Source: an uncultured Chitinophagales bacterium
GTDB taxonomy: Bacteria > Bacteroidota > Bacteroidia > Chitinophagales > Chitinophagaceae
Length of the DNA stretch: 64,000 nt
Assembly (NCBI GenBank): GCA_946886475.1
Contig: CAMPIQ010000002.1
Span: 1-64,000 of the forward strand
Direction of reading: 5' to 3'
The notes under the pieces are model-generated. The model was not told the origin of the DNA, did no database searches, and saw only the letters and a program-made list of their open reading frames with translations. Shown here piece by piece: positions 1 through 64,000 of the stretch (its first letter is position 1; the number at the start of each line of letters is the position of its first letter). Both the position numbers and the translations under genes were made by a program.

Positions 1-302
1 GGACTTTCCAGCATAGCCTCAATGGCATCTCCAAAAAGATAACCCAGCAGAAGTGCGGGTATCACACCAACAAAAAGTTTTAAATAAAACTGAAAGCTGT
101 TAAACTGGAAAAATTTTTTCCAGTAGAGAACCACCACAGCCAGGATAGCCCCAAGCTGAATGGCTACTTCAAATACCTTGGTAAAATCATCATGCGTGCC
201 CAGCAACGAGCTGGCAATGATCATATGTCCCGTAGATGAAATGGGCAGGAATTCGGTAAGTCCTTCAACAATGGCAATAATAATAGCCTCAAAAATATCC
301 AT
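1..302 (-). CDS. uppP: Undecaprenyl-diphosphatase UppP (BacA), N-terminal part, cut by window edge
   Basis: This integral membrane enzyme dephosphorylates undecaprenyl diphosphate and so recycles the lipid carrier for peptidoglycan and other surface polymers. Only the first 100 codons are present; the 3' part lies beyond position 1. The N-terminus carries the family motif [14 protein letters not shown] (about residues 13-26), followed by hydrophobic segments near residues 45-60 and 70-90. The start ATG at 302 lies 8 bp after the stop of the DUF3098 gene, so it is probably co-transcribed with that gene and ftsX. The identification rests on the diagnostic motif. Confidence 0.95.
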
Positions 303-310
303 CCCCTGGG

Positions 311-589
311 TTAGCTGGTTTTAGGACTACGGAAGATGGCATAGATCTCTATGGCGAGACCTGCAAGTATTACTATGGGAGCAATGGTGATCCTTCGAAA
401 ACCGTAAACCTCTTTTGGGTTAAACACTGTTGGATCTTCACTGCGCCCGCCGGCCATCAGAAGAAATCCGATAGCCATTACAACTCCACCAATAAGCATC
501 CATTTAAAATTATCTTTTTCAAACAACTGGCCCATAGATACTGTCTTCTTCTGAGGGCTGGTTGCTGTTTTTGCTTTTGTTTGTTTCAT
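311..589 (-). CDS. DUF3098 family small membrane protein
   Basis: A 92-residue protein with two predicted membrane helices (about residues 30-47 and 68-86) joined by a polar loop containing an [10 protein letters not shown] segment. The first 25 residues are basic and likely cytoplasmic. This matches DUF3098, a family seen in Bacteroidota between ftsX and uppP, exactly its position here. The function is not known. The context suggests a link to the cell envelope or division, but that is inference from gene order only. Confidence 0.85.
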
Positions 590-655
590 GCTATCTACTA
601 TAAGGTTGGCAAAATAGCAAAACTTTGCCGTTAACTTTAAACTTTCAGCCTAAAC

Positions 656-1528
656 TCAATACAACTCATCCAGTTTAAGTCTCAGGTATTTCAACACACT
701 CCTGTAGGTGCTGAAAACGGTTATGGTTATCCCTATTACTATCAGGGCTATAAAAAGTATAATAAGCATGGTATTATCCCTGAGGGCGGCCATGTCGGGT
801 AAAAGATTTTGCGCAACCATGATCACGCCATAAACCATGGCAATGGCAATCAGCGCGCTGATCAGTCCATTGATAACAGCTCGTATATTCAGTGGCCGGG
901 CAATAAAACTCCGGGTGGCGCCCACCATTTGCATGGTTTTTATGAGGAAGCGGTTGCTGAACATGGCAAGCCTGATGGTATTATCTATCAATACAATTAC
1001 GGCAATGGCAATCACAATAGCTACAATGCCCAGTACAAGGATCACTTTATTAAAATTGCGCTGCATTTTGGTAACAACAGCAGTTGGGTATTTTATTTCA
1101 TCCACCCCATCAAACCTGGCCAGGTCCACCTTGATGGAATCAAGCCGGGTAGAATCCACAAAATCTGCCTTCAGGGTGAAATCAATACTGGTGGGCAACA
1201 GGAGGTTGTCAATGAATTCGGTAAAATCCTCATTGCCATCTTCAATCCATTCTTTTTTGGCAGTTTCTTTATCTGTATAGGTAACAGTTTTGGTATAAGG
1301 CTGCGCAGTGATATAATCCTGTAAAGCGATACGGTTGCTGTCTGCGACATTTACATCCAGAAATACCTGCACCTCGGCACTTTCTTTAAAATAATCTATC
1401 AGTTTACGGGAATTAATGGTGAGCCAGCCCACAAGTCCGAGTAGAAAAAGGACGAGTGTAACACCAATGATGGACATAATATACGAAGGTTTTCCACGGC
1501 GGGCTGCCGATTTACTTACTTGAGCCAT
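656..1528 (-). CDS. ftsX: Cell division protein FtsX, ABC-type permease
   Basis: FtsX forms a membrane complex with the ATPase FtsE and links cytokinesis to activation of peptidoglycan hydrolases. The 290-residue protein has the FtsX layout: a cytoplasmic N-terminus, a membrane helix near residues 18-38, an extracytoplasmic domain to about residue 165, then three helices (about 163-185, 215-237 and 255-276). No ftsE is present in the window, so the partner is encoded elsewhere. The gene heads a minus-strand group with the DUF3098 gene (66 bp downstream) and uppP. A TAnnTTTG promoter box lies 49 bp upstream of the start. Confidence 0.95.
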   Translation of the reverse strand: MAQVSKSAARRGKPSYIMSIIGVTLVLFLLGLVGWLTINSRKLIDYFKESAEVQVFLDVNVADSNRIALQDYITAQPYTKTVTYTDKETAKKEWIEDGNEDFTEFIDNLLLPTSIDFTLKADFVDSTRLDSIKVDLARFDGVDEIKYPTAVVTKMQRNFNKVILVLGIVAIVIAIAVIVLIDNTIRLAMFSNRFLIKTMQMVGATRSFIARPLNIRAVINGLISALIAIAMVYGVIMVAQNLLPDMAALRDNTMLIILFIALIVIGITITVFSTYRSVLKYLRLKLDELY

Positions 1529-1577
1529 GCTATCAGATTTTTAAAGATGGAGACGCCATATTTTGCGTCCTTGCGAA

Positions 1578-1585
1578 CAAAAATA
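1578..1585 (-). promoter_or_regulatory. Predicted -7 promoter box upstream of ftsX
   Basis: The minus strand reads TATTTTTG, a perfect match to the Bacteroidota -7 consensus TAnnTTTG, 49 bp before the ftsX ATG. No clear -33 TTG element is visible at the usual distance, so this is a prediction from the box alone. Confidence 0.5.
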
Positions 1586-1786
1586 AAGGATTGGTGGATT
1601 GCATTGCGGTTAACAGTCTGGTTTTACAAATTTTAAACAGCCGAAACTGCTATTTTTGCCTTTCCCTAACGATTGCCTGCTATTGAATATTGTTGCTTTG
1701 CAGAATGCAACTGACAAAGTTTTGGTAAAGTGCGAAAGATATAATGTGCTGCAATTATTAATCAGATATCATAATCAAAAATTTTG

Positions 1787-4591
1787 ATGGAGTACAATTT
1801 CCGGGAGATTGAAAAGAAGTGGCAGGAGCAATGGATCAGCAGTGGTGTTTATAAAGTGCCAAATGATTCTACAAAGCCGAAGTTTTATGTGCTGGATATG
1901 TTTCCATACCCCAGCGGTGCCGGTTTGCACGTAGGCCATCCATTAGGCTACATTGCTTCAGATATCTATGCGCGGTATAAAAGGCTGAAAGGATTCAATG
2001 TGCTGCACCCTATGGGTTATGATGCTTTTGGTTTGCCGGCAGAACAATATGCTATTGAGCATGGGGTGCATCCTGCAGCCAGTACGGAAAAAAATATAGC
2101 CACCTTCAGAAGCCAGCTTGATAAGATCGGTTTTTGTTATGACTGGGACCGGGAAGTAAGAACTTCAGATCCGCGTTATTATAAATGGACTCAATGGATC
2201 TTTTTAAAGCTATTCAACAGCTGGTACAACAGGCAGACCAACTGCACCGAACCAATAGATAACCTCATAAAGATCTTTGAACAGGAAGGAAATGCCAGTC
2301 ACGAGATCCCTGATTCCCAATTTCAGATCCCTGAATGTCCGCAGGTGCATTTCACGGCAGATGCATGGAAAAGTTTTTCTGAAAAAACCAGACAGGCCAT
2401 ATTGATGGAATACAGGGTGGCGTATTGCGGGTATGGAGAAGTAAACTGGTGCGAAGCCCTGGGAACTGTACTGGCAAATGATGAAGTGGTAAATGGAGTA
2501 AGCGAAAGAGGCGGCCATCCTGTTGAAAAAAAGAAACTGAGGCAGTGGTACCTGCGCATCACTGAATACGCTGACCGGTTATTACAGGGACTGGACACAG
2601 TGGACTTCAGCGAGGCCATGAAAGAAATGCAAAGCAACTGGATTGGAAAAAGTTCGGGGGCTGAAATAGATTTTGAGATCGTGAATCATGAAAAGCCTGC
2701 CCTCACAAAAGAAGGATCAGTTTTCAATAAACTGAAAGTTTATACAACAAGACCAGATACCATATTTGGAGTTGACTTTATGGTTATAGCACCGGAACAT
2801 GAACTGGTGGAGGTAATTACTACATCCGAACATAAAAAAGCTGTAGAAGAATACATAGGTTATGTGAAAAGCAGGAGTGAAAGGGAGCGGATGGCGGAGA
2901 AAAAGATCAGTGGTGTTTTTACAGGTGCTTATGCCATCAATCCTTTTGATAAAAGAGAAATTCCGGTCTGGATCTCTGAATATGTTCTTGCGGGTTATGG
3001 TACCGGTGCTATTATGGCAGTACCATCCGGTGATGAAAGAGATCACAGGTTTGCAAGGCATTTTAATTTAACCATAACCAATATCATTGGTGATGCATAC
3101 AATGGTGAAGAAGCCAATCCCACAAAGAATGCAGTTTTAAGTAACAGCGGATTTCTTAACGGAATGGTGATGCGTGATGCTGTTGATGTGGTGATCGGGA
3201 AACTGGAAGCACTGGGCATCGGTAAAAGAAAGGTGAATTATAAAATGCGTGATGCAGCCTTCAGCCGGCAACGTTATTGGGGTGAACCATTTCCAATTAA
3301 ATGGATGGATGGGATGGCCATTCCACTTAATGAATCGGAACTGCCTCTGGATCTTCCCTATGTGGAATCCTATAAACCAGGACCAGAGGGCGAAGGTCCT
3401 TTGGCAAATATACCCGAATGGACATCGCGGCATCTGGAAACGAATACAATGCCCGGCTATGCTGGTTCGTCCTGGTATTTTCTCCGTTACATGGATCCGC
3501 ACAATGATGAATCCTTTTGCAATAAAAAGTTCAGTGATTATTGGGGACAGGTAGACCTGTATGTGGGTGGAACAGAGCATGCCGTTGGACATTTACTTTA
3601 TAGTCGCATGTGGACAAAGGCCCTGTATGATCTTGGACTGATTTCATTTGATGAGCCTTTTAAAAAATTATTGAACCAGGGGATGATCCAGGGAAGTTCA
3701 AGATTTGTTTTCAGGGTGAGAGGAACCAACAATTATGTTTCTGCAGGGCTACGGGATCAGTACGAAACCGATCTGCTTCATGTTGATGTTAATATGGTTG
3801 ATGGAGTTGAACTGGATGTAGAAGCCTTCAGAAAATGGAAGCCTGCTTTCGCCGATGCGGAATTTATTCTGGAAGATGGTAAATACATCTGCGGCGTTGA
3901 AGTTGAAAAAATGAGCAAAACGAAGGTAAACACTGTCAACCCCGATCATATTGTAGAGCGTTATGGTGCAGATACTTTCCGCATGTATGAAATGTTCCTT
4001 GGTCCTGTGGAAATGAGTAAGCCCTGGGATACAAAAGGCATTGAAGGTGTTCACCGTTTTCTGAAAAAATTATGGCGGTTATATGTTGATGAGCAAAAAG
4101 GAAGCATCGTTAATGAGGAGAAGCCCAACGCAGAAGAATTAAAGATCCTTCACAAAACCATAAAAAAGATCCAGGAGGATACGGAGCGATTCTCTTATAA
4201 TACTTCTGTAAGTGCGTTCATGGTCTGCATAAATGAACTAACTGACCTTAAATGTCACAAAAAACAAATTCTGCAGCCTTTATTGATTTTGCTGTCGCCA
4301 TATGCACCTCACATCAGCGAGGAGTTATGGCATTACCTTGGAAATGCAACCACGATCATTGATGCTGAATTCCCCAGGCTTGAGGAGAAATATCTCATTG
4401 AAAGCAGTAAGGAATATCCTATATCAGTAAATGGAAAACTTCGCACTACCATTGATATTGCCCTTGATGCCAGTCAGCAGCAGGTTGAAGAAATGGTTCT
4501 GGCCAATCCTGTCATTCAGAAATGGCTGGAAGGAAAACCCCACAAAAAAATCATTTATGTGAAGGGGAAGATGGTGAATGTGGTAGTGTAA
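1787..4591 (+). CDS. leuS: Leucyl-tRNA synthetase
   Basis: A class I aminoacyl-tRNA synthetase that charges tRNA-Leu with leucine in the cytoplasm. The 934-residue protein carries the HIGH-type signature as HVGH at residues 48-51 (after YPSGAG), the editing domain with the GTGAIMAVPSGDERD segment near residues 405-420, and the KMSKT loop at residues 708-712. The C-terminal anticodon-binding region is present, so the gene is complete. I start at the ATG at 1787; an in-frame TTG lies directly before it and would add one residue. Neighbours are unrelated, suggesting a single-gene unit. A heptad repeat array begins just after the stop codon. Confidence 0.98.
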   Translation: MEYNFREIEKKWQEQWISSGVYKVPNDSTKPKFYVLDMFPYPSGAGLHVGHPLGYIASDIYARYKRLKGFNVLHPMGYDAFGLPAEQYAIEHGVHPAASTEKNIATFRSQLDKIGFCYDWDREVRTSDPRYYKWTQWIFLKLFNSWYNRQTNCTEPIDNLIKIFEQEGNASHEIPDSQFQIPECPQVHFTADAWKSFSEKTRQAILMEYRVAYCGYGEVNWCEALGTVLANDEVVNGVSERGGHPVEKKKLRQWYLRITEYADRLLQGLDTVDFSEAMKEMQSNWIGKSSGAEIDFEIVNHEKPALTKEGSVFNKLKVYTTRPDTIFGVDFMVIAPEHELVEVITTSEHKKAVEEYIGYVKSRSERERMAEKKISGVFTGAYAINPFDKREIPVWISEYVLAGYGTGAIMAVPSGDERDHRFARHFNLTITNIIGDAYNGEEANPTKNAVLSNSGFLNGMVMRDAVDVVIGKLEALGIGKRKVNYKMRDAAFSRQRYWGEPFPIKWMDGMAIPLNESELPLDLPYVESYKPGPEGEGPLANIPEWTSRHLETNTMPGYAGSSWYFLRYMDPHNDESFCNKKFSDYWGQVDLYVGGTEHAVGHLLYSRMWTKALYDLGLISFDEPFKKLLNQGMIQGSSRFVFRVRGTNNYVSAGLRDQYETDLLHVDVNMVDGVELDVEAFRKWKPAFADAEFILEDGKYICGVEVEKMSKTKVNTVNPDHIVERYGADTFRMYEMFLGPVEMSKPWDTKGIEGVHRFLKKLWRLYVDEQKGSIVNEEKPNAEELKILHKTIKKIQEDTERFSYNTSVSAFMVCINELTDLKCHKKQILQPLLILLSPYAPHISEELWHYLGNATTIIDAEFPRLEEKYLIESSKEYPISVNGKLRTTIDIALDASQQQVEEMVLANPVIQKWLEGKPHKKIIYVKGKMVNVVV

Positions 4592-4595
4592 GGAA

Positions 4596-4637
4596 AGCTG
4601 CAGGCCGCTGGTTAACGGCTAATGGCTTTCTGCAGCC
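4596..4637 (+). repeat. Degenerate heptad array, RGCYNNT family, downstream of leuS
   Basis: Six consecutive 7-bp units start 5 bp after the leuS stop codon. Central units are GGCTAAT and GGCTTTC. The array runs into the last codons of the convergent gene that ends at 4612. The outer parts also form an inverted repeat, GCTGCAG at 4597-4603 with CTGCAGC at 4630-4636, so the RNA could fold into a hairpin. Confidence 0.6.
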
Positions 4638-5622
4638 TGATCATTCCACTTGTTTCTTCCGTAGAAGAAAGATTGATCTCATATCTTTTTTCCCCTGAAA
4701 CAGCAACCATATAAGCGGTATTGGGTGGAATGGCGCCAAGGTTTTCAGCCACCATGGTCAGTTCATTTGATTCATTCAGATCATCAACCGCGAGTTTTAC
4801 AATGAATGGTTTTTCAGTAAGGCGTATATGTGTGAAGATCATTTTTTCATTGAGGAAAAGTGTGATGGAATCACCATCCACCTGCACGTTATCAAAGAAG
4901 CGCAGTTCAAGTGTATCTCCTGTTAATGGTATTTCTGCAGTGAACACTTTCCTGCGGATCGTGAATTTTTCTTCAATTGTAATGGGTTGTGGTGGTGTAA
5001 CCGGTTTTATGATGGTCTCCATTGTTTCAATGGGCGGCCTTGAAACAATTGTTTCAGGCAACCTTTCTTTTTCCGGGATCACAGCTGGCTTTGGAGCCTG
5101 ACTGAAGGCGATCAATCCTATGCTGTCTATTATATAAGGATCATTGCCTCCTACTGTATAATTTTCAATTACAAAATCCCATTCATCAGGAAATATCGGA
5201 GTGGAATACGATTTTTCCAGGAAAACACTTCCTCCTGGTTTCTCATCCTGTTTTTTAGTGCTCTTACCTTCAAGCATCATTTTAGAGCCACCGGGACAAT
5301 TGAAATCGGCCCGGCTTACCAATGGCACATGTCCCTGTGAAAAAAGGGAACTGCCCTTTTTATTTTCTATTAACTGGTCGTCCCACCAAACCACTTCGTT
5401 TGTATAAGCATCAAAATATCCTTTAATGGTATACCGCCTGTAATTACTGTTTCCTGAATAGTAGTACGAAGTTCCTGTAAGGCTGTCACCATTCTGGATG
5501 ATCTTGACCTCAACCTTATTATTATTGATCTTACCTTCCCAGATACCCGTGATCTGTTGGGCGCAAACCATACATGATACAAACATGGTGGTGGACAATA
5601 GAAGAAGGGACTTTTGAAACAT
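4612..5622 (-). CDS. Secreted protein of unknown function
   Basis: A 336-residue protein with an N-terminal signal peptide (hydrophobic to about residue 20, likely cut after an Ala in the CAQQ segment). Residues 23-165 look like a beta-rich domain that begins with an ITGIWEGKI strand. Residues 175-215 are rich in Pro, Glu and Ile and look like a linker. The C-terminal 110 residues form a second beta-rich domain with alternating hydrophobic strands. I do not recognise a named family and see no catalytic motif. It is convergent with leuS and divergent from the tricorn-like gene at 5792. Export to the periplasm or surface is the only supported statement about its role. Confidence 0.8.
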   Translation of the reverse strand: MFQKSLLLLSTTMFVSCMVCAQQITGIWEGKINNNKVEVKIIQNGDSLTGTSYYYSGNSNYRRYTIKGYFDAYTNEVVWWDDQLIENKKGSSLFSQGHVPLVSRADFNCPGGSKMMLEGKSTKKQDEKPGGSVFLEKSYSTPIFPDEWDFVIENYTVGGNDPYIIDSIGLIAFSQAPKPAVIPEKERLPETIVSRPPIETMETIIKPVTPPQPITIEEKFTIRRKVFTAEIPLTGDTLELRFFDNVQVDGDSITLFLNEKMIFTHIRLTEKPFIVKLAVDDLNESNELTMVAENLGAIPPNTAYMVAVSGEKRYEINLSSTEETSGMIRLQKAISR

Positions 5623-5791
5623 AGGTTAAGGTGAATAACGCAGGAAGAGAGAAATAATTGCACCGTAATTGTGAAATCCAGATGAAATAATTGCTGACGG
5701 GCAAAGCCTTTCCAGGCTTGTAAAAAATTACAGGCGGCGCGCTAATCCAGCCAATCCGCAGTATATTGACGCACTTTAAAAAGCCACTATA

Positions 5792-8700
5792 ATGAAGAAT
5801 TTTTTTGTTGTTGTTCTCAGCTTTGCTTTGTCTGTTCCACTCTTTGCACAGAGCAATGAGGCCTATTTTCTTTCCCAGCCGGTATTAACACCAGACGGAA
5901 AAACGGTGATATTTTGTTTTGAAGGTGATATATGGAGAGCCGACCTTGCAAACGGACAAGCCTTCAGGCTTACTGCCATGCAGGGATATGAAACCGGTGC
6001 CAGGGTTTCTCCGGATGGTAACTGGATAGCATTTACGGGCCGGCAGTTCGGTAATCCGGATGTATTTATAATGCCTGCCGGTGGTGGTGAGATCAGACAA
6101 TTAACACACCATAGTTCCTCCGATGAATTAAGCAGCTGGAGCTGGGATTCCAAAACCTTATATTTTAATAGCAGTATGATGGGTCAGCCATCAGGATTTA
6201 AAATAAATATCAATGGCGGTACACCCCAGCGTGTATTTGGGAATTATTTTTTCCAGTACGATCATAATCTTTTTGAACATCCTACAACGGGCGAGATATT
6301 TTTTAGTGATACCTGGGAAAGCCTGAACCAGGTGGCCAGGAAAAGATACAAAGGCGCTTTCAATCCCGATATACAGTCATATAACCCTAAAACTAAAAAG
6401 CATACGAAATATACAACCTGGGAAGGAAAGGATTTCAGCACATCAATTGACAGGAACGGTAATATTTATTTTATTTCAGATGAAGTGAATGGCGAATACA
6501 ATCTTTATTCTCTGGTGAATGGAAAAAAGTCTGCACTTACAAAATTCAATACTTCTATAAAATCGCCAATGGTAAATGCAAATGGAGATAAGGTGGTGTT
6601 TGAAAAGGATTACCAGATATGGATGTATGATGTGGCTTCAAAAAAAGCTGACAAACTGAAAATATCCATTATACGGAACAGTATTCTGTCAAAGGAAAAG
6701 GACTTCGAGGTTCGTGGTAACATCACCAACTATGATATTTCACCCGATGGAAAGAAAATGGTATTTACTTCAAGAGGTGAGATCTTTGTGAGTGATGTGG
6801 AAGGGAAGTTCATTCAGCAATTAGTGAAAGGTTCAGCTGAGCGGGCCAGAGAAGTAAAATGGCTGGCTGATAATAAAACCATTCTTTTTAACATGACAAA
6901 AGAAGGTTTTTTAAACTGGTATACTGTTTCAGCCAGCGGTGAAGGAAATCCAAAGCAGGTCACCAACGATAAAAAGAATAACAGGTATGTAGCTTTCAAT
7001 AAGAAAAGAACAATGGCGGTCTATTTAAGTGGCCGTGATGAAGTGCGGTTGATTGACCTGAAAACTATGAATGACCGTATGCTGGTAAAAGAAGAGATCT
7101 GGGGTTTCCAGAATAGCTTCCCTGGTTTTTCTCCCAATGATGAGCATGTGTTATTTACAGCCTACCGGAATTTTGAACAGGATATTTTCATTCATAACCT
7201 GAAGGAGAAAAAAACCATCAACCTTACCAATACGGGAATAACAGAAGCAGATCCCATCTGGTCGCCCGACGGTAAATTTATCTTCTTCGAATCTTCAAGG
7301 TTAAGACCTTCCTATCCATTTGGTATGCAGGATCCAAAGATCTATAAGCTGGCCCTTGAAAAAATGGATGAACCATTCCGTTCAGACAAGTACAATGAAA
7401 TGTTTAAAGATCAGAAGCCGGCTGACACTGCCAAAAAAGACACCACTAAAAAAATGATCCCTCCTGTAAAGCCGGCAGCTGCAATAGTGATAGATATGGA
7501 GCATATCATGGAAAGGATGGAAAGAGTGAGCCCGCCGTTTGGATCTCAATACCTGCAGTTTGTATATGGCAAGGGTGATAAAACAACTGTGTTTTATACA
7601 AGCAACCATGGAGAGGGCCGGCCTGCATTATGGAAAACTATTGACGCGCCTTTTGAGAATAACAAAACAGAAAAAATAGCCGGTACAGATAATAATTTTG
7701 GATTTGATATTGTTGAAGTGAGTGACCAGTTCTATGTTTTGACAGGTGGAAATATCAGCAAGATCAATATGAACATGAACAAGCTTGACCCCATCAGTAT
7801 CAGCTATACTTTCCGGCGTAACCTTCAGGATGAGTTCAGCCAGATATTTGATGAAACATGGGCACAGGTGCAGGAAAATTTTTATGATGAGCATTTTCAT
7901 GGTATTGACTGGGTAAGGATGAAACAGAGGTACCAGCAATATGCACCTTATCTCAATAACCGCAACGACCTTAGAACCCTGCTCAACGACCTGCTTGGCG
8001 AATTGAATTCTTCACACCAGGGTTTCTTTAGTTCCGGAAGTGATGAATTGCCGGGAATGCAGAATATCACCATGGAAACAGGGATTGTTTTTGATAACAC
8101 GGATCCATACAAAGTAAGCTTCATTGCAAAACGCAGCAATGCAGATAAGTCAGGTATTGGCGTAAGGGCAGGCGATGTGCTGGTTAAGGTAAATGACAGG
8201 GAAGTAGACAAAAAAATTGACCGCAACTATTATTTTACCCGGCCTTCCATTGACCGCGAGATCAAACTCACATTTGCAAGAGCGGGAGGCCATACTTATG
8301 ACCTGAAACTGCATCCACAGTCATCATTGTTTGCAAATCTTTATGATGGATGGATGGATGACAACCAGCAAAGGGTAAATGAAAAAACCAGGAACAGGGT
8401 GGCCTATGCCCATATGAAAAACATGGGACAGGGAGAGCTGGAAAATTTCCTTATCGACATGACCAAGGAATTGAACAGTAAGGAAGCTTTGATACTTGAC
8501 CTTCGTTATAATACGGGAGGCAATGTGCACGATGAAGTGATAAAATTCCTGAGCCAGCGTTCCTACCTGCAATGGAAATACCGCGAAGGCTCCATGACAA
8601 GACAGGGTAATTTCACGCCAAGCGATAAACCTATTGTTCTTTTGATCAATGAACAGTCACTGAGTGATGCGGAAATGACCGCCCAGGGATTCAAACAATT

Positions 8701-8947
8701 AAAGCTTGGTAAGATCATTGGTAATGAAACCTACCGCTGGATCATTTTTACGAGTGGTGCAGGTATGGTTGATGGTTCGTTTGTAAGATTACCGGGATGG
8801 GGCTGTTATACACTTGATGGAAAGAACCTTGAGTTTACGGGTGTGGCACCTGATATAAAGGTGGTGAATAGTTTTGAGGATAAAATAAATGGAAGAGACC
8901 CGCAATTGGACAGGGCGATTGAAGAAGTGATGAAGGAACTGAAATGA
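5792..8947 (+). CDS. Tricorn-like S41 family peptidase (beta-propeller, PDZ, S41 domains)
   Basis: A 1051-residue exported protease related to the tricorn core protease. After a signal peptide (residues 1-19, ending in LFAQ) come WD40/TolB-like propeller repeats to about residue 500 with repeated SPDGKW/F-type strands. A helical segment around 675-745 contains the family His (H742, in the GELNSSHQ motif), followed by a PDZ-like domain and the S41 core with DLRYNTGGN and the nucleophile in SDAE (S958). A GVAPDI motif lies near the C-terminus. It probably degrades peptides in the periplasm. The second tricorn-like gene at 9811-13053 shares the same architecture; an old duplication is possible but divergence is strong. 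Confidence 0.93.
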   Translation: MKNFFVVVLSFALSVPLFAQSNEAYFLSQPVLTPDGKTVIFCFEGDIWRADLANGQAFRLTAMQGYETGARVSPDGNWIAFTGRQFGNPDVFIMPAGGGEIRQLTHHSSSDELSSWSWDSKTLYFNSSMMGQPSGFKININGGTPQRVFGNYFFQYDHNLFEHPTTGEIFFSDTWESLNQVARKRYKGAFNPDIQSYNPKTKKHTKYTTWEGKDFSTSIDRNGNIYFISDEVNGEYNLYSLVNGKKSALTKFNTSIKSPMVNANGDKVVFEKDYQIWMYDVASKKADKLKISIIRNSILSKEKDFEVRGNITNYDISPDGKKMVFTSRGEIFVSDVEGKFIQQLVKGSAERAREVKWLADNKTILFNMTKEGFLNWYTVSASGEGNPKQVTNDKKNNRYVAFNKKRTMAVYLSGRDEVRLIDLKTMNDRMLVKEEIWGFQNSFPGFSPNDEHVLFTAYRNFEQDIFIHNLKEKKTINLTNTGITEADPIWSPDGKFIFFESSRLRPSYPFGMQDPKIYKLALEKMDEPFRSDKYNEMFKDQKPADTAKKDTTKKMIPPVKPAAAIVIDMEHIMERMERVSPPFGSQYLQFVYGKGDKTTVFYTSNHGEGRPALWKTIDAPFENNKTEKIAGTDNNFGFDIVEVSDQFYVLTGGNISKINMNMNKLDPISISYTFRRNLQDEFSQIFDETWAQVQENFYDEHFHGIDWVRMKQRYQQYAPYLNNRNDLRTLLNDLLGELNSSHQGFFSSGSDELPGMQNITMETGIVFDNTDPYKVSFIAKRSNADKSGIGVRAGDVLVKVNDREVDKKIDRNYYFTRPSIDREIKLTFARAGGHTYDLKLHPQSSLFANLYDGWMDDNQQRVNEKTRNRVAYAHMKNMGQGELENFLIDMTKELNSKEALILDLRYNTGGNVHDEVIKFLSQRSYLQWKYREGSMTRQGNFTPSDKPIVLLINEQSLSDAEMTAQGFKQLKLGKIIGNETYRWIIFTSGAGMVDGSFVRLPGWGCYTLDGKNLEFTGVAPDIKVVNSFEDKINGRDPQLDRAIEEVMKELK

Positions 8948-8966
8948 TAAATCAGATGGCCGGGAA

Positions 8967-9053
8967 GCTGGTAAGTTGACAGGTTGGTCAGTGTAATGCT
9001 AACTGTTGAAAAGTTGACGGGTTAAGGAATATTTACTAATTAACCTGTCAACT
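8967..9053. repeat. Octad repeats (GTTGRCAG-type) with long inverted repeat between convergent genes
   Basis: Units of 8 bp such as GTTGACAG (8975-8982), GTTGGTCA (8983-8990), GTTGAAAA (9005-9012) and GTTGACGG (9013-9020) fill the spacer after the tricorn-like gene. The segment 9012-9025 pairs with 9040-9053 in a 14-bp stem with one G-U pair and a 14-nt loop. The related word at 8974-8985 is also a perfect 12-bp complement of 9042-9053, so two alternative hairpins are possible. It overlaps the last bases of the gene ending at 9052 and may serve as a bidirectional 3' end structure. Confidence 0.65.
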
Positions 9054-9549
9054 AAAGCGCTCTGCCACCAGCCTGAGATCTATTCCTGTTATAGAAATCT
9101 ATGGCAGCCAGAATCTCTTCATCGGCCTTATCCTGGGTATTGGACATGGGGATCTTTGAAGTATAGATCAATTTTTTATCGGTACTGTAATGCCTGATCA
9201 GAATGATAAAATTATCCTGGAAGCTGGCCAGTTTTTCGTCCTGCGTTAGTTTGGCATCTATATATTGATTCCATTGAAAGATGAGTTTACCATGATGATA
9301 AAAACCTGATCTGTTGACAACGATGCTGACCTTGTTCTTTTGGGCTTTAATAATAAAAAACACACCCGCCAGCAAGAGCACAGCAGCAAATATAAAATTG
9401 GTCCACTCCATATCACCCATTATCAGGGCAACAATGGCCAGCGTAAGCAGGATGGCACTTATCAAATAGTTCATCCATTTGGAATCCTTAACCTGGAAAT
9501 CTTTATCAGGACTGAACTTTTTAAGTTGACTTTTATGAATTGTGGACAT
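9052..9549 (-). CDS. Membrane protein of unknown function with PH-like C-terminal domain
   Basis: A 165-residue protein with a charged N-terminus (about 25 residues), two hydrophobic helices (about residues 30-46 and 50-68), and a soluble C-terminal part that looks like a bacterial PH-type fold, with a GFYHHGKLIFQW strand region. I place the start at the ATG at 9549 because the longer reading upstream has no hydrophobic or conserved character. The gene lies between two tricorn-like peptidases, convergent with the first; a shared function is not shown. The family is unknown to me beyond this shape. Confidence 0.7.
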   Translation of the reverse strand: MSTIHKSQLKKFSPDKDFQVKDSKWMNYLISAILLTLAIVALIMGDMEWTNFIFAAVLLLAGVFFIIKAQKNKVSIVVNRSGFYHHGKLIFQWNQYIDAKLTQDEKLASFQDNFIILIRHYSTDKKLIYTSKIPMSNTQDKADEEILAAIDFYNRNRSQAGGRAL

Positions 9550-9764
9550 CAGGATATCGCTGGTTGATGTATAAAAATATTCAATTATTCTTATCTGGTA
9601 TTTCCATATGCTGGCTAAGGGCCGATGGTAAGTGGAGCCAGGTTTCTTATGGTTTAAAAGGGAAGTAACTATCGTCAGAAACATAAGGGTCCTAACCATT
9701 TCTTCTATCCCAATAAAAATTCATCAGCCATTGCCGGCCTATTTATATCTAAAATTATTTTTAC

Positions 9765-9800
9765 AATAAAAAAGCCTCCGTAAAAGGAGGCTTTTTTATT
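9765..9800 (-). terminator. Intrinsic terminator downstream of the second tricorn-like gene
   Basis: A perfect 15-bp inverted repeat (9765-9779 and 9786-9800) with a 6-nt loop has a GCCTCC core and runs of A and T at its outer ends. The design works on both strands. It lies 10 bp past the stop of the minus-strand tricorn-like gene and upstream of the next minus-strand gene, so its main job is to end the tricorn-like transcript. Confidence 0.92.
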
Positions 9801-9810
9801 GACAGGAAAT

Positions 9811-12800
9811 TTAAAAATCTTTCTTCTGTTTTTTGATCTCTTCAAGCATTTCCTTCACGGCTCTTTCCAGTTGAGGATCCTTTCCGCTTAAAACTGATTT
9901 AAAATCATTCTGCACTTTGATATCCGGCTCGAGCTGCAGGTTTTCTGTTGGTCTTCCTTCCTTACCAATTGTAGCTACCATTGGTATTCCAAACACCAGA
10001 GAGGGATCTATCTGAGTTTCCCACCATACGGCGGTACCGGTTCCGGGCACAGGCATGCCAATTGTTTTTCCAATACCGAGACTTTTATAAGCGTATGGAA
10101 AAATGAAGGCATCAGAATAATTTGATTCACTCATCAATACTGTTGAAGGATTCGTCCATTTATTGAACGGCTCACTTGAATTGAGTTTAACTCCCTGCGG
10201 GGCCATGGCCAGGTATTTTTTACCACTGAGGAAAGTTACCAGGTCATCGTGCAGCCAACCGCCACCATTAAACCGGGTATCAACAATCAGTGCTTCCTTG
10301 CCTGCTGATTTGCCAAGTACATCTTCGTACACGGTACGGTAGCTGCCATCATTCATTCCCTGTACGTGCACGTATCCCACTTTTCCTCCTGATAATTCTT
10401 CAACTTTCTTCCGGTTGTTCTCAACCCATCGCTGATAAAGCAATCCCTGTTCCTCGCCCTGTGAAATAGGTTTGGTACTTTCTTCCCAACGCTGTTTAGT
10501 TTCGGGATCATATAAACTCAATAAGGTGTTTTGATTAACTTTTCTGTTTAGCATTTTTGACCAATCCATATTCTCCGTGATTGCTTCACCATCGATCTTT
10601 TCAATGAGCACACCTTTCCTGATCTTTGTTTTTGCATTTGTAAAGGGGCCGCCATCCAATACCTCCATTACTTTTAAACCCGGACCGGCAAACTTTTCAT
10701 CATAGAGTAAGCCGAGAGAGGCAGTAACGTCCGTGTTTTGCTGCGGAGCTGCATACCGGCCACCAGTATGCGAAGCATTGAGTTCACCAAGAAGTTCACT
10801 TAACAGTTCCTGGAAGTCGTAGTTATTATTGATGTGCGGGAGGAACTTCGCATATTCCTTGTGATACATCTTCCAGTTGATGCCATGGATCTTTGGATCA
10901 TAGAATTTTTTTGATACCTGTCTCCAGGCGTGGTCAAAAATGTATGCTCTTTCCTTATCGGCTTTTAAAACCATTTCCCCGTTTACCGTAACCGGTGTAA
11001 TGCGGCCATTATCTGCGTCTACCTTCATGATCCTTCCATTGCTCAGAACAAAAAGTGATTTTCCATCATTGGAAACATCCATTCCACCGGGACCGCCATC
11101 CAGCTTGGCTACCAGTTTGGTTTCCTTTGTACGTGGGTTGGTCATCCACAGATCATAGCCTTTTTCCATCCTGGCTATGAAATACAATTTCTCACCGTCC
11201 TTGCTCAGTAAAAAATCAGAAATATTTCCGGAGTTAATGGTTAAACGGATCTTACGATTATCAAGCCCTTTGAATTCAGGCTCCCATCCTTTGCCTGGCG
11301 GAGCAATCTTATTCGAAGTATCTTTTTTTGCTTCTTCTTTTTGTTTGTCCTCACGTTCTTTCTCCAGTGCAAATTCGTCTTTTGTCAATCTGAATTTATC
11401 ATATGCTTCCTGGTCAAAGAACATGGCATAAACATCCACTTCTCTTGCGCCCTGGAAGGCCAGTGGCTTTTTGCCATCCCGGTCTGTAACCCATAAAAGA
11501 GATTTTCCGCCAAAGGCCCATTTAGGCTGACCATCAAAAAATCCACTGTTGGTGATGTTCATTCTTTCACCGCTGCCATCAGCCTTCATTAAGGCCACCT
11601 CCGAGGATGGCCATCTGCCTTCAGCAGAATTAAATGCCAGCCATTTTCCATCAGGAGACCAGGTGTAATACTGATCGCCATCAGCATAAGAAAAGTTTAC
11701 GCCTTTTGGTACGATGGTCCTGTTCTTTTTATTGCCAATGTTATGAACCTTTAAAATATTCCTTTCTTCCAGGTAGGCCAGTTCTTTTCCATCCGGAGAA
11801 AGTATTGGTTGAAATTCATCCGCATCCGTAGCTATCAATGGTTCTTCTTTGATAACAGTTGAAGCATAGAAATAAGCTTCTTCTTTTCTGTCAATCGTAG
11901 CTTTATAAATATCCCAGCTATCGTCTCGTTCTGTTGAATAATAAATGGTTCGGCCATCAGGACTGAATTGTACATTTCTTTCCTGTTGCGGTGTGTTGGT
12001 AATGCGTTTTGTAAGTCCGCCTTCAACAGAGGTCACGAATACTTCGCCCCGCACCACAAATGCAATTTCTTTTCCATTAGGTGAAAGGGCCGCCTGTGTT
12101 ACTCCTGTATTTACAGGAAGGATCTTATCATCACCTCCGCGTGTATCTGCACTGATGGTAATTTTTACTTTTTGTGCAGCACCACCATCTTTCATTGTAT
12201 AAATCTCTCCATCATAGGAATAAGCAAGCGTACCATCGCTGGCTCTTGTTAAATGACGGACAGGATGGTCTTTCATTTTTGTAAGCTGTGCTACTGACGA
12301 TTGTCCACCCACACTTGCCTTATAAATATTCTGTGCTCCATCTTTTTCACTGAGAAAATAAAATGTGTTGTCATCGCCACCCCATACAGGTTCACGGTCT
12401 TCTCCTTCAAATGTTGAAACCTGAATATATTCATCTTTTTTAGTGTCATACATCCAGATGTCTCGGGTTACTGATGAAGTATGGTGTTTACGCCAGCCGT
12501 CTTCATATCCTTTACGGTCCTGGAAAATAAGTTTATCTCCTTTTGCATTGAATTTTGCAAATTCAGAACCTGCGGAGAGGTACATTACAGACCGGCCGCC
12601 GGTAACAGGAACTGTGTATAATTTCTGGAACAACCCTCTCTGTGGAAACCTTGCAGAAGTATAAATATCATTCCGGCTGGTTCCGAATAAAACGGTTTTA
12701 CCATCAGGCGTAAAATCATACGGGACATCATTGGCTGAATGATAAGTAAGCCGTTTGGCTTCTCCTCCTCCCGCTGGCATAACATAAACATCAAAATTCC

Positions 12801-13053
12801 CATAACGGTCCGAAGCAAAGGCCAGCCATTTTCCATCCTTACTCCACACGGGCATATAATCATGTGCTTCGTGCAGCGTAAGAGGAATGGCTTCTCCGCC
12901 GGAGGAAGCAACTTTGTACAGGTCGCCCTTGTATCCGAAAACTATGGTTTTTCCATCAGGGGAAATAGATGGATACCGGAGCCACAGCGGATTTGTCTGG
13001 GCAAAACTTCCCATGGTTATGAGTAATGTTGCGCATGCAATCAATCTTTTCAT
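9811..13053 (-). CDS. Tricorn-like S41 family peptidase, second copy
   Basis: A 1080-residue exported protease with a signal peptide (residues 1-18, ending in SFAQ), propeller repeats with many SPDGK motifs to about residue 530, a Lys/Glu-rich segment near 555-585, a second propeller region, the GELNASH motif (H762), a PDZ-like domain around 785-870 and the S41 core. The nucleophile is predicted at S980 in NYSDAF, where the first copy has SDAE, so the residue two positions after the Ser differs. A role in periplasmic peptide breakdown is inferred from the family. It has its own terminator and diverges from the M23 peptidase gene by 53 bp. Confidence 0.93.
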   Translation of the reverse strand: MKRLIACATLLITMGSFAQTNPLWLRYPSISPDGKTIVFGYKGDLYKVASSGGEAIPLTLHEAHDYMPVWSKDGKWLAFASDRYGNFDVYVMPAGGGEAKRLTYHSANDVPYDFTPDGKTVLFGTSRNDIYTSARFPQRGLFQKLYTVPVTGGRSVMYLSAGSEFAKFNAKGDKLIFQDRKGYEDGWRKHHTSSVTRDIWMYDTKKDEYIQVSTFEGEDREPVWGGDDNTFYFLSEKDGAQNIYKASVGGQSSVAQLTKMKDHPVRHLTRASDGTLAYSYDGEIYTMKDGGAAQKVKITISADTRGGDDKILPVNTGVTQAALSPNGKEIAFVVRGEVFVTSVEGGLTKRITNTPQQERNVQFSPDGRTIYYSTERDDSWDIYKATIDRKEEAYFYASTVIKEEPLIATDADEFQPILSPDGKELAYLEERNILKVHNIGNKKNRTIVPKGVNFSYADGDQYYTWSPDGKWLAFNSAEGRWPSSEVALMKADGSGERMNITNSGFFDGQPKWAFGGKSLLWVTDRDGKKPLAFQGAREVDVYAMFFDQEAYDKFRLTKDEFALEKEREDKQKEEAKKDTSNKIAPPGKGWEPEFKGLDNRKIRLTINSGNISDFLLSKDGEKLYFIARMEKGYDLWMTNPRTKETKLVAKLDGGPGGMDVSNDGKSLFVLSNGRIMKVDADNGRITPVTVNGEMVLKADKERAYIFDHAWRQVSKKFYDPKIHGINWKMYHKEYAKFLPHINNNYDFQELLSELLGELNASHTGGRYAAPQQNTDVTASLGLLYDEKFAGPGLKVMEVLDGGPFTNAKTKIRKGVLIEKIDGEAITENMDWSKMLNRKVNQNTLLSLYDPETKQRWEESTKPISQGEEQGLLYQRWVENNRKKVEELSGGKVGYVHVQGMNDGSYRTVYEDVLGKSAGKEALIVDTRFNGGGWLHDDLVTFLSGKKYLAMAPQGVKLNSSEPFNKWTNPSTVLMSESNYSDAFIFPYAYKSLGIGKTIGMPVPGTGTAVWWETQIDPSLVFGIPMVATIGKEGRPTENLQLEPDIKVQNDFKSVLSGKDPQLERAVKEMLEEIKKQKKDF

Positions 13054-13106
13054 ATGCTTTGGTTTAATTTTAAAGTGGATTGTACTAAAGTTATAGATTG
13101 AATTAT

Positions 13107-13817
13107 ATGTTCAATAAGAATTTTGAAGAGCGGTTAAAGCAGTATTCGGATATGTTTTGTCCGGTTGTTCCTTTTGAAGCAGATGACAGGTTATTGCTAC
13201 TCGACTTCACAGGGAAAAACACGGAACTTACACCTGAACTGCTTTCCGATACCACTTTGTTTACAGCTTATGTTAATAAAAAATTGAATGAAGCCGGTGC
13301 CCGGTATGGCATTGGAGGTTACAATGAACACAGAACCGTTTATAGCAGGAGCCCGGTATTTGATACTGGCGAAGATGATGAACCCAGGCGGCTTCACCTG
13401 GGAACTGATATCTGGGGTAAACCTTATACCAGGGTGATGGCTCCACTTGATGGCATCGTACATAGTTTCGCATTCAACAATGCATATGGAGATTATGGTA
13501 CCACCATTATCCTAACCCACCAGCTGGAAGGAAATGTTTTTCATACTTTATACGGGCATTTGAGTTTGAATTCCATAAAAAATGTACAGGAAGGAGAGAC
13601 CATAAAAAAAGGTGATGTGTTTGCTGAATTTGGTATTCCGGTTGAAAATGGCCACTGGCCACCACACCTGCACTTCCAGATCATATATGATATGGAAGGA
13701 AAGAAAGGAGATTATCCTGGGGTTTGCAGGTTTTCTGAGAAGGAACGATATCTTGAAAATTGTCCTGATCCGGCCTTGTTATTGAAGTTTGATGAAGAAA
13801 GGCTGATCAAGGGTTAA
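13107..13817 (+). CDS. M23 family metallopeptidase (LytM/lysostaphin-like domain)
   Basis: A 236-residue protein with the zinc site of M23 peptidases: HLGTD (HxxxD) near residue 97 and HLHF (HxH) near residue 191. A VFHTLYGHLS segment lies between them. Members cut peptide cross-links in peptidoglycan. No clear signal peptide is seen, which is unusual for a wall-active enzyme, so it may act on another substrate or leave the cell by another route. I start at the ATG at 13107; a TTG 9 bp upstream is possible. The gene is divergent from the tricorn-like gene and stands alone. Confidence 0.88.
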   Translation: MFNKNFEERLKQYSDMFCPVVPFEADDRLLLLDFTGKNTELTPELLSDTTLFTAYVNKKLNEAGARYGIGGYNEHRTVYSRSPVFDTGEDDEPRRLHLGTDIWGKPYTRVMAPLDGIVHSFAFNNAYGDYGTTIILTHQLEGNVFHTLYGHLSLNSIKNVQEGETIKKGDVFAEFGIPVENGHWPPHLHFQIIYDMEGKKGDYPGVCRFSEKERYLENCPDPALLLKFDEERLIKG

Positions 13818-14108
13818 GGATTGGCCTGATCCCTGGAGGAAAACTGGAAATATTCCGGAGTGGCGATATAATAGTACTGATGAATCATTTATCCATCAAC
13901 GTCAATATTCAACCTTTCACATTCAGCTTTTTTCCATTTTTCTTAGCTGTAAAAAACCGGAGTACGGCTTTGATCACAAATTTGGATTTTGTTTAAAGTC
14001 GTTTTTTAATTACTAAAAGGATTAGTTTTGAATAAAGGGCATGTTGCTTCGAAATTCTGCAATCAGGAGATTTCGCTGCTCATGGTTTAAAGCCTGAAGT
14101 ATCATTTA
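13818..14108. other. Intergenic spacer before ruvB, no gene seen
   Basis: About 290 bp between the M23 gene and ruvB. I see no ORF with coding character, no tRNA-like fold, no terminator with a T-run and no heptad array. The AT-rich part from 13960 on probably holds the ruvB promoter, but I cannot point to a convincing box. Confidence 0.4.
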
Positions 14109-15143
14109 ATGAATCCCAATCTTAACAAGGACTCCGATAATTTATCGGCAGCGGAAAAGGAATTTGAGAATAACATCCGTCCCCGGGAAATAAAAGAATT
14201 TTCAGGGCAAAGCCAGGTAATCGAAAATCTTATCATTTTTATTAAAGCTGCGAGGATCCGGGGTGAAGCCCTTGATCATGTATTATTTCATGGTCCTCCC
14301 GGCCTGGGAAAAACCACTTTATCAAGAATTGTTGCAAATGAATTGGGTGTAAACATCAGGGAAACTTCAGGTCCGGTTATAGAGAAACCCGGAGATCTGG
14401 CAGGATTACTTACCGGTCTTGAACCGAACGATGTTTTATTTATTGATGAGATACACCGGCTGAGTACGGTGGTGGAAGAATACCTTTATTCTGCCATGGA
14501 AGATTACAAGATCGATATCATGATCGATAGTGGTCCCAATGCAAGAAGCATCCAGATCAACCTCAATCCATTTACGCTTATAGGTGCAACCACAAGAAGC
14601 GGGTTGCTTTCTTCCCCCCTTCTTTCCAGGTTTGCCATCAAGTCAAGACTTGAATATTATAATGCTGAAACCCTTAGAAAGATCATATTAAGATCAGCAG
14701 ATATTTTACAGGTGCCGATTTCACCGGATGCATCTTCCGAAATTGCCAGAAGAAGCCGTGGTACACCACGTATTGCCAACGGCCTGCTTAGAAGAGTAAG
14801 GGATTTTGCACAGGTGTTGAATGATGGTCAGATTGATATCGGGATTACGCAGCATGCACTCAAAGCGCTGAATGTAGACGAACATGGGCTGGATGACATG
14901 GATAACCGGATACTTTCAGCCATCATTGAAAAATTCAAAGGCGGACCTGTTGGTATCACAACCATTGCAACGGCAGTAGGTGAAGAACCCGGAACGCTGG
15001 AAGAAGTGTATGAACCATTCCTGATCCAGGAAGGATTTCTTAAAAGAACGCCCAGGGGGAGAGAAGCAACGCATAAAGCCTATGAGCATCTGGGAAGGAA
15101 ACCTTTCACCGGTTCGGAAGGTCCTGATTTGTTTAATAGCTAA
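14109..15143 (+). CDS. ruvB: Holliday junction branch migration helicase RuvB
   Basis: The hexameric AAA+ motor that, with RuvA, drives branch migration of Holliday junctions in recombination repair. The 344-residue protein has Walker A GPPGLGKT at residues 62-69, Walker B with DEIHR at 113-117, the ATTRSG sensor region near residues 160-165 and a C-terminal winged-helix domain with a KRTPRGR segment. Length and order of domains are normal. ruvA and ruvC are not in the window. The stop codon is directly followed by a heptad array, then the convergent response regulator gene. Confidence 0.98.
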
Positions 15144-15173
15144 TGGCCACCCGGCCATTAGCCAAAAGCCTTC
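15138..15173 (+). repeat. Degenerate heptad array, RGCCAAT family, at the ruvB stop codon
   Basis: Five 7-bp units (for example GGCCATT and AGCCAAA) start within the last codons of ruvB and end just before the stop of the convergent response regulator gene. One extra base at 15152 breaks the phase once. The word matches the arrays near 40408, 46723 and 56787. Confidence 0.7.
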
Positions 15174-15174
15174 C

Positions 15175-15876
15175 TCACACTTCCTGCACTACCAGCCTGA
15201 ACCCGTTTCCATGTATATTAACGATCTCAATATTTGGATCATCCTTCAGGTATTTGCGTAGTTTGGCAATATATACATCCATACTTCTGCCATTAAAATA
15301 AGTATCGCTACCCCAGATTCTTTTTAGTGCCTGCTCACGCGGCAGCAGGTCATTCATATGTTCAGCAAGCATCTTCAGCAATTCATTTTCTTTTGGAGAA
15401 AGGGTTTGCATTTTGCCTGCATGGGAAAGTTCACGCAATTTTGGATTAAAATGATAGGAAGCAAGGTCAAATTCACGATTTTCTGATTCCCGGTTTAACT
15501 CTTCATTACGTTTAAGGATGGCCTTGATCTTATGTAAAAGCACCTCACTGTCAAATGGCTTGGTAATATAATCATCAGCACCCAGTTTATAACCCTGGAT
15601 AATATCTTCTTTCATGGTTTTAGCACTCAAAAAGAATAGAGGAACATCGGGATTGATATCTCTTATTTCTTCCGCCAGGGTAAATCCATCCATATTAGGC
15701 ATCATTACATCCAGCAGGCAGAGGTCGAACGATTCCCTTTGAAAAGCAGCAAGACCAAGACGGCCGTCTCTTTCCAATGTAACATCATAGTCATTCAATT
15801 CCAGGTAATTCTTCAATACACTTCCCAAATTCGGATCGTCTTCGCATAATAAAATTTTAGCTTTCTTGTCTGCCAT
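15175..15876 (-). CDS. OmpR/RprY-type response regulator
   Basis: A 233-residue two-domain transcription regulator. The receiver domain (residues 1-125) has the acidic pair E12-D13-D14, the phosphorylation site D56 in LLDVMMPN, and the ITKPF segment. A winged-helix DNA-binding domain follows (about 135-230) with the LSPKENELL and SMDVYIAKLRKYL motifs typical of the OmpR class, close to Bacteroidota RprY. No histidine kinase gene is adjacent, so the partner must be encoded elsewhere. It is convergent with ruvB. Confidence 0.95.
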   Translation of the reverse strand: MADKKAKILLCEDDPNLGSVLKNYLELNDYDVTLERDGRLGLAAFQRESFDLCLLDVMMPNMDGFTLAEEIRDINPDVPLFFLSAKTMKEDIIQGYKLGADDYITKPFDSEVLLHKIKAILKRNEELNRESENREFDLASYHFNPKLRELSHAGKMQTLSPKENELLKMLAEHMNDLLPREQALKRIWGSDTYFNGRSMDVYIAKLRKYLKDDPNIEIVNIHGNGFRLVVQEV

Positions 15877-16172
15877 GATAATGGGTTTTTTTAATTGAGC
15901 AATAAAATTAAAGCATTTAGAATTACTATAAAGCGTTTGTGCGAGGGAGTTAGATTAAATCAAAATAGAGGGTTCAACACTCAAATCAAAGCCTCCTTTA
16001 TCGCTCCTAACTGCAACAGGCACAACAACGTAATCTCTTCCTGCTTATCTTCCTAACGACTGCATACTCATCAGTTCTGCAGGCAGGATAGAAAAGATAC
16101 ATAAAGAATGGGCTAAAAAAATCGGGCCCGGCAAAGGGGAATCATGGTAAGCGTGAGTGGTACCGGAAGGTA
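15877..16172. other. Intergenic spacer between two response regulator genes
   Basis: About 300 bp without coding signal. The part next to 15877 is AT-rich and should contain the promoter of the minus-strand regulator at 15175. No clear TAnnTTTG box, repeat or RNA structure was found. Confidence 0.4.
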
Positions 16173-16568
16173 TTAATGCACCATTTGCTGGGCATAATTA
16201 AAATGCTGGTCAACTCTTCCAATGAGGTCGTTATAGTCAAAAGGTTTTTGCATGAAGTCGTCTGCGTGGGCATAATTTACCATGGCCGGATTACAATCTT
16301 CACCTGACATCATAACGATGCGGATAGAAGAAGTATCCGGATCATTTTTTAACTGGTTGCAGAAGGTATAGCCATCTTTATCAGACAGGCAAACATCCAT
16401 GAGGATCAGAATGGGCTTATGAACCCTGATCTTTAACATGGCTTCCTCAACAGATGAAGCCAGTATAGTTTCATAGCCCTGCCCTTTCAGAATGATCTGA
16501 ACGATCTGGAGCAGATCCCTATTATCATCGAGTAACAGGATTTTTTTTGAATTATACACGGTCAACAT
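16173..16568 (-). CDS. Single-domain response regulator (CheY-like receiver)
   Basis: A 131-residue receiver domain without an output domain. It has the acidic pair in LLLDDN (D14, D15), the phosphorylation site D58 in LMDVCLSD and the MQKPFDY segment near the C-terminus. I start at the ATG at 16568; a longer TTG start 30 bp upstream adds no conserved sequence. It lies 62 bp downstream of another single-domain regulator on the same strand and may be co-transcribed. Such proteins usually act through protein contacts in a phosphorelay; the target cannot be told from the sequence. Confidence 0.9.
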   Translation of the reverse strand: MLTVYNSKKILLLDDNRDLLQIVQIILKGQGYETILASSVEEAMLKIRVHKPILILMDVCLSDKDGYTFCNQLKNDPDTSSIRIVMMSGEDCNPAMVNYAHADDFMQKPFDYNDLIGRVDQHFNYAQQMVH

Positions 16569-16630
16569 TTTTCTCCCTATATTCAAATACAGTTCCAAAA
16601 TTCAAAAAAAGGCTAAAAAAAAGATGAAAA

Positions 16631-17041
16631 TCAGGAACTCAGGTCGGCGCAAAGGGCTAAAACGGCTATAATTTCTTCATTGAAGATTTTATAATCGAAA
16701 GGCTTGGTGAAAAAATGAATGCCTTTATCTTCAAAGAATTTCCTGTCGGCTTCATTTGAGGAAGTAGTGAATATGGCAATAGGGATCCTGGACATATGTT
16801 CATTTTCACGGATCTTATCAATGGTTTGCTTGCCATTCATTTTTGGCATATTCACGTCCATGATGATAAGGCAGGGTAATACCTTATCAGTTAATGACTG
16901 ATTCAGGTATTGTAAGGCTTCAGAACCATCATTTGCCTCTTTAATTGCAAATGATTTCTTTTGTGATCGGATCGCTTCCTTAATGAAAAGCAGGTCGTCC
17001 TCATCATCATCAACACAAAGGATTACAGGCGCAAAGGTCAT
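16631..17041 (-). CDS. Single-domain response regulator (Rcp1-like receiver)
   Basis: A 136-residue receiver with an extended acidic cluster (CVDDDEDD, residues 9-16), phosphorylation site D62 in IIMDVNMPKMNG, the conserved TTSS segment and a TKPFDY motif. The spacing of the first acidic cluster and the long helix after it resemble Rcp1-type regulators that partner with phytochrome-like or hybrid kinases. No kinase gene is in the window. The ATG at 17041 is chosen over an upstream TTG. The next gene (16173-16568) encodes a second receiver of a different subtype. Confidence 0.92.
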   Translation of the reverse strand: MTFAPVILCVDDDEDDLLFIKEAIRSQKKSFAIKEANDGSEALQYLNQSLTDKVLPCLIIMDVNMPKMNGKQTIDKIRENEHMSRIPIAIFTTSSNEADRKFFEDKGIHFFTKPFDYKIFNEEIIAVLALCADLSS

Positions 17042-17184
17042 TTTCAAAACTAAGATTTAGCAACCACATCAGCATCCGTATTAATACGGAGATTTATACA
17101 GTTTTTACTATGGAAAATTTCCCATCCGGAACCTATCGGCATGCAAAGACAGCTTGTTGTATATTCAACTTTTAAAATGAATCT

Positions 17185-18732
17185 ATGGCATCAAAAGAGG
17201 AATTTTCATCCCTGATTCAGTCTGCATACAGTTTTAAAGGAGAAAGTTTTACAATAGGAGGCGCTATGCTGCAAAATCAGGTGGTGCCTGGGGCTCAGGT
17301 GCGGCTCCCGCTGAAAACGCTCAACAGGCATGGTTTGATAGCCGGTGCCACCGGAACAGGTAAAACCAAAACCCTGCAATTAATAAGTGAAGGATTGAGT
17401 GAGGCCTCCATTCCGGTTTTGCTTCTTGATATTAAAGGCGACCTGAGTGGCATAGCCCGTGCAGGGGAAGTGAATGATAAGATCAGCGAAAGAGCACAAT
17501 CAATAGGTTTACAATTCCAGCCAAAAGGTTATCCTGTTGAGTTTTTAACACTTGGTGACGACGATGGGCTGCAGCTTAGGGCCACGGTAACGGAATTTGG
17601 ACCGGTATTGCTTTCAAAGATCCTTGGACTTAATGATACACAGGGAGGCATTGTTTCCCTGATCTTTAAATATTGTGATGATAATAAGCTGCCCCTGCTT
17701 GACCTAAAGGATTTTATAAGGGTACTCCAGTTTGTTTCCAATGAAGGCAAAAAGGAACTGGAAAAATCTTATGGTAAAATATCCACTTCATCAACCGGTA
17801 CCATACTCCGTAAGGTTATAGAACTGCAGCAACAGGGTGCGGACCATTTTTTTGGTGAAAAAAGCTTCGAGGTTGATCACCTGATGCGCATCAGCGATGA
17901 TGGCAGGGGAATGATCTCCGTTTTAAGGGTGACCCGTATGCAGGACCGCCCTAAATTATTCTCAACCTTTATGCTGCAATTGCTTGCTGAGCTCTATGCT
18001 ATTTGTCCTGAGGAAGGTGATATGGACAAGCCAAAGCTGGTGATGTTCATTGATGAAGCCCACCTGATTTTTAATGAAGCTTCAGATGCTTTATTGCAAC
18101 AAATTGAAACCATTGTAAAACTGATACGTTCAAAGGGTATTGGTATTTTTTTCTGTACCCAGAATCCAATGGATGTTCCGGCACCGGTGCTGGCACAGCT
18201 TGGATTGAAAGTGCAGCATGCGCTGAGGGCTTTTACAGCAGCCGACAGGAAAACCATCAAAAAAACTGCGGAGAATTATCCTGAAACAACATTTTACGAT
18301 GTAGAGAACGACCTTACGAAACTGGGTATTGGTGAAGCGTTTGTAACCATGTTGAATGAAAAAGGAATACCTACTCCGCTTGTACATGTAATGATGTGCC
18401 CACCGCAAAGCAGAATGGATGTACTTACTGATCAGGAGATCAAAGAAATTATTGCCTCTTCAAAAATCGCCACCTCATACAATCAGGCGGTGGACAGTAA
18501 GAGTGCATATGAAATCCTGAACGAGAAGCTTGAACAGGCAATTGAAAGGGAAAAAGATGTTGAGGAAAAGGAAGTAAAAAAAGCAGGCAGCAAAAAAGAA
18601 GAAACCGTGTTTGATAATCCGGTGGTAAGACAGGCCGGAAGAACTGCAGCTTCCATTCTCACAAGATCATTGCTTGGCGTTTTAGGCTTGGGCGGAAGTA
18701 CCAGGAGGAGAAAGAGCAGGACCTGGTTTTAA
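17185..18732 (+). CDS. HerA/YjgR-like ATPase (DUF853)
   Basis: A 515-residue P-loop ATPase of the DUF853 group, distant kin of HerA/FtsK-type DNA-translocating motors. Walker A is at residues 54-61 (ATGTGKT), Walker B is the VMFIDEAHL segment near residue 290, and an arginine-rich tail (TRRRKSRTWF) ends the protein. A Lys/Glu-rich linker spans about residues 450-475. Family members are widespread, but their cellular role is poorly known. It stands alone between a divergent regulator gene and a lipoprotein gene. Confidence 0.9.
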   Translation: MASKEEFSSLIQSAYSFKGESFTIGGAMLQNQVVPGAQVRLPLKTLNRHGLIAGATGTGKTKTLQLISEGLSEASIPVLLLDIKGDLSGIARAGEVNDKISERAQSIGLQFQPKGYPVEFLTLGDDDGLQLRATVTEFGPVLLSKILGLNDTQGGIVSLIFKYCDDNKLPLLDLKDFIRVLQFVSNEGKKELEKSYGKISTSSTGTILRKVIELQQQGADHFFGEKSFEVDHLMRISDDGRGMISVLRVTRMQDRPKLFSTFMLQLLAELYAICPEEGDMDKPKLVMFIDEAHLIFNEASDALLQQIETIVKLIRSKGIGIFFCTQNPMDVPAPVLAQLGLKVQHALRAFTAADRKTIKKTAENYPETTFYDVENDLTKLGIGEAFVTMLNEKGIPTPLVHVMMCPPQSRMDVLTDQEIKEIIASSKIATSYNQAVDSKSAYEILNEKLEQAIEREKDVEEKEVKKAGSKKEETVFDNPVVRQAGRTAASILTRSLLGVLGLGGSTRRRKSRTWF

Positions 18733-18899
18733 ATGTTTCCATTCAAATAAATTTTATTAGCTTCATAATTACCATCTGGCTGTGTTCCATATTGCATCCA
18801 ATCTATAAAAATCATCTGCTGCCCTCTTAATTATTTTTCTTTCTGCAATCCGCACAGGAAACTTTTAAAAACATTTTTTTAAAACCAAAACAAAACAAA

Positions 18900-19439
18900 A
18901 TGAAAAAGTATTTTTTTCTTCTTTGTGCAGGGTTGTCATTTATGATCACTTCATGCAATGATGATGATTCGGCAGTAGCAGGTGCCAGCGACAGGGACAG
19001 CACTGAAATGACTGCCGAAGATAAAGAGGAGCGTAACAAAAAGGTGGCGATGGCTTCAATTGAGGATGGCATTAACAAGCATAATGTTGATGCGGTGTTG
19101 AAAGATATGGCCCCGGATGGGAAAGATTATGGTGACGGAACGTATCCTTCGGTTAATCATGATAGTGCCAGATACTGGCTTACTGCCTGGTTAACTGCAT
19201 TCCCTGACATTAAAGGTGAAAACCTGAAAGCTGTTGCCGATGGTGATTATGTAATGGTGTGGGGTGACTGGAGCGGAACATGGAAGGGTGATTTTATGGG
19301 GCAGAAAGCAACCGGTAAATCTTTTGAAATAAAGGACGTTGATATCTTCCGCTTTAATGATGAAGGCAAGATCACAGAACATCATGTTGTACAACATTGG
19401 GGTACGTCAGCCAACCAGGTGGGTATGAAAATGCAGTGA
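18900..19439 (+). CDS. Lipoprotein with NTF2/SnoaL-like domain
   Basis: A 179-residue protein with a lipoprotein signal (MITSC, lipidated Cys at residue 19), an acidic linker rich in Asp, Ser and Glu (20-48), and a SnoaL/NTF2-like domain (about 52-175) with the DIKGENLKAVADGDYV and DIFRFNDEGKITEHH segments typical of the SnoaL subgroup. Such domains bind or turn over small ligands, but the substrate is unknown. It should sit in the outer membrane facing the periplasm or the surface. It is convergent with recQ. Confidence 0.85.
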   Translation: MKKYFFLLCAGLSFMITSCNDDDSAVAGASDRDSTEMTAEDKEERNKKVAMASIEDGINKHNVDAVLKDMAPDGKDYGDGTYPSVNHDSARYWLTAWLTAFPDIKGENLKAVADGDYVMVWGDWSGTWKGDFMGQKATGKSFEIKDVDIFRFNDEGKITEHHVVQHWGTSANQVGMKMQ

Positions 19440-19447
19440 GCTGGAAT

Positions 19448-19475
19448 GGATGATGGCTTTAGGCCTTTAGCCAAT
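19448..19475 (+). repeat. Short heptad array, RGCCAAT family, after the lipoprotein gene
   Basis: Four 7-bp units, the clearest being GGCCTTT (19462-19468) and AGCCAAT (19469-19475), start 8 bp after the stop codon and read in its sense. It belongs to the same word family as the arrays after ruvB, hemH and fabF. Confidence 0.55.
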
Positions 19476-19499
19476 ACCATGATATATTCAAAGAATGGT

Positions 19500-21407
19500 C
19501 TATTTGGTTATCAACCGTAGAAGACCCCTGTTGTCAATCACAAGTTTATTTTCAGCCTGGAGGAATTCAATCACCTTCCAGGCTTTTTCTTTTTTGATCC
19601 CTTTCATTTCAATGAATAATTGTGAAATGGTTAAAGACCTTCCGGACAGGATATTAAAAATTAGGTCTGAGTATTTTTTGAATTCTTCGGTGGATACCTC
19701 TTTAGACCCTTTATTCAAACAGTTATCACAAATGCCGCAGGCCCTGGCCTCCTCATCACCAAAATAATTATTGATAAATAAACTCCGGCATTCATTTGTT
19801 TTTGAATAGGCTATCATTTTTTGAACCCGTTCAATGAATATTTTTTTCCTTTTGTTGTATGGTTCTGTTTTGAATGTTAATTCCCCGGCAGGTACGCGGT
19901 GTTTTTGAAACAGGATCCTTGGCTGTTCCGAGAGGGGGGTATAGCTTATGATCCCCGATAAAGAGATCCTCATCAAATCTTTCCTGATCTCTTCTTCTTT
20001 TTTTCCCAACAACCTTGCCAGGAGGTTTTCGGAAATGAAAGACGGAAAATCAAAAATTCCTCCATACGATCTTAAAAGAGTGATCAATAATAATTCGTAT
20101 TGGGGAAAGTTCTTTATAAATTCATTCAGATCCTGTTTGGTAGAATTGAAAACAAGCGTTGACGGAGAATAATTTTTTTCGTTGAATACGAACCAGCCGT
20201 CCTGTTCAAGTGCTTTTAATGCATAAAGTGTTTCGCGGGCCTTTAATTTGAAATTGCGTATGAAAATGTTGAACTGAAAATCAAAGCTGGTATATTCTCC
20301 GGTGTAAGAAGGTATCTGTAAAAAATTAACCAATGCATTGTACACTTCACGGATCTTATCAAGGGAAGGAAACCTGGTAACATGAAGCTGGTCGAGTTCT
20401 TTTATATCTTTTTCATCATACAATAAAACGGTGTACGATTTTTTTCCGTCACGTCCCGCCCGCCCTGCTTCCTGGTAGTAATTTTCAAGACAGTCGGGAA
20501 TATCCGCATGGATCACCAGTCTAACATCGGGTTTGTCTATTCCCATTCCAAAGGCATTTGTGCAGGCCATCACGCGCACCTTGTTTTCAATCCAGTCTTT
20601 TTGCCGCTGGTTTCTTTCCTCCTGTTTGAGACCTGCATGGTAGTTACTTGCGGGGATGCCATGCATTTGCAACAATTCCATGATCTCGCCCGTACGCTTC
20701 CGGCTTTTACAATAAACGATCGCCGTACCCGGAACCTTTTGAATGATCTCCACCAGCCGGGTCATTTTGGAATCTGTCTGGAAAACACTGTAGGATAAAT
20801 TTCTTCTCTCGAATGACTGTCTGAAAATATTTTCGGTTTTAAACTCGAGTTTTTTACAAATGTCCTTTTGAACATCAACAGTAGCAGATGCGGTTAAAGC
20901 AAGAACCGGTACGCGCGGCAATTCTTTTCTTAGTGAAGCGATCCGCAAATAGGAAGGCCTGAAATCATAACCCCATTGTGATATGCAATGCGATTCATCT
21001 ACCGCAATGAGATTAACCTTTATTCCCGGCAGGTATTCTTTGAACAGGGAGGTTTCCAGGCGTTCTGGTGATACATAAAGAAATTTGAAGTAATCCTGAG
21101 TGGCATTTTTCAGTGTCAGGATCACATCCGGTTTTTTCATACCTGAATGGATCAATAGCGCAGGTATATCGCGCTTCTTCAGGTTTTCCACCTGGTCTTT
21201 CATTAATGCGATCAAAGGTGAAATCACAATACAAATACCTTCACTGGCAAGGGCCGGCACCTGGAAACAAATTGATTTTCCACCACCCGTTGGTAAAATG
21301 GCAAGGGTATCCTTTCCAGCCATTACCGATTCAATAATATCTTTTTGTAAAGGCCTGAATTCATCAAAACCCCAGTATTGTTTCAATATGTTATCCGGGT
21401 TGGACAT
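19500..21407 (-). CDS. recQ: RecQ family ATP-dependent DNA helicase
   Basis: A 3'-5' DNA helicase used in recombination repair and replication restart. The 635-residue protein has Walker A LPTGGGKS (38-45), motif II as DESH within VDESHCISQWG (usually DEAH), helicase motifs IV-VI including QEAGRAGRDG, and the RecQ zinc-binding cysteines in ACGICDNC. A shortened C-terminal region follows. The ATG at 21407 fits the usual start; an in-frame TTG lies 36 bp upstream. The gene ends close to a convergent lipoprotein gene. Confidence 0.96.
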   Translation of the reverse strand: MSNPDNILKQYWGFDEFRPLQKDIIESVMAGKDTLAILPTGGGKSICFQVPALASEGICIVISPLIALMKDQVENLKKRDIPALLIHSGMKKPDVILTLKNATQDYFKFLYVSPERLETSLFKEYLPGIKVNLIAVDESHCISQWGYDFRPSYLRIASLRKELPRVPVLALTASATVDVQKDICKKLEFKTENIFRQSFERRNLSYSVFQTDSKMTRLVEIIQKVPGTAIVYCKSRKRTGEIMELLQMHGIPASNYHAGLKQEERNQRQKDWIENKVRVMACTNAFGMGIDKPDVRLVIHADIPDCLENYYQEAGRAGRDGKKSYTVLLYDEKDIKELDQLHVTRFPSLDKIREVYNALVNFLQIPSYTGEYTSFDFQFNIFIRNFKLKARETLYALKALEQDGWFVFNEKNYSPSTLVFNSTKQDLNEFIKNFPQYELLLITLLRSYGGIFDFPSFISENLLARLLGKKEEEIRKDLMRISLSGIISYTPLSEQPRILFQKHRVPAGELTFKTEPYNKRKKIFIERVQKMIAYSKTNECRSLFINNYFGDEEARACGICDNCLNKGSKEVSTEEFKKYSDLIFNILSGRSLTISQLFIEMKGIKKEKAWKVIEFLQAENKLVIDNRGLLRLITK

Positions 21408-21454
21408 AAAATTATTTTGGGTAGAATACCGGGAGGCATTCAAATATCAATAAA

Positions 21455-21563
21455 ATATCGAACACGGAACAAGGAATGGTGATTTGTGAATTGAGGGACC
21501 CGGCGGTTTATTTGAACTTTTTGGGTGCTTTGGTACAATGGAATATCGAGCAGGGAACAAGAA
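21455..21563. repeat. Two heptad blocks of the ATATCGA/ANANGGA type upstream of recQ
   Basis: Block one (21455-21496) has six 7-bp units starting with ATATCGA then ACACGGA. Block two (21543-21563) starts again with ATATCGA and has three units. The two blocks share 20 of 24 positions with a one-base gap and are 46 bp apart. They fill the spacer between recQ and the four-helix-bundle gene. Confidence 0.65.
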
Positions 21564-21599
21564 TTGCTTTTAAGTAAGATGGTCCATGTTTCCGTGGCG

Positions 21600-21932
21600 C
21601 TATTCATTTATCAATTTGTAACAGCCAGATGATATTGCCAAAGTTTTTTCAACTTGTTTTTGTGTTGTAAAACCCACCTCAATAAGAATTTCAATGGCAG
21701 CATCTATAATAACCAGGGCATTTTTTGCCTTCCTGAAATATTTTTTCCTTTTTTTTGATTTGAGAAATGCACCCTGGGCAATGTTGAGGTGAAAACTCAG
21801 GGCTGCTGCCCGTATATACTTTGCAAAATTTGTTTTTTCTTCTGCAGGGAGGTTGTGGGTTAATTCATAACAGGCTAACACCAGCTTTTTTGAATGCTCA
21901 TATATTTCAAGATTTTTTAAAGACCTGACCAT
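21600..21932 (-). CDS. Four-helix-bundle protein (S23 / 23S rRNA intervening-sequence family)
   Basis: A 110-residue helical protein of the family first seen inside 23S rRNA intervening sequences. The conserved core appears as AAALSFHLNIAQGAF (about residues 47-61), where most members have a Glu in place of the Gln, followed by a basic KSKKRKKYF stretch. No rRNA gene is near, so this is a free-standing chromosomal copy as is common in Bacteroidota. The function of the family is not established. It is flanked upstream and downstream by non-coding spacers and by heptad repeats on the recQ side. Confidence 0.85.
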   Translation of the reverse strand: MVRSLKNLEIYEHSKKLVLACYELTHNLPAEEKTNFAKYIRAAALSFHLNIAQGAFLKSKKRKKYFRKAKNALVIIDAAIEILIEVGFTTQKQVEKTLAISSGCYKLINE

Positions 21933-22102
21933 AATTGATTAATGCTTTCACGGCATTGGAAGTGCATGGATCAAAGCTGTACGAATTAAGTTCATTTTCC
22001 CTTACCATTTTTCATCATTGATCTTTGGCTAAAGGAATTGTGTTTGATAATAGATTATGATCACCTGTTTTTTCAACTGTTAAACCTGGCGTTTCACTAA
22101 GT

Positions 22103-24214
22103 TCAGTCTACTTTTTTCACAAACAACCGTACGGAATTCAAACCCAGCACCACATCACTGAGGCCCATTAATAGAGCTCCATAGGTTGGGCCATATACAC
22201 CAAGTAATCCAACAGCAGCAACAGGGATGGCAATAATATTATAAGCAAATGCCCAGAAAAGATTTTGTTTAATGGTAATATAGGTATGGCGTCCAAGGCC
22301 AAGGGCCATTGGTAGTTTTTTTAACCCGCTGTTCATCAAAACAACCTGTGCACTTTGCATGGCCAGTTCCGAAGCTTCACTCATTGAAATTCCGATGGTA
22401 GCTTTTGCCAGGGCAGGCGCATCATTGATGCCATCGCCGATCATAACGGTTGGGTGCTCTCTGGTGAGCGCTTCTATTTTTTGAAGTTTTTGTTCCGGCG
22501 TCTGTTCTGCTATCACCGTTTCGATTCCTAATTGATCGGCAAGTTTTTTTGTTTTCTGGTATCGGTCACCACTCAATAAAATGGTTTTAATATTCTTCGA
22601 TCTGAGATACTGAATTACCGGTGCGGCTTCTTCTCTTATTTCATCACCAAGGTCAATCCAGCCGATTAATGCACGATTCTTTGTAACATAGATATTATGC
22701 CCGTCATCTTCGGTAAGGCCTTCAGCTAATTGATAAGAACCAAGTGAATAAACATTGCCCTGCATATCCGTTGCCATCATGCCTTTTCCTTTTATCTCTT
22801 CAATATTTTTCCAGCGGATAGGATTATTGATCTTCCACTCGTTGGCAATACTTTTAGCCAGGGGATGGTTGGAATATTTTTCAAGGGAATAAACAATTTG
22901 CCTGAACTCGCCCTCATTTATGCCCGAATGCGCATAATTGGATATTTTAAATTTACCGGTGGTCAGTGTACCTGTTTTATCAAATACAACCTGTTTTATA
23001 TCCCTGAATAGTTCAAGGCTTTTAGCATTTCTGAATAAGATCCCATTCCTGGCACCGCGTCCAAGGCCAACTGCAATAGCGGCAGGCGTGGCAAGTCCCA
23101 TGGCGCAGGGACAGGCGATCACCAAAACAGCAATGCTTCGGAGCAGGGATGGAGCAAATTCACCCAGAACGATCCAGTTGATGATCAGGGTAAGCGCGGC
23201 AATGCCCAATACTGCCGGAACAAAAATGGCACTGATACGGTCGGCCAGCTGTTGAACAGGTGGTTTTTCACCCTGGGCTTTTTTTACCATATTCAGGATG
23301 CTGGATAAAACAGTATCATTTCCAACGGCGGTTACCTGTGCTTTCAGGCTTCCGTCTTCTACTATACTGCCCCCGATCACATGATCTTTGGCTGATTTGT
23401 GAACCGGAATACTTTCTCCTGTTAACAGGGCCTCGTTCACATTGGCCTCACCCCACAAAACTTTACAATCCGCAGGCACCTGTTCTCCCGTCCTTATCAA
23501 TACCAGGTCGCCGGTTTTCAATTGTGTATTTTCAATTTGAAAAACCTGTTCCTGGTGCTGGTCATCAAAAGCGATCATATTTGCCATCACTTTCTGTGAT
23601 TTTACCAGGGCTTTTAATGAGCGTTGCGTAGACTGAACAGATGCATGTTCGAGGTATTCGCCAAAAAATACCAGGGTTATGATGGTAGCGGATGTTTCAA
23701 AAAACAAATAACTCTCACCCATGGCCATCAGGGCAAGGCTGTAAAAAAAAGCGGATGCTGCTCCAATGGTGATGAGCACATTCATGTTAGGGATGCCGTT
23801 ACGCAGGCTTTTGAATGCAGACCTGGCGAAATAATTCATGCCAACAATAAAAACAGGAAGGCATAAAGCCAGTTGCACCCAGCCATTCATCAGCCAGTGA
23901 ATATGCAATCCGGGGATCATATGTAGCATCAGCACCAGGGTAAAAGGAAAGCAAAACCAGAAACGTTGAATATGAGTGTGGAGAAAAGCCTTTTTATTCT
24001 TTTGAACCTTGTCTGATTCTACTTTATAACCCAGGGATGTTACGCCTTCAGCAAGTTTTTCTGTGGCTGAGGGTTCACCTATCTCAAATGCAACATTACC
24101 ATCTATCGGGTTTACAGAAACGTTGCTTGCTCCCTGTTTCTGCAGGTATTTATTGATCGTAAGTGCACAATTGGCACAATGCATTCCATCTACCTTCCAT
24201 TGTATTTTTTCCAT
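22103..24214 (-). CDS. copA: Copper-type heavy-metal P1B-ATPase (CopA-like)
   Basis: A 703-residue ATP-driven metal exporter. It has one N-terminal metal-binding domain with GMHCANC (Cys 13 and 16), eight predicted helices, the TGES phosphatase motif near 265-268, the membrane metal site CPC (368-370), phosphorylated Asp 412 in DKTGTLTTG, and the HP and GDGIND motifs near the C-terminus. CPC plus CxxC indicates Cu(I), although Ag(I) is also plausible. No copper chaperone or regulator is next to it. It is divergent from tsaE with a 206-bp spacer. Confidence 0.95.
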   Translation of the reverse strand: MEKIQWKVDGMHCANCALTINKYLQKQGASNVSVNPIDGNVAFEIGEPSATEKLAEGVTSLGYKVESDKVQKNKKAFLHTHIQRFWFCFPFTLVLMLHMIPGLHIHWLMNGWVQLALCLPVFIVGMNYFARSAFKSLRNGIPNMNVLITIGAASAFFYSLALMAMGESYLFFETSATIITLVFFGEYLEHASVQSTQRSLKALVKSQKVMANMIAFDDQHQEQVFQIENTQLKTGDLVLIRTGEQVPADCKVLWGEANVNEALLTGESIPVHKSAKDHVIGGSIVEDGSLKAQVTAVGNDTVLSSILNMVKKAQGEKPPVQQLADRISAIFVPAVLGIAALTLIINWIVLGEFAPSLLRSIAVLVIACPCAMGLATPAAIAVGLGRGARNGILFRNAKSLELFRDIKQVVFDKTGTLTTGKFKISNYAHSGINEGEFRQIVYSLEKYSNHPLAKSIANEWKINNPIRWKNIEEIKGKGMMATDMQGNVYSLGSYQLAEGLTEDDGHNIYVTKNRALIGWIDLGDEIREEAAPVIQYLRSKNIKTILLSGDRYQKTKKLADQLGIETVIAEQTPEQKLQKIEALTREHPTVMIGDGINDAPALAKATIGISMSEASELAMQSAQVVLMNSGLKKLPMALGLGRHTYITIKQNLFWAFAYNIIAIPVAAVGLLGVYGPTYGALLMGLSDVVLGLNSVRLFVKKVD

Positions 24215-24408
24215 TCTATGGTTTTTCTGGTTACAAAGTTATCTATCCGTAACCGCACAGATGGATGTTGTAACATTTATCTTTTCAACGAGGTTGCAAA
24301 GGGATGTTAAAGTTATCAGCGGAATATTATTGGTTAGGTTTGTGGCAAAACCGTTAACTGTATATCATAAGCAAACAACGGGTGCACCCGTCAACTAACC
24401 CTCCCCCT

Positions 24409-24416
24409 TAATTTTG
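24409..24416 (+). promoter_or_regulatory. Predicted -7 promoter box directly before tsaE
   Basis: TAATTTTG matches the Bacteroidota consensus TAnnTTTG and ends only 4 bp before the tsaE ATG. Transcription would begin at or next to the start codon, giving a leaderless or almost leaderless mRNA. Confidence 0.5.
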
Positions 24417-24420
24417 CACC

Positions 24421-24855
24421 ATGAAATTCAATGTCACCATCGACAGATTAGATTCCTTTGCAAAGGAATTCTGGGATTATGTAAAGGATGCAAAGGTTTT
24501 TGCCTTCCATGGTGAGATGGGAGCTGGAAAAACCACGGTGATCAGTGTACTTGCCCGTTTCAGGGGAACCCTGGATATTACTTCGAGTCCCACTTTTTCT
24601 ATTATAAATGAATATTCATTTTTGGAGCAGGGTGAAGAAAAAAGTTTTTACCATATAGACCTGTACCGCTTAAATGGCGATCAGGAAGTGATGCAGGCAG
24701 GGGTGGAGGATTGCATTTATAGCGGTGAGATCTGCATGGTTGAATGGCCTGAAAAATCCCCGGCGCTTTTTGAAAGCGATGCAATTCACGTGTATATAGA
24801 AACGATCTCAGAGTCGGAAAGAAGTATCCTGGTGAAATTGCCTTTGATGCTTTAA
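24421..24855 (+). CDS. tsaE: tRNA threonylcarbamoyladenosine biosynthesis ATPase TsaE
   Basis: TsaE is the ATPase that works with TsaB and TsaD to place the t6A modification at position 37 of ANN-decoding tRNAs. The 144-residue protein has Walker A GEMGAGKTT (31-39), the SSPTFSIINEY segment near residue 60 and the HIDLYRL motif near residue 79, all diagnostic. Length is normal. It lies 51 bp upstream of alanine dehydrogenase on the same strand, an order seen in other Bacteroidota, and may be co-transcribed with it. Confidence 0.97.
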   Translation: MKFNVTIDRLDSFAKEFWDYVKDAKVFAFHGEMGAGKTTVISVLARFRGTLDITSSPTFSIINEYSFLEQGEEKSFYHIDLYRLNGDQEVMQAGVEDCIYSGEICMVEWPEKSPALFESDAIHVYIETISESERSILVKLPLML

Positions 24856-24906
24856 GTTAGTTTCAAATAACAATCGTAATTTGTATCCTCATTTATTTTG
24901 ACCCTT

Positions 24907-26121
24907 ATGGCCCAGCAAAAACCTTTTGTCAGCACCTCGTTTAGTTATGAAACTTTAGAAGAAACGCTTGACATTAAGCCCAAAGGTGCACAGTTGCAAA
25001 TCGGGATCCCTAAGGAGATAGCTTTTCAGGAAAACCGTATTGCGTTAACGCCCGATGCTGTAAGTGTGCTGATCAGCAATGGCCACGAAGTAACCATTGA
25101 ACATAATGCAGGTGAAGCGGCGCATTTTGCCGACAAGGATTATAGTGAAGCCGGTGCAAGGATTGTATATAACAGGGAAGAAGTTTACAAGGCTCCCATT
25201 CTGGTAAAAAGTGCGCCAGTTGTGGAGGAAGAACTGGTTTTACTCCAGCATAACCAGATGATTGTTTCGCCCATTCATTTAAGTGTGCTCAAAGCGGAGC
25301 TGCTACAGAAAATGATGGACAAAAGGATCACAGCCATTTCATTTGAAAATCTTAAGGACGACAGTGGAACTTATCCCATTGTAAGAAGCATGAGTGAGAT
25401 AGCTGGCAGCGCTGTTATGCTGATAGCTGCCCAATATTTAAGTTCTGCCAATCATGGTAAGGGTGTTTTGCTGGGTGGCATTTCCGGTATTGCACCAACT
25501 AAAGTGATCATTATCGGGGCGGGGATTGTAGGAGAATATGCTGCGCGTGCAGCCATTGCACTGGGCGCATCGGTAAAGGTTTTTGATAACAGCGTGTACA
25601 GGCTTAAAAGATTGCAGAATAATATTGGCCATCGTTTATGGACCTCAGTGATAGAGCCGAGGATGCTGGCCAAACAGCTCAAGACCTGCGAAGTGGCTGT
25701 GGGCGCATTGGGTTCTGAAAGCGGCAGAACACCCATTGTTGTTTCTGAAGAAATGGTTAGCAGTATGCGAACCGGCAGTGTGGTGATTGATGTGAGTATT
25801 GACCGTGGCGGTTGTTTCGAAACCTCAGAGATCACCACGCATGAAAGTCCAATTTATTTAAAATATGGAGTGATCCATTATTGTGTTCCCAATATTCCTT
25901 CAGGTTTTGCAAGAACCGCCTCGCAGGCTATCAGCAATGTACTGATGCCTTTATTGCTTGAAGCAGGCGATGATGGCGGATTTGAAAGAATGGTATGGCA
26001 CCAGATACATTTGAGAAGTGGCATCTATATGTTCAAAGGAGCGCTCACCAATTTTTATCTGAGCGAAAGGTTCGGATTAAAATACACCGACCTCAATTTA
26101 TTGATCGCCAGCCAGAGATAA
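24907..26121 (+). CDS. ald: Alanine dehydrogenase
   Basis: An NAD-dependent enzyme that interconverts L-alanine and pyruvate plus ammonia. The 404-residue protein has an N-terminal extension of about 35 residues before the IGIPKEIAFQENRIALTP signature, the substrate-side Lys in LVKSAP, the nucleotide fold with GAGIVGEYAARAA, and the HYCVPNIPS segment near the C-terminus. The extension makes it longer than the approximately 370-residue enzymes of Bacillus type; related Bacteroidota proteins share this layout as far as I know. The ATG at 24907 is chosen over a TTG 9 bp upstream. Confidence 0.94.
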   Translation: MAQQKPFVSTSFSYETLEETLDIKPKGAQLQIGIPKEIAFQENRIALTPDAVSVLISNGHEVTIEHNAGEAAHFADKDYSEAGARIVYNREEVYKAPILVKSAPVVEEELVLLQHNQMIVSPIHLSVLKAELLQKMMDKRITAISFENLKDDSGTYPIVRSMSEIAGSAVMLIAAQYLSSANHGKGVLLGGISGIAPTKVIIIGAGIVGEYAARAAIALGASVKVFDNSVYRLKRLQNNIGHRLWTSVIEPRMLAKQLKTCEVAVGALGSESGRTPIVVSEEMVSSMRTGSVVIDVSIDRGGCFETSEITTHESPIYLKYGVIHYCVPNIPSGFARTASQAISNVLMPLLLEAGDDGGFERMVWHQIHLRSGIYMFKGALTNFYLSERFGLKYTDLNLLIASQR

Positions 26122-26122
26122 A

Positions 26123-26150
26123 AAGGAAGCGCGGGAAAGAGAGCGTGGAA
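26123..26150 (+). repeat. Heptad-structured spacer after ald
   Basis: Four 7-bp units alternate between two words (AAGGAAG/AAGAGAG and CGCGGGA/CGTGGAA), giving a 14-bp repeat. It begins 2 bp after the ald stop codon. This is the weakest member of the heptad set because only two 14-bp cycles are present. Confidence 0.4.
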
Positions 26151-26156
26151 AGAGGC

Positions 26157-26792
26157 TTAAGCTGTTTTCACCGGAGGTTTAAAATCGTGTATGGAAATGA
26201 TCTCCTTACAAAACCGGTATTCAACTTCATCATTTGAACATACAAGAACCAGCCGTTCCTTACAATGATCCTCAATCAGGCTGTGATATAATTCAATTCC
26301 TTTCAGGTCAAGATTGCTGCAGGGTTCATCGAGTAAAATAATACCTGCGTCGGAAAATATGGCCTGGGCAAGCTTCACTCTTTGCTTCATTCCTGAGGAA
26401 AAATAACGGATCTGTTTATTTGCTGAGGCTTCAAGTGCAACTGCTCTAATTATGTTATTGATGTCAAATCCTTTGATAAAAGATTTGAAGCTGGAATGAA
26501 ATCCAAGAAATTCAACCAGTGTCATTTCCTCAATTACATCAAGGTATGGTGAACAGAATGAGATATGACGGTAAGCAGCTTCATTATTTATCAACCCTTC
26601 CTGATTGGAATATTCTATTGAACCTTCATTTATTTCAAGCATACCGGCCACGCATTGCAGCAAGGTGGATTTGCCGGAACCATTGGCGCCGGTAATGGCA
26701 TATGCTGTTCCTGCATTAAAGCTTAGATCTGCATTCCGGAAAATCCACTCGCGGCTGAATCTCTTCCCGGCGCCGCTAAGCCTGATCTTCAT
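26157..26792 (-). CDS. ABC transporter ATP-binding protein
   Basis: A 211-residue ABC ATPase with Walker A GANGSGKST (35-43), signature FSSGMKQR (in place of LSGGQ), Walker B ILLDEPCSNLD and a switch region near the C-terminus. No permease is adjacent. The start overlaps the end of lpxA by 17 bp, so it is probably translated from the lpxC/fabZ-lpxA message. It may serve an envelope-related exporter, but that is inference from position. An ATG 9 bp further upstream is an equally possible start. Confidence 0.9.
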   Translation of the reverse strand: MKIRLSGAGKRFSREWIFRNADLSFNAGTAYAITGANGSGKSTLLQCVAGMLEINEGSIEYSNQEGLINNEAAYRHISFCSPYLDVIEEMTLVEFLGFHSSFKSFIKGFDINNIIRAVALEASANKQIRYFSSGMKQRVKLAQAIFSDAGIILLDEPCSNLDLKGIELYHSLIEDHCKERLVLVCSNDEVEYRFCKEIISIHDFKPPVKTA

Positions 26793-27579
26793 CCGTATCA
26801 TTTTTGGAAAAACGTCTGATCACACCAATCTTGGAAGCCTGAATAAATTGAAGGATCTCGGTTTTGATATCGCTGTCCGGTATTTTTTCTTTTACCAGGT
26901 TGATACCAGATTTGGTACTGTGGTTGCCAACAAAAAGCATATGGTAGATCTGTGAAATAGTTTCGATCTGGTGATGGGGGAAGTTCCGGCGGTGCAATCC
27001 AACAACATTTATTCCCATATAACTAATGGGTTCCCGTGCTGCTTTTACAAATGGAGGAACATCTTTTCTGATCGCGCTTTGGCCGCCTACATAGGCATGC
27101 TTGCCAATTCTTGTAAACTGCTGAACACCACAAAGTCCGCCAATGATGGCATAATCTCCTACTTCAACATGTCCTGCCAGCTGAACTCCATTGGCCAGGA
27201 TCACATGATCACCTACTATGCAATCATGTGCCACATGGGAATAAGCCATCAGCAGGCAATGATTACCAATAACGGTTTTCCATTTATCTTTTGTTCCCCT
27301 GTTTACCGTAACGCATTCTCTTATTGTGGTATAGTCGCCAATTTCAACCAGGGTTTCTTCGCCTACATATTTAAGGTCCTGGGGAATAGCACCAATAACA
27401 CTACCGGGGTAAATAAAACAGGATTTTCCTATTCTGCTGTAAGCCATGATCACTGCATTGGACATAATGTGGGTGTCATCTCCAATTACCACGTTGTCAT
27501 TGATCACAGCAAAAGGTTCAACAATTACGTTTGCGCCAAGCCTAGCATTAGGATGAATAGATGCCAGCGGTGAGATCAT
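26776..27579 (-). CDS. lpxA: Acyl-[ACP]-UDP-N-acetylglucosamine O-acyltransferase LpxA
   Basis: This cytoplasmic trimer performs the first acylation in lipid A synthesis, transferring an acyl chain to the 3-OH of UDP-GlcNAc. The 267-residue protein shows the left-handed beta-helix hexapeptide pattern from residue 3 to about 185, with the catalytic His region in YSHVAHDCIVGDH, and a helical C-terminal domain. Start and stop overlap with lpxC/fabZ by 4 bp (ATGA), so translation is coupled. The order lpxC/fabZ-lpxA is typical of Bacteroidota; lpxD, often next to them, is missing here. Confidence 0.97.
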   Translation of the reverse strand: MISPLASIHPNARLGANVIVEPFAVINDNVVIGDDTHIMSNAVIMAYSRIGKSCFIYPGSVIGAIPQDLKYVGEETLVEIGDYTTIRECVTVNRGTKDKWKTVIGNHCLLMAYSHVAHDCIVGDHVILANGVQLAGHVEVGDYAIIGGLCGVQQFTRIGKHAYVGGQSAIRKDVPPFVKAAREPISYMGINVVGLHRRNFPHHQIETISQIYHMLFVGNHSTKSGINLVKEKIPDSDIKTEILQFIQASKIGVIRRFSKNDTDEDQA

Positions 27580-28997
27580 GATTTTACTTTAGGTTTCTTT
27601 ACAATTTGAGCTACTAAATCGGCTTCGGCTACAATTTTGTCGCCTACAAAAATAGTTCCTTTCATTTCACAAATGCCGCGCCTTACCGGATTCATTAACT
27701 CCATTTTGAGTATCAGTGTATCTCCCGGAACAACTTTATTTTTGAATTTACAATTATCGATCTTTAAAAAATAGGTATCATAATCATGGTCAGGATCTGC
27801 CGGTATTGTCAGAATGCCACCACATTGGGCAAGGGCTTCCACCTGAAGCACGCCGGGCATAACGCAATTACCGGGAAAATGTCCCTGGAAGAACGGTTCA
27901 TTATAGGTTACATTTTTTACGGCGATGATCTGCTTCTCGGAGATCTCAATGATCTTATCGATCAACAGGAAGGGATACCGGTGGGGAAGCTTTTTTTCGA
28001 TAGCATGGATATCAAAAACAGGCGGTTTGTTGGGATCGTACCTGGGTATCTGATGTTTGTTTTTTTGTTTTTTCAAATGTTCCTTGATCTTTCTTGCAAA
28101 AGCCACATTGCTTGAATGTCCGGGCCTGTTGGCTATGATGTGTGCTTTGAATGGAATGCCAACCAGGGCAAGGTCACCAACTACATCCAGCAGTTTATGT
28201 CTGGCGGGTTCATTCGGAAAACGGAGATCCAGGTTATTAAGGATGCCGCCTTCATTTACTTTTACATTTTCTTTTTTGAAAACCTTGGCTATACGTTTTA
28301 CCTGTTCTTCGCTTACTTCTTTATCAACCACCACTATGGCATTATTGATATCGCCACCTTTAATAAGGTTATGGTCGATAAGGTATTCCAGTTCATGAAA
28401 AAAACAAAAGGTTCTGCAGGGGGCGATCTGTTTGTTGAAATACGAGAGATCTTTGAGGTCTGCATGTTGGGTTCCCAATACAGGGGAATTAAAATCTATC
28501 AGGGTATTTATCCTGTATTCCTGTGAAGGAAGGGCAACCATCTCAACCTTTTTTTCTTCGTCAACAAAGCTGATATTGTGCTCCAGGGTGTAATATATTT
28601 TTGGAGCATCCTGCTTTTGCACGCCTGCTTTCTGAATGATTTCAATAAAAGGTTCAGAACTGCCGTCCAGTATGGGAACTTCTTCAGCATTGATCTCGAT
28701 CAGGGCATTGTCAATCAGGTTGCCCACAAGTGCGGCCATCAGGTGTTCAATAGTTCCGATCCTTGCTCCATTGGCCTCTATTGTAGTGCTCCTGGTGGTC
28801 TCCACCACGTTATCAACATCCGCTTTAACCGTTGGTTTCCCTTCAAGGTCTATCCTTTTAAATACAATACCTGTATTAGGTTCGGCAGGTTTTAACTTTA
28901 TGTCAACAGTCTGCCCGGTGTGAATACCAACGCCGCTAATACTGATCTCGGATGCCAGGGTGTGCTGAAAATCAGAGCAATTTTTATTCAACTGCAT
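27576..28997 (-). CDS. lpxC/fabZ: Bifunctional LpxC / FabZ fusion (UDP-3-O-acyl-GlcNAc deacetylase and 3-hydroxyacyl-ACP dehydratase)
   Basis: A 473-residue fusion linking the committed step of lipid A synthesis with the fatty acid dehydratase. The LpxC half (1 to about 310) has zinc ligands H85 in EHLMAAL and H267/D271 in HKLLD, and H294 in RPGHSS. The FabZ half (about 325-473) has HRYPFLLID (339-347), catalytic H373 in GHFPG and E387. The fusion is standard in Bacteroidota. A promoter-like box TACTTTCG sits 4 bp before the start codon. The gene diverges from an AraC regulator across a 69-bp spacer. Confidence 0.97.
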   Translation of the reverse strand: MQLNKNCSDFQHTLASEISISGVGIHTGQTVDIKLKPAEPNTGIVFKRIDLEGKPTVKADVDNVVETTRSTTIEANGARIGTIEHLMAALVGNLIDNALIEINAEEVPILDGSSEPFIEIIQKAGVQKQDAPKIYYTLEHNISFVDEEKKVEMVALPSQEYRINTLIDFNSPVLGTQHADLKDLSYFNKQIAPCRTFCFFHELEYLIDHNLIKGGDINNAIVVVDKEVSEEQVKRIAKVFKKENVKVNEGGILNNLDLRFPNEPARHKLLDVVGDLALVGIPFKAHIIANRPGHSSNVAFARKIKEHLKKQKNKHQIPRYDPNKPPVFDIHAIEKKLPHRYPFLLIDKIIEISEKQIIAVKNVTYNEPFFQGHFPGNCVMPGVLQVEALAQCGGILTIPADPDHDYDTYFLKIDNCKFKNKVVPGDTLILKMELMNPVRRGICEMKGTIFVGDKIVAEADLVAQIVKKPKVKS

Positions 28998-29001
28998 TTG
29001 G

Positions 29002-29009
29002 CGAAAGTA
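29002..29009 (-). promoter_or_regulatory. Promoter-like box directly before lpxC/fabZ
   Basis: The minus strand reads TACTTTCG (7 of 8 to TAnnTTTG), with just 4 bp (CCAA) between it and the ATG. The geometry is identical to that of tsaE, suggesting transcription that starts at the start codon. Confidence 0.4.
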
Positions 29010-29052
29010 ATAAATATGACGAAAGTGTGAATGCTGTTGCCTGTTTAGCGCT

Positions 29053-29060
29053 TATTTTTG
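29053..29060 (+). promoter_or_regulatory. Predicted -7 promoter box directly before the AraC-family gene
   Basis: TATTTTTG matches TAnnTTTG and ends 6 bp before the ATG at 29067. A TTG lies at 29037-29039, closer than the usual -33 element. Together with the lpxC box it makes a compact divergent promoter region. Confidence 0.4.
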
Positions 29061-29066
29061 CAGCTA

Positions 29067-29999
29067 ATGCGGCATTTAGTCATTTCTTGCGATTTTCAAC
29101 CAGAGCAGGTAGGTATCCAAACCGAGCTGCTTCATGAAGCAACGAGCCAGATTCCCGGTTCGGTGTCGTATGCCATTAAAAGGTTTGCCCGACCTCCCAA
29201 CTGGATGGCCGAGGACGTAGGGATGATCCATTATCATTATTTTCCGCAGGATACTGCTTCCAATAAACTGGAATTAAAATTCTGTTCTATCGGTAATATG
29301 TATTGCCGCAGAGATCAAAAAGAATGCGACCAGTGCCGTTCCAATGCTTCGCATAACTGCGCCTCAAAGGTGGAAAGTGTGGATTTTATCAGTTTCAGCT
29401 TTTCATCAATGCTGCTTGGACAGTTTGTAAAGGAAAGGATCAGCTCCAATTCGTTATGTGATGAAGTACTTTCATTTAGTCATGAGCAGTCCTTTTCCAG
29501 AACCCTTAGCATTTGCAGCAGAACGAGAATGGTGCTTGAAGGACTTTTAAATCATAATTATTCAGGCAATCTTGAAAATATTTTCATTAATGCGCAAACC
29601 CAGATGCTTTTATTATATAGCCTGGATTGCATGGATGAAAAACAGATAGATGTAATTACGTGTAAGTTCCTGTCCAATGAACCTGACCGCGAAAAAGTGA
29701 CCAGAGCGCGGGAAGTTTTATTGCAACATATTGGTGAACCTATTACCATAAAGGAATTAAGCAGGAAGGTAGCTATGAATGAGTGTTACCTTAAGAAGGG
29801 GTTTAAAGAAATGTTTGGAACAACCATTTTTGATTTTTATCAAACCCAGAGAATGGAACATGCCAAATACCTTCTTTATGAAAAAGGCATGACAGTAACT
29901 GAGGTTTCCGTTATGCTGGGCTATTCATCCATTTCTCATTTTTCTACTGCATTTAAAAAACACACAGGTTTGAAACCCTGCGAGCTCTTATTACGTTAA
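29067..29999 (+). CDS. AraC-family transcriptional regulator, PchR-like, with N-terminal cysteine cluster
   Basis: A 310-residue regulator. The C-terminal 100 residues hold two helix-turn-helix motifs with the MNECYLKKGFKEMFGTT segment seen in PchR-type siderophore regulators. The N-terminal half has five cysteines at residues 73, 80, 87, 90 and 98 (C-X6-C-X6-C-X2-C-X7-C), which could bind a metal or an Fe-S centre. It lies 117 bp upstream of a His-rich membrane protein gene on the same strand and close to the heme cluster. Control of metal or iron traffic is inference. Confidence 0.88.
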   Translation: MRHLVISCDFQPEQVGIQTELLHEATSQIPGSVSYAIKRFARPPNWMAEDVGMIHYHYFPQDTASNKLELKFCSIGNMYCRRDQKECDQCRSNASHNCASKVESVDFISFSFSSMLLGQFVKERISSNSLCDEVLSFSHEQSFSRTLSICSRTRMVLEGLLNHNYSGNLENIFINAQTQMLLLYSLDCMDEKQIDVITCKFLSNEPDREKVTRAREVLLQHIGEPITIKELSRKVAMNECYLKKGFKEMFGTTIFDFYQTQRMEHAKYLLYEKGMTVTEVSVMLGYSSISHFSTAFKKHTGLKPCELLLR

Positions 30000-30116
30000 T
30001 TTTTTCAAACAGAATTCTTTGAATAATAAAATATGTCTTGCAGCAAATGTCCTGACCTTTCCTTCGCCAGGATGTGTTGCTGACCTGAATTTTTACTTTG
30101 ACTTTTGAATTTTTCC

Positions 30117-30734
30117 ATGCTTAGTGTAATTGCCGGTACCGTTTTACTTGCCATAGTTCATGCCCTTATTCCCAACCACTGGTTGCCATTGGTAGCTGTG
30201 GCCCGTGCGGAACAATGGAAAATGAAAGATGTGACCATGATCACCTTTATTTCAGCACTGGCGCATGTACTGGGTACCGTGGCATTAGGTCTGGTGCTGG
30301 GTTATATAGGCAAGGAGCTGGAAGAAAAATATGGAACGGCCATTAATGTGGCAGCTTCAGTATTACTGATCATTTTCGGATTGATCTATTATACGGTAAA
30401 CCTTCCCCATCACCATCATAGCGGACAGAAAGATGTAGTGAAATACAAGAGAAGCAAGCGTAAATGGATCATGATATTTATTGTTATGATGTTCCTTTCT
30501 CCATGCCTGGAAGTGGAAAGTCTTTTTCTTTCCGCAGGGGCCTATGGTATGGGTGTGGTTATCCTGCTGTCGGTGATCTACGCTATAGTCAGCATCAGTG
30601 GAATTCTGTTGCTGGTGACCCTCGGTCATAGAGGTGTGAATCTTTTAAGTGCCCAGTTCATTGAGCACAATGAAAAGAAAATTAGCGGGATAGTATTGAT
30701 AGTGGTGGGTATCGTATCATTCTTTTTGCATTAA
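30117..30734 (+). CDS. Polytopic membrane protein with His motifs, possible metal transporter
   Basis: A 205-residue protein with about six membrane helices. It has an HALIPNHWLP motif in the first helix (H15, H21), H50 in helix two, an HHHH loop (98-101), SPCLEVES in a later helix (C130, E132, E134) and H171. Polar, metal-binding residues inside helices resemble the NicO/RcnA style of nickel-cobalt transporters, where the motif is HALxxGH, but the match is not close enough to name the family. The ATG at 30117 opens directly into the first helix. It probably forms a unit with the upstream AraC gene. Confidence 0.7.
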   Translation: MLSVIAGTVLLAIVHALIPNHWLPLVAVARAEQWKMKDVTMITFISALAHVLGTVALGLVLGYIGKELEEKYGTAINVAASVLLIIFGLIYYTVNLPHHHHSGQKDVVKYKRSKRKWIMIFIVMMFLSPCLEVESLFLSAGAYGMGVVILLSVIYAIVSISGILLLVTLGHRGVNLLSAQFIEHNEKKISGIVLIVVGIVSFFLH

Positions 30735-30769
30735 ATGATCATGGATGATACCATTCATCGCCTCCTTTT

Positions 30770-31483
30770 CTAAACAATTCTTTTGGTATTCAGGGATCTG
30801 ATCCATTTGTGCTTCTTACAAACAGAACATTTATGCATGGGCCCAGGGGTCAATTCAGCCGTATTGCCGCAATTGGAACAGGAATAAGTTCCTGCCGCAT
30901 CAATTTGCTGTGATCGTTGTTCAAACAATTCCGGAAGAATGGGCAAACCATATTTTACCTGTTGATCAGGATAATAAAAAATACTCAGGTTGCCGGTGGT
31001 TTCTATATAGGCTTTTTCCACCTGCCCCAGGTGACTGATACTTTCCATTCTTAATTCTGCAAAGAATTCATCCTGTGCCAGCGATTCTTTTTCAAAGTTC
31101 TCAATGGCAAATCTTCCTCCGGAGATCAGGCATACCGGTTTGCCTTCTATAACGTGTTCCAGTTTTTTGTTTTTCCCTACAAAATAATTTACCAGTTTAT
31201 ACAATACCACCACCATTGTAAATACTATGAATGCGGGAAGCAGTCCTACATCTTTATAAAACATAGGATCGCCTGCTGCAGAACCCAAACCTATGATCAC
31301 TACCAGTTCAAAAACGGAAAGCTGCTTTACGCCTCTTTTGCCAAGCAGCTTCAATGCGGTAAGCAACAGGATGAACATGATAATGGTCCGGAAAAATGTT
31401 TCAAAGAGGAAGCTCCACTCTTCATCACCCAGTAAAAGCTGCTTCCAGTTAAAATTCAAAACCTGCAGCAGTTTGTTCGTCAT
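30770..31483 (-). CDS. DUF421 membrane protein with C-terminal zinc ribbon
   Basis: A 237-residue protein of the YetF/DUF421 group: three membrane helices (about 30-48, 55-75, 80-102) followed by the conserved cytoplasmic domain with LRMESISHLGQVEKAYIE. After this, residues 202-222 add C-X2-C-X13-C-X2-C, a zinc-ribbon pattern that I do not associate with the typical family members. The role of DUF421 proteins is largely unknown; some relate to spore or envelope functions in Firmicutes. It lies 36 bp upstream of the end of the hem gene group but with an opposite neighbour at 30734. Confidence 0.88.
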   Translation of the reverse strand: MTNKLLQVLNFNWKQLLLGDEEWSFLFETFFRTIIMFILLLTALKLLGKRGVKQLSVFELVVIIGLGSAAGDPMFYKDVGLLPAFIVFTMVVVLYKLVNYFVGKNKKLEHVIEGKPVCLISGGRFAIENFEKESLAQDEFFAELRMESISHLGQVEKAYIETTGNLSIFYYPDQQVKYGLPILPELFEQRSQQIDAAGTYSCSNCGNTAELTPGPMHKCSVCKKHKWIRSLNTKRIV

Positions 31484-31519
31484 TTGATGAAATTAATAAA
31501 TTGAACAGTACCTGCGAAA

Positions 31520-32809
31520 TCAAATGATCTGTTCCATACTTTGTTTTACGGCATCAATGGTTTGTTCGATATCGTTATTGCTTAATGCATTTGAAAGGAA
31601 CCATGTTTCAAAAGCAGATGGAGGAAGATAGATCCCCTTATCCAGCATAGCATGGAAAAATTTATTGAACAATGCATTGTTGGCGGAGGAAGCCGAAGCG
31701 AAGTCTGTTACAGGCTTATCACTGAAATGGACCGAGATCATTGAACCGAGGTGGTTGATCACATATGGAGTATGGAATGTATCAAGTACCTGTTTCAGAC
31801 CCTGTGCAAGCTGATTCCCTTTTTTCTCCAGTTCTGTATAGATGTTTGGGTTTTCATTCAGATGTTGCAGGAGTGTATAGCCTGCTATCATGGCCAGTGG
31901 GTTACCGCTAAGCGTTCCGGCCTGATATACATTTCCCAGCGGTGCAATATGTTTCATGATCTCAAGCTTTCCTCCAAATGCACCCACAGGCATTCCGGCA
32001 CCAATCACTTTGCCATAGGTAACCAGATCGGCATCGATCTTTAATCTTTCCTGTGCACCGCCCTTTGATAAACGGAATCCTGTCATCACTTCATCAAAAA
32101 TGAAAACAATATTTTCTTTTGTGCAAAGTTTTCTGAGGCCTTCAAGAAATCCCGGTTGCGGAAGTATGCAACCCATGTTGCCTGCCACGGGTTCAATGAT
32201 AATTGCTGCTATTTCATTTTTGTTTTCGTTTACCAGTTTTTCTACGGCCTCAAGATCATTATAAGGTGCTGTAAAAGTATCCTGAGAAACACCTGATGTT
32301 ACACCTGGTACGGCCTGGATGTTAAATGTAGCTACACCGCTTCCTGCTTTTACCAGAAAAGAATCCGCATGTCCGTGATAACAGCCTTCAAATTTTATGA
32401 TCCTGTTTTTGCCTGTATATCCTCTTGCAAGTCTTATAGCACTCATGCAGGCTTCAGTGCCACTGCTAACCATCCTGATCAGGTCAACATTTGGAACCAT
32501 GCTTTTCACCAGTTCAGCCATATCCACTTCCAGTTCTGTTGGCGCTCCAAATGAAGTTGAATCCATAGCTTTTTTCTGAATGGCTTCAACCACCGGATCA
32601 AAAGCGTGTCCAAGTATCATGGGTCCCCATGAATTGATATAATCAATATACCGGTTACCGTCAACATCAAATAGATAGGCACCCTTTGCTTTTTCAAAAA
32701 AAACAGGTGTACCACCAACACTTTTAAATGCCCTTACCGGAGAATTCACGCCACCGGGTATAGAGGATTGAGCGCGGTTGAAAAGCTTTACACTGTTGTT
32801 ATTGGTCAT
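31520..32809 (-). CDS. hemL: Glutamate-1-semialdehyde 2,1-aminomutase
   Basis: A PLP enzyme that converts glutamate-1-semialdehyde to 5-aminolevulinate, the second step of the C5 route. The 429-residue protein has the [11 protein letters not shown]-terminal signature, the SSGTEA phosphate-binding region near residue 121, the FDEVMTGFR motif and the PLP lysine in [16 protein letters not shown]. Length is normal. It is the last gene of the minus-strand hem group, 54 bp after hemB, with a heptad array in the spacer. Confidence 0.98.
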
Positions 32810-32833
32810 TGTGAAAAGTTGAAATTATACTAA

Positions 32834-33847
<1,014 letters not shown>

Positions 33848-33852
33848 TTAAA

Positions 33853-33946
33853 GTTCAAAGTTCAAAATTAAAAAATGGAAAATGGGCGCTCAGCAAATTC
33901 AAATAACTTTTGAAGTTTACGTTTTTTGCATTTTACATTGTTCATT
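33853..33946 (-). repeat. Heptad-structured spacer between hemF and hemB
   Basis: Two heptad blocks occupy the spacer. In hemF sense the first block starts at its stop codon with three units AATGNAN (33926-33946). The second block, near the hemB start, has two perfect GTTCAAA units on the plus strand (33853-33866) flanked by looser ones. The middle part is too degenerate to call. Confidence 0.6.
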
Positions 33947-34875
33947 TACCCAACCCATTCCCTGGGCTCTAAACAAACCTGAAGAAGCATATCTTCTTTC
34001 GAACCCTTTTCAGGCTGGTAGTTATATTCAAAGCGCACCGTTGGCGGCAGACTCATTAAGATGCTTTCAATTCTGCCGTTTGTTTTCAATCCAAATAAAG
34101 TTCCGCGGTCATGCACCAGGTTAAATTCAACATACCTTCCTCTTCTTATCTCCTGCCAGTGTTTGTTTTCTTTAGTATAAGGCATGTCCTTTCTTTTTTC
34201 TACAATAGGAATATACGCGGCTGTGAAGGCATCACCGCAGGCTTTTCCAAAATTCATCCAGAATTCCGGTTCTTTCCCGTGGCCTTCCTGCGTGGATAGC
34301 CTTCCCTGGTAATCATAAAAAATCCCTCCTATTCCTCTTCGCTCATTATTGCGGTGATAGTTCACGAAATAATTATCACATTCCTGTTTAAATAAGTGAT
34401 AAAAGGATGGATCAAACTGATCGCAGACATTTTTGTAAGTGCCATGAAAATGTCTTGCGTCTTCTTCAAACAAATAGTAGGGGGTAAGGTCTGTTCCACC
34501 TCCAAACCAACGGTCAATAATCTCACCTTTCTCATTATACAGCTCAAACATCCTGTAATTACAGTGCACAGTAGGTACAAATGGATTTACAGGATGAAGG
34601 ACCAGCGACAATCCGCAGGCAAACCATCTGGCACCATTGATCTTCAGCTGTGTTCTCATAGCATCAGTCACCTCACCAAACACCACAGATGTATTAACCC
34701 CGCCTTTCTCAAAAACATTTCCATTGGCTATTACCCTGGTTCTTCCTCCGCCACCTTCCGCCCTTTCCCATTTGTCCTCCTCGAACATGGCCTTTCCATC
34801 CGCTTTTTCCAAAGCCTTGCAAATGCTGTCCTGAAGTGTATGAATATATTCTACCCAATACTTTTTAATATCCAT
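33946..34875 (-). CDS. hemF: Oxygen-dependent coproporphyrinogen III oxidase
   Basis: Oxidatively decarboxylates coproporphyrinogen III to protoporphyrinogen IX using O2. The 309-residue protein has the family segments NPFVPTVHCNYR, WFGGGTDLTPYYLFEEDARHFH (near residues 121-143, first part quoted) and RRGRYVEFNLVHDRGT. The oxygen-requiring form, not HemN, is used here, which fits an aerobic lifestyle. It lies between hemE and hemB on the minus strand. Confidence 0.98.
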   Translation of the reverse strand: MDIKKYWVEYIHTLQDSICKALEKADGKAMFEEDKWERAEGGGGRTRVIANGNVFEKGGVNTSVVFGEVTDAMRTQLKINGARWFACGLSLVLHPVNPFVPTVHCNYRMFELYNEKGEIIDRWFGGGTDLTPYYLFEEDARHFHGTYKNVCDQFDPSFYHLFKQECDNYFVNYHRNNERRGIGGIFYDYQGRLSTQEGHGKEPEFWMNFGKACGDAFTAAYIPIVEKRKDMPYTKENKHWQEIRRGRYVEFNLVHDRGTLFGLKTNGRIESILMSLPPTVRFEYNYQPEKGSKEDMLLQVCLEPREWVG

Positions 34876-34962
34876 CAGACCGTCTTTTTATAAATGCATC
34901 GGTTAATATGTATTGATTTTTTCATGTGGTATAATCATGTATTTATGACCTCAGTTCCCCCT

Positions 34963-36000
34963 TCAGGAGGACAGGGGGTATTCCTTCACCGCATCCACAA
35001 AAGCTTTAGCATGATCAACCGGAACATTTGGTGTAATGCCATGTCCAAGATTGGCGATATAGCTTTGAGTTCCGAATGCATCGATCATTTCCTTTACCCA
35101 TTTTCTGATCTGTGGAATAGGGGCGAGCAGTTTTGCAGGATCAAAATTACCCTGAAGTGTGATCCTGTTATCTGTAAGTTTCCTTGCAAATTGAGGGCTG
35201 GTGGTCCAGTCAATTCCAATGCCACTTGCAGAAGATTCGCTCAACTCTTTGAGGGCATACCATGTTCCTTTAGGAAACAGGATCACCGGTGCATGAGATT
35301 GTAAGGCATCTGCTATTTGTAACAGGTATGGTTGAGCGTAAATTTTGAAGTCTTCCGGTGAAAGTGATCCGGCCCAGCTGTCAAAAACCTGAACGGTGTC
35401 AGCCCCTGCTTTTGTTTGCGCAATTAAATAATCAATAGTGATGTCGGTGATCTTTTGCAAAAGGGCATGCGCAAGGTCCGGCTCTGTGTAAGCAAATTGT
35501 TTTGCCTTATCCCAGGTCTTACTTCCTTTACCTTCTACCATATAACAAAGAAGGGTCCATGGCGCACCCGCAAACCCAATTAGAGGTACGCGTCCATTCA
35601 ATTCTTTTTTGGTAAGCGTGAGTGCATCCAATACATATTTCAAATGGTCGCCGGCGTTAGAGGTATTGAGCGCATCAATATCAGCTTTGGTTTTTATTGT
35701 TTTGGGGAGTGAGGGGCCTTTGCCTTCTTCCATAAGAACCTCAAGCCCCATGGCTTGTGGAATAACAAGTATGTCTGAGAAAATTATGGCGGCATCAACA
35801 CCCACCTGGTCTACCGGTTGAAGTGTTATCTCTGTGGCCAGTTCAGGTGTTTGAACCCTCGTAAAAAAATCATACTTGTTGCGAAGTTTGATGTAATCAG
35901 GCAAATATCTTCCGGCCTGACGCATCATCCACACAGGTGGTCTTTCCAGTTTTTCTTTTCTTAAAGCTCTTAGTAACAGATCGTTTTTGAGTTGATTCAT
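34963..36000 (-). CDS. hemE: Uroporphyrinogen decarboxylase
   Basis: Removes four carboxyl groups from uroporphyrinogen III to give coproporphyrinogen III. The 345-residue protein has the signature [16 protein letters not shown] at residues 21-36 and the [16 protein letters not shown] region near residue 143. Length is normal. It follows hemD by 22 bp. A CCCCCT/AGGGGG inverted repeat (34957-34962 with 34973-34978) overlaps its 3' end but has no T-run. Confidence 0.98.
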
Positions 36001-36022
36001 TTTATTGTTTAGTGCTTTGGAC

Positions 36023-36742
36023 TTAATTATTTATTTCCACGCAGAAATGTTTTAATACTTCCTCTATCATTTTCTGTTGAGTGGGAACCTGACTTGTAAT
36101 AATGTTATTGCGTGTAAAATTCCTGATCGAGTTTGATGTTGTTTCACCAATTGAAAAGCAAATGGTCTCAGGCTTCATTTCATTTAATGCGAAAAAACTT
36201 TCTACTGCGCTTGGACTAAAAAATAATACCGCATCGTATTCATCTTCTATCTTAACGGGATTGAGAATGGTTTCATATACAATGGTTTCATTGATGCTGA
36301 TGTGGGCCTTTTTTAATATTTCCGGTAATTCATCTCTTCTGATATTTCCACAGAAAAAATAAACCCGGGTAACTTCATGCCCGAGGATCTTATTTGCCAG
36401 TAACTTTCCGTAAGCTGCAGTTGCCAGTATATGGTTGTCGGGAAATAAGGATTGTACGGTTTCACTGGTTTTACCTTCTATGCAGAATATTTTCCAGTTT
36501 GCAGGTGAAAGTCCAGCGTGTTTTAATTGACTGGCTACAATTTCAACAGCGTTATGACTTGTAAAAATGATGTGTATGGTATCTGTGCCTTCAAAGATCC
36601 CAAGCTCTTTCAACTCTTCAGTTGTTAATACCGGTTTGATATGAATGGCTTCCTGTTCGGTTATTGCAATACCGCTTTCTTTCGCTTTTTCTATCAGCGG
36701 ATGATCAAGTTTTTTTGTGCTTAGAACTTTATACTTAGCCAT
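36023..36742 (-). CDS. hemD: Uroporphyrinogen-III synthase
   Basis: Cyclises hydroxymethylbilane with inversion of ring D. The 239-residue protein is poorly conserved, as is usual for HemD, but has the [10 protein letters not shown] segment near residue 64, the [13 protein letters not shown] segment and the [14 protein letters not shown] segment near residue 183, which mark the two alpha/beta domains. I start at the ATG at 36742; it lies 10 bp after the hemC stop. The position between hemC and hemE supports the call. Confidence 0.92.
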
Positions 36743-36752
36743 TCTTATTTGA

Positions 36753-37796
36753 TCATTTATTTCGTAAGCGTTCAATCAGGTCTTTGCCGCCTTCAGACAA
36801 AATATCCTGTGCTGCTTTAATGCCAAGGTTATCCGCATCCAAGGCCTTTAATTCCTTTATTTCGCCATCTTTTACAAAAGTGGAAGTGCTTATTTCAATC
36901 ATTTCATAACTATCTGGCATCACAATATTTCCCTTCAATAACAATTCGCCATTTTTTATTTCAGCAAGGGCTGAGATAGGTGTGGAGCAACCACCCATTA
37001 ATCCACTTAGGAAATCTCTTTCAACCTTTGTACACAAAGCAGTTTCCTTATGATCAAAAGGCTGGCATGATTCAAATGCATAATGATCATCCTGCCTGCA
37101 AACCACCATAATGGCTCCCTGTGCAGGTGCCGGTAACATCCAGTCGAGATCAATAGCACGTTCGGGTCTCAGGCCAATTCTTTCGAGTCCGGCTGCCGCA
37201 AAAATGGCTCCGGTCCAATTACTTTCACTCAGTTTGCGTAAGCGTGTATTTACATTTCCACGAAGATTTTCAATTGTATGGTGGGGGAACCTTCTTTTCC
37301 ATTGAGCAATTCTTCTGATAGAGCTGGTGGCAACAATTGCATGAACAGGTTCACCTGTATCAGTCCATTCTGTTTTTGATTCGGCTGACCTGGAACCTGA
37401 TTTAATTGAGGTAGTTTTCTCTGTTGATATCATACCCCTTCCAAACAAAGCATCAACATCCTTCACATTGGGGTGAGGAACAAAAATGTCTTTATGTGAT
37501 CCTCTTTCCAGAACAGCTGCCTGTTTTATACCATTGGCTAATTGTACCGGAACATCTTTCATGGAGTGAACCGCTATATCGATCCTGTTGTTTAATAAAG
37601 CGGCGTCCAGTGTTTTGGTAAATACACCGGTTACACCCAGCGCATATAATGGAGTGACGGTATCAATATCACCCTCGCTTTTCATATACACCAGTTCCGA
37701 TTCTACACCGGCTTTTTTTAAAAGACCCTGTACCAATGTAGCCTGCCAGACAGCCAGCTGGCTGTCCCTTGTTCCGATGCGAATGATGTTTGACAT
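36753..37796 (-). CDS. hemC: Hydroxymethylbilane synthase with internal insertion
   Basis: Polymerises four porphobilinogens on its dipyrromethane cofactor. The 347-residue protein has the N-terminal IRIGTRDSQLAVWQA, the catalytic Asp in HSMKDVP (D81), TSSIRR (158-162), LRGNVNTRL and the cofactor Cys 270 in GGCSTPI. Compared with the usual approximately 310 residues, about 30-35 extra residues sit between positions 117 and 151, just before TSSIRR; they are polar and Ser/Thr/Lys-rich. It overlaps hemA by 1 bp. Confidence 0.97.
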   Translation of the reverse strand: MSNIIRIGTRDSQLAVWQATLVQGLLKKAGVESELVYMKSEGDIDTVTPLYALGVTGVFTKTLDAALLNNRIDIAVHSMKDVPVQLANGIKQAAVLERGSHKDIFVPHPNVKDVDALFGRGMISTEKTTSIKSGSRSAESKTEWTDTGEPVHAIVATSSIRRIAQWKRRFPHHTIENLRGNVNTRLRKLSESNWTGAIFAAAGLERIGLRPERAIDLDWMLPAPAQGAIMVVCRQDDHYAFESCQPFDHKETALCTKVERDFLSGLMGGCSTPISALAEIKNGELLLKGNIVMPDSYEMIEISTSTFVKDGEIKELKALDADNLGIKAAQDILSEGGKDLIERLRNK

Positions 37797-39022
37797 TAAT
37801 TTTTCGCGCTTATAAAATCATTAAGAGCTGCAATGTACTGACAACCGCGCTGGTTCTGGATCTTGATCTTGCCAGCTGTTTCATTTAATACCTTCTGGAT
37901 CTGTACATCTAATTTCTTTGGACAGGTTGTGGATGCTGGAGTGTATTGCGGATGTGCAAATAATTCTTTGAGTTTAACTTTTAGGTCTTTTAACATAGGC
38001 ACATGCTTCCGCATATCTACCCATTCATTAAATTCTTCCACCAATTCTTTGATAATGGCCCTGGCTTTTGGCACTTCCGACATACGGGTCTTAAGTGTTT
38101 CATCTTTTAATTTAGAAAGCTCATCAACATTTACCAGCTGAATATTTGGTAATGACTGGGCGTCGGTTGCTACATTATATGGAATGGAAAGATCAATGAT
38201 CAGTTTGTGACCCTTGCCTTCAAGATGTTCTCTTAAAATGGTTGGTTCAGGTGAATTTGTGGCCACCAGAATAATATCGGCTTTTGATATTTCTGATGAA
38301 AGATCTTCAATAGGTGAATGTTGTAATTCCAATTCTGTGGCCAGCTCCCTGGCTTTCCCCGGAGAACGGTTTACCAGCGTGATGTTACCGGTGTTCAAAT
38401 AATCTACAAGGTTCTTGCAGGTGTTCCTTCCAATTTTTCCTATCCCTAACAATAAAATATTCTTTTCAGAAGGTTTAGCAACGGCAGTGCGTATGTATTG
38501 AACTGCGGCAAAAGCAACTGAAACGGTTCCACCGCTTAAGGCCGTGGTATTCTTTATTAATTTGGACGACTGTAATACTGAGTTGATCAGCCTTTCAGTG
38601 AAAGCCCCGACAAAACCATGTTCTTTTGAAAATTTTACAGCTGTTTTTAACTGGCCAACAATTTCGTAGTCGCCAAGGATCTGTGAATCCAGCCCTGCGC
38701 CTACCTGGTAAACGTGTTCAATTGCTTCCTGCCCTTTTTTGATATAAGCAGCTTTTATAAAACTTTCATGATCGCCAGAAGTTTCTGAACAGAGTAATTC
38801 TGATAATTGCCTGCTGTGGTGGGCAAATCCATAAATTTCCGTACGGTTACAGGTAGATAAAATGAATATTTCATTCAGTCCACTGATGGCAGCTTTCCGG
38901 AGAATATTAGCATATTGTTCATTTCCAATGGCAAACAAACCCCTTGATGAGGCATCGGATTTTTTATAGTTAATTCCGGTTACGTAGAAATTAGATATGT
39001 CCTTGAAATAATTTGCGTCCAT
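37796..39022 (-). CDS. hemA: Glutamyl-tRNA reductase
   Basis: First enzyme of the C5 pathway; it reduces glutamyl-tRNA to glutamate-1-semialdehyde with NADPH. The 408-residue protein has the catalytic Cys 58 in STCNRTEIY, the nucleotide-binding LGIGKIGRNTCKNL segment and a C-terminal helical domain. It is the first gene of the minus-strand hem group, so control of the pathway probably acts at its promoter. A box TACTTTTG lies 24 bp upstream of the start. Confidence 0.97.
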   Translation of the reverse strand: MDANYFKDISNFYVTGINYKKSDASSRGLFAIGNEQYANILRKAAISGLNEIFILSTCNRTEIYGFAHHSRQLSELLCSETSGDHESFIKAAYIKKGQEAIEHVYQVGAGLDSQILGDYEIVGQLKTAVKFSKEHGFVGAFTERLINSVLQSSKLIKNTTALSGGTVSVAFAAVQYIRTAVAKPSEKNILLLGIGKIGRNTCKNLVDYLNTGNITLVNRSPGKARELATELELQHSPIEDLSSEISKADIILVATNSPEPTILREHLEGKGHKLIIDLSIPYNVATDAQSLPNIQLVNVDELSKLKDETLKTRMSEVPKARAIIKELVEEFNEWVDMRKHVPMLKDLKVKLKELFAHPQYTPASTTCPKKLDVQIQKVLNETAGKIKIQNQRGCQYIAALNDFISAKN

Positions 39023-39046
39023 TTCTTTTAGTCAACACTCAGAGCG

Positions 39047-39054
39047 CAAAAGTA
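39047..39054 (-). promoter_or_regulatory. Predicted -7 promoter box of the hemA gene group
   Basis: The minus strand reads TACTTTTG, a perfect match to TAnnTTTG, 24 bp before the hemA ATG. No sure -33 element is seen. Confidence 0.5.
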
Positions 39055-39289
39055 ATTTCGATGACATAGCTATCCTAAAAACTCTGTCATTTCACTGTCA
39101 TTTGAAATATTGATTATTGTCATGTTTTGTTTTGCTGACACAAAATTTGGTCTGAAGTACGTTCAGAAGTGCAAAGGAGCAGGGAACTGATATTGGGAGA
39201 ATGCATCATATTTATATTTTCATGGTGTTCTTTCTCTTGTCAGGTATGCTACTTAAAATTTCATTATGCTCACAGGGCGCAATCCACCT

Positions 39290-39297
39290 TATTTTTG
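39290..39297 (+). promoter_or_regulatory. Predicted -7 promoter box upstream of hemH
   Basis: TATTTTTG matches TAnnTTTG and lies 83 bp before the hemH ATG, leaving an mRNA leader of about 75 nt. The -33 region is not recognisable. Confidence 0.4.
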
Positions 39298-39380
39298 CGC
39301 AAAGGCTTCAAAAAAATAAATCACTTAATTCATGTTCTGTCAGCCGGCAGCTACATGTGATCAAATAGGACAATATAATA

Positions 39381-40409
39381 ATGAGGGCAATAGTTTTAAT
39401 GAACCTCGGATCTCCGGATTCTACAGAGGTTAAAGACGTAAAGCGCTACCTGGATGAATTCCTGATGGATGAAAGGGTGATAGATAAGCCATGGCTTTTG
39501 CGTGCCTTACTTGTAAAGGGCATTATCATTCCATTCCGTGCCCCAAGGTCTGCCGAAGCTTACAGATCCATCTGGACCAGGGAAGGTTCACCATTGATCG
39601 TAATCAGCCGGCAACTGGCTGAGTCATTGGAAAAGGAGATCAAAGAGCCCGTAGTGATAGCCATGAGGTACGGTACGCCATCGCCCAGGGAAGCTTTTGA
39701 TCAACTGGTAAAAGATCATCCGGAACTGGATGAGGTGATCCTGATCCCCATGTATCCCCATTATGCCATGAGCAGTTATGAAACGGCGGTGGAGTACGCT
39801 AAAGAACAGTATAATAAGGGCCGGTATACATTCAAAATGACAACTATCCGGCCTTATTATGACAATGAAGCCTACATTGATGCATTAACTGAAAGTATCC
39901 GGACACACCTTACTGGTGAGTGGGACCATATCCTGTTTTCTTATCATGGTGTTCCTGAAAGGCATATTTATAAAGGAGATGTTACCGGAGCACATTGTTT
40001 AAAAGTTCAGGATTGTTGCGAATCTTCTTCACCTGCACATCAGTATTGTTACCGTCATCAATGTCTGGTCACTACTAAAATGGTGACAGACCGGTTGAAC
40101 ATACCAAAGGACAAATGGACACAATCATTCCAGTCAAGATTAGGAAGGGATCCATGGCTTCAGCCATATACAGCTGCTAAATTAGAAGCGCTGCCCAAGT
40201 TGGGTATCAAAAAATTGTTAGTGGTTTGTCCTGCTTTTGTCAGTGATTGCCTGGAAACACTTGAGGAAATAGCTGAAGAAGGAAAGGAAATATTCCTCCA
40301 TAATGGCGGGGAGAAATTTGAAATGATTCCATGTTTAAATGTGCATCCATTATGGGTGGCTGCTATGAAAAAATGGATTCTGGAGGGGGATATGGTTATT
40401 AATCTATAG
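39381..40409 (+). CDS. hemH: Ferrochelatase with cysteine-rich segment
   Basis: Inserts ferrous iron into the porphyrin ring. The 342-residue protein has VLMNLGSPDS at the N-terminus, the catalytic His 189 in SYHGVPERH and the LETLEE segment with the catalytic Glu near 292. After GD (199-200), where most members continue with about 5 residues to a single Cys, this protein has a longer stretch with Cys at 206, 212, 213, 223 and 228. Such a cluster could bind an Fe-S centre or metal. It lies 54 bp before hemJ. Confidence 0.96.
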   Translation: MRAIVLMNLGSPDSTEVKDVKRYLDEFLMDERVIDKPWLLRALLVKGIIIPFRAPRSAEAYRSIWTREGSPLIVISRQLAESLEKEIKEPVVIAMRYGTPSPREAFDQLVKDHPELDEVILIPMYPHYAMSSYETAVEYAKEQYNKGRYTFKMTTIRPYYDNEAYIDALTESIRTHLTGEWDHILFSYHGVPERHIYKGDVTGAHCLKVQDCCESSSPAHQYCYRHQCLVTTKMVTDRLNIPKDKWTQSFQSRLGRDPWLQPYTAAKLEALPKLGIKKLLVVCPAFVSDCLETLEEIAEEGKEIFLHNGGEKFEMIPCLNVHPLWVAAMKKWILEGDMVINL

Positions 40410-40442
40410 CCGATAGCCAATGGCCTTTAGCCGATGGCGCTT
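40408..40442 (+). repeat. Heptad array, RGCCRAT family, between hemH and hemJ
   Basis: Five exact 7-bp steps starting inside the hemH stop codon; units include AGCCGAT (twice) and AGCCAAT. It fills most of the spacer up to the hemJ start and reads in hemH sense. Confidence 0.8.
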
Positions 40443-40463
40443 TCGAAAAACAATTATTCAAAA

Positions 40464-41018
40464 ATGTACCTCTATCTAAAAGCCCTTCATATCATTTTCA
40501 TCGTTACCTGGTTTGCGGGTATGTTTTACATTGTGCGTCTTTTCATTTATAATACCGAAGCAAATCAAAAACCGGCGCTGGAAAGATCCATCCTGCAATC
40601 GCAATTAAGTATTATGATCAAAAGACTTTGGTTTGGTATTACCTGGCCATCTGCCATTCTTACTCTGATACTGGGCCCCTGGGTGATGTTTCATCCCGAT
40701 GCACAATGGTATAGGGTACTGGGAGAAGCTTCCGGAAACTGGCTGCTCATCAAACTGGTATTTGTATTTCTTTTGTACATCTATCATTTCACACTTCACA
40801 GGATATATAAGCAGGAAGCAAAAGGTGTCTTCAAATATTCATCGCAGCAATTGCGTATCTGGAATGAAGTTGCAACAATTTTACTGGTGGCCATAGTAAT
40901 GCTGGCAACGGTGAAGTCAGCTATGAGCTGGATCTGGGGTCTGGCAGGGTTGATTGCATTCATCATCCTTATCATGAGTGCGGTCAGGATCTATAAATCA
41001 TTAAGAAAAAACACCTGA
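40464..41018 (+). CDS. hemJ: Protoporphyrinogen IX oxidase HemJ
   Basis: A 184-residue membrane protein that oxidises protoporphyrinogen IX to protoporphyrin IX in bacteria lacking HemG and HemY. Its N-terminus (LKALHIIFIVTWFAGMFY) is diagnostic of the family, with the conserved His at residue 9. Four membrane helices are visible. The ATG at 40464 gives this standard start; an earlier ATG at 40434 lies inside the repeat array and is unlikely. With this gene the pathway from glutamyl-tRNA to heme is complete in this window. Confidence 0.93.
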   Translation: MYLYLKALHIIFIVTWFAGMFYIVRLFIYNTEANQKPALERSILQSQLSIMIKRLWFGITWPSAILTLILGPWVMFHPDAQWYRVLGEASGNWLLIKLVFVFLLYIYHFTLHRIYKQEAKGVFKYSSQQLRIWNEVATILLVAIVMLATVKSAMSWIWGLAGLIAFIILIMSAVRIYKSLRKNT

Positions 41019-41019
41019 C

Positions 41020-42219
41020 CTATTGATCAGCATACTGCAGTTCTTCTTTATTGATGGTCACTTCAGCATTCAGTTTTTTCTTTTTCCTTGTTCTGTTGAT
41101 CCACATGATAGTTCCTGTAATAGGGAAAGTAACTCCAAGCAAACAAACTATAAAAGCTATGATCTTTGATGGCGTACCCCAGATGCTACCTGTGTGTATG
41201 GGTTTGAAGGAAGACCTGACCTGCGCACCAAGGCTGCGTTCTCCAAAATCCAAACTGCCTAAAACTTTTCCTGAGTACTGGTCAATATAAACAGCGTCTG
41301 TGGCCGATTCATGCATGGCATTCTTACTCAGCGATGAAACATTCACTGCATCAACAGAATCTTTTGGCAATGAAATAGTATAATATTCTGCCTCTTCATA
41401 AACCGTTCTGGCAGATGCAAGCGCCTCATCCAATGATATTTTCTTTGTGGATGCTACATAGGTTGATTTAGGGGGAGGAGCTTGTTTGAGGGGAGAATTG
41501 GTAACGGTATAAATTCCTTTATTAAACCATTCGAATGACCAGGCCAGCCCGGTGAATGAAAAAATGAACAGGAATATGGCGCTGTAAAATCCAAATACCA
41601 GGTGCAGGTCGTGGTTCATGCGTTTCCATCCGGCCGACCATTTGATCTTTAACCGTTGCTTTAGTATTTTTTTAGTTTTCGGCCACCAGAGAATGATCCC
41701 AGTTATCAGAATGAACAAAAATATAAGGGTACTGATACCTACAATGTATTTTCCAATTCCATTATTACTTCCCAATAACCAGCGGTGTAATGCAAATACC
41801 TGGTAAAACCAGGTGTCGCGGTAACTGTATTTTTCCAGGATCTGTGCGGTATAGGGATTTATAAAAATAGTATAACCTGGTTGTCTTTGGGGTGCAGCAG
41901 ATCTTATATTGGCCGCAGCATTGTTTGACTGCTCTTTTTTTGGAGCAATGGTGATATTTATTTCTGCAGATCTTTTGGGATCTTCATAAATTTTAACTGA
42001 ATTGATCTTTGCACCCTGGAAGCTGTCCTTTACTTTTTTTACAAGTTGGTCAGCCGAAATTTTCACCGGCCATTCATCAACATAATAACGTTGCTTATTA
42101 GTAGCCATCATCAGGTCTTTCTCAAACACCAAAAGGGCGCCTGTGAGGCAGCAAACCAGTATCACAAGTCCTGCAGAAAGGCCGAGGTATAGATGTATGC
42201 GTCTGAAAAAAATCTTCAT
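41020..42219 (-). CDS. PepSY-associated membrane protein (siderophore-linked reductase type)
   Basis: A 399-residue protein with four membrane helices (about 12-33, 150-172, 205-227, 340-362) and PepSY-type domains in between. This is the PepSY_TM group often found next to TonB-dependent siderophore receptors and thought to act in release or reduction of ferric iron in the periplasm. It lies 66 bp downstream of such a receptor on the same strand, although a terminator-like hairpin separates the two. It ends 1 bp from the convergent hemJ. Confidence 0.9.
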   Translation of the reverse strand: MKIFFRRIHLYLGLSAGLVILVCCLTGALLVFEKDLMMATNKQRYYVDEWPVKISADQLVKKVKDSFQGAKINSVKIYEDPKRSAEINITIAPKKEQSNNAAANIRSAAPQRQPGYTIFINPYTAQILEKYSYRDTWFYQVFALHRWLLGSNNGIGKYIVGISTLIFLFILITGIILWWPKTKKILKQRLKIKWSAGWKRMNHDLHLVFGFYSAIFLFIFSFTGLAWSFEWFNKGIYTVTNSPLKQAPPPKSTYVASTKKISLDEALASARTVYEEAEYYTISLPKDSVDAVNVSSLSKNAMHESATDAVYIDQYSGKVLGSLDFGERSLGAQVRSSFKPIHTGSIWGTPSKIIAFIVCLLGVTFPITGTIMWINRTRKKKKLNAEVTINKEELQYADQ

Positions 42220-42236
42220 ATGCTGAATAAAGGATG

Positions 42237-42272
42237 CAAAAAGAGGCTAAATCACTGAAGATCTGCCTCTTT
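42237..42272 (-). terminator. Terminator-like hairpin between receptor and PepSY genes
   Basis: AAAGAGGC (42240-42247) and GCCTCTTT (42265-42272) form an 8-bp stem with a 17-nt loop, and on the minus strand the stem is followed by a short T-run. It may attenuate read-through from the receptor gene into the PepSY gene. Confidence 0.6.
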
Positions 42273-42285
42273 GAAAAAGTTTTAA

Positions 42286-44727
42286 TTAAAATTTATAGGA
42301 TATCGTTGTAATGAATTGTGAAGGGGCGATAGGGTTAATGCTATAGTTCTCATGAACGTAATAATTATACGTATTGGTAAGATTGGACAATTTAGCCTGT
42401 AATGCAAACTTCCGGTAAGTATAACCAGCACTGAGATCAATAGTAGTAAACCCGTTTACAGCAATCAGTCTGGAATAATTTTGTGACTGTCCTGTTTTAT
42501 TATTCCAGCCTGCAAGCCTGTCGCCCACATAAAAAACAGAAGCACCCAGTTTCAATCCTTTCAGGGAAGGGGAATGAAAAGTAAAGAAAACACTGGCATT
42601 GGCTGTGTGGGCAGGATTGTTTACCAGGCGTTCCCCGGTTTTATAACTGCCCTCAGTATTCTCTGTTTTAGTATAGCGGGTGAAATTATAACTATAGCCT
42701 GCTGTAATATCCAGGCCTTTAATTGGATTTCCTGCAAGATCCAGTTCCACACCATCGCTTGTTGTCTGACCTGTCAGTTCTTTGATACCTGAATTATTAT
42801 TTGGTGTTCCGTCTCTGAGGAAAGGCGCCATCTGTGCCAGGTTATTATTCACGATCCTGTATAAAGTAAGGTTTGCAGAGAAAAGACCGTTAAAGAATTC
42901 ATTCTTCACACCTATTTCATACTGGTCAATGATTGAAGGTTTCATAGGGTTGCCATCAATATCCTGGCCTGAATTAACCTGGAAGGAATTGGAATAGCTG
43001 GCAAAGACCGATGTTGATTTCAAAGGTTTATATACCAGCCCTACACGAGGCGAAAAGGCCTGGTCGGTTTCATTGTTGCCTTTGGACTTTTCACCGTTAA
43101 GGATATTGGTTGAATCAATTCCAACAGTCTGCAGGTGAGAAAATCTAATTCCTGCAAGTACATTGAATTTCGAAGAAAGTTCAATAAGATCCTGTACATA
43201 AATTCCAATACGATTAACCGGAGCTACTCTTTCCCTGATGCGGATTGCTTCAGGTATATCTGTACGTTGTTGATATTTATTGGGATCAAGAATATTGATG
43301 ATGTCGTAACCGTTCGATGGCAAACCTGCCGGAGCATTGAATCTGAAATCGTTATTGGTAGTCAGGTAATGGTCGGCATCCACACCGCTCAGCAGTTTAT
43401 GTTCTAAGGAACCTGTTTTGATTTTTCCTATCAGATTCAGCTGTCCGCTGTAATACTTTTCATTCATTAAAATCCTGCCCAGTGGCCTTGTCCAGTCGCC
43501 ATTGGCAGCAGCCTGAATTCTTTCAGTGGAGAAATAATCCCTGTTATAATCCTGGAAAGAAAAAGAGGTGTTCAGTTTCCAGTTCTCATTGATAGAATGC
43601 CTGATACTGGCCGTTGCAGTGGCCTGTTTTGTTTTGCTGTATTGCCAGGCAGTACCATTGAACCTGGAACGGGGAACATCTGCAATAATGGTATTATCCA
43701 GACTGCCAATTCCAAAATCAGGCGTGAAGTTGTGATAGAGATAGTCACCCTCTAATACAAGTTCAGTTCTTTTTCCAAGTTTAAAAAGAAGGGATGGGTT
43801 TACATAGTATCGTTCAGAATGCACCTGGTCCCTGAAACTTTTTGCATTTTCATAGGTGCCGTTTAACCGGTAAGCAATGGAAGAGGAGAGTGGACCATAT
43901 ATATCAAATGCCGGCTTGTACAGGCTATAACTGCCAAACCTCATTGAAACCGAACCACCCCTGTGAAATTTGGGTTGTTTGGTAACCATATTTATGATTC
44001 CGCCGGGTGCCACCTGGCCGAATAAAATAGCGGCACTACCTTTTAATACTTCAACTTTTTCAAGGGAGCTCATTTCGGGCATGGCACCGGCATTGATCCT
44101 GGAACCATTCTTAAAAAGATTGGTGCTGCTGAAACTATATCCTCTTGCACCAAAACTCTCCTGAACACTGCCCCTGGTGGTTGTAACATACACACCGTTT
44201 ACATTCTTAATCACATCACCAAGCCTTTGCGCCTGCTGGTCGCGGATCAATGCCTGTCCAACAACAGCAATACTTTGTGGGAGATCCATTGGATTGATAT
44301 TGATCTTTCCTATTTCAACGGGTTTATTGTTTAAGGTCCTGCCTGATGTAATCACCAGTTCTGAAAGAAGTTTTGCATTTTCTTCCAGCGTAATAACGAT
44401 GTTCACCTCCTGGTTTTTTTTGATGTCAACTATTTGTTGCCGCGACTTTAATCCCACCATGCTTACTTCTACAGTGTAAACGCCTTCTTTTAAATTTTTA
44501 ATAGTAAAAAATCCATTCTCATCTGTGATGGCTGCTTTATTATTTTCTCTGATCTGCACGGTTACGAAAGCGGCTGGTTTTCCATCAGTTGTTATTATCT
44601 GTCCCGTAATAATTCCTTCGGGTATTTCATTAATGGGCGTAAATTCCTTCTTGGCAGGCACTAAACCTTCCTGCGACCACGTGCTTAAACTCAAAACGAT
44701 GAATGCTAAAACAGTAATTATTCTCAC
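42286..44727 (-). CDS. TonB-dependent siderophore receptor
   Basis: An outer membrane importer of about 813 residues. After a signal peptide come a carboxypeptidase-regulatory-like domain (about 30-110, with GQIITTDGKPAAFVTVQ), the plug domain (about 130-235, with GAAAILFG-like and PGGIINMVTK segments), and the beta barrel ending in a terminal Phe. The plug is closest to FhuA/FpvA-like ferric siderophore receptors. I use a GTG start at 44727, which yields a normal signal peptide; a TTG at 44745 is the alternative, and no ATG fits. Pairing with the PepSY gene supports a role in iron uptake. Confidence 0.93.
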   Translation of the reverse strand: MRIITVLAFIVLSLSTWSQEGLVPAKKEFTPINEIPEGIITGQIITTDGKPAAFVTVQIRENNKAAITDENGFFTIKNLKEGVYTVEVSMVGLKSRQQIVDIKKNQEVNIVITLEENAKLLSELVITSGRTLNNKPVEIGKININPMDLPQSIAVVGQALIRDQQAQRLGDVIKNVNGVYVTTTRGSVQESFGARGYSFSSTNLFKNGSRINAGAMPEMSSLEKVEVLKGSAAILFGQVAPGGIINMVTKQPKFHRGGSVSMRFGSYSLYKPAFDIYGPLSSSIAYRLNGTYENAKSFRDQVHSERYYVNPSLLFKLGKRTELVLEGDYLYHNFTPDFGIGSLDNTIIADVPRSRFNGTAWQYSKTKQATATASIRHSINENWKLNTSFSFQDYNRDYFSTERIQAAANGDWTRPLGRILMNEKYYSGQLNLIGKIKTGSLEHKLLSGVDADHYLTTNNDFRFNAPAGLPSNGYDIINILDPNKYQQRTDIPEAIRIRERVAPVNRIGIYVQDLIELSSKFNVLAGIRFSHLQTVGIDSTNILNGEKSKGNNETDQAFSPRVGLVYKPLKSTSVFASYSNSFQVNSGQDIDGNPMKPSIIDQYEIGVKNEFFNGLFSANLTLYRIVNNNLAQMAPFLRDGTPNNNSGIKELTGQTTSDGVELDLAGNPIKGLDITAGYSYNFTRYTKTENTEGSYKTGERLVNNPAHTANASVFFTFHSPSLKGLKLGASVFYVGDRLAGWNNKTGQSQNYSRLIAVNGFTTIDLSAGYTYRKFALQAKLSNLTNTYNYYVHENYSINPIAPSQFITTISYKF

Positions 44728-44944
44728 CTGATAAAATTTGTGCAAATAGACAGCAACCAGGCTGCTGACAGGTGCCGGAATGGGAAAAACTATTTACGGA
44801 ACTGGAAAAATCTTTTAATTAGGGCTGATTCCATATCATAGTATGGTTACCCTGGTTATTTTTTTCTGAAGATTTATACACTAAAACTATTGTGGAATAA
44901 TGGTAAGGCCATCTGAAATAGTTGACACACCGGTGACAACAGGG

Positions 44945-45544
44945 TCATAACCTGGCCAGTTGTCCGGTAATGATTTTTTCAACAGCCGCAAGGCTTTCGC
45001 CAAAGGCAATGATCCCGTCCTGGTGTCCGCCCATGGCAAAGATCTTTTGTTGCCTGATCTGATTGTGGGTGTAAATTCTTTTTATTTCCATTGCCATGGC
45101 CGGGGTGCCATATGCTACATTTTTTTCGGTGCCTGGAAGCACGGACATCAGCCTTTCCCATAAGGCATGATGATGAATATGGATCACAGCCTGCACGTCC
45201 TTATCACACTGGTACAACATGGCGTGGGTAAGCGATTCGGAAGAGGCCATAACCGGACCCTCTGCCACCAATGAATTTCCTTCAATATCAAAGGACGTTA
45301 CTAAGGTATAATGCTGGTGATCAGTGACCCTGATATTACCTGTACCCGAGCCGCTGATGATAAAACTGTTCCCGGTAAACCTTTTGCTGATATTTCCATA
45401 GCCAATGCCATCAATGGTGCAGCCAATAAGTGAAAGCTGATACAGGTGCTGCCTGCAGTTGTTTAGATCATGTATCAGGGATTCGTCTAAAGCATTTTTC
45501 CTTATCCAGGTGGATTTGAATTTTATAACACCTTCTTCGTTCAT
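44945..45544 (-). CDS. Class II aldolase/adducin family protein linked to MtnA
   Basis: A 199-residue zinc-dependent class II aldolase-like enzyme. The GNISKRF segment (near residue 50), the Glu in SSESLTHA, the metal site in HIHHHALWERL and a later GGHQDG His fit the family. It overlaps the end of mtnA by 4 bp (ATGA), so both work in one pathway. Two roles are possible: the dehydratase MtnB of methionine salvage, or the aldolase that splits 5-methylthioribulose-1-phosphate in the DHAP shunt. No other methionine salvage gene is near, which favours the second. Confidence 0.85.
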   Translation of the reverse strand: MNEEGVIKFKSTWIRKNALDESLIHDLNNCRQHLYQLSLIGCTIDGIGYGNISKRFTGNSFIISGSGTGNIRVTDHQHYTLVTSFDIEGNSLVAEGPVMASSESLTHAMLYQCDKDVQAVIHIHHHALWERLMSVLPGTEKNVAYGTPAMAMEIKRIYTHNQIRQQKIFAMGGHQDGIIAFGESLAAVEKIITGQLARL

Positions 45545-46650
45545 CTTTTTATTTGTTCAGGGAAAAGCTTCAGGATCTCTTGTTCATCTGCAGCGCAGAT
45601 GCCTCTTTCAGTGATCAAACCAGTAATGAGTCGTGATGGTGTAACATCAAATCCATAATTCAGTGCCGGGCTTTTTTCAGGCGTGATCAATACCTGTTTA
45701 ATGGTATCATCACAAAAACCACTGATATATCTTACCTCGTCGGCGCTTCTTTCTTCAATTTCAATTTCACGCAATCCGTCATACATATTCCAATCGAAAG
45801 TGGAGGAGGGAAACGCTACATAAAAGGGCACGCCATTGTCTTTTGCCGCCAGGGCCTTAAGGTAGGTGCCAATTTTGTTGGCTGCATCGCCCCTACGTGT
45901 TACACGGTCAGCACCTGTTATCACCATGTCCACCATTCCTTTCTGCATAAGATGACCGCCCGTATTATCGCTGATAACGGTGTGCGGTATGCCCAGGTTA
46001 ACCAGTTCCCATGCAGTAAGCGAGGCACCCTGGTTGCGGGGCCGCGTTTCGTCAACCCATACATGAACGGGGATGGATCTTTCAAAGGCTTCATAAATAG
46101 GAGCCGTGGCAGAACCCCTGTCTACAAATGCAAGCCATCCCGCGTTGCAATGGGTTAAGATATTCACCGTTTCACCATTCTTTTTTTCAGAAATGGCCTG
46201 AATGATCTTCAGTCCATGCTTTCCTAATTCACGGCAATAATGAGCATCTTCATTTGCGATCTCTTCTGCCATTTTTTTTGCCACTGAGATCTTTTCCTTG
46301 CGGGTAGCGGCTTTAGATATGGCGGTGAGCTGCCGGTTAACTGCCCATGAAAGGTTAACGGCCGTTGGTCTTGTAGCAATTAATCTTGCGCCATATTGGT
46401 GCATTATGTCATCCGGATCTTCGCCGTTTGTTTCCAATAAGGCCAGGTACATGCCATAGGCAGCTGAGGCCCCTATAAGGCCGGCCCCTCTCACCTTCAT
46501 TTCTTTGATAGCCGTAACCATATCGTTAAAGCTCTGTAGGGCTTCAGTTTCAAACCGGTGAGGTAATAACCGCTGATCAATGATATGAACAGTAGCCGGG
46601 TCTGTTTCATTCATCCATATTGTTCTGTAATGTTTACCATTTACCTGCAT
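45541..46650 (-). CDS. mtnA: S-methyl-5-thioribose-1-phosphate isomerase
   Basis: Isomerises 5-methylthioribose-1-phosphate to the ribulose form. The 369-residue protein has the N-terminal RTIWMN, the VRGAGLIGASAAYG substrate region, the catalytic Cys in LTHCNAGWLAF and the catalytic Asp in ITGADRVTRRGD. Length is normal. It is co-transcribed with the downstream class II aldolase gene and diverges from ileS. Confidence 0.96.
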   Translation of the reverse strand: MQVNGKHYRTIWMNETDPATVHIIDQRLLPHRFETEALQSFNDMVTAIKEMKVRGAGLIGASAAYGMYLALLETNGEDPDDIMHQYGARLIATRPTAVNLSWAVNRQLTAISKAATRKEKISVAKKMAEEIANEDAHYCRELGKHGLKIIQAISEKKNGETVNILTHCNAGWLAFVDRGSATAPIYEAFERSIPVHVWVDETRPRNQGASLTAWELVNLGIPHTVISDNTGGHLMQKGMVDMVITGADRVTRRGDAANKIGTYLKALAAKDNGVPFYVAFPSSTFDWNMYDGLREIEIEERSADEVRYISGFCDDTIKQVLITPEKSPALNYGFDVTPSRLITGLITERGICAADEQEILKLFPEQIKR

Positions 46651-46722
46651 AGTAGTTATAAAAGTATCCTGAAATGCCAGAGCAAAAGAAATTAGTTCAA
46701 AAAATCAAATGATCATGGTTAA

Positions 46723-46757
46723 AGCTGCCTGCCAATAGCCAATAGCCATTGGCTTTT
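46723..46757 (+). repeat. Heptad array, RGCCAAT family, upstream of ileS
   Basis: Five 7-bp steps with AGCCAAT and AGCCATT as the best units. Unlike the other members it lies between two divergent genes and ends 4 bp before the predicted ileS promoter box. Confidence 0.7.
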
Positions 46758-46761
46758 TTCT

Positions 46762-46769
46762 TACCTTTG
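46762..46769 (+). promoter_or_regulatory. Predicted -7 promoter box of ileS
   Basis: TACCTTTG matches TAnnTTTG and lies 33 bp before the ATG at 46803, supporting that start over an in-frame TTG at 46749, which lies upstream of this box. Confidence 0.6.
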
Positions 46770-46802
46770 CCCACATTTTCAAAAATACATCCAGGAGCCC
46801 TT

Positions 46803-49800
46803 ATGGCCAATCGATATAAAGAATTCAAACAATTAAATCTTCCTTCCATAGAAAAGGAAACGCTCGAAAGATGGAAGCAGGAAAAAACTTTTGAAAAAAG
46901 TGTAGAATTAAGGGATGGATCTGAACCCTTTGTTTTTTTTGAAGGTCCACCGAGTGCCAATGGCATGCCTGGAATTCATCATGTGATTTCCCGCTCCCTG
47001 AAGGATCTTGTTTGCCGTTATAAAACCATGAAGGGTTTTAAAGTTGAACGCAAGGGTGGCTGGGATACACACGGGCTTCCTATTGAACTGGGCGTGGAAA
47101 AAGAACTGGGCATTACTAAGGAAGATATCGGAAAAAAAATATCTGTAGCAGAATACAACCAGAAATGCCGCGAAGCCGTTTTGCGATATAAGGATAAATG
47201 GGATGAGCTAACCATGAAGATGGGTTACTGGGTTGACCTTAATGATCCCTATATCACTTTTAAGAATGAATATATTGAAACGCTGTGGTGGTGTTTAAAA
47301 GAATTATATAACAAGGGACTACTTTATAAAAGTGTATCCATACAGCCTTATTCACCTGCAGCGGGAACCGGATTAAGTTCTCATGAACTGAATCAGCCTG
47401 GTACTTACAAGAATGTAAAAGACACCAGTGCCGTTGCCATGTTCCCTTTGTCTGTTGCAGCTACAACCATGGCAGGCGAAGGCCTTGATACCTTACAACG
47501 CATCAATGATGCACTGAAGGCCCAGGGTAATACAAACGATGTTTACTTTTTAGCCTGGACAACCACTCCATGGACCCTGCCTTCAAATCTCGGACTCACC
47601 GTTGGTCCGAACATAGATTATGTTTTGGTGAGTACATTCAATCCTTACACACATGTACCGCAAAATGTAATTCTTGCCAGGGCTCTGATTGGAAAATATT
47701 TCAGGCCTGAAGGCGAGAATATAAATTTTGAAAATTATGATGGAAGCCAGAAGATATTACCCTGGAAAATAGTTGTTGAATTTAAAGGGAAACAACTGGA
47801 AGGGTTGCGTTATGAACCCCTGCTTCAATATGAGGCCAATTCACTGGAAGCCGTGCAGGAAATTACGCCGGGTGCAAAACCATGGAAAATATTACTTGGG
47901 GATTTTGTAACCACTGAAGATGGTACCGGCATTGTGCATACAGCACCGGCCTTTGGTGCGGATGATTACCGTGTGGGAAAGAAATATAATATAGGCATCC
48001 TTACACTTGTTGACCGTGAAGGCAGGTTTGTAGATGGACTGGGTGAGTTTTCCGGGAGATATATAAAGGATTATAAAGGCCAGGAAGGATATGTAGATGT
48101 GAACGTGGACATTTCCGTTAAGCTAAAAAAAGAGAACCTGGCATTTAAGATTGAAAAATATGAACACAGTTACCCGCATTGCTGGAGAACTGACAAGCCG
48201 GTTGTGTATTACCCGCTTGATGCCTGGTTTATTAAAACCACAGCCCTGCGCGACAGGATGGTGGAATTGAATAAGACCATTCAATGGAAGCCTGAATCAA
48301 CCGGAACCGGGCGATTTGGAAACTGGCTGGAAAATATGGTGGACTGGAACCTTAGCCGCAGCAGGTACTGGGGTACACCACTCCCGGTATGGAGAACCGG
48401 TTATGAAGATGAAAAAGGAAGATGGATTTCCCAGGGTAAAGATGAAGGAGGTGAAGAAATTTGTATCGGATCAATTGAAGAATTGAATGAAGGGATACGC
48501 AAAGCCAGTGAAGTATTGGGAGGAGATGTGAATAAAAACTATCTGCATGATGGAATTCTTGATCTGCACAAACCTTATGTAGACGAGGTGATACTTGTTT
48601 CACCATCGGGGAAACGCATGCGGCGGGAACCTGATCTGATAGATGTATGGTTCGACAGTGGCGCCATGCCGTATGCCCAGTGGCATTTTCCTTTTGAGAA
48701 CAAAGAAAAATTCAAAGAAAACTTCCCTGCTAATTTTATTGCGGAAGGTGTTGACCAGACCCGCGGATGGTTCTATACACTGCATGCCCTGGGGGTAATG
48801 CTTTTTGATTCCGTTGCTTACAAAACGGTTGTGTCAAATGGTTTGGTGCTGGATAAGAATGGAAACAAAATGAGTAAGCGCCTTGGGAATGTGGTAGATC
48901 CCTTCCAGACCATTGAAAGATTTGGTGCAGATGCAACAAGGTGGTACCTCATTACCAATGCTTCCCCATGGGATAACCTGAAGTTTGATCTGGAGGGTAT
49001 TAAGGAAGTTCAAAGAAAATTCTTCGGCACTTTATATAATACCTACCAGTTCTTTGCATTGTATGCTAATGTAGACGGATTCCATTTTAAAGAGCAATAC
49101 GTTCCACTGGAACAAAGACCTGAGATCGACAGATGGGTATTATCATCATTGCAAACCCTCATCAAAAAAGTTACGGCGGCCTTTGACGATTATGAACCTA
49201 CACAGGCCGGCCGTTTGATAGAAGACTTTGTTGATGAACACCTGAGCAACTGGTATGTTCGACTTTGCAGAAGGCGGTTCTGGAAGCCTGCCCGTAAAAA
49301 CGCAGGAGCTGCAAATGTTGATGAAGTTGAACTGGATAAGATTGCGGCCTACCAAACTTTATACGAATGTCTGGAAACTGTTGTGCGTTTAATGGCTCCG
49401 ATCTCCCCTTTCTTCAGCGATGAGTTGTTCATTAATCTGAATGCTGTAACCGGCAGGCAAAAAGAATCTTCAGTACACCATGTAAGATTCCCTGAAGCAA
49501 GGGAGGTCATGATCGATTCTTTACTTGAAGAGCGAATGAGTCTGGCCCAGGATGTTTGCTCACTGGTTTTATCCTTACGAAAAAAGGTGAACATAAAAGT
49601 TCGCCAGCCTTTACAGAAAGTATTGATTCCCGTACTCAATCCGGGTATGGCAGCACAATTGTTAAAAATTGAAGACCTCATCAAGGCCGAAGTGAATGTG
49701 AAGGAAGTGGAATATTTAACCGATACCGAAGGTTTCATTAAAAAGAAGATCAGGCCCAATTTCCAGGCCCTTGGTAAAAAACTCGGTTCGCACATGAAAC

Positions 49801-50264
49801 GGGTTTCCCAGGCCCTTTCTGATTTTTCCCAGCATGATATTTCTTTATTTGAAAAAGAAGGCAGATATTCAATTCCCATTAACGATGAGTCTGTTGAATT
49901 GATGCTCAGCGAAGTAGAGATCAGCAGTGAGGATATACCAGGCTGGACGGTTGCCAATAAAGGATCATTAACGGTGGCGCTTGATATTAACATCAGTCCC
50001 GAGCTCGTTCAGGAAGGAGACGCAAGGGAATTTGTGAACAGGATCCAGAAAATAAGGAAGGATAGTGGTTTTGAAGTAACGGACAGGGTAGATGTGAAAG
50101 TGGCAGCCAATAACGGTATCGGTCAATCTTTGGCTAAGTATAATGACTATATTTGCGCCGAAATTCTGGCGGATAAGCTGGAACTGACAACACAAATTGA
50201 CGGTGGCATTGAAATAGAGATAAATGACAATCCATTGAAGGTCATCGTTTTAAAAAAGGGGTAA
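46803..50264 (+). CDS. ileS: Isoleucyl-tRNA synthetase (IleS2-like)
   Basis: Charges tRNA-Ile. The 1153-residue protein has the HIGH motif as GIHH (57-60), the GWDTHGLPIE segment near residue 90, an editing domain with GTGIVHTAPAFGADD, the KMSKR loop at 689-693 and a long C-terminal domain without the cysteine zinc site of the E. coli enzyme. These features place it with the eukaryote-like IleS2 class, some members of which are poorly inhibited by mupirocin. The next gene, a DksA-like protein, starts 8 bp after its stop and is likely co-transcribed. Confidence 0.97.
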   Translation: MANRYKEFKQLNLPSIEKETLERWKQEKTFEKSVELRDGSEPFVFFEGPPSANGMPGIHHVISRSLKDLVCRYKTMKGFKVERKGGWDTHGLPIELGVEKELGITKEDIGKKISVAEYNQKCREAVLRYKDKWDELTMKMGYWVDLNDPYITFKNEYIETLWWCLKELYNKGLLYKSVSIQPYSPAAGTGLSSHELNQPGTYKNVKDTSAVAMFPLSVAATTMAGEGLDTLQRINDALKAQGNTNDVYFLAWTTTPWTLPSNLGLTVGPNIDYVLVSTFNPYTHVPQNVILARALIGKYFRPEGENINFENYDGSQKILPWKIVVEFKGKQLEGLRYEPLLQYEANSLEAVQEITPGAKPWKILLGDFVTTEDGTGIVHTAPAFGADDYRVGKKYNIGILTLVDREGRFVDGLGEFSGRYIKDYKGQEGYVDVNVDISVKLKKENLAFKIEKYEHSYPHCWRTDKPVVYYPLDAWFIKTTALRDRMVELNKTIQWKPESTGTGRFGNWLENMVDWNLSRSRYWGTPLPVWRTGYEDEKGRWISQGKDEGGEEICIGSIEELNEGIRKASEVLGGDVNKNYLHDGILDLHKPYVDEVILVSPSGKRMRREPDLIDVWFDSGAMPYAQWHFPFENKEKFKENFPANFIAEGVDQTRGWFYTLHALGVMLFDSVAYKTVVSNGLVLDKNGNKMSKRLGNVVDPFQTIERFGADATRWYLITNASPWDNLKFDLEGIKEVQRKFFGTLYNTYQFFALYANVDGFHFKEQYVPLEQRPEIDRWVLSSLQTLIKKVTAAFDDYEPTQAGRLIEDFVDEHLSNWYVRLCRRRFWKPARKNAGAANVDEVELDKIAAYQTLYECLETVVRLMAPISPFFSDELFINLNAVTGRQKESSVHHVRFPEAREVMIDSLLEERMSLAQDVCSLVLSLRKKVNIKVRQPLQKVLIPVLNPGMAAQLLKIEDLIKAEVNVKEVEYLTDTEGFIKKKIRPNFQALGKKLGSHMKRVSQALSDFSQHDISLFEKEGRYSIPINDESVELMLSEVEISSEDIPGWTVANKGSLTVALDINISPELVQEGDAREFVNRIQKIRKDSGFEVTDRVDVKVAANNGIGQSLAKYNDYICAEILADKLELTTQIDGGIEIEINDNPLKVIVLKKG

Positions 50265-50272
50265 TTTATTGT

Positions 50273-51196
50273 ATGGCTACAAAGAAGCAAGCACCCAAAT
50301 CTGCCCGCCCTTCGGGTGGGAAAACAGCAAAAGCGGCCAAACCGGCTAAAAAAGCACCGGCAAAACCAGTCCGTTCCGCTGTCAAGCCAACTGCTGCAAA
50401 AAAATCAGCAAAGCCGGCACGACCATCAGGAAAGCCTGTTGCCAGGAAAGCAGTGCCCAAAAAGGCAGTTAAAAAAGCGGCGCCTGCTCCAAAAAAGGCG
50501 GCTGCCAAGCCTGCACCCAAACCGGTGAAGAAAGTGGTGGCACCTGTAAAGAAGGTAGCTGCTCCGGCTAAGGCTGTGCCTTCAAAAGCGGCTCCTGCTA
50601 AAAAACCGGAACCGGTAAAAACTCAGGAACCTACCAAAAAACCGGTAGTTGCAGCGCCTACACATCATGAAGTAAAGCCAGCCGTTAAGCCAATTGAGAA
50701 ACCAGTAGCTAAAAAAGAACCACCAAGAAAGGTGGTCATTCCAAAAACATCAACTACGAAAGCAGTAAAATACGATCCTGATTTCACCAAATCAGTATTG
50801 GATTCACCTAACCATGAAAACACCGGCCCAACAATGAGATATTCAGATTCAGAGTTACAGGAGTTTAGAGAGCTGATCATGAAAAAGCTGGAAACAGCCA
50901 AGAAAGAACTGGCGTATCTGCAGGGACTGATCACCCGTAAAGATGAAGGAGATATGGAAGATGGTCGATATATGACCATGGAAGATGGAAGTATGAGCAT
51001 GGAAAGAGAACAGCTAAGTCAAATGGCCAGCCGTCAGATCCAGTTCATTGACCATCTTGAAAAAGCTATTATGCGCATAGAAAATAAAACCTATGGCATT
51101 TGCCGTGTTACCGGTAAGCTGATTGAAAAGGCCCGCCTTCGTGCTGTGCCTCATGCTACACTGAGCATTGAAGCAAAGCAGATGATGAATAAATAG
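50273..51196 (+). CDS. TraR/DksA-like protein with long Lys/Ala/Pro-rich tail
   Basis: A 307-residue protein in two parts. Residues 1 to about 160 are dominated by Lys, Ala, Pro and Val in repeating KKAPAKP-like words, much like histone H1 tails. The last 125 residues form a coiled-coil and DksA/TraR domain with YGICRVTGKLI and LRAVPHATLSIEAK. The C4 zinc finger is degenerate: only one Cys remains. Bacteroidota homologues without the tail commonly follow ileS. The tail suggests DNA or RNA binding, which is inference. Ends at a strong nested terminator. Confidence 0.92.
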   Translation: MATKKQAPKSARPSGGKTAKAAKPAKKAPAKPVRSAVKPTAAKKSAKPARPSGKPVARKAVPKKAVKKAAPAPKKAAAKPAPKPVKKVVAPVKKVAAPAKAVPSKAAPAKKPEPVKTQEPTKKPVVAAPTHHEVKPAVKPIEKPVAKKEPPRKVVIPKTSTTKAVKYDPDFTKSVLDSPNHENTGPTMRYSDSELQEFRELIMKKLETAKKELAYLQGLITRKDEGDMEDGRYMTMEDGSMSMEREQLSQMASRQIQFIDHLEKAIMRIENKTYGICRVTGKLIEKARLRAVPHATLSIEAKQMMNK

Positions 51197-51226
51197 TTTG
51201 CCCAGGCAAATTGTAACCGTGTACAT

Positions 51227-51293
51227 AAGAAAAGGAGATTTTGCAGAGAAGAAAACTTTAATTTCTCTGCAACAACCTCCTTTTCTTCTTTTT
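51227..51293. terminator. Nested double-hairpin terminator
   Basis: An outer perfect 11-bp inverted repeat (51227-51237 with 51277-51287) encloses an inner perfect 10-bp repeat (51241-51250 with 51263-51272). A T-rich stretch follows at 51286-51293. It sits between two convergent genes and can end both transcripts. Confidence 0.88.
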
Positions 51294-51347
51294 CACGATG
51301 GTAAAAAAATACTGCTGAAAACAGCTCAGGATACACCCCCGGTTCAG

Positions 51348-52070
51348 TCATCTTAAAAAAATCTGCAACCCTATTCCAATATTCACGCCGTTGCCACTGA
51401 ATTCCTGTGTTGGTTTGTATTCGGAAATGCTGATGTTACCATTGTCGTTGGTATGTGCGGTAGTGGTGGTGGTGAATTTACTGGAGGAATGTACATAACC
51501 AATAAATGCTTCAAGGCCAGCCGATGTGCTGATCATTTTTGTGATACCGGCAGTGATACCCGCATTGTAAAAAAATCTGGCTGAAGAACTTCCTGTATAA
51601 GTTTGGGAATAATTGGTGAGGTAATAAAATCCGTCAGTATTTGTGCTTCCGCTTCCGGCATTTACATACGCAGTTGCAAAAGGATATAATTTGCCACCGG
51701 ATGAAAAAAAATACCTGAGGAAAGCGCCTGCACCGAAATCCAGATTACTGTAATTATCTTTTTTATACGTATTCCCATTTTCACTTTCCAGCCAGGTTTT
51801 CTGTCTGGAATAAACTAAAACGGGTTGTACGCCCACTACTATATTATTCTGAATGAACCATCCGTACGATGGATTTAGATTAATGGTAAAATTATTTTGA
51901 TTGGATGTATATCCCTGCGTTCCATTTGGATAACTGTATAATGTTTTGCCTGATGAAATGGTACTTCCTGCAATGGATGAACCAATCATTTTGTCTCCCT
52001 TTTTAAATTGGGCAAAGGAGCTGACAGTTAGTGTTACACAGAAAGCGATCAATATATGTTTGGGTTGCAT
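51348..52070 (-). CDS. Outer membrane beta-barrel protein
   Basis: A 240-residue protein with a signal peptide (cut after SSFAQ, about residue 20) and alternating hydrophobic strands rich in Tyr, Gly and Thr. The sequence ends in GLQIFLR after a GVNIGIG strand, consistent with a small porin-like or OmpW/OprF-type barrel. I do not recognise a closer family. It is a single gene with terminators or promoters on both sides. Confidence 0.8.
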   Translation of the reverse strand: MQPKHILIAFCVTLTVSSFAQFKKGDKMIGSSIAGSTISSGKTLYSYPNGTQGYTSNQNNFTINLNPSYGWFIQNNIVVGVQPVLVYSRQKTWLESENGNTYKKDNYSNLDFGAGAFLRYFFSSGGKLYPFATAYVNAGSGSTNTDGFYYLTNYSQTYTGSSSARFFYNAGITAGITKMISTSAGLEAFIGYVHSSSKFTTTTTAHTNDNGNISISEYKPTQEFSGNGVNIGIGLQIFLR

Positions 52071-52204
52071 ACCGTCTTTTTGGATATGAGCAAATGTAGG
52101 TTTAGCAGGTCAATCGGATGTGCTAATTTGAATTATTAAATGTTGGAAAATAATTTCATAACCGTTACTTTTAACAATATTACCAACCATTACAAAAACT
52201 GATT

Positions 52205-52885
52205 ATGAGAAAAATGCGAATACTTTCTCTTTTATTGCTTGCCATAGTTTTCCTTGCTGCGAGTTGTGCTAAAGAAGGTCCTGTAGGTCCCGCAGGTTCT
52301 ACCGGTCCACAAGGCCCTCCCGGATCTGCCGGTTCAGCAGGTGCAACCGGTGCCGTAGGTCCCATTGGTCCACAGGGTCCGCAAGGTCCAACAGGTCCCC
52401 AGGGTCCACAGGGTCCTGCCGGTACAGCCAATGTAATTTATTCAGACTGGTTTGCGGCCAATACCCTTACATGGGCCGATTCAACACATACCGATCTTGG
52501 AACCATCAGCCGTGGTAACAAAGCAGCGCCTGGTGTTACAGCTGCTGTTTTAAGCAATGGAATTGTGCTTTCTTATTACAGAAGTACAACTGCAGGAACA
52601 ACGCAGCTGCCATATATATTTGGAACAACTGCCAGCCTGATGCAGTATGGTTCTATATTGAACACGGGTACCATCACTTATTATGTTGCCAACCAGACCA
52701 GCGGAACTGCAACCGGTGCCATGCCATCAGGCGAGTACCGTTATGTAGTGATCCCCGGCAGTGTAGGTGGCGGAAGATTTATGCAGGGTGCAGCAGCAAA
52801 TTATACAATTGACCAGTTGCGCAACATGAGTTATGAGCAGGTATTGCAATTATTCCGCATTCCTGCAAGAGGGTCGAATGGATGA
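52205..52885 (+). CDS. Lipoprotein with collagen-like repeat
   Basis: A 226-residue lipoprotein: signal with lipobox LAASC (Cys 21), then 17 uninterrupted Gly-X-Y triplets (residues 25-75) rich in Pro and Gln, then a globular C-terminal domain of about 145 residues with many Thr and Gly and several predicted strands. The Gly-X-Y block predicts a collagen-like triple helix, so the protein is probably a trimeric surface stalk with a head domain. The function of the head is not recognised. A terminator follows 24 bp after the stop. Confidence 0.88.
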
Positions 52886-52909
52886 TCAAATTGTTTTTCA
52901 TAAATAATT

Positions 52910-52937
52910 AAACCGGTTCCTTTGAACCGGTTTTTTA
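52910..52937 (+). terminator. Intrinsic terminator of the collagen-like lipoprotein gene
   Basis: A perfect 10-bp stem (AAACCGGTTC at 52910-52919 with its complement at 52924-52933) with a 4-nt loop is followed by a run of T. Confidence 0.9.
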
Positions 52938-53129
52938 TTTGATCAGGGAAAAATATTGTCGCGGTAAACAATTCAAGATCTTTCTCCGGATCATAAAATG
53001 ATGTTGGATAATTCATGATCAGGTTTCTTTCAATGATTAAAGTTCATACTTCCCCGGCCATTCCGATTTGATGATTGAATTTTATGAAAGTTCAAACCAT
53101 ATCTTTACCTCCCAAAAAAAGCAGCCGGT

Positions 53130-53606
53130 ATGACCATCAATTTTACATATGATAAAAAGCAGGTAATACAGGCATTACGGTATCATTTTCTTGCTAAAAA
53201 AGAGATCAGGCTGATGATCATTCTCGTAAATGTTTTTGCACTGGCATCAGCCGTGTTATTTTACATGAAAAAAATTCTTCCGTTTGCCTTCCTTGTTGGT
53301 TCCTTTCTCTGGTTTGTATTGATGATCGCATTCTGGTTCATTCTCCCCGGAATGGTATACAGGAGAGCATCTACCTTCCGCGATCATTTCACCATGCAAT
53401 TTGAACAGGATTCTTTTAGCGTGGGAAATGAAAGAGGATCCCGTTCCTGGCAATGGAATGAATTAAGCAATTTTGTGGAGACACCTCACTTCTTTCACTT
53501 ATACTTCGACAGCCGTTCTTTTTTCCTCGTTCCTAAAAGTGCTTTTGCCGACAGCGATGAAGTGTATACGCTGAGGCACATAATGATGGATAATGTGAAG
53601 AAGTAG
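53130..53606 (+). CDS. YcxB-like membrane protein
   Basis: A 158-residue protein with two membrane helices (about residues 28-46 and 50-74) and a C-terminal domain with GSRSWQWNELSNFVETPHFFHLYF, which fits the YcxB-like C-terminal family. The role of the family is unknown. The gene is single, and its stop codon opens a heptad array of the GAGYTGC type. Confidence 0.8.
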   Translation: MTINFTYDKKQVIQALRYHFLAKKEIRLMIILVNVFALASAVLFYMKKILPFAFLVGSFLWFVLMIAFWFILPGMVYRRASTFRDHFTMQFEQDSFSVGNERGSRSWQWNELSNFVETPHFFHLYFDSRSFFLVPKSAFADSDEVYTLRHIMMDNVKK

Positions 53607-53652
53607 CTGGGAGCTACGGGTTACTTGCTTTGAGTTGCGAGCTGCGCGTTAT
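53604..53652 (+). repeat. Seven-unit heptad array, GAGYTGC family, after the YcxB-like gene
   Basis: Seven 7-bp steps start at the stop codon. The best units are GAGCTAC, GAGTTGC and GAGCTGC. The word is the sense counterpart of the array at 54560-54594 on the other strand. Confidence 0.7.
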
Positions 53653-53678
53653 ACATGATACTTTCAGATTCAGTAATT

Positions 53679-54515
53679 CTATTTTATAATGAAACCGAGG
53701 GTTTGCTTCTGACTATCATAATAATTCTTTAACGCTTTCTTTAATTCTGCATCCTTTTCCATGGCTTCATAGGTTTTGTTTTTGACTGTGATAAAGAAAT
53801 CCTCAAAGACCGGGTGTTTGTCTTTTTCTATCAGAATAAAATGGTTTCTGTATTTTGAAAAATTCCGGACAAAGGCAGGATTTTTTTCACGGCGTAGATG
53901 ATGAAATATGCCTTCAAATGCCAGGGCTTCCAGAACTGTAAGGTCTTTTTTGAGTTTTAATTCTTTGGTGCCATTGAATGTGATGCAGATATAGCCACTT
54001 AAGGTGCTGTCACTGCTTTGCCAGGTAAGAAAGAACCTGGATGAGACATGCATCATTTCCTTCCATGTAAAAATTTCTTTTTGAGATATATCAATATTGG
54101 AAAGCAGCCTGAAATATCGATTGAAATTATTATCCTGTTTTAGATCTGAACAGATTAGCTGGTTGATCTTTGCTGTGTCCGGATATAAATGGGCATATCT
54201 TAGAGGGGAACCTACATTGTTTCCAAAAATATAATCGAAACGCTGATGGTCATGAATGAATTTTTGGAAATTGTTTTTTCCTTTTTTCATTTCATAGTCC
54301 CAGGCCAGGGTTTTCTGTTGATTTATTTGGGATGGCGTCATCCTACCCTCACCAGGAAGGAAGACAAATCCCTTTCCCCCTCTGATTTCTTTTTCCTGGA
54401 ATTTATATTCTACAAGCTCACAATAACTGACCTCATCCATGCTGACCTTAAATGCGCTACCAGTGCAGGAAGAAAGCAAAATAAGGGGTATAAAATATTT
54501 TGAGGAGAGATACAC
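53679..54515 (-). CDS. Putative lipoprotein of unknown function
   Basis: A 278-residue protein with a short hydrophobic N-terminus and a lipobox-like LLSSC (Cys 17), then a soluble domain with no family I recognise. It contains many Lys, Phe and Tyr residues, and helix-rich ends. The start is a GTG at 54515, because no ATG gives a signal sequence. It lies downstream of the GNAT gene on the same strand with a heptad array in between. Confidence 0.7.
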   Translation of the reverse strand: MYLSSKYFIPLILLSSCTGSAFKVSMDEVSYCELVEYKFQEKEIRGGKGFVFLPGEGRMTPSQINQQKTLAWDYEMKKGKNNFQKFIHDHQRFDYIFGNNVGSPLRYAHLYPDTAKINQLICSDLKQDNNFNRYFRLLSNIDISQKEIFTWKEMMHVSSRFFLTWQSSDSTLSGYICITFNGTKELKLKKDLTVLEALAFEGIFHHLRREKNPAFVRNFSKYRNHFILIEKDKHPVFEDFFITVKNKTYEAMEKDAELKKALKNYYDSQKQTLGFIIK

Positions 54516-54559
54516 GCAGAAAACATTAATAGGAAATATTGACCGGTATTTTTCCAGAA

Positions 54560-54594
54560 GCTCACAACTCGCATCTCACAACTCACAACTCCTT
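54560..54594 (-). repeat. Five-unit heptad array, GAGTTGY family, at the GNAT stop codon
   Basis: On the plus strand the units read RCTCACA; on the minus strand, the sense of the GNAT gene, they read TGTGAGT/GAGTTGT. The array starts in the last codons of the gene and continues past its stop at 54583. It is the same word family as 53604-53652, in the opposite orientation, matching the opposite gene direction. Confidence 0.75.
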
Positions 54595-55011
54595 CTCCAT
54601 TACATAATGCGGGATCGTGATTTCCTCAAACTCATTGCCTATTTTCCGGTAGCCCATTTTTTCATAAAAGCCAACGGCATTTTTTCGGGCATGCATAGTG
54701 ATCTTTCTATAACCCCTGTCCCGGGCCAGGTTTTCTGCAAACTGCATGAGAGCCCTTCCAATTCCTTTGCCCTGGAGGTCGTTGATCACGGCCATCTGCC
54801 TTAAGCGCACCGTCTGGGGTTCTTCTTCAACCAGCATACAGCAGCCAAGCATGTGATCATCTTCAAATGCAGCAATATGAAGGTTTTGTTTTTCCTGTTC
54901 AAGTTCTTCATTTGTAAAATTCAATCCGAGTGGCTGACGCAATATTTCATTACGCAGCCTGATTACCTGCTGATATTCCACCGTTCCATGATCTATGATT
55001 TTCAATGCCAT
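54583..55011 (-). CDS. GNAT family N-acetyltransferase
   Basis: A 142-residue acetyl-CoA-dependent transferase of the ElaA/YjcF-like subgroup. The acetyl-CoA site is seen in LRQMAVINDLQGKGIGRALM (quoted up to 20 residues), with the Q/RxxGxG/A pattern at QGKGIG, and a VGFYEKMGY segment follows. The substrate cannot be told. The last four residues and the stop lie inside a heptad array. Confidence 0.88.
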   Translation of the reverse strand: MALKIIDHGTVEYQQVIRLRNEILRQPLGLNFTNEELEQEKQNLHIAAFEDDHMLGCCMLVEEEPQTVRLRQMAVINDLQGKGIGRALMQFAENLARDRGYRKITMHARKNAVGFYEKMGYRKIGNEFEEITIPHYVMEKEL

Positions 55012-55147
55012 TGCCTGTTGTTGAGTGTTTCAATTTACAAATATCCGCCAACCCTGCAAATTCCCATTTTTACCTGGTCCGGGATTTGGGCAAAACAACT
55101 ATTATTTTCAAAGGAATGATCAAAATGTTATTTAAACCAAAAACTTA

Positions 55148-55155
55148 TATTTTTG
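55148..55155 (+). promoter_or_regulatory. Predicted -7 promoter box of acpP
   Basis: TATTTTTG matches TAnnTTTG and lies 26 bp before the acpP ATG, a normal distance for this phylum. Confidence 0.55.
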
Positions 55156-55181
55156 CACCACTATAACCAAACTTTTACAAA

Positions 55182-55418
55182 ATGTCAGACATTGCAGCAA
55201 GAGTAAAAAAGATCATTGTAGACAAATTAGGAGTGGACGAAGCAGAAGTAACGAATGAGGCTTCTTTTACCAATGATTTGGGTGCCGATTCTCTGGACAC
55301 CGTGGAACTCATTATGGAATTCGAAAAGGAATTCAATATTTCGATTCCGGATGAGCAGGCTGAAACTATTACTACTGTAGGTCAGGCTGTCTCTTACCTG
55401 GAAGAACACGCTAAGTAA
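55182..55418 (+). CDS. acpP: Acyl carrier protein
   Basis: The 78-residue carrier of fatty acid synthesis. The phosphopantetheine attachment site is S37 in GADSLDTVE; the protein is acidic and helical with a standard length. It is followed by fabF and rnc, the classical order. Two hairpins in the 112-bp spacer before fabF would cut or lower read-through, which fits the higher need for ACP. Confidence 0.99.
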
Positions 55419-55430
55419 TTAAAATGGGAT

Positions 55431-55504
55431 CCTCCGCTTAAGCGGGAGGAAGTATAAAACATTCCGCCTTCCGGTTGCTCACGCACTTGAGAAGGCGGTT
55501 TTAT
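55431..55504 (+). terminator. Two hairpins between acpP and fabF, the second terminator-like
   Basis: The first hairpin (55431-55449) pairs CCTCCGCTT with AAGCGGGAGG with one bulge. The second pairs CCGCCTTC (55464-55471) with GAAGGCGG (55491-55498), loop 19 nt, followed by TTTTAT. The second looks like a partial terminator that allows high acpP and lower fabF expression. Confidence 0.7.
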
Positions 55505-55530
55505 CTTACATAAAATTCTGCTGCAGGCCT

Positions 55531-56784
55531 ATGCAATTCAATCGCGTCGTTATAACAGGAATGGGTGCTTTGACACCACTTGGGAATTCCATAACGGAAT
55601 ACTGGAATAATCTTAGGAATGGAGTTAGCGGCTGCGACTTTATTACAGGTTTTGATGCCTCTAAATTCAAAACCCGCTTTGCCTGTGAAATCAAAAATTT
55701 TGATCCAACCAATTTTCTGGAAAGGAAAGAAGCCCGGAAGGTGGACCGTTTTACACAAACGGCTCTGGTGGCAAGCGACCAGGCTGTGCAGGATGGTGGC
55801 ATTGATAAGAATAATGTGAACCACGACCGCGTGGGGGTTATTCTTGGCAGTGGCATCGGCGGACTCCTCACCTTTCAGGAAGAAGTTATGAATTTTGCCA
55901 AAGGTGAAGGCACACCCAGATTCAATCCTTTCTTCATTCCTAAAATGATCCTTGACATTGCTGCGGGACATATTTCAATGCGGCATGGGTTCAGAGGCCC
56001 CAATTTCGCAGTGGTGAGCGCATGTGCTTCATCTACCAATGCCATGATGGAAGCTTTTAATCTCATACGGATGGGAAAGGCTGACATGATATTGACCGGA
56101 GGCTCTGAAAGTGTGATAGGAGAAGCCGGTGTTGGAGGTTTTAATGCCATGAAAGCCCTGAGTGAAAGAAATGATGATCCCAAAACTGCTTCAAGGCCTT
56201 ATGATAAGGACCGGGATGGTTTTGTAATGGGTGAAGCCGCCGGCATTCTTGTTTTTGAAGAGTATGAACATGCCATCAAACGCGGAGCAAAGATCTATTG
56301 CGAAGTTGCAGGAGGAGGCGCTACTGCAGACGCACATCATATTACAGCTCCACATCCCGAAGGACTGGGAGCAAAAAATGTAATGCTTCAGGCCCTGGAT
56401 GATGCAGGTATGCAGGCTTCCGATATTGATTATATCAATACGCATGGAACTTCAACACCATTAGGGGACATAGCCGAGGTAAAAGCCATCATAGATGTTT
56501 TTGGCGAACATGCATTCAATCTGAATATCAGTTCTACAAAATCAATGACAGGCCATTGCCTTGGTGCAGCTGGCGTAATTGAGGCCATTGCCTGTATCAT
56601 GGCCGTTCAAAATGATATTGTACCACCTACCATCAACCATTTTACAGATGATCCCGAACTGGATCCGAGATTGAATTTCACATTCTGGGAAGCACAAAAA
56701 AGAACAGTCAATGCAGCCTTGAGCAATACTTTTGGTTTTGGTGGACATAATGCCTGTATGATCTTTAAGAAATATTTGGCCTGA
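55531..56784 (+). CDS. fabF: Beta-ketoacyl-ACP synthase II
   Basis: Condensing enzyme of fatty acid elongation. The 417-residue protein has the Cys-His-His triad: C165 in SACASSTNAMM, H305 in NTHGTSTPLGD and H342 in SMTGHCLGAAG. Length and motifs are normal. It is followed by rnc across a spacer with a heptad array. Confidence 0.98.
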   Translation: MQFNRVVITGMGALTPLGNSITEYWNNLRNGVSGCDFITGFDASKFKTRFACEIKNFDPTNFLERKEARKVDRFTQTALVASDQAVQDGGIDKNNVNHDRVGVILGSGIGGLLTFQEEVMNFAKGEGTPRFNPFFIPKMILDIAAGHISMRHGFRGPNFAVVSACASSTNAMMEAFNLIRMGKADMILTGGSESVIGEAGVGGFNAMKALSERNDDPKTASRPYDKDRDGFVMGEAAGILVFEEYEHAIKRGAKIYCEVAGGGATADAHHITAPHPEGLGAKNVMLQALDDAGMQASDIDYINTHGTSTPLGDIAEVKAIIDVFGEHAFNLNISSTKSMTGHCLGAAGVIEAIACIMAVQNDIVPPTINHFTDDPELDPRLNFTFWEAQKRTVNAALSNTFGFGGHNACMIFKKYLA

Positions 56785-56786
56785 GC

Positions 56787-56814
56787 AGCCAAAGGCCAGA
56801 GGCTAATAGCCAAT
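56787..56814 (+). repeat. Heptad array, RGCYAAT family, between fabF and rnc
   Basis: Four exact 7-bp steps start 3 bp after the fabF stop codon, including GGCTAAT and AGCCAAT. It reads in fabF sense. Confidence 0.75.
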
Positions 56815-56852
56815 TTAGTATTTGCGTAATAAATTTTGTAGTTTTCAATCCT

Positions 56853-57596
56853 GTGGATTTTTGGAAATCATTTTATAAGAAGAAACATGTTGATCCGTCT
56901 TTCAAAAAGCAATTGAAAGGTGTATTGGGATACTCACCCGGTAATACTTCACTTTATAAGACGGCACTTACACACCGCTCCGTAAAAGATACCATTGATG
57001 AAAATAACGAAAGGCTCGAATACCTGGGAGATGCTATTCTAAGCGCCCTTGTAGCAGATTACCTGTTCAAACGCTATCCCTATAAAGAGGAAGGTTTCCT
57101 TACTGAAATGCGTAGTAAGATGGTAAACCGGCAGCAGTTAAATGATATTGCGGTGAAAATGGGATTAAAAAAAATCACGGTCTATAATAAATCGGATAGT
57201 TCGCTTAAAACAAGTCAGATCTTTGGAAATACACTTGAAGCGCTTGTGGGAGCAATTTATCTTGATCTGGGATATAAGAAAACCGGTAAATGGGTAACTG
57301 AACGTATCATCATGCCCCATATGTTTGTTGAAGATCTTGAGATCCTTGAGATCAATCATAAGAACAAACTTTATGGATGGGCCAATAAGAACGGGCGACA
57401 ACTGGAATTTGAAACCCTTAATGAACAAATGGAAAACGGCAGACGGTTATTTACTGTGGGTGCCGTCATCAATGGTAAGGTAATAGCGCAGGGCAAGGCC
57501 TTTAATAAAAAAGATGCTTCACAAATTGCAGCGCAGCTTGCTGTAGAAAAATTAGGCATAGTCAATTCCGATTCTCCTGGTATGGAACAGGGATAG
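56853..57596 (+). CDS. rnc: Ribonuclease III
   Basis: A double-strand-specific RNase that processes rRNA precursors and structured mRNAs. The 247-residue protein has the catalytic signature ERLEYLGDA at residues 53-61, a second acidic cluster in NTLEALVGAIYLD, and a C-terminal double-stranded RNA-binding domain (about 170-240) ending with KKDASQIAAQLAVEKL. It starts with GTG at 56853; no ATG fits. Its products could include the hairpins and repeat arrays seen in this window, but that is speculation. Confidence 0.96.
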   Translation: MDFWKSFYKKKHVDPSFKKQLKGVLGYSPGNTSLYKTALTHRSVKDTIDENNERLEYLGDAILSALVADYLFKRYPYKEEGFLTEMRSKMVNRQQLNDIAVKMGLKKITVYNKSDSSLKTSQIFGNTLEALVGAIYLDLGYKKTGKWVTERIIMPHMFVEDLEILEINHKNKLYGWANKNGRQLEFETLNEQMENGRRLFTVGAVINGKVIAQGKAFNKKDASQIAAQLAVEKLGIVNSDSPGMEQG

Positions 57597-58013
57597 CACT
57601 TACGGATTTATAATCCGGAGTAGTTTTTCTTACCTCTTTTAAAACCCTTAAATAAATCACCTTATATAACTAAGTGTTTTTCTTAGTTCAATATTTCAGA
57701 AGTTCCCAGTATTAAGAATTTCAAGGTTGGTAAAACTACGATACCCGTGATGGGTGATCATGATAAATTTATCGGGTTTACTTAAAAATGCTACTGGTAT
57801 ATACTTAAAAGGCATTTGCTGAATACTAATGAGTTATGAAGGATTTTTTAAAAAATATGTAGTTTTCCGCAAGAAATAAGTAAAAATACTTGCAACTCAA
57901 AAAAACGGATTATAGTTTTGCTCTCGCTAATCAGAATCAGTAAGAAGAATTACTTATCAAACACTAACTGATTTATTTAGCAACCCTAAAAAAACTTTTA
58001 AAACATCCGTACC
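57597..58013. other. AT-rich spacer upstream of the secreted protein gene
   Basis: 417 bp without coding signal. A 7-bp stem hairpin (57668-57674 with 57682-57688, 7-nt loop) could end the rnc transcript. An ACCC/GGGT hairpin near 57742-57755 and an AT-rich region with GCAAG/CTTGC (57869-57873 with 57889-57893) lie further on. The length suggests a long leader or a regulated promoter for the gene at 58014. Confidence 0.4.
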
Positions 58014-58997
58014 GTGAAAAATCTTTTCCTCATAATTTTTGCTGTCCTGAGCTTCCAGCTTATACTTGCAAGCCCCCGCATCAAAGTAAAAAATAATGGT
58101 TACTGGCACAGTAACGCAACTTGGGATTTGAACCGGTTGCCTTCACAGGAAGATACCATTATCATACCTGCTGACAAGGTTGTTACCATAAATGATGATC
58201 AGGTGTTAAGTGGTAATGTATATATGCAGATCTATGGTAAACTCATCTTTCAGAACAACAATTCAACTTTAAAAATGGGTGCTGGTTCTACTGTACTGGT
58301 GTATAGTAACGGACAGATACTCGGTGGCGGAACGGCATCACAAAAACTCCGCATTGGGAACCTGGCCGTTTTTACCGGTAATGAGCCTCCGGTTAATGGT
58401 CCTCAAATGGCAACGGCTGCTTCAGGTGGATTTGAATCATTTAACGAGGTGGCCCTTCCGGTAAAATTTGTTGGCTTCACCGTTTCGCGCAGGCAGTCAA
58501 ATGATGTGCTGGTGCAATGGTCAACCTCAGAAGAGATGAATGCATATATGTATGAAGTTGAACGTAGCTATAATGGTTCAGAGTGGAATGCCATTGCATA
58601 TGTATCAGCCATTGGAAACAGCAATGCCCTAAATAATTATTCATATACCGATAAAAATATTGCAGTACGCATGGCTTATTACCGCGTAAAGCAGGTTGAT
58701 ATCGATGGAAGGTTCGCATATACAGCTATCAGGTCAGTAAAAACTGAAAATGAAATCGCTAACCAGGTAAACATTGCTTCAATTCAGGGGAAGGTTGTTT
58801 TACAATTTCCTGAGGAAATAAAAAGCCAGCTGGTTGTCCGGATAATTTCATTAGGCGGACAGGTTGCAGATCAGCAGGTTATCAACAACCCTGTGGGACA
58901 GCTGATCTTCCAGTCAAATATCAATATCAAAGGAAATTATATCGTGTCTGTAAGCAACGGTAAAGATATTCATGTTGCCAGGCAGGCCATATTTTAA
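58014..58997 (+). CDS. Secreted protein with possible type IX sorting-like C-terminus
   Basis: A 327-residue exported protein. A signal peptide (1-19, cut after LILAS) is followed by a G8-like region (about 25-75; NGYWHSNATWDLNRLPS and DTIIIPADKVVTI), a linker, a fibronectin-like domain (about 150-235; FTVSRRQSNDVLVQWST) and a C-terminal domain of about 80 residues that resembles type A sorting domains of the type IX secretion system, though the terminal Lys/Arg-rich end is weak. The start codon is GTG. Likely surface-located or released; the target is unknown. Confidence 0.8.
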   Translation: MKNLFLIIFAVLSFQLILASPRIKVKNNGYWHSNATWDLNRLPSQEDTIIIPADKVVTINDDQVLSGNVYMQIYGKLIFQNNNSTLKMGAGSTVLVYSNGQILGGGTASQKLRIGNLAVFTGNEPPVNGPQMATAASGGFESFNEVALPVKFVGFTVSRRQSNDVLVQWSTSEEMNAYMYEVERSYNGSEWNAIAYVSAIGNSNALNNYSYTDKNIAVRMAYYRVKQVDIDGRFAYTAIRSVKTENEIANQVNIASIQGKVVLQFPEEIKSQLVVRIISLGGQVADQQVINNPVGQLIFQSNINIKGNYIVSVSNGKDIHVARQAIF

Positions 58998-59024
58998 ACT
59001 CGTTTTTTTAGGCGTTGAGGAAAA

Positions 59025-59056
59025 TCCCTGGGTTTCTACCCGGGGACTTCTTTTTT
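59025..59056 (+). terminator. Intrinsic terminator of the secreted protein gene
   Basis: TCCCTGGGT (59025-59033) pairs with ACCCGGGGA (59038-59046) with one G-U pair and a 4-nt loop, followed by CTTCTTTTTT. Confidence 0.85.
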
Positions 59057-59159
59057 AAATTCATCATTAAAGGCCCTGAGCAGGGAAACGATTTGCATTC
59101 ATTGATCAGTATGTCAAAAAGAACATCTGAATTGCAACCTGGCTACATTTTAAATTCAA

Positions 59160-59561
59160 CTATTTTACTTCCTGGCAAAGCTCCACCAGCACACCGCCTG
59201 TTGATTTGGGATGAAGAAAACAAACAAGTTTGTTATCAGCGCCGGGTTTGGGTTTTTCATTAAGCAGAATAAATCCCTGGTTCCTTAATCTTTCCATTTC
59301 AGCCTGGATATCTGTTACTTCAAATGCGATATGGTGGATCCCTTCACCTTTTTTTTCCAGGTATTTGCTGATCACGCCATCCGGTGATGTTGATTCCAGT
59401 AGCTCAATCTTGGTATCGCCTTGCTGAAAAAATGCGGTATTCACATTTTCCGATTCAACCTTTTCGGTTTTATAGCAGCTGGTGTTCAGCAATTTTTCAA
59501 ATAAGGGTATGGAACTGGCCAGTGAATTAATGGCAATTCCAATATGTTCAACTTTGAGCAT
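59160..59561 (-). CDS. mce: Methylmalonyl-CoA epimerase
   Basis: Interconverts (R)- and (S)-methylmalonyl-CoA, linking propionate metabolism to succinyl-CoA. The 133-residue protein is a glyoxalase/VOC fold with metal ligands H6 (VEHIGIA), His 76 or 77 in GIHHIAFEV and E127 in VELCQE, all standard. No mutase gene is near. It is a single gene, divergent from the cysteine desulfurase. Confidence 0.94.
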   Translation of the reverse strand: MLKVEHIGIAINSLASSIPLFEKLLNTSCYKTEKVESENVNTAFFQQGDTKIELLESTSPDGVISKYLEKKGEGIHHIAFEVTDIQAEMERLRNQGFILLNEKPKPGADNKLVCFLHPKSTGGVLVELCQEVK

Positions 59562-59633
59562 AGGTTTATATTATGATATTGGTAAAATTAAGTACCCCGG
59601 TGTTCAGGTTAGAAAATCTTCTTTGAATTGAGG

Positions 59634-59641
59634 TAAATTTG
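59634..59641 (+). promoter_or_regulatory. Predicted -7 promoter box of the cysteine desulfurase gene
   Basis: TAAATTTG matches TAnnTTTG, 47 bp before the ATG at 59689. A -33 element is not clear. Confidence 0.45.
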
Positions 59642-59688
59642 TGTTCGCGAATGTCGAAACTAAATTTATCAGGGAGACGGAATAAACC

Positions 59689-60873
59689 ATGTTACAGCTT
59701 CCCATATATCTTGATCATAATGCAACAACTCCCTGTGATAAAAGGGTAGTGGAGGCGATGTTGCCCTATTTCAGTCAGGATTTTGGTAATGCCGCCAGCC
59801 GTAATCATTCTTTTGGCTGGCATGCTGCCGAAGCGGTTGATATGGCCAGGGAACAGGTGGCTGGTTTGATCAACGCCCTGAAGCAGGAGATCATCTTTAC
59901 TTCAGGCGCTACTGAAGCCGTAAATCTTGCTATTAAAGGAGTAATAGAAGCCTATGCCACAAAAGGCAATCATATCATTACCTCCAATATAGAGCACAAG
60001 GCTGTTCTTGACGCCTGCAGGCATCTTGAAAAGCAGGGTGTGGAAATTAGCTATATTCAAGTGGATAAAGATGGACTATTAGCGGCCAGTGATATTGAAA
60101 GAGAAATAAGGCCGGAAACGGTTTTGATTTCGGTAATGTATGCAAATAATGAGTTGGGAACCATTATGCCAATAAAGGAAATTGGGTTGCTTGCAAAAAA
60201 ACATAAGATCGTTTTTTTTACAGATGCCACCCAGGCTGCAGGTAAAATACCGGTTAACGTATTGAATGATAACGTAGATCTGCTGGCCATGTCGGCCCAT
60301 AAAATGTACGGTCCAAAAGGTATTGGTGCACTCTATGTACGAAGGAGAGATCCAAGAATAAGTATCGCCGCACAAATGGATGGTGGCGGGCATGAAAGAG
60401 GTATGCGAAGTGGTACACTTAATGTTCCGGGTATTGTTGGATTTGGAAAAGCCTGTGACATTGCAGCTATGGAAATGGAAAAGGATCAAAACCATACTTC
60501 CCTGCTTCGCAATAAACTTGAAGCCGCTCTTTTGAGGCTAAATGAAACATATGTAAATGGAAGCACAGAAAACAGGCTGCCACATGTTACCAATATTTCA
60601 TTCCGGAATGTAAATGACGAAGCCCTGATCTCAGGCATTAATAAAGAAATAGCCGTGTCTTCAGGGTCGGCCTGTTCCTCTGCCTCAATTGAACCTTCTT
60701 ATGTGCTCAGGGCTATTGGACTGGATGATGACCTGGCACAAAGTTCGATTAGATTTGGATTAGGTAAATTTACCACTGAAGAGGAAATTGAATATACAAT
60801 TGAAAGGATCACTGATACGGTTTTTGATTTACGTGCAATGATCGCTTCCATGGTTAAAAAAGAACATAATTAA
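59689..60873 (+). CDS. iscS: Cysteine desulfurase (IscS/NifS type)
   Basis: A PLP enzyme that takes sulfur from cysteine for Fe-S clusters and thiolated tRNA. The 394-residue protein has the PLP lysine K205 in SAHKMYGPKG and the persulfide-forming C329 in SGSACSSAS, close to the group I (IscS) pattern with a flexible loop. It is followed 15 bp later by an IscA-type gene, but no iscU, hscA or fdx are near. I give the symbol by similarity; nifS-like would also fit. Confidence 0.95.
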   Translation: MLQLPIYLDHNATTPCDKRVVEAMLPYFSQDFGNAASRNHSFGWHAAEAVDMAREQVAGLINALKQEIIFTSGATEAVNLAIKGVIEAYATKGNHIITSNIEHKAVLDACRHLEKQGVEISYIQVDKDGLLAASDIEREIRPETVLISVMYANNELGTIMPIKEIGLLAKKHKIVFFTDATQAAGKIPVNVLNDNVDLLAMSAHKMYGPKGIGALYVRRRDPRISIAAQMDGGGHERGMRSGTLNVPGIVGFGKACDIAAMEMEKDQNHTSLLRNKLEAALLRLNETYVNGSTENRLPHVTNISFRNVNDEALISGINKEIAVSSGSACSSASIEPSYVLRAIGLDDDLAQSSIRFGLGKFTTEEEIEYTIERITDTVFDLRAMIASMVKKEHN

Positions 60874-60888
60874 TTAAAAAAGAGTAGC

Positions 60889-61239
60889 ATGGTATCCACA
60901 GAAAATGGAATATACATAACTGATAAGGCCAAAGAAAGGGTCATTCAGCTAATGGAAGAATCAGGTCATGCTGAAGATCCTTCCTACTTTGTGAGAGTTG
61001 GTGTTGTAGGCGGCGGCTGTTCAGGCCTTAGTTATAAACTTGATTTTGATAATCAGATAAAACCAGGTGACCAGATCTTTGAGCATAATGGTATTAAAGT
61101 AGTCACCGATCTTAAAAGCTTTCTTTACCTCGTAAATACCACGCTTGAATTTTCAGATGGGTTAAATGGTAAGGGATTTTATTTTAACAATCCCAATGCA
61201 AGCAGAACCTGCGGTTGTGGTGAAAGCTTTTCAGTGTAA
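60889..61239 (+). CDS. IscA/SufA/ErpA-type Fe-S assembly protein
   Basis: A 116-residue A-type carrier for Fe-S clusters with the three conserved cysteines, C44 in GGGCSGLSY and C108/C110 in CGCG. The sequence cannot separate IscA from ErpA or SufA. It forms a two-gene unit with the upstream cysteine desulfurase. Confidence 0.95.
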   Translation: MVSTENGIYITDKAKERVIQLMEESGHAEDPSYFVRVGVVGGGCSGLSYKLDFDNQIKPGDQIFEHNGIKVVTDLKSFLYLVNTTLEFSDGLNGKGFYFNNPNASRTCGCGESFSV

Positions 61240-61363
61240 TAAAGGTTGAACCGGCACGTAACCGTTCATTCAAATTCAATATTTCAGAAAGTGCAGATCG
61301 CTGACTTTTCTTTCTGCCCGGCTATCTGAGTTCAAAGATGGAATTTACTTATTTTGCATCCAC

Positions 61364-63832
61364 ATGTGGTCTATCTGTAAAAAAGAACTCAGACAGTTTT
61401 TTAATAGTTTAACCGGGTATATAGCGATCATAGTTTTTTTGCTGGCCAATGGACTGGTATTATTTGTATTCAGCGACAACATGCTTGATTATGGATATGC
61501 CACCCTGGAAAAATTTTTCTCCATTGCCCCATGGATACTGATGTTCCTGATTTCGGCCATCACCATGCGCAGTTTTTCTGAGGAGTTTAAAACCGGAACA
61601 TTTGAGATCCTGCAAACGCGTCCACTGAGTAGCTGGCAGATCGTGAGCGGTAAATTTCTTGGAAGTCTTATTGTTGCCACTATTGCGCTGGTACCAACCC
61701 TGGTTTATTATTTTACAATGAACCACCTGGCCTCAACAGAAGGGATTGATTCAGGCGCAGCCGCCGGTTCATATCTTGGTTTATTTCTGCTGACCGCACT
61801 TTTTGTTTCCATTGGGATCTGCGTAAGCAGCTTCACCACCAATTCGGTAGTGGCATTCATCATCAGTTTAATTGCCTGCATATTATTTTATTTTGGATTT
61901 ACAGCCATCAGCCAGTTGCCTTTATTCAAAAATGGGTTTGATTACTATATTGAAATGATCGGTATCGATTTTCATTACCAGAGCATCAGCAGGGGTGTGA
62001 TAGATACCCGCGATATCATTTATTTCATCAGCATCATATTATTCTTCCTGATGGTAACCAGGCAGAATTCAGGAAAAAGGATCAGCCATAAAAAAAATGC
62101 CATCTGGTGGGCTGGACTGGTAATAGCCATAGCAGCCATAAATTTTCTTGCTTCTGAGTTGCATACAAGAATGGATCTTACAGAAGAAAAAAGGTATTCA
62201 CTTACCAGTACATCAGAGGAGCTTGTGGAGAATTTACCTGGTGAAATGAACATTGATGTATTTCTTGAAGGTGATTTTCCATCTGAGTTCAGGAAACTCG
62301 GTAATGCAACAAAAGAATTTTTGATGATGCTGAGGGAAGCCGATCCATCCAAAATTCAGTACAGGTTCATAGATCCCCAGGATGAAGTGCTACCCGGCCG
62401 CAGTTGGGGAGATTCAATCCAGGTTTTAGGGGCCAGCCCTATTAACCTTAGTGTGCAGGTGAAAGCTGGTGAAGAAAATAAAGTTGTCTTTCCATATGCG
62501 GTTATCAGGTACAATGACCGGGTTGAGTTGGTGAATCTGTTTCAAAGCAGCAAAAGAAATATCACTGTTGCTGAATTGAATAATGCAGAAGCCATGATGG
62601 AATACCAGTTTGCAAAGGCAATGGACAGGATAATGGATCCTGAAAAACCTTCCATAGCTTATGTTATTGGAAACGGACAACCAGAAGATGCTTCAAGTTT
62701 TAGTCTCTGGTATGCTATAGATCCCGAAAGTGTGCCGGACCAAACCGTAAACCCGGAGTATTTTGATGTGAATGAGAAAAGTAATTACAGGCTGGGTTTA
62801 TTTAATCTTGAAATGCAAAGGTCTGTCCCGGACGAGATCAAAGTACTTGTAATAGTCAAGCCTTCTATTGCTTTTTCAGAGGCAGCAAAATTAAAATTAG
62901 ACCAGTACATTATGAGGGGCGGCAAGGTGTTATGGTTTATAGACAACCTCAATGCGGAACCCGATAGCCTGAGTATAAAATCGCAATTGATAGCTTATGA
63001 CCGTAACCTGAATCTCCAGGACCTGTTGTTTACCTATGGAGCACGCATTAATCCTGATCTCGTTATGGACCTGCAGTGCGATTTTCTTCCCTTTGCAGTG
63101 GGTGGCAGTGCAACCGATCCGCAATATGAATTCCTGCACTGGAATTATTATCCCTTATTTGAATCTGCAAATAATCATATCATCAATAAAAATATCGGTT
63201 TGGTTGCAGGCCGGTTTGTCAATTCAATTGATACGATAGAAAATGAGGATATCAGGAAAACATTTTTGTTACAAAGCTCTGCCAATTCCAGGACCATCAG
63301 TACCCCTGCCATGATCAGTCCTAATGAAAACAGGAATACTCCACAGGATGAACTGTTCAATCAAAAAGGTATTCCTGTTGGCGTTTTACTTGAAGGAAGA
63401 TTTACTTCCTTCTTCCGGGGCCGGATAAGCCGTGCGCAGGTAGACAGTCTTAAAGACCTCGGAGGTTTCAGGGATTCAAATATCGAAGAAAATAAAATGA
63501 TCGTGGTAGCAGATGGTGACATTGTTTTAAATGATGTAGGTGCCCAGGGCCCTCTGCCTATGGGAATGAATTTATTTACTGTAGGATCTCAATACCAGTA
63601 CCAGTTTGCCAATCGTGATTTTTTGTTGAACTGCCTTGAATACCTTACCAGCAAAACAAATATCATTGAAACAAGGAACAAGGAAATTATACTCCGGTTG
63701 CTGGATGCACGGAAAGTTGAAGATGAAAGAACAAAATGGCAATTGCTGAATATTGCCTTACCAATATTACTGGTTATTTTGTCTGGCTTCATTTACCAGC
63801 AGTTCCGCAGGTACCGGTTCGCTTCCAGATAG
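61364..63832 (+). CDS. gldFG: GldF-GldG fusion, gliding motility ABC transporter component
   Basis: An 822-residue fusion. Residues 1 to about 240 form an ABC-2-type permease with six helices and the SFSEEFKTGTFEILQTRP segment of GldF. From about residue 245 a membrane helix (AIWWAGLVIAIAAINFLAS) and a large extracytoplasmic domain follow, with EEKRYSLTSTS and the GldG pattern to a C-terminal helix near 790-815. In flavobacteria these are two genes. With the ATPase GldA the complex is needed for gliding in some species. No gldA is in the window. A promoter-like TATTTTG ends 7 bp before the ATG. Confidence 0.9.
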   Translation: MWSICKKELRQFFNSLTGYIAIIVFLLANGLVLFVFSDNMLDYGYATLEKFFSIAPWILMFLISAITMRSFSEEFKTGTFEILQTRPLSSWQIVSGKFLGSLIVATIALVPTLVYYFTMNHLASTEGIDSGAAAGSYLGLFLLTALFVSIGICVSSFTTNSVVAFIISLIACILFYFGFTAISQLPLFKNGFDYYIEMIGIDFHYQSISRGVIDTRDIIYFISIILFFLMVTRQNSGKRISHKKNAIWWAGLVIAIAAINFLASELHTRMDLTEEKRYSLTSTSEELVENLPGEMNIDVFLEGDFPSEFRKLGNATKEFLMMLREADPSKIQYRFIDPQDEVLPGRSWGDSIQVLGASPINLSVQVKAGEENKVVFPYAVIRYNDRVELVNLFQSSKRNITVAELNNAEAMMEYQFAKAMDRIMDPEKPSIAYVIGNGQPEDASSFSLWYAIDPESVPDQTVNPEYFDVNEKSNYRLGLFNLEMQRSVPDEIKVLVIVKPSIAFSEAAKLKLDQYIMRGGKVLWFIDNLNAEPDSLSIKSQLIAYDRNLNLQDLLFTYGARINPDLVMDLQCDFLPFAVGGSATDPQYEFLHWNYYPLFESANNHIINKNIGLVAGRFVNSIDTIENEDIRKTFLLQSSANSRTISTPAMISPNENRNTPQDELFNQKGIPVGVLLEGRFTSFFRGRISRAQVDSLKDLGGFRDSNIEENKMIVVADGDIVLNDVGAQGPLPMGMNLFTVGSQYQYQFANRDFLLNCLEYLTSKTNIIETRNKEIILRLLDARKVEDERTKWQLLNIALPILLVILSGFIYQQFRRYRFASR

Positions 63833-63889
63833 CGATTGGTGCGCCTTCCTTAACTATATTTGCCCATTCAAGCAAAGCGTGGAATCATT

Positions 63890-64000
63890 ATGTCGACAGA
63901 TCAGATCACTTACCTGGTATTTGGAATAGTATTGTTAATAGCAGTTGTGCTTGACCTTGGATTGTTGAGTAAAAGTTCTGCAGAGATCAGCATCAAAAAG
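63890..64000 (+). CDS. TerC-family membrane protein, N-terminal part, cut by window edge
   Basis: Only 37 codons lie in the window. They read a start followed by a hydrophobic helix (YLVFGIVLLIAVVLDLGL) and ISIKK, which fits the N-terminus of the TerC/Alx family (metal ion or manganese export and tellurium resistance). The gene starts 58 bp after gldFG. The family call is based on a short stretch and needs the rest of the gene. Confidence 0.7.
   Translation, partial: MSTDQITYLVFGIVLLIAVVLDLGLLSKSSAEISIKK

Follow-up and report, generated by a model that had tools for sequence, protein, structure and literature searches.

Short tandem arrays with a period of seven bases lie between genes in the window, that is, the whole stretch of 64,000 nucleotides analysed (contig CAMPIQ010000002.1 of an uncultured Chitinophagales bacterium), and in its relatives, where different gaps and different species carry different repeated words. 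There is roughly an even chance that these arrays constitute a fast-turning intergenic class of heptamers that grow by slippage, are mirrored by template switching and are tolerated at gene ends.

The window spacers were scored at lag 7 (match 1, mismatch -1.2) and hold seven arrays with a score of at least 9, compared with a mean of 0.20 and a maximum of 2 in 200 sets of dinucleotide shuffles; period 7 is therefore real in the window, and the shuffles reject chance as the source of its arrays for the window as a whole. At a threshold of 13, three arrays are left at lag 7 and none at the other lags from 4 to 12. Two further lag-7 arrays are found within called genes, at 41062 (score 9.6) and 63670 (9.0). 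The arrays of the spacers, together with the hemH-hemJ gap, are as follows.

21460..21493, plus strand: weak GGAACAA / GTGATTT array in spacer 21444-21599 (lag-7 score 9.4), with partner 6-mers at 21590.
32832..32881, minus strand: AAGACTA array, the strongest of the window (lag-7 score 25.4; TRF 63), overlapping the 3' end of the minus-strand gene 32864-33844.
33845..33885, plus strand: AAGTTCA / AAAATGG array (lag-7 score 18.6) at the left edge of spacer 33845-33945, on the start side of the minus-strand gene 32864-33844.
33924..33946, plus strand: weaker array (lag-7 score 9.4) at the opposite edge of spacer 33845-33945, with short inverted matches (partner 6-mers) to the left array.
40406..40437, plus strand: array of the hemH-hemJ spacer, units TAGCCGA TAGCCAA TGGCCTT TAGCCGA TGGC.
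40410..40463, plus strand: likely true hemH-hemJ spacer, with the hemJ start at 40464 as in relatives.
46731..46762, plus strand: array upstream of ileS, GCCAATA x2.6 (lag-7 score 11.8; TRF 36; fold z -0.85).
54561..54591, minus strand: CTCACAA array, GAGTTGT when read into the spacer (lag-7 score 15.2; TRF 48), at the 3' end of the minus-strand gene 54583-55011.

In a profile search of the window genes, leuS, ruvB, hemH, ileS, fabF and mtnA passed their family-model cutoffs, hemH as a match to TIGR00109; its protein is 79% identical to those of Flavisolibacter nicotianae and F. longurius, and 81% to those of the congeners G019 and G015. These identities place the source of the window among the Flavisolibacter-like Chitinophagaceae. 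The sole match of the gene after hemH is HemJ (TIGR00701, 109.1 bits, below the cutoff of 138.05). This gene probably starts at the ATG at 40464 (MYLYLKALHIIF...) and not at 40434, to judge from relatives, which begin with the same sequence, and this start would place the hemH array inside a 54-bp spacer, not partly within hemJ. The array scores 9.0 over 40406-40432, folds weakly (z -2.08) and holds the hemH stop codon (TAG, 40407-40409) in its first unit. Upstream of ileS, in the divergent mtnA-ileS spacer, the array passes over into a copy that is self-complementary and into a T run (AGCCATTGGCTTTTTT). Inverted partners are weak or absent in the array spacers of the window. An Rfam search of the window and of three further loci (L243-L245) found three tRNAs only, all in L245. 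Nine-base repeats (GGTCCACAG) at 52358-52416 lie inside the open reading frame 52205-52885 and have a coding-type period.

Six arrays had been named before, of which those at hemH and upstream of ileS stand as arrays. The other four (lag-7 scores of 4.6-6.8) are indistinguishable from chance period-7 sequence, since shuffled spacers yield 1.4 arrays with a score of at least 7 per set. The earlier list also omitted the strongest arrays (32832, 33845 and 54561), which use other words, as well as those at 21460 and 33924. The four sites are the following.

4596..4637, plus strand: leuS site (lag-7 score 6.6, not significant; fold z -1.62), a weak hairpin that reaches over the 20-bp convergent gap into the end of the following gene.
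15139..15162, plus strand: ruvB site, a perfect 10-bp hairpin GCTAATGGCC-ACCC-GGCCATTAGC (lag-7 score 5.6) between the convergent ruvB and response-regulator gene 15175-15876; fold z -5.85, with 0 of 200 shuffles as good.
19448..19475, plus strand: lipoprotein-gene site (lag-7 score 4.6, not significant; lag-8 score 6.0; fold z -0.81).
56787..56814, plus strand: fabF site (lag-7 score 6.8, not significant alone; fold z -0.63).

Breadth and placement were studied in relatives, in eight sets covering 3.25 Mb and 2013 spacers of at least 20 bp, 150 of them with an array. Three discovery genomes (Cnuella takakiae, F. longurius and Longitalea arenae) contributed 20 stretches of 20 kb and one locus each. 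A further set, here called the Flavobacteriia set, comprises 40 distant loci (L041-L080), mostly from Flavobacteriia and other Bacteroidota with a few other names, and the genomes G015, G025, G102 and G007, the last two Chitinophaga, served for validation. Period 7 is the commonest short period in seven of the eight sets. Cnuella, F. longurius and Longitalea hold 32, 44 and 51 lag-7 arrays, respectively, whereas each of the lags 4-6 and 9-13 gives 0-5; counts are high again at 14 and 21, the multiples of 7. In the Flavobacteriia set, 25 arrays at lag 7 compare with 0-6 at the other lags from 4 to 13, and G015, G025 and G102 have 18, 29 and 13 lag-7 arrays. The exception is Chitinophaga G007, with two in 200 kb, below its lag-8 count of five. 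None was found in 200 kb of E. coli. The period had been described as exact, which is too strong for the class: lag 7 does lead, but lag 8 comes second in some relatives (7 arrays in Cnuella, 9 in F. longurius and 29 in Longitalea). The arrays of the relatives are short and degenerate (median 5.3 units).

Perfect dimers give 11-23 distinct words in each of five genomes, 2 in G102 and 1 in G007. RGCCAAT, previously proposed as the one shared word, occurs 30 times in the window (31.4 expected) and, given the many words of the relatives, is rejected as a common signal. It is weakly enriched in the window spacers (7 versus 2.8 expected, a count reached in 8 of 300 shuffles), and it forms arrays again in F. 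longurius and Cnuella. One spacer of a Chitinophagales MAG (L003, 3108-3265) carries ATGGTCA repeated perfectly 22 times. In Longitalea arenae (G005), the backwards control of CCGRTAA type gave 787 matches with at most two mismatches, and CCGGTAA-type arrays are very abundant.

Across the eight relative sets, 186 of 214 arrays lie mainly in intergenic spacers, which make up 11.7% of the bases. An array edge lies within 10 bp of 68 of 1942 stop boundaries and of 26 of 2084 start boundaries, and 90 arrays, counted on their own side, contact a boundary, versus 33.1 of 186 under random placement in their own spacers. Pooled array density is highest in convergent spacers (0.77 per kb), followed by tandem (0.50) and divergent ones (0.29); G025 departs from this trend, with 0.52 in divergent and 0.43 in convergent spacers. 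The tie to stop codons suggested earlier applies to the pooled relatives and is rejected as a law: only 3 of 24 arrays in G025 lie near any edge, whereas stops and starts are contacted four and five times in G015 and seven times each in the Flavobacteriia set. Arrays that touch a stop codon often contain it, as does, by eye, the array at the hemH stop in about nine of 17 congeners (the hemH end was found in 17 of 18). Copying of the stop codon into the array was considered and rejected: by offset, F. longurius peaks at 7 (0.052; others 0.004-0.043), Longitalea at 8 and 16 (0.061 and 0.073), and Cnuella gives no such signal.

The arrays also possess a strand polarity. When the strongest array of each spacer, at most 60 bp from an edge, is read from the nearer gene edge into the gap, G exceeds C in 96 spacers, is lower in 20 and equal in 11 (127 spacers, pooled relatives), while array-free spacers are only slightly G-richer inward (709:544, 57%). 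In the pooled data the rule applies at stops as well as at starts and hence is not tied to the direction of transcription; reading in the sense of the adjacent gene, once put forward as the rule, is not upheld. Cnuella (17:0), F. longurius (24:1) and the Flavobacteriia set (17:1) follow the polarity cleanly. Longitalea (20:8), G015 (10:3) and G025 (7:2) follow it loosely, G007 (1:1) does not, and G102 (0:4) runs the other way. The polarity is thus no law, being clean in two of the three discovery genomes and weak at the stops of Longitalea (10 of 19); stop-side counts in the validation genomes are mixed (G015 2:3, G025 7:0, G102 0:5).

An explicit inverted partner arm is present in 73 of 141 array spacers from seven samples, and none was detected in the other 68. 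Sharing of 7-mers between the two halves of a spacer, inverted versus direct, amounts to 6.31 versus 1.06 in Cnuella, 3.85 versus 1.15 in F. longurius, 8.08 versus 0.42 in G015, 4.30 versus 1.00 in G025 and 9.29 versus 0.43 in G102, with sharing between different spacers at 1.73, 1.37, 0.83, 1.87 and 6.60, respectively. Longitalea is the exception (inverted 3.20, direct 5.36, between spacers 1.81) and speaks against a model of mirrored arms. G007, with two array spacers only, gives 1.50, 0.00 and 2.00. Among the six genomes with more than two array spacers, inverted sharing exceeds direct sharing in five and sharing between spacers in all six. In array-free spacers, too, inverted exceeds direct sharing, at lower values (inverted 1.60-3.05 and direct 1.02-1.49; e.g., 2.58 versus 1.16 in Cnuella and 1.60 versus 1.02 in G015), an excess that ordinary terminators would give. 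Shifting the register by 7 or 14 also leaves opposite arms well matched.

The words turn over between species. At the hemH 3' end or in the hemH-hemJ gap, AGCCAAT is found here, GTGAATG, TTTTACA, AAGTTCA and others in congeners, and no array in some of them. A gap-by-gap comparison of Chitinophaga G102 and G007, about 90% identical over 189 kb of alignments, covered 120 orthologous spacers, eight of which carry an array (two in both, six in G102 alone and none in G007 alone). Median spacer identity is 0.64 for these eight versus 0.92 for the 112 others; identity falls below 0.5 in 2 of the 8 array spacers and in 11 of the 112 array-free ones, a point against the origin proposed below. One convergent gap contains an ordinary terminator in G007 and an ATTACGA-armed palindrome in G102. 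Three gaps were followed through Chitinophaga, with 23, 30 and 24 of 30 loci resolved; by eye, plain terminators, multi-word heptamer arms and longer-step arms (GCAAAG, GATTA) replace one another, and in a few species an intact intrinsic terminator is enclosed by heptamer arms (L316, L285). The longer-step arms (about 8-9 bases by eye) form spacer-wide inverted repeats in Chitinophaga (GCAAAG in L201-L203 and L325; GATTA in L216, L320 and L322) and sit in the same gaps as the heptamer elements. In Cnuella (L082, L084, L090), a second dispersed inverted element, GTCATGCCGAACTTGTTTCGGCATC, lies within several heptamer-bearing spacers.

For the origin of the arrays we infer slippage, template switching and, as the cause of their placement, tolerance rather than benefit. 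Strand slippage would duplicate a 7-base unit, and the array would lengthen by copying a neighbouring unit while drifting. A template switch at the fork could then copy the array as its reverse complement across the gap, and such mirrored copying would turn many spacers into one large inverted repeat. Growth would be free only where it damages neither coding nor promoter sequence, gene edges acting as walls; these limits would explain why arrays gather at stop codons and in convergent spacers, some of them supplying the stop. Slippage growth followed by drift, as suggested in the first-pass annotation, fits half of the genomes examined: between lags 7 and 35, unit identity drops from 0.81 to 0.70 in 15 arrays of Cnuella, from 0.74 to 0.65 in 17 of F. 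longurius and from 0.74 to 0.58 in six of G025, neighbouring units being more alike than distant ones, a mark of stepwise copying. No such decay is found in Longitalea, G015 and G102, which argues against stepwise growth there. Mirrored arms within the same gap suggest template switching, a process reported, in the accessible part of the source, to make hairpins in one event (PMC8794818). Template switching alone leaves the G-rich polarity unexplained.

The arms might instead be functional 3'-end hairpins: paired in the transcript, they would halt RNA polymerase or shield the 3' end of the RNA, and selection would keep the pairing and not the sequence. We consider this possible but doubtful. 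Convergent gaps are the favourite sites of the arrays, so a role at transcript ends is still conceivable; a plain intrinsic terminator stands in a sister species where another has an armed palindrome, and one pair-preserving double change was seen by eye at locus A (L281 versus L282). Between tandem genes, folding is also better in array spacers (mean z -2.51, n=35) than in array-free ones (-1.54, n=164; 250 of 489 array-free spacers entered the fold comparison), but between convergent genes it is no better (-2.83, n=15, versus -4.31, n=40). Of the 73 paired arrays, 4 have a terminator-like hairpin between their arms, with a few more by eye; such hairpins are rarer in tandem spacers with arrays (6 of 86) than without (80 of 673), and equally frequent in convergent ones (12 of 35 versus 66 of 192). 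The many array spacers with no detected partner arm, and the strong fold at ruvB alone among nine window stretches, weigh against such hairpins as well. As intrinsic terminators proper, i.e., a GC-rich hairpin with a U tract, the arrays are rejected: their stems have no marked U tract, and plain terminator stems lack the G-rich polarity of the arrays. Less probable still, and in our view unlikely, is a dispersed mobile palindrome of REP or MITE type, the arms being the ends of a non-autonomous element that lands between genes. G102 (L311), G101, G055 and G038, of the same genus, do have a dispersed ATTACGA-armed palindrome with a common core like GAGGGCTTTC...GGTTACTAAGTAACC...GAAAGCCCTC, present at many sites per genome, about 79-93% identical among the matches listed and self-matching on both strands. 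In G102, 28 of 36 array-spacer pairs are similar through this shared core; its arms thus belong to a repeat that spreads rather than growing in place, which runs against growth by slippage. In the Flavisolibacter-like genomes, by contrast, words vary from spacer to spacer and few array spacers are alike (similar pairs: 20 of 210 in Cnuella, 72 of 465 in F. longurius, 7 of 120 in G015 and 16 of 91 in G025). Arms often touch gene ends, and two replaced gaps, by eye, lost the old terminator instead of keeping it beside an insert.

Three other readings have little to recommend them. G-quadruplex elements, as in Xanthomonas and Nostoc, would match in placement and strand rule, as far as the excerpts of Rehm et al. 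2015 go (PMC4692102), but four GGG or CCC tracts, the criterion applied (two-tier quadruplexes fall outside it), occur in only 3 of 214 arrays, and this is the least credible of the explanations. Back-up stop codons, placed by a period of seven in all three frames behind a gene, are scarcely more probable: both other frames are stopped within 30 nt in 23 of 84 stop-touching arrays versus 221 of 1350 other genes, but most arrays lack this property, the genomes differ (0 of 8 in G102, 1 of 7 in G025) and start codons are touched by arrays too. Improbable, though somewhat less so, is a general process common to Bacteroidota, Xanthomonas and cyanobacteria that extends gene-edge DNA with G-rich units of 7, sometimes 8, bases and in which quadruplexes are irrelevant. 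A slipping or self-templating polymerase would extend intergenic breaks or stalled 3' ends, followed by rejoining; the G-strand running into the gap from both sides would match, in polarity, a head-to-head junction of two telomere-like ends.

Tandem heptanucleotides are known from cyanobacteria as STRR heptamers. Rehm et al. 2015 (PMC4692102), in the parts available, describe G-rich heptamers (GGGAATC / GGGGA(C/T)T) in Xanthomonas and Nostoc that form quadruplexes in vitro, lie either at most 50 bp from stops, on the sense strand, or, on the antisense strand, upstream of genes, and in 83% of cases are kept in the same gene context while length and sequence vary. Those repeats and the present arrays share 7-nt tandem units, an intergenic location, depletion between divergent genes (G025 excepted), an occasional overlap with the stop codon and frequent inverted pairs (here 73 of 141), and the strand rule holds here by 96:20, failing in G102 and G007. 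The two differ in that the accessible text gives one consensus word per genome studied (others may exist there), whereas many words occur per genome here; quadruplex-type tracts are almost absent here, and words swap between sister species, while the repeats of Rehm et al. mostly keep their gene context. According to the excerpts of MacGregor 2015 (PMC4679880), TAACTGA direct repeats, along with other heptamers, occur in Beggiatoaceae, cyanobacteria and five Bacteroidetes, which corrects the initial impression that no such arrays had been described in Bacteroidota. They resemble ours in being heptamers between genes, accompanied in some gaps by other heptamers, but consist of one fixed word, mostly just upstream of starts, whereas stop contacts prevail here (68 versus 26). 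Mrazek 2007, as quoted in both papers, found long simple sequence repeats with an excess of unit 7 and proposed polymerase slippage; those are runs longer than expected, while the arrays here are short and degenerate. REP / BIME elements (PMC3733652) are extragenic palindromes proposed for termination and mRNA stability, CGTC-tagged ones occurring in Bacteroidetes; arrays with arms are likewise palindromic and extragenic, but 7-base units are not described for REP / BIME in the accessible part of that source. On the evidence of these excerpts, the kind of repeat is thus already known, also in Bacteroidota (PMC4692102, PMC4679880). The open-licence literature, as far as its accessible text goes, yielded no recognised description of many-worded, word-swapping arrays in Bacteroidota, which is not proof of absence, and a search with array sequence strings matched no paper.

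The new point is that the anatomy reported by Rehm et al. holds in Bacteroidota, with exceptions, where four GGG tracts occur in no more than 3 of 214 arrays. Such placement and polarity in words mostly without quadruplex G tracts suggest one underlying cause, in the simplest case a mutational process that advances in steps of seven bases. A repeated word that changes from gap to gap and from species to species bears on how heptamer repeats arise, and sister Chitinophaga with a plain terminator or an armed palindrome in the same gap provide a system for watching the birth of large intergenic hairpins.
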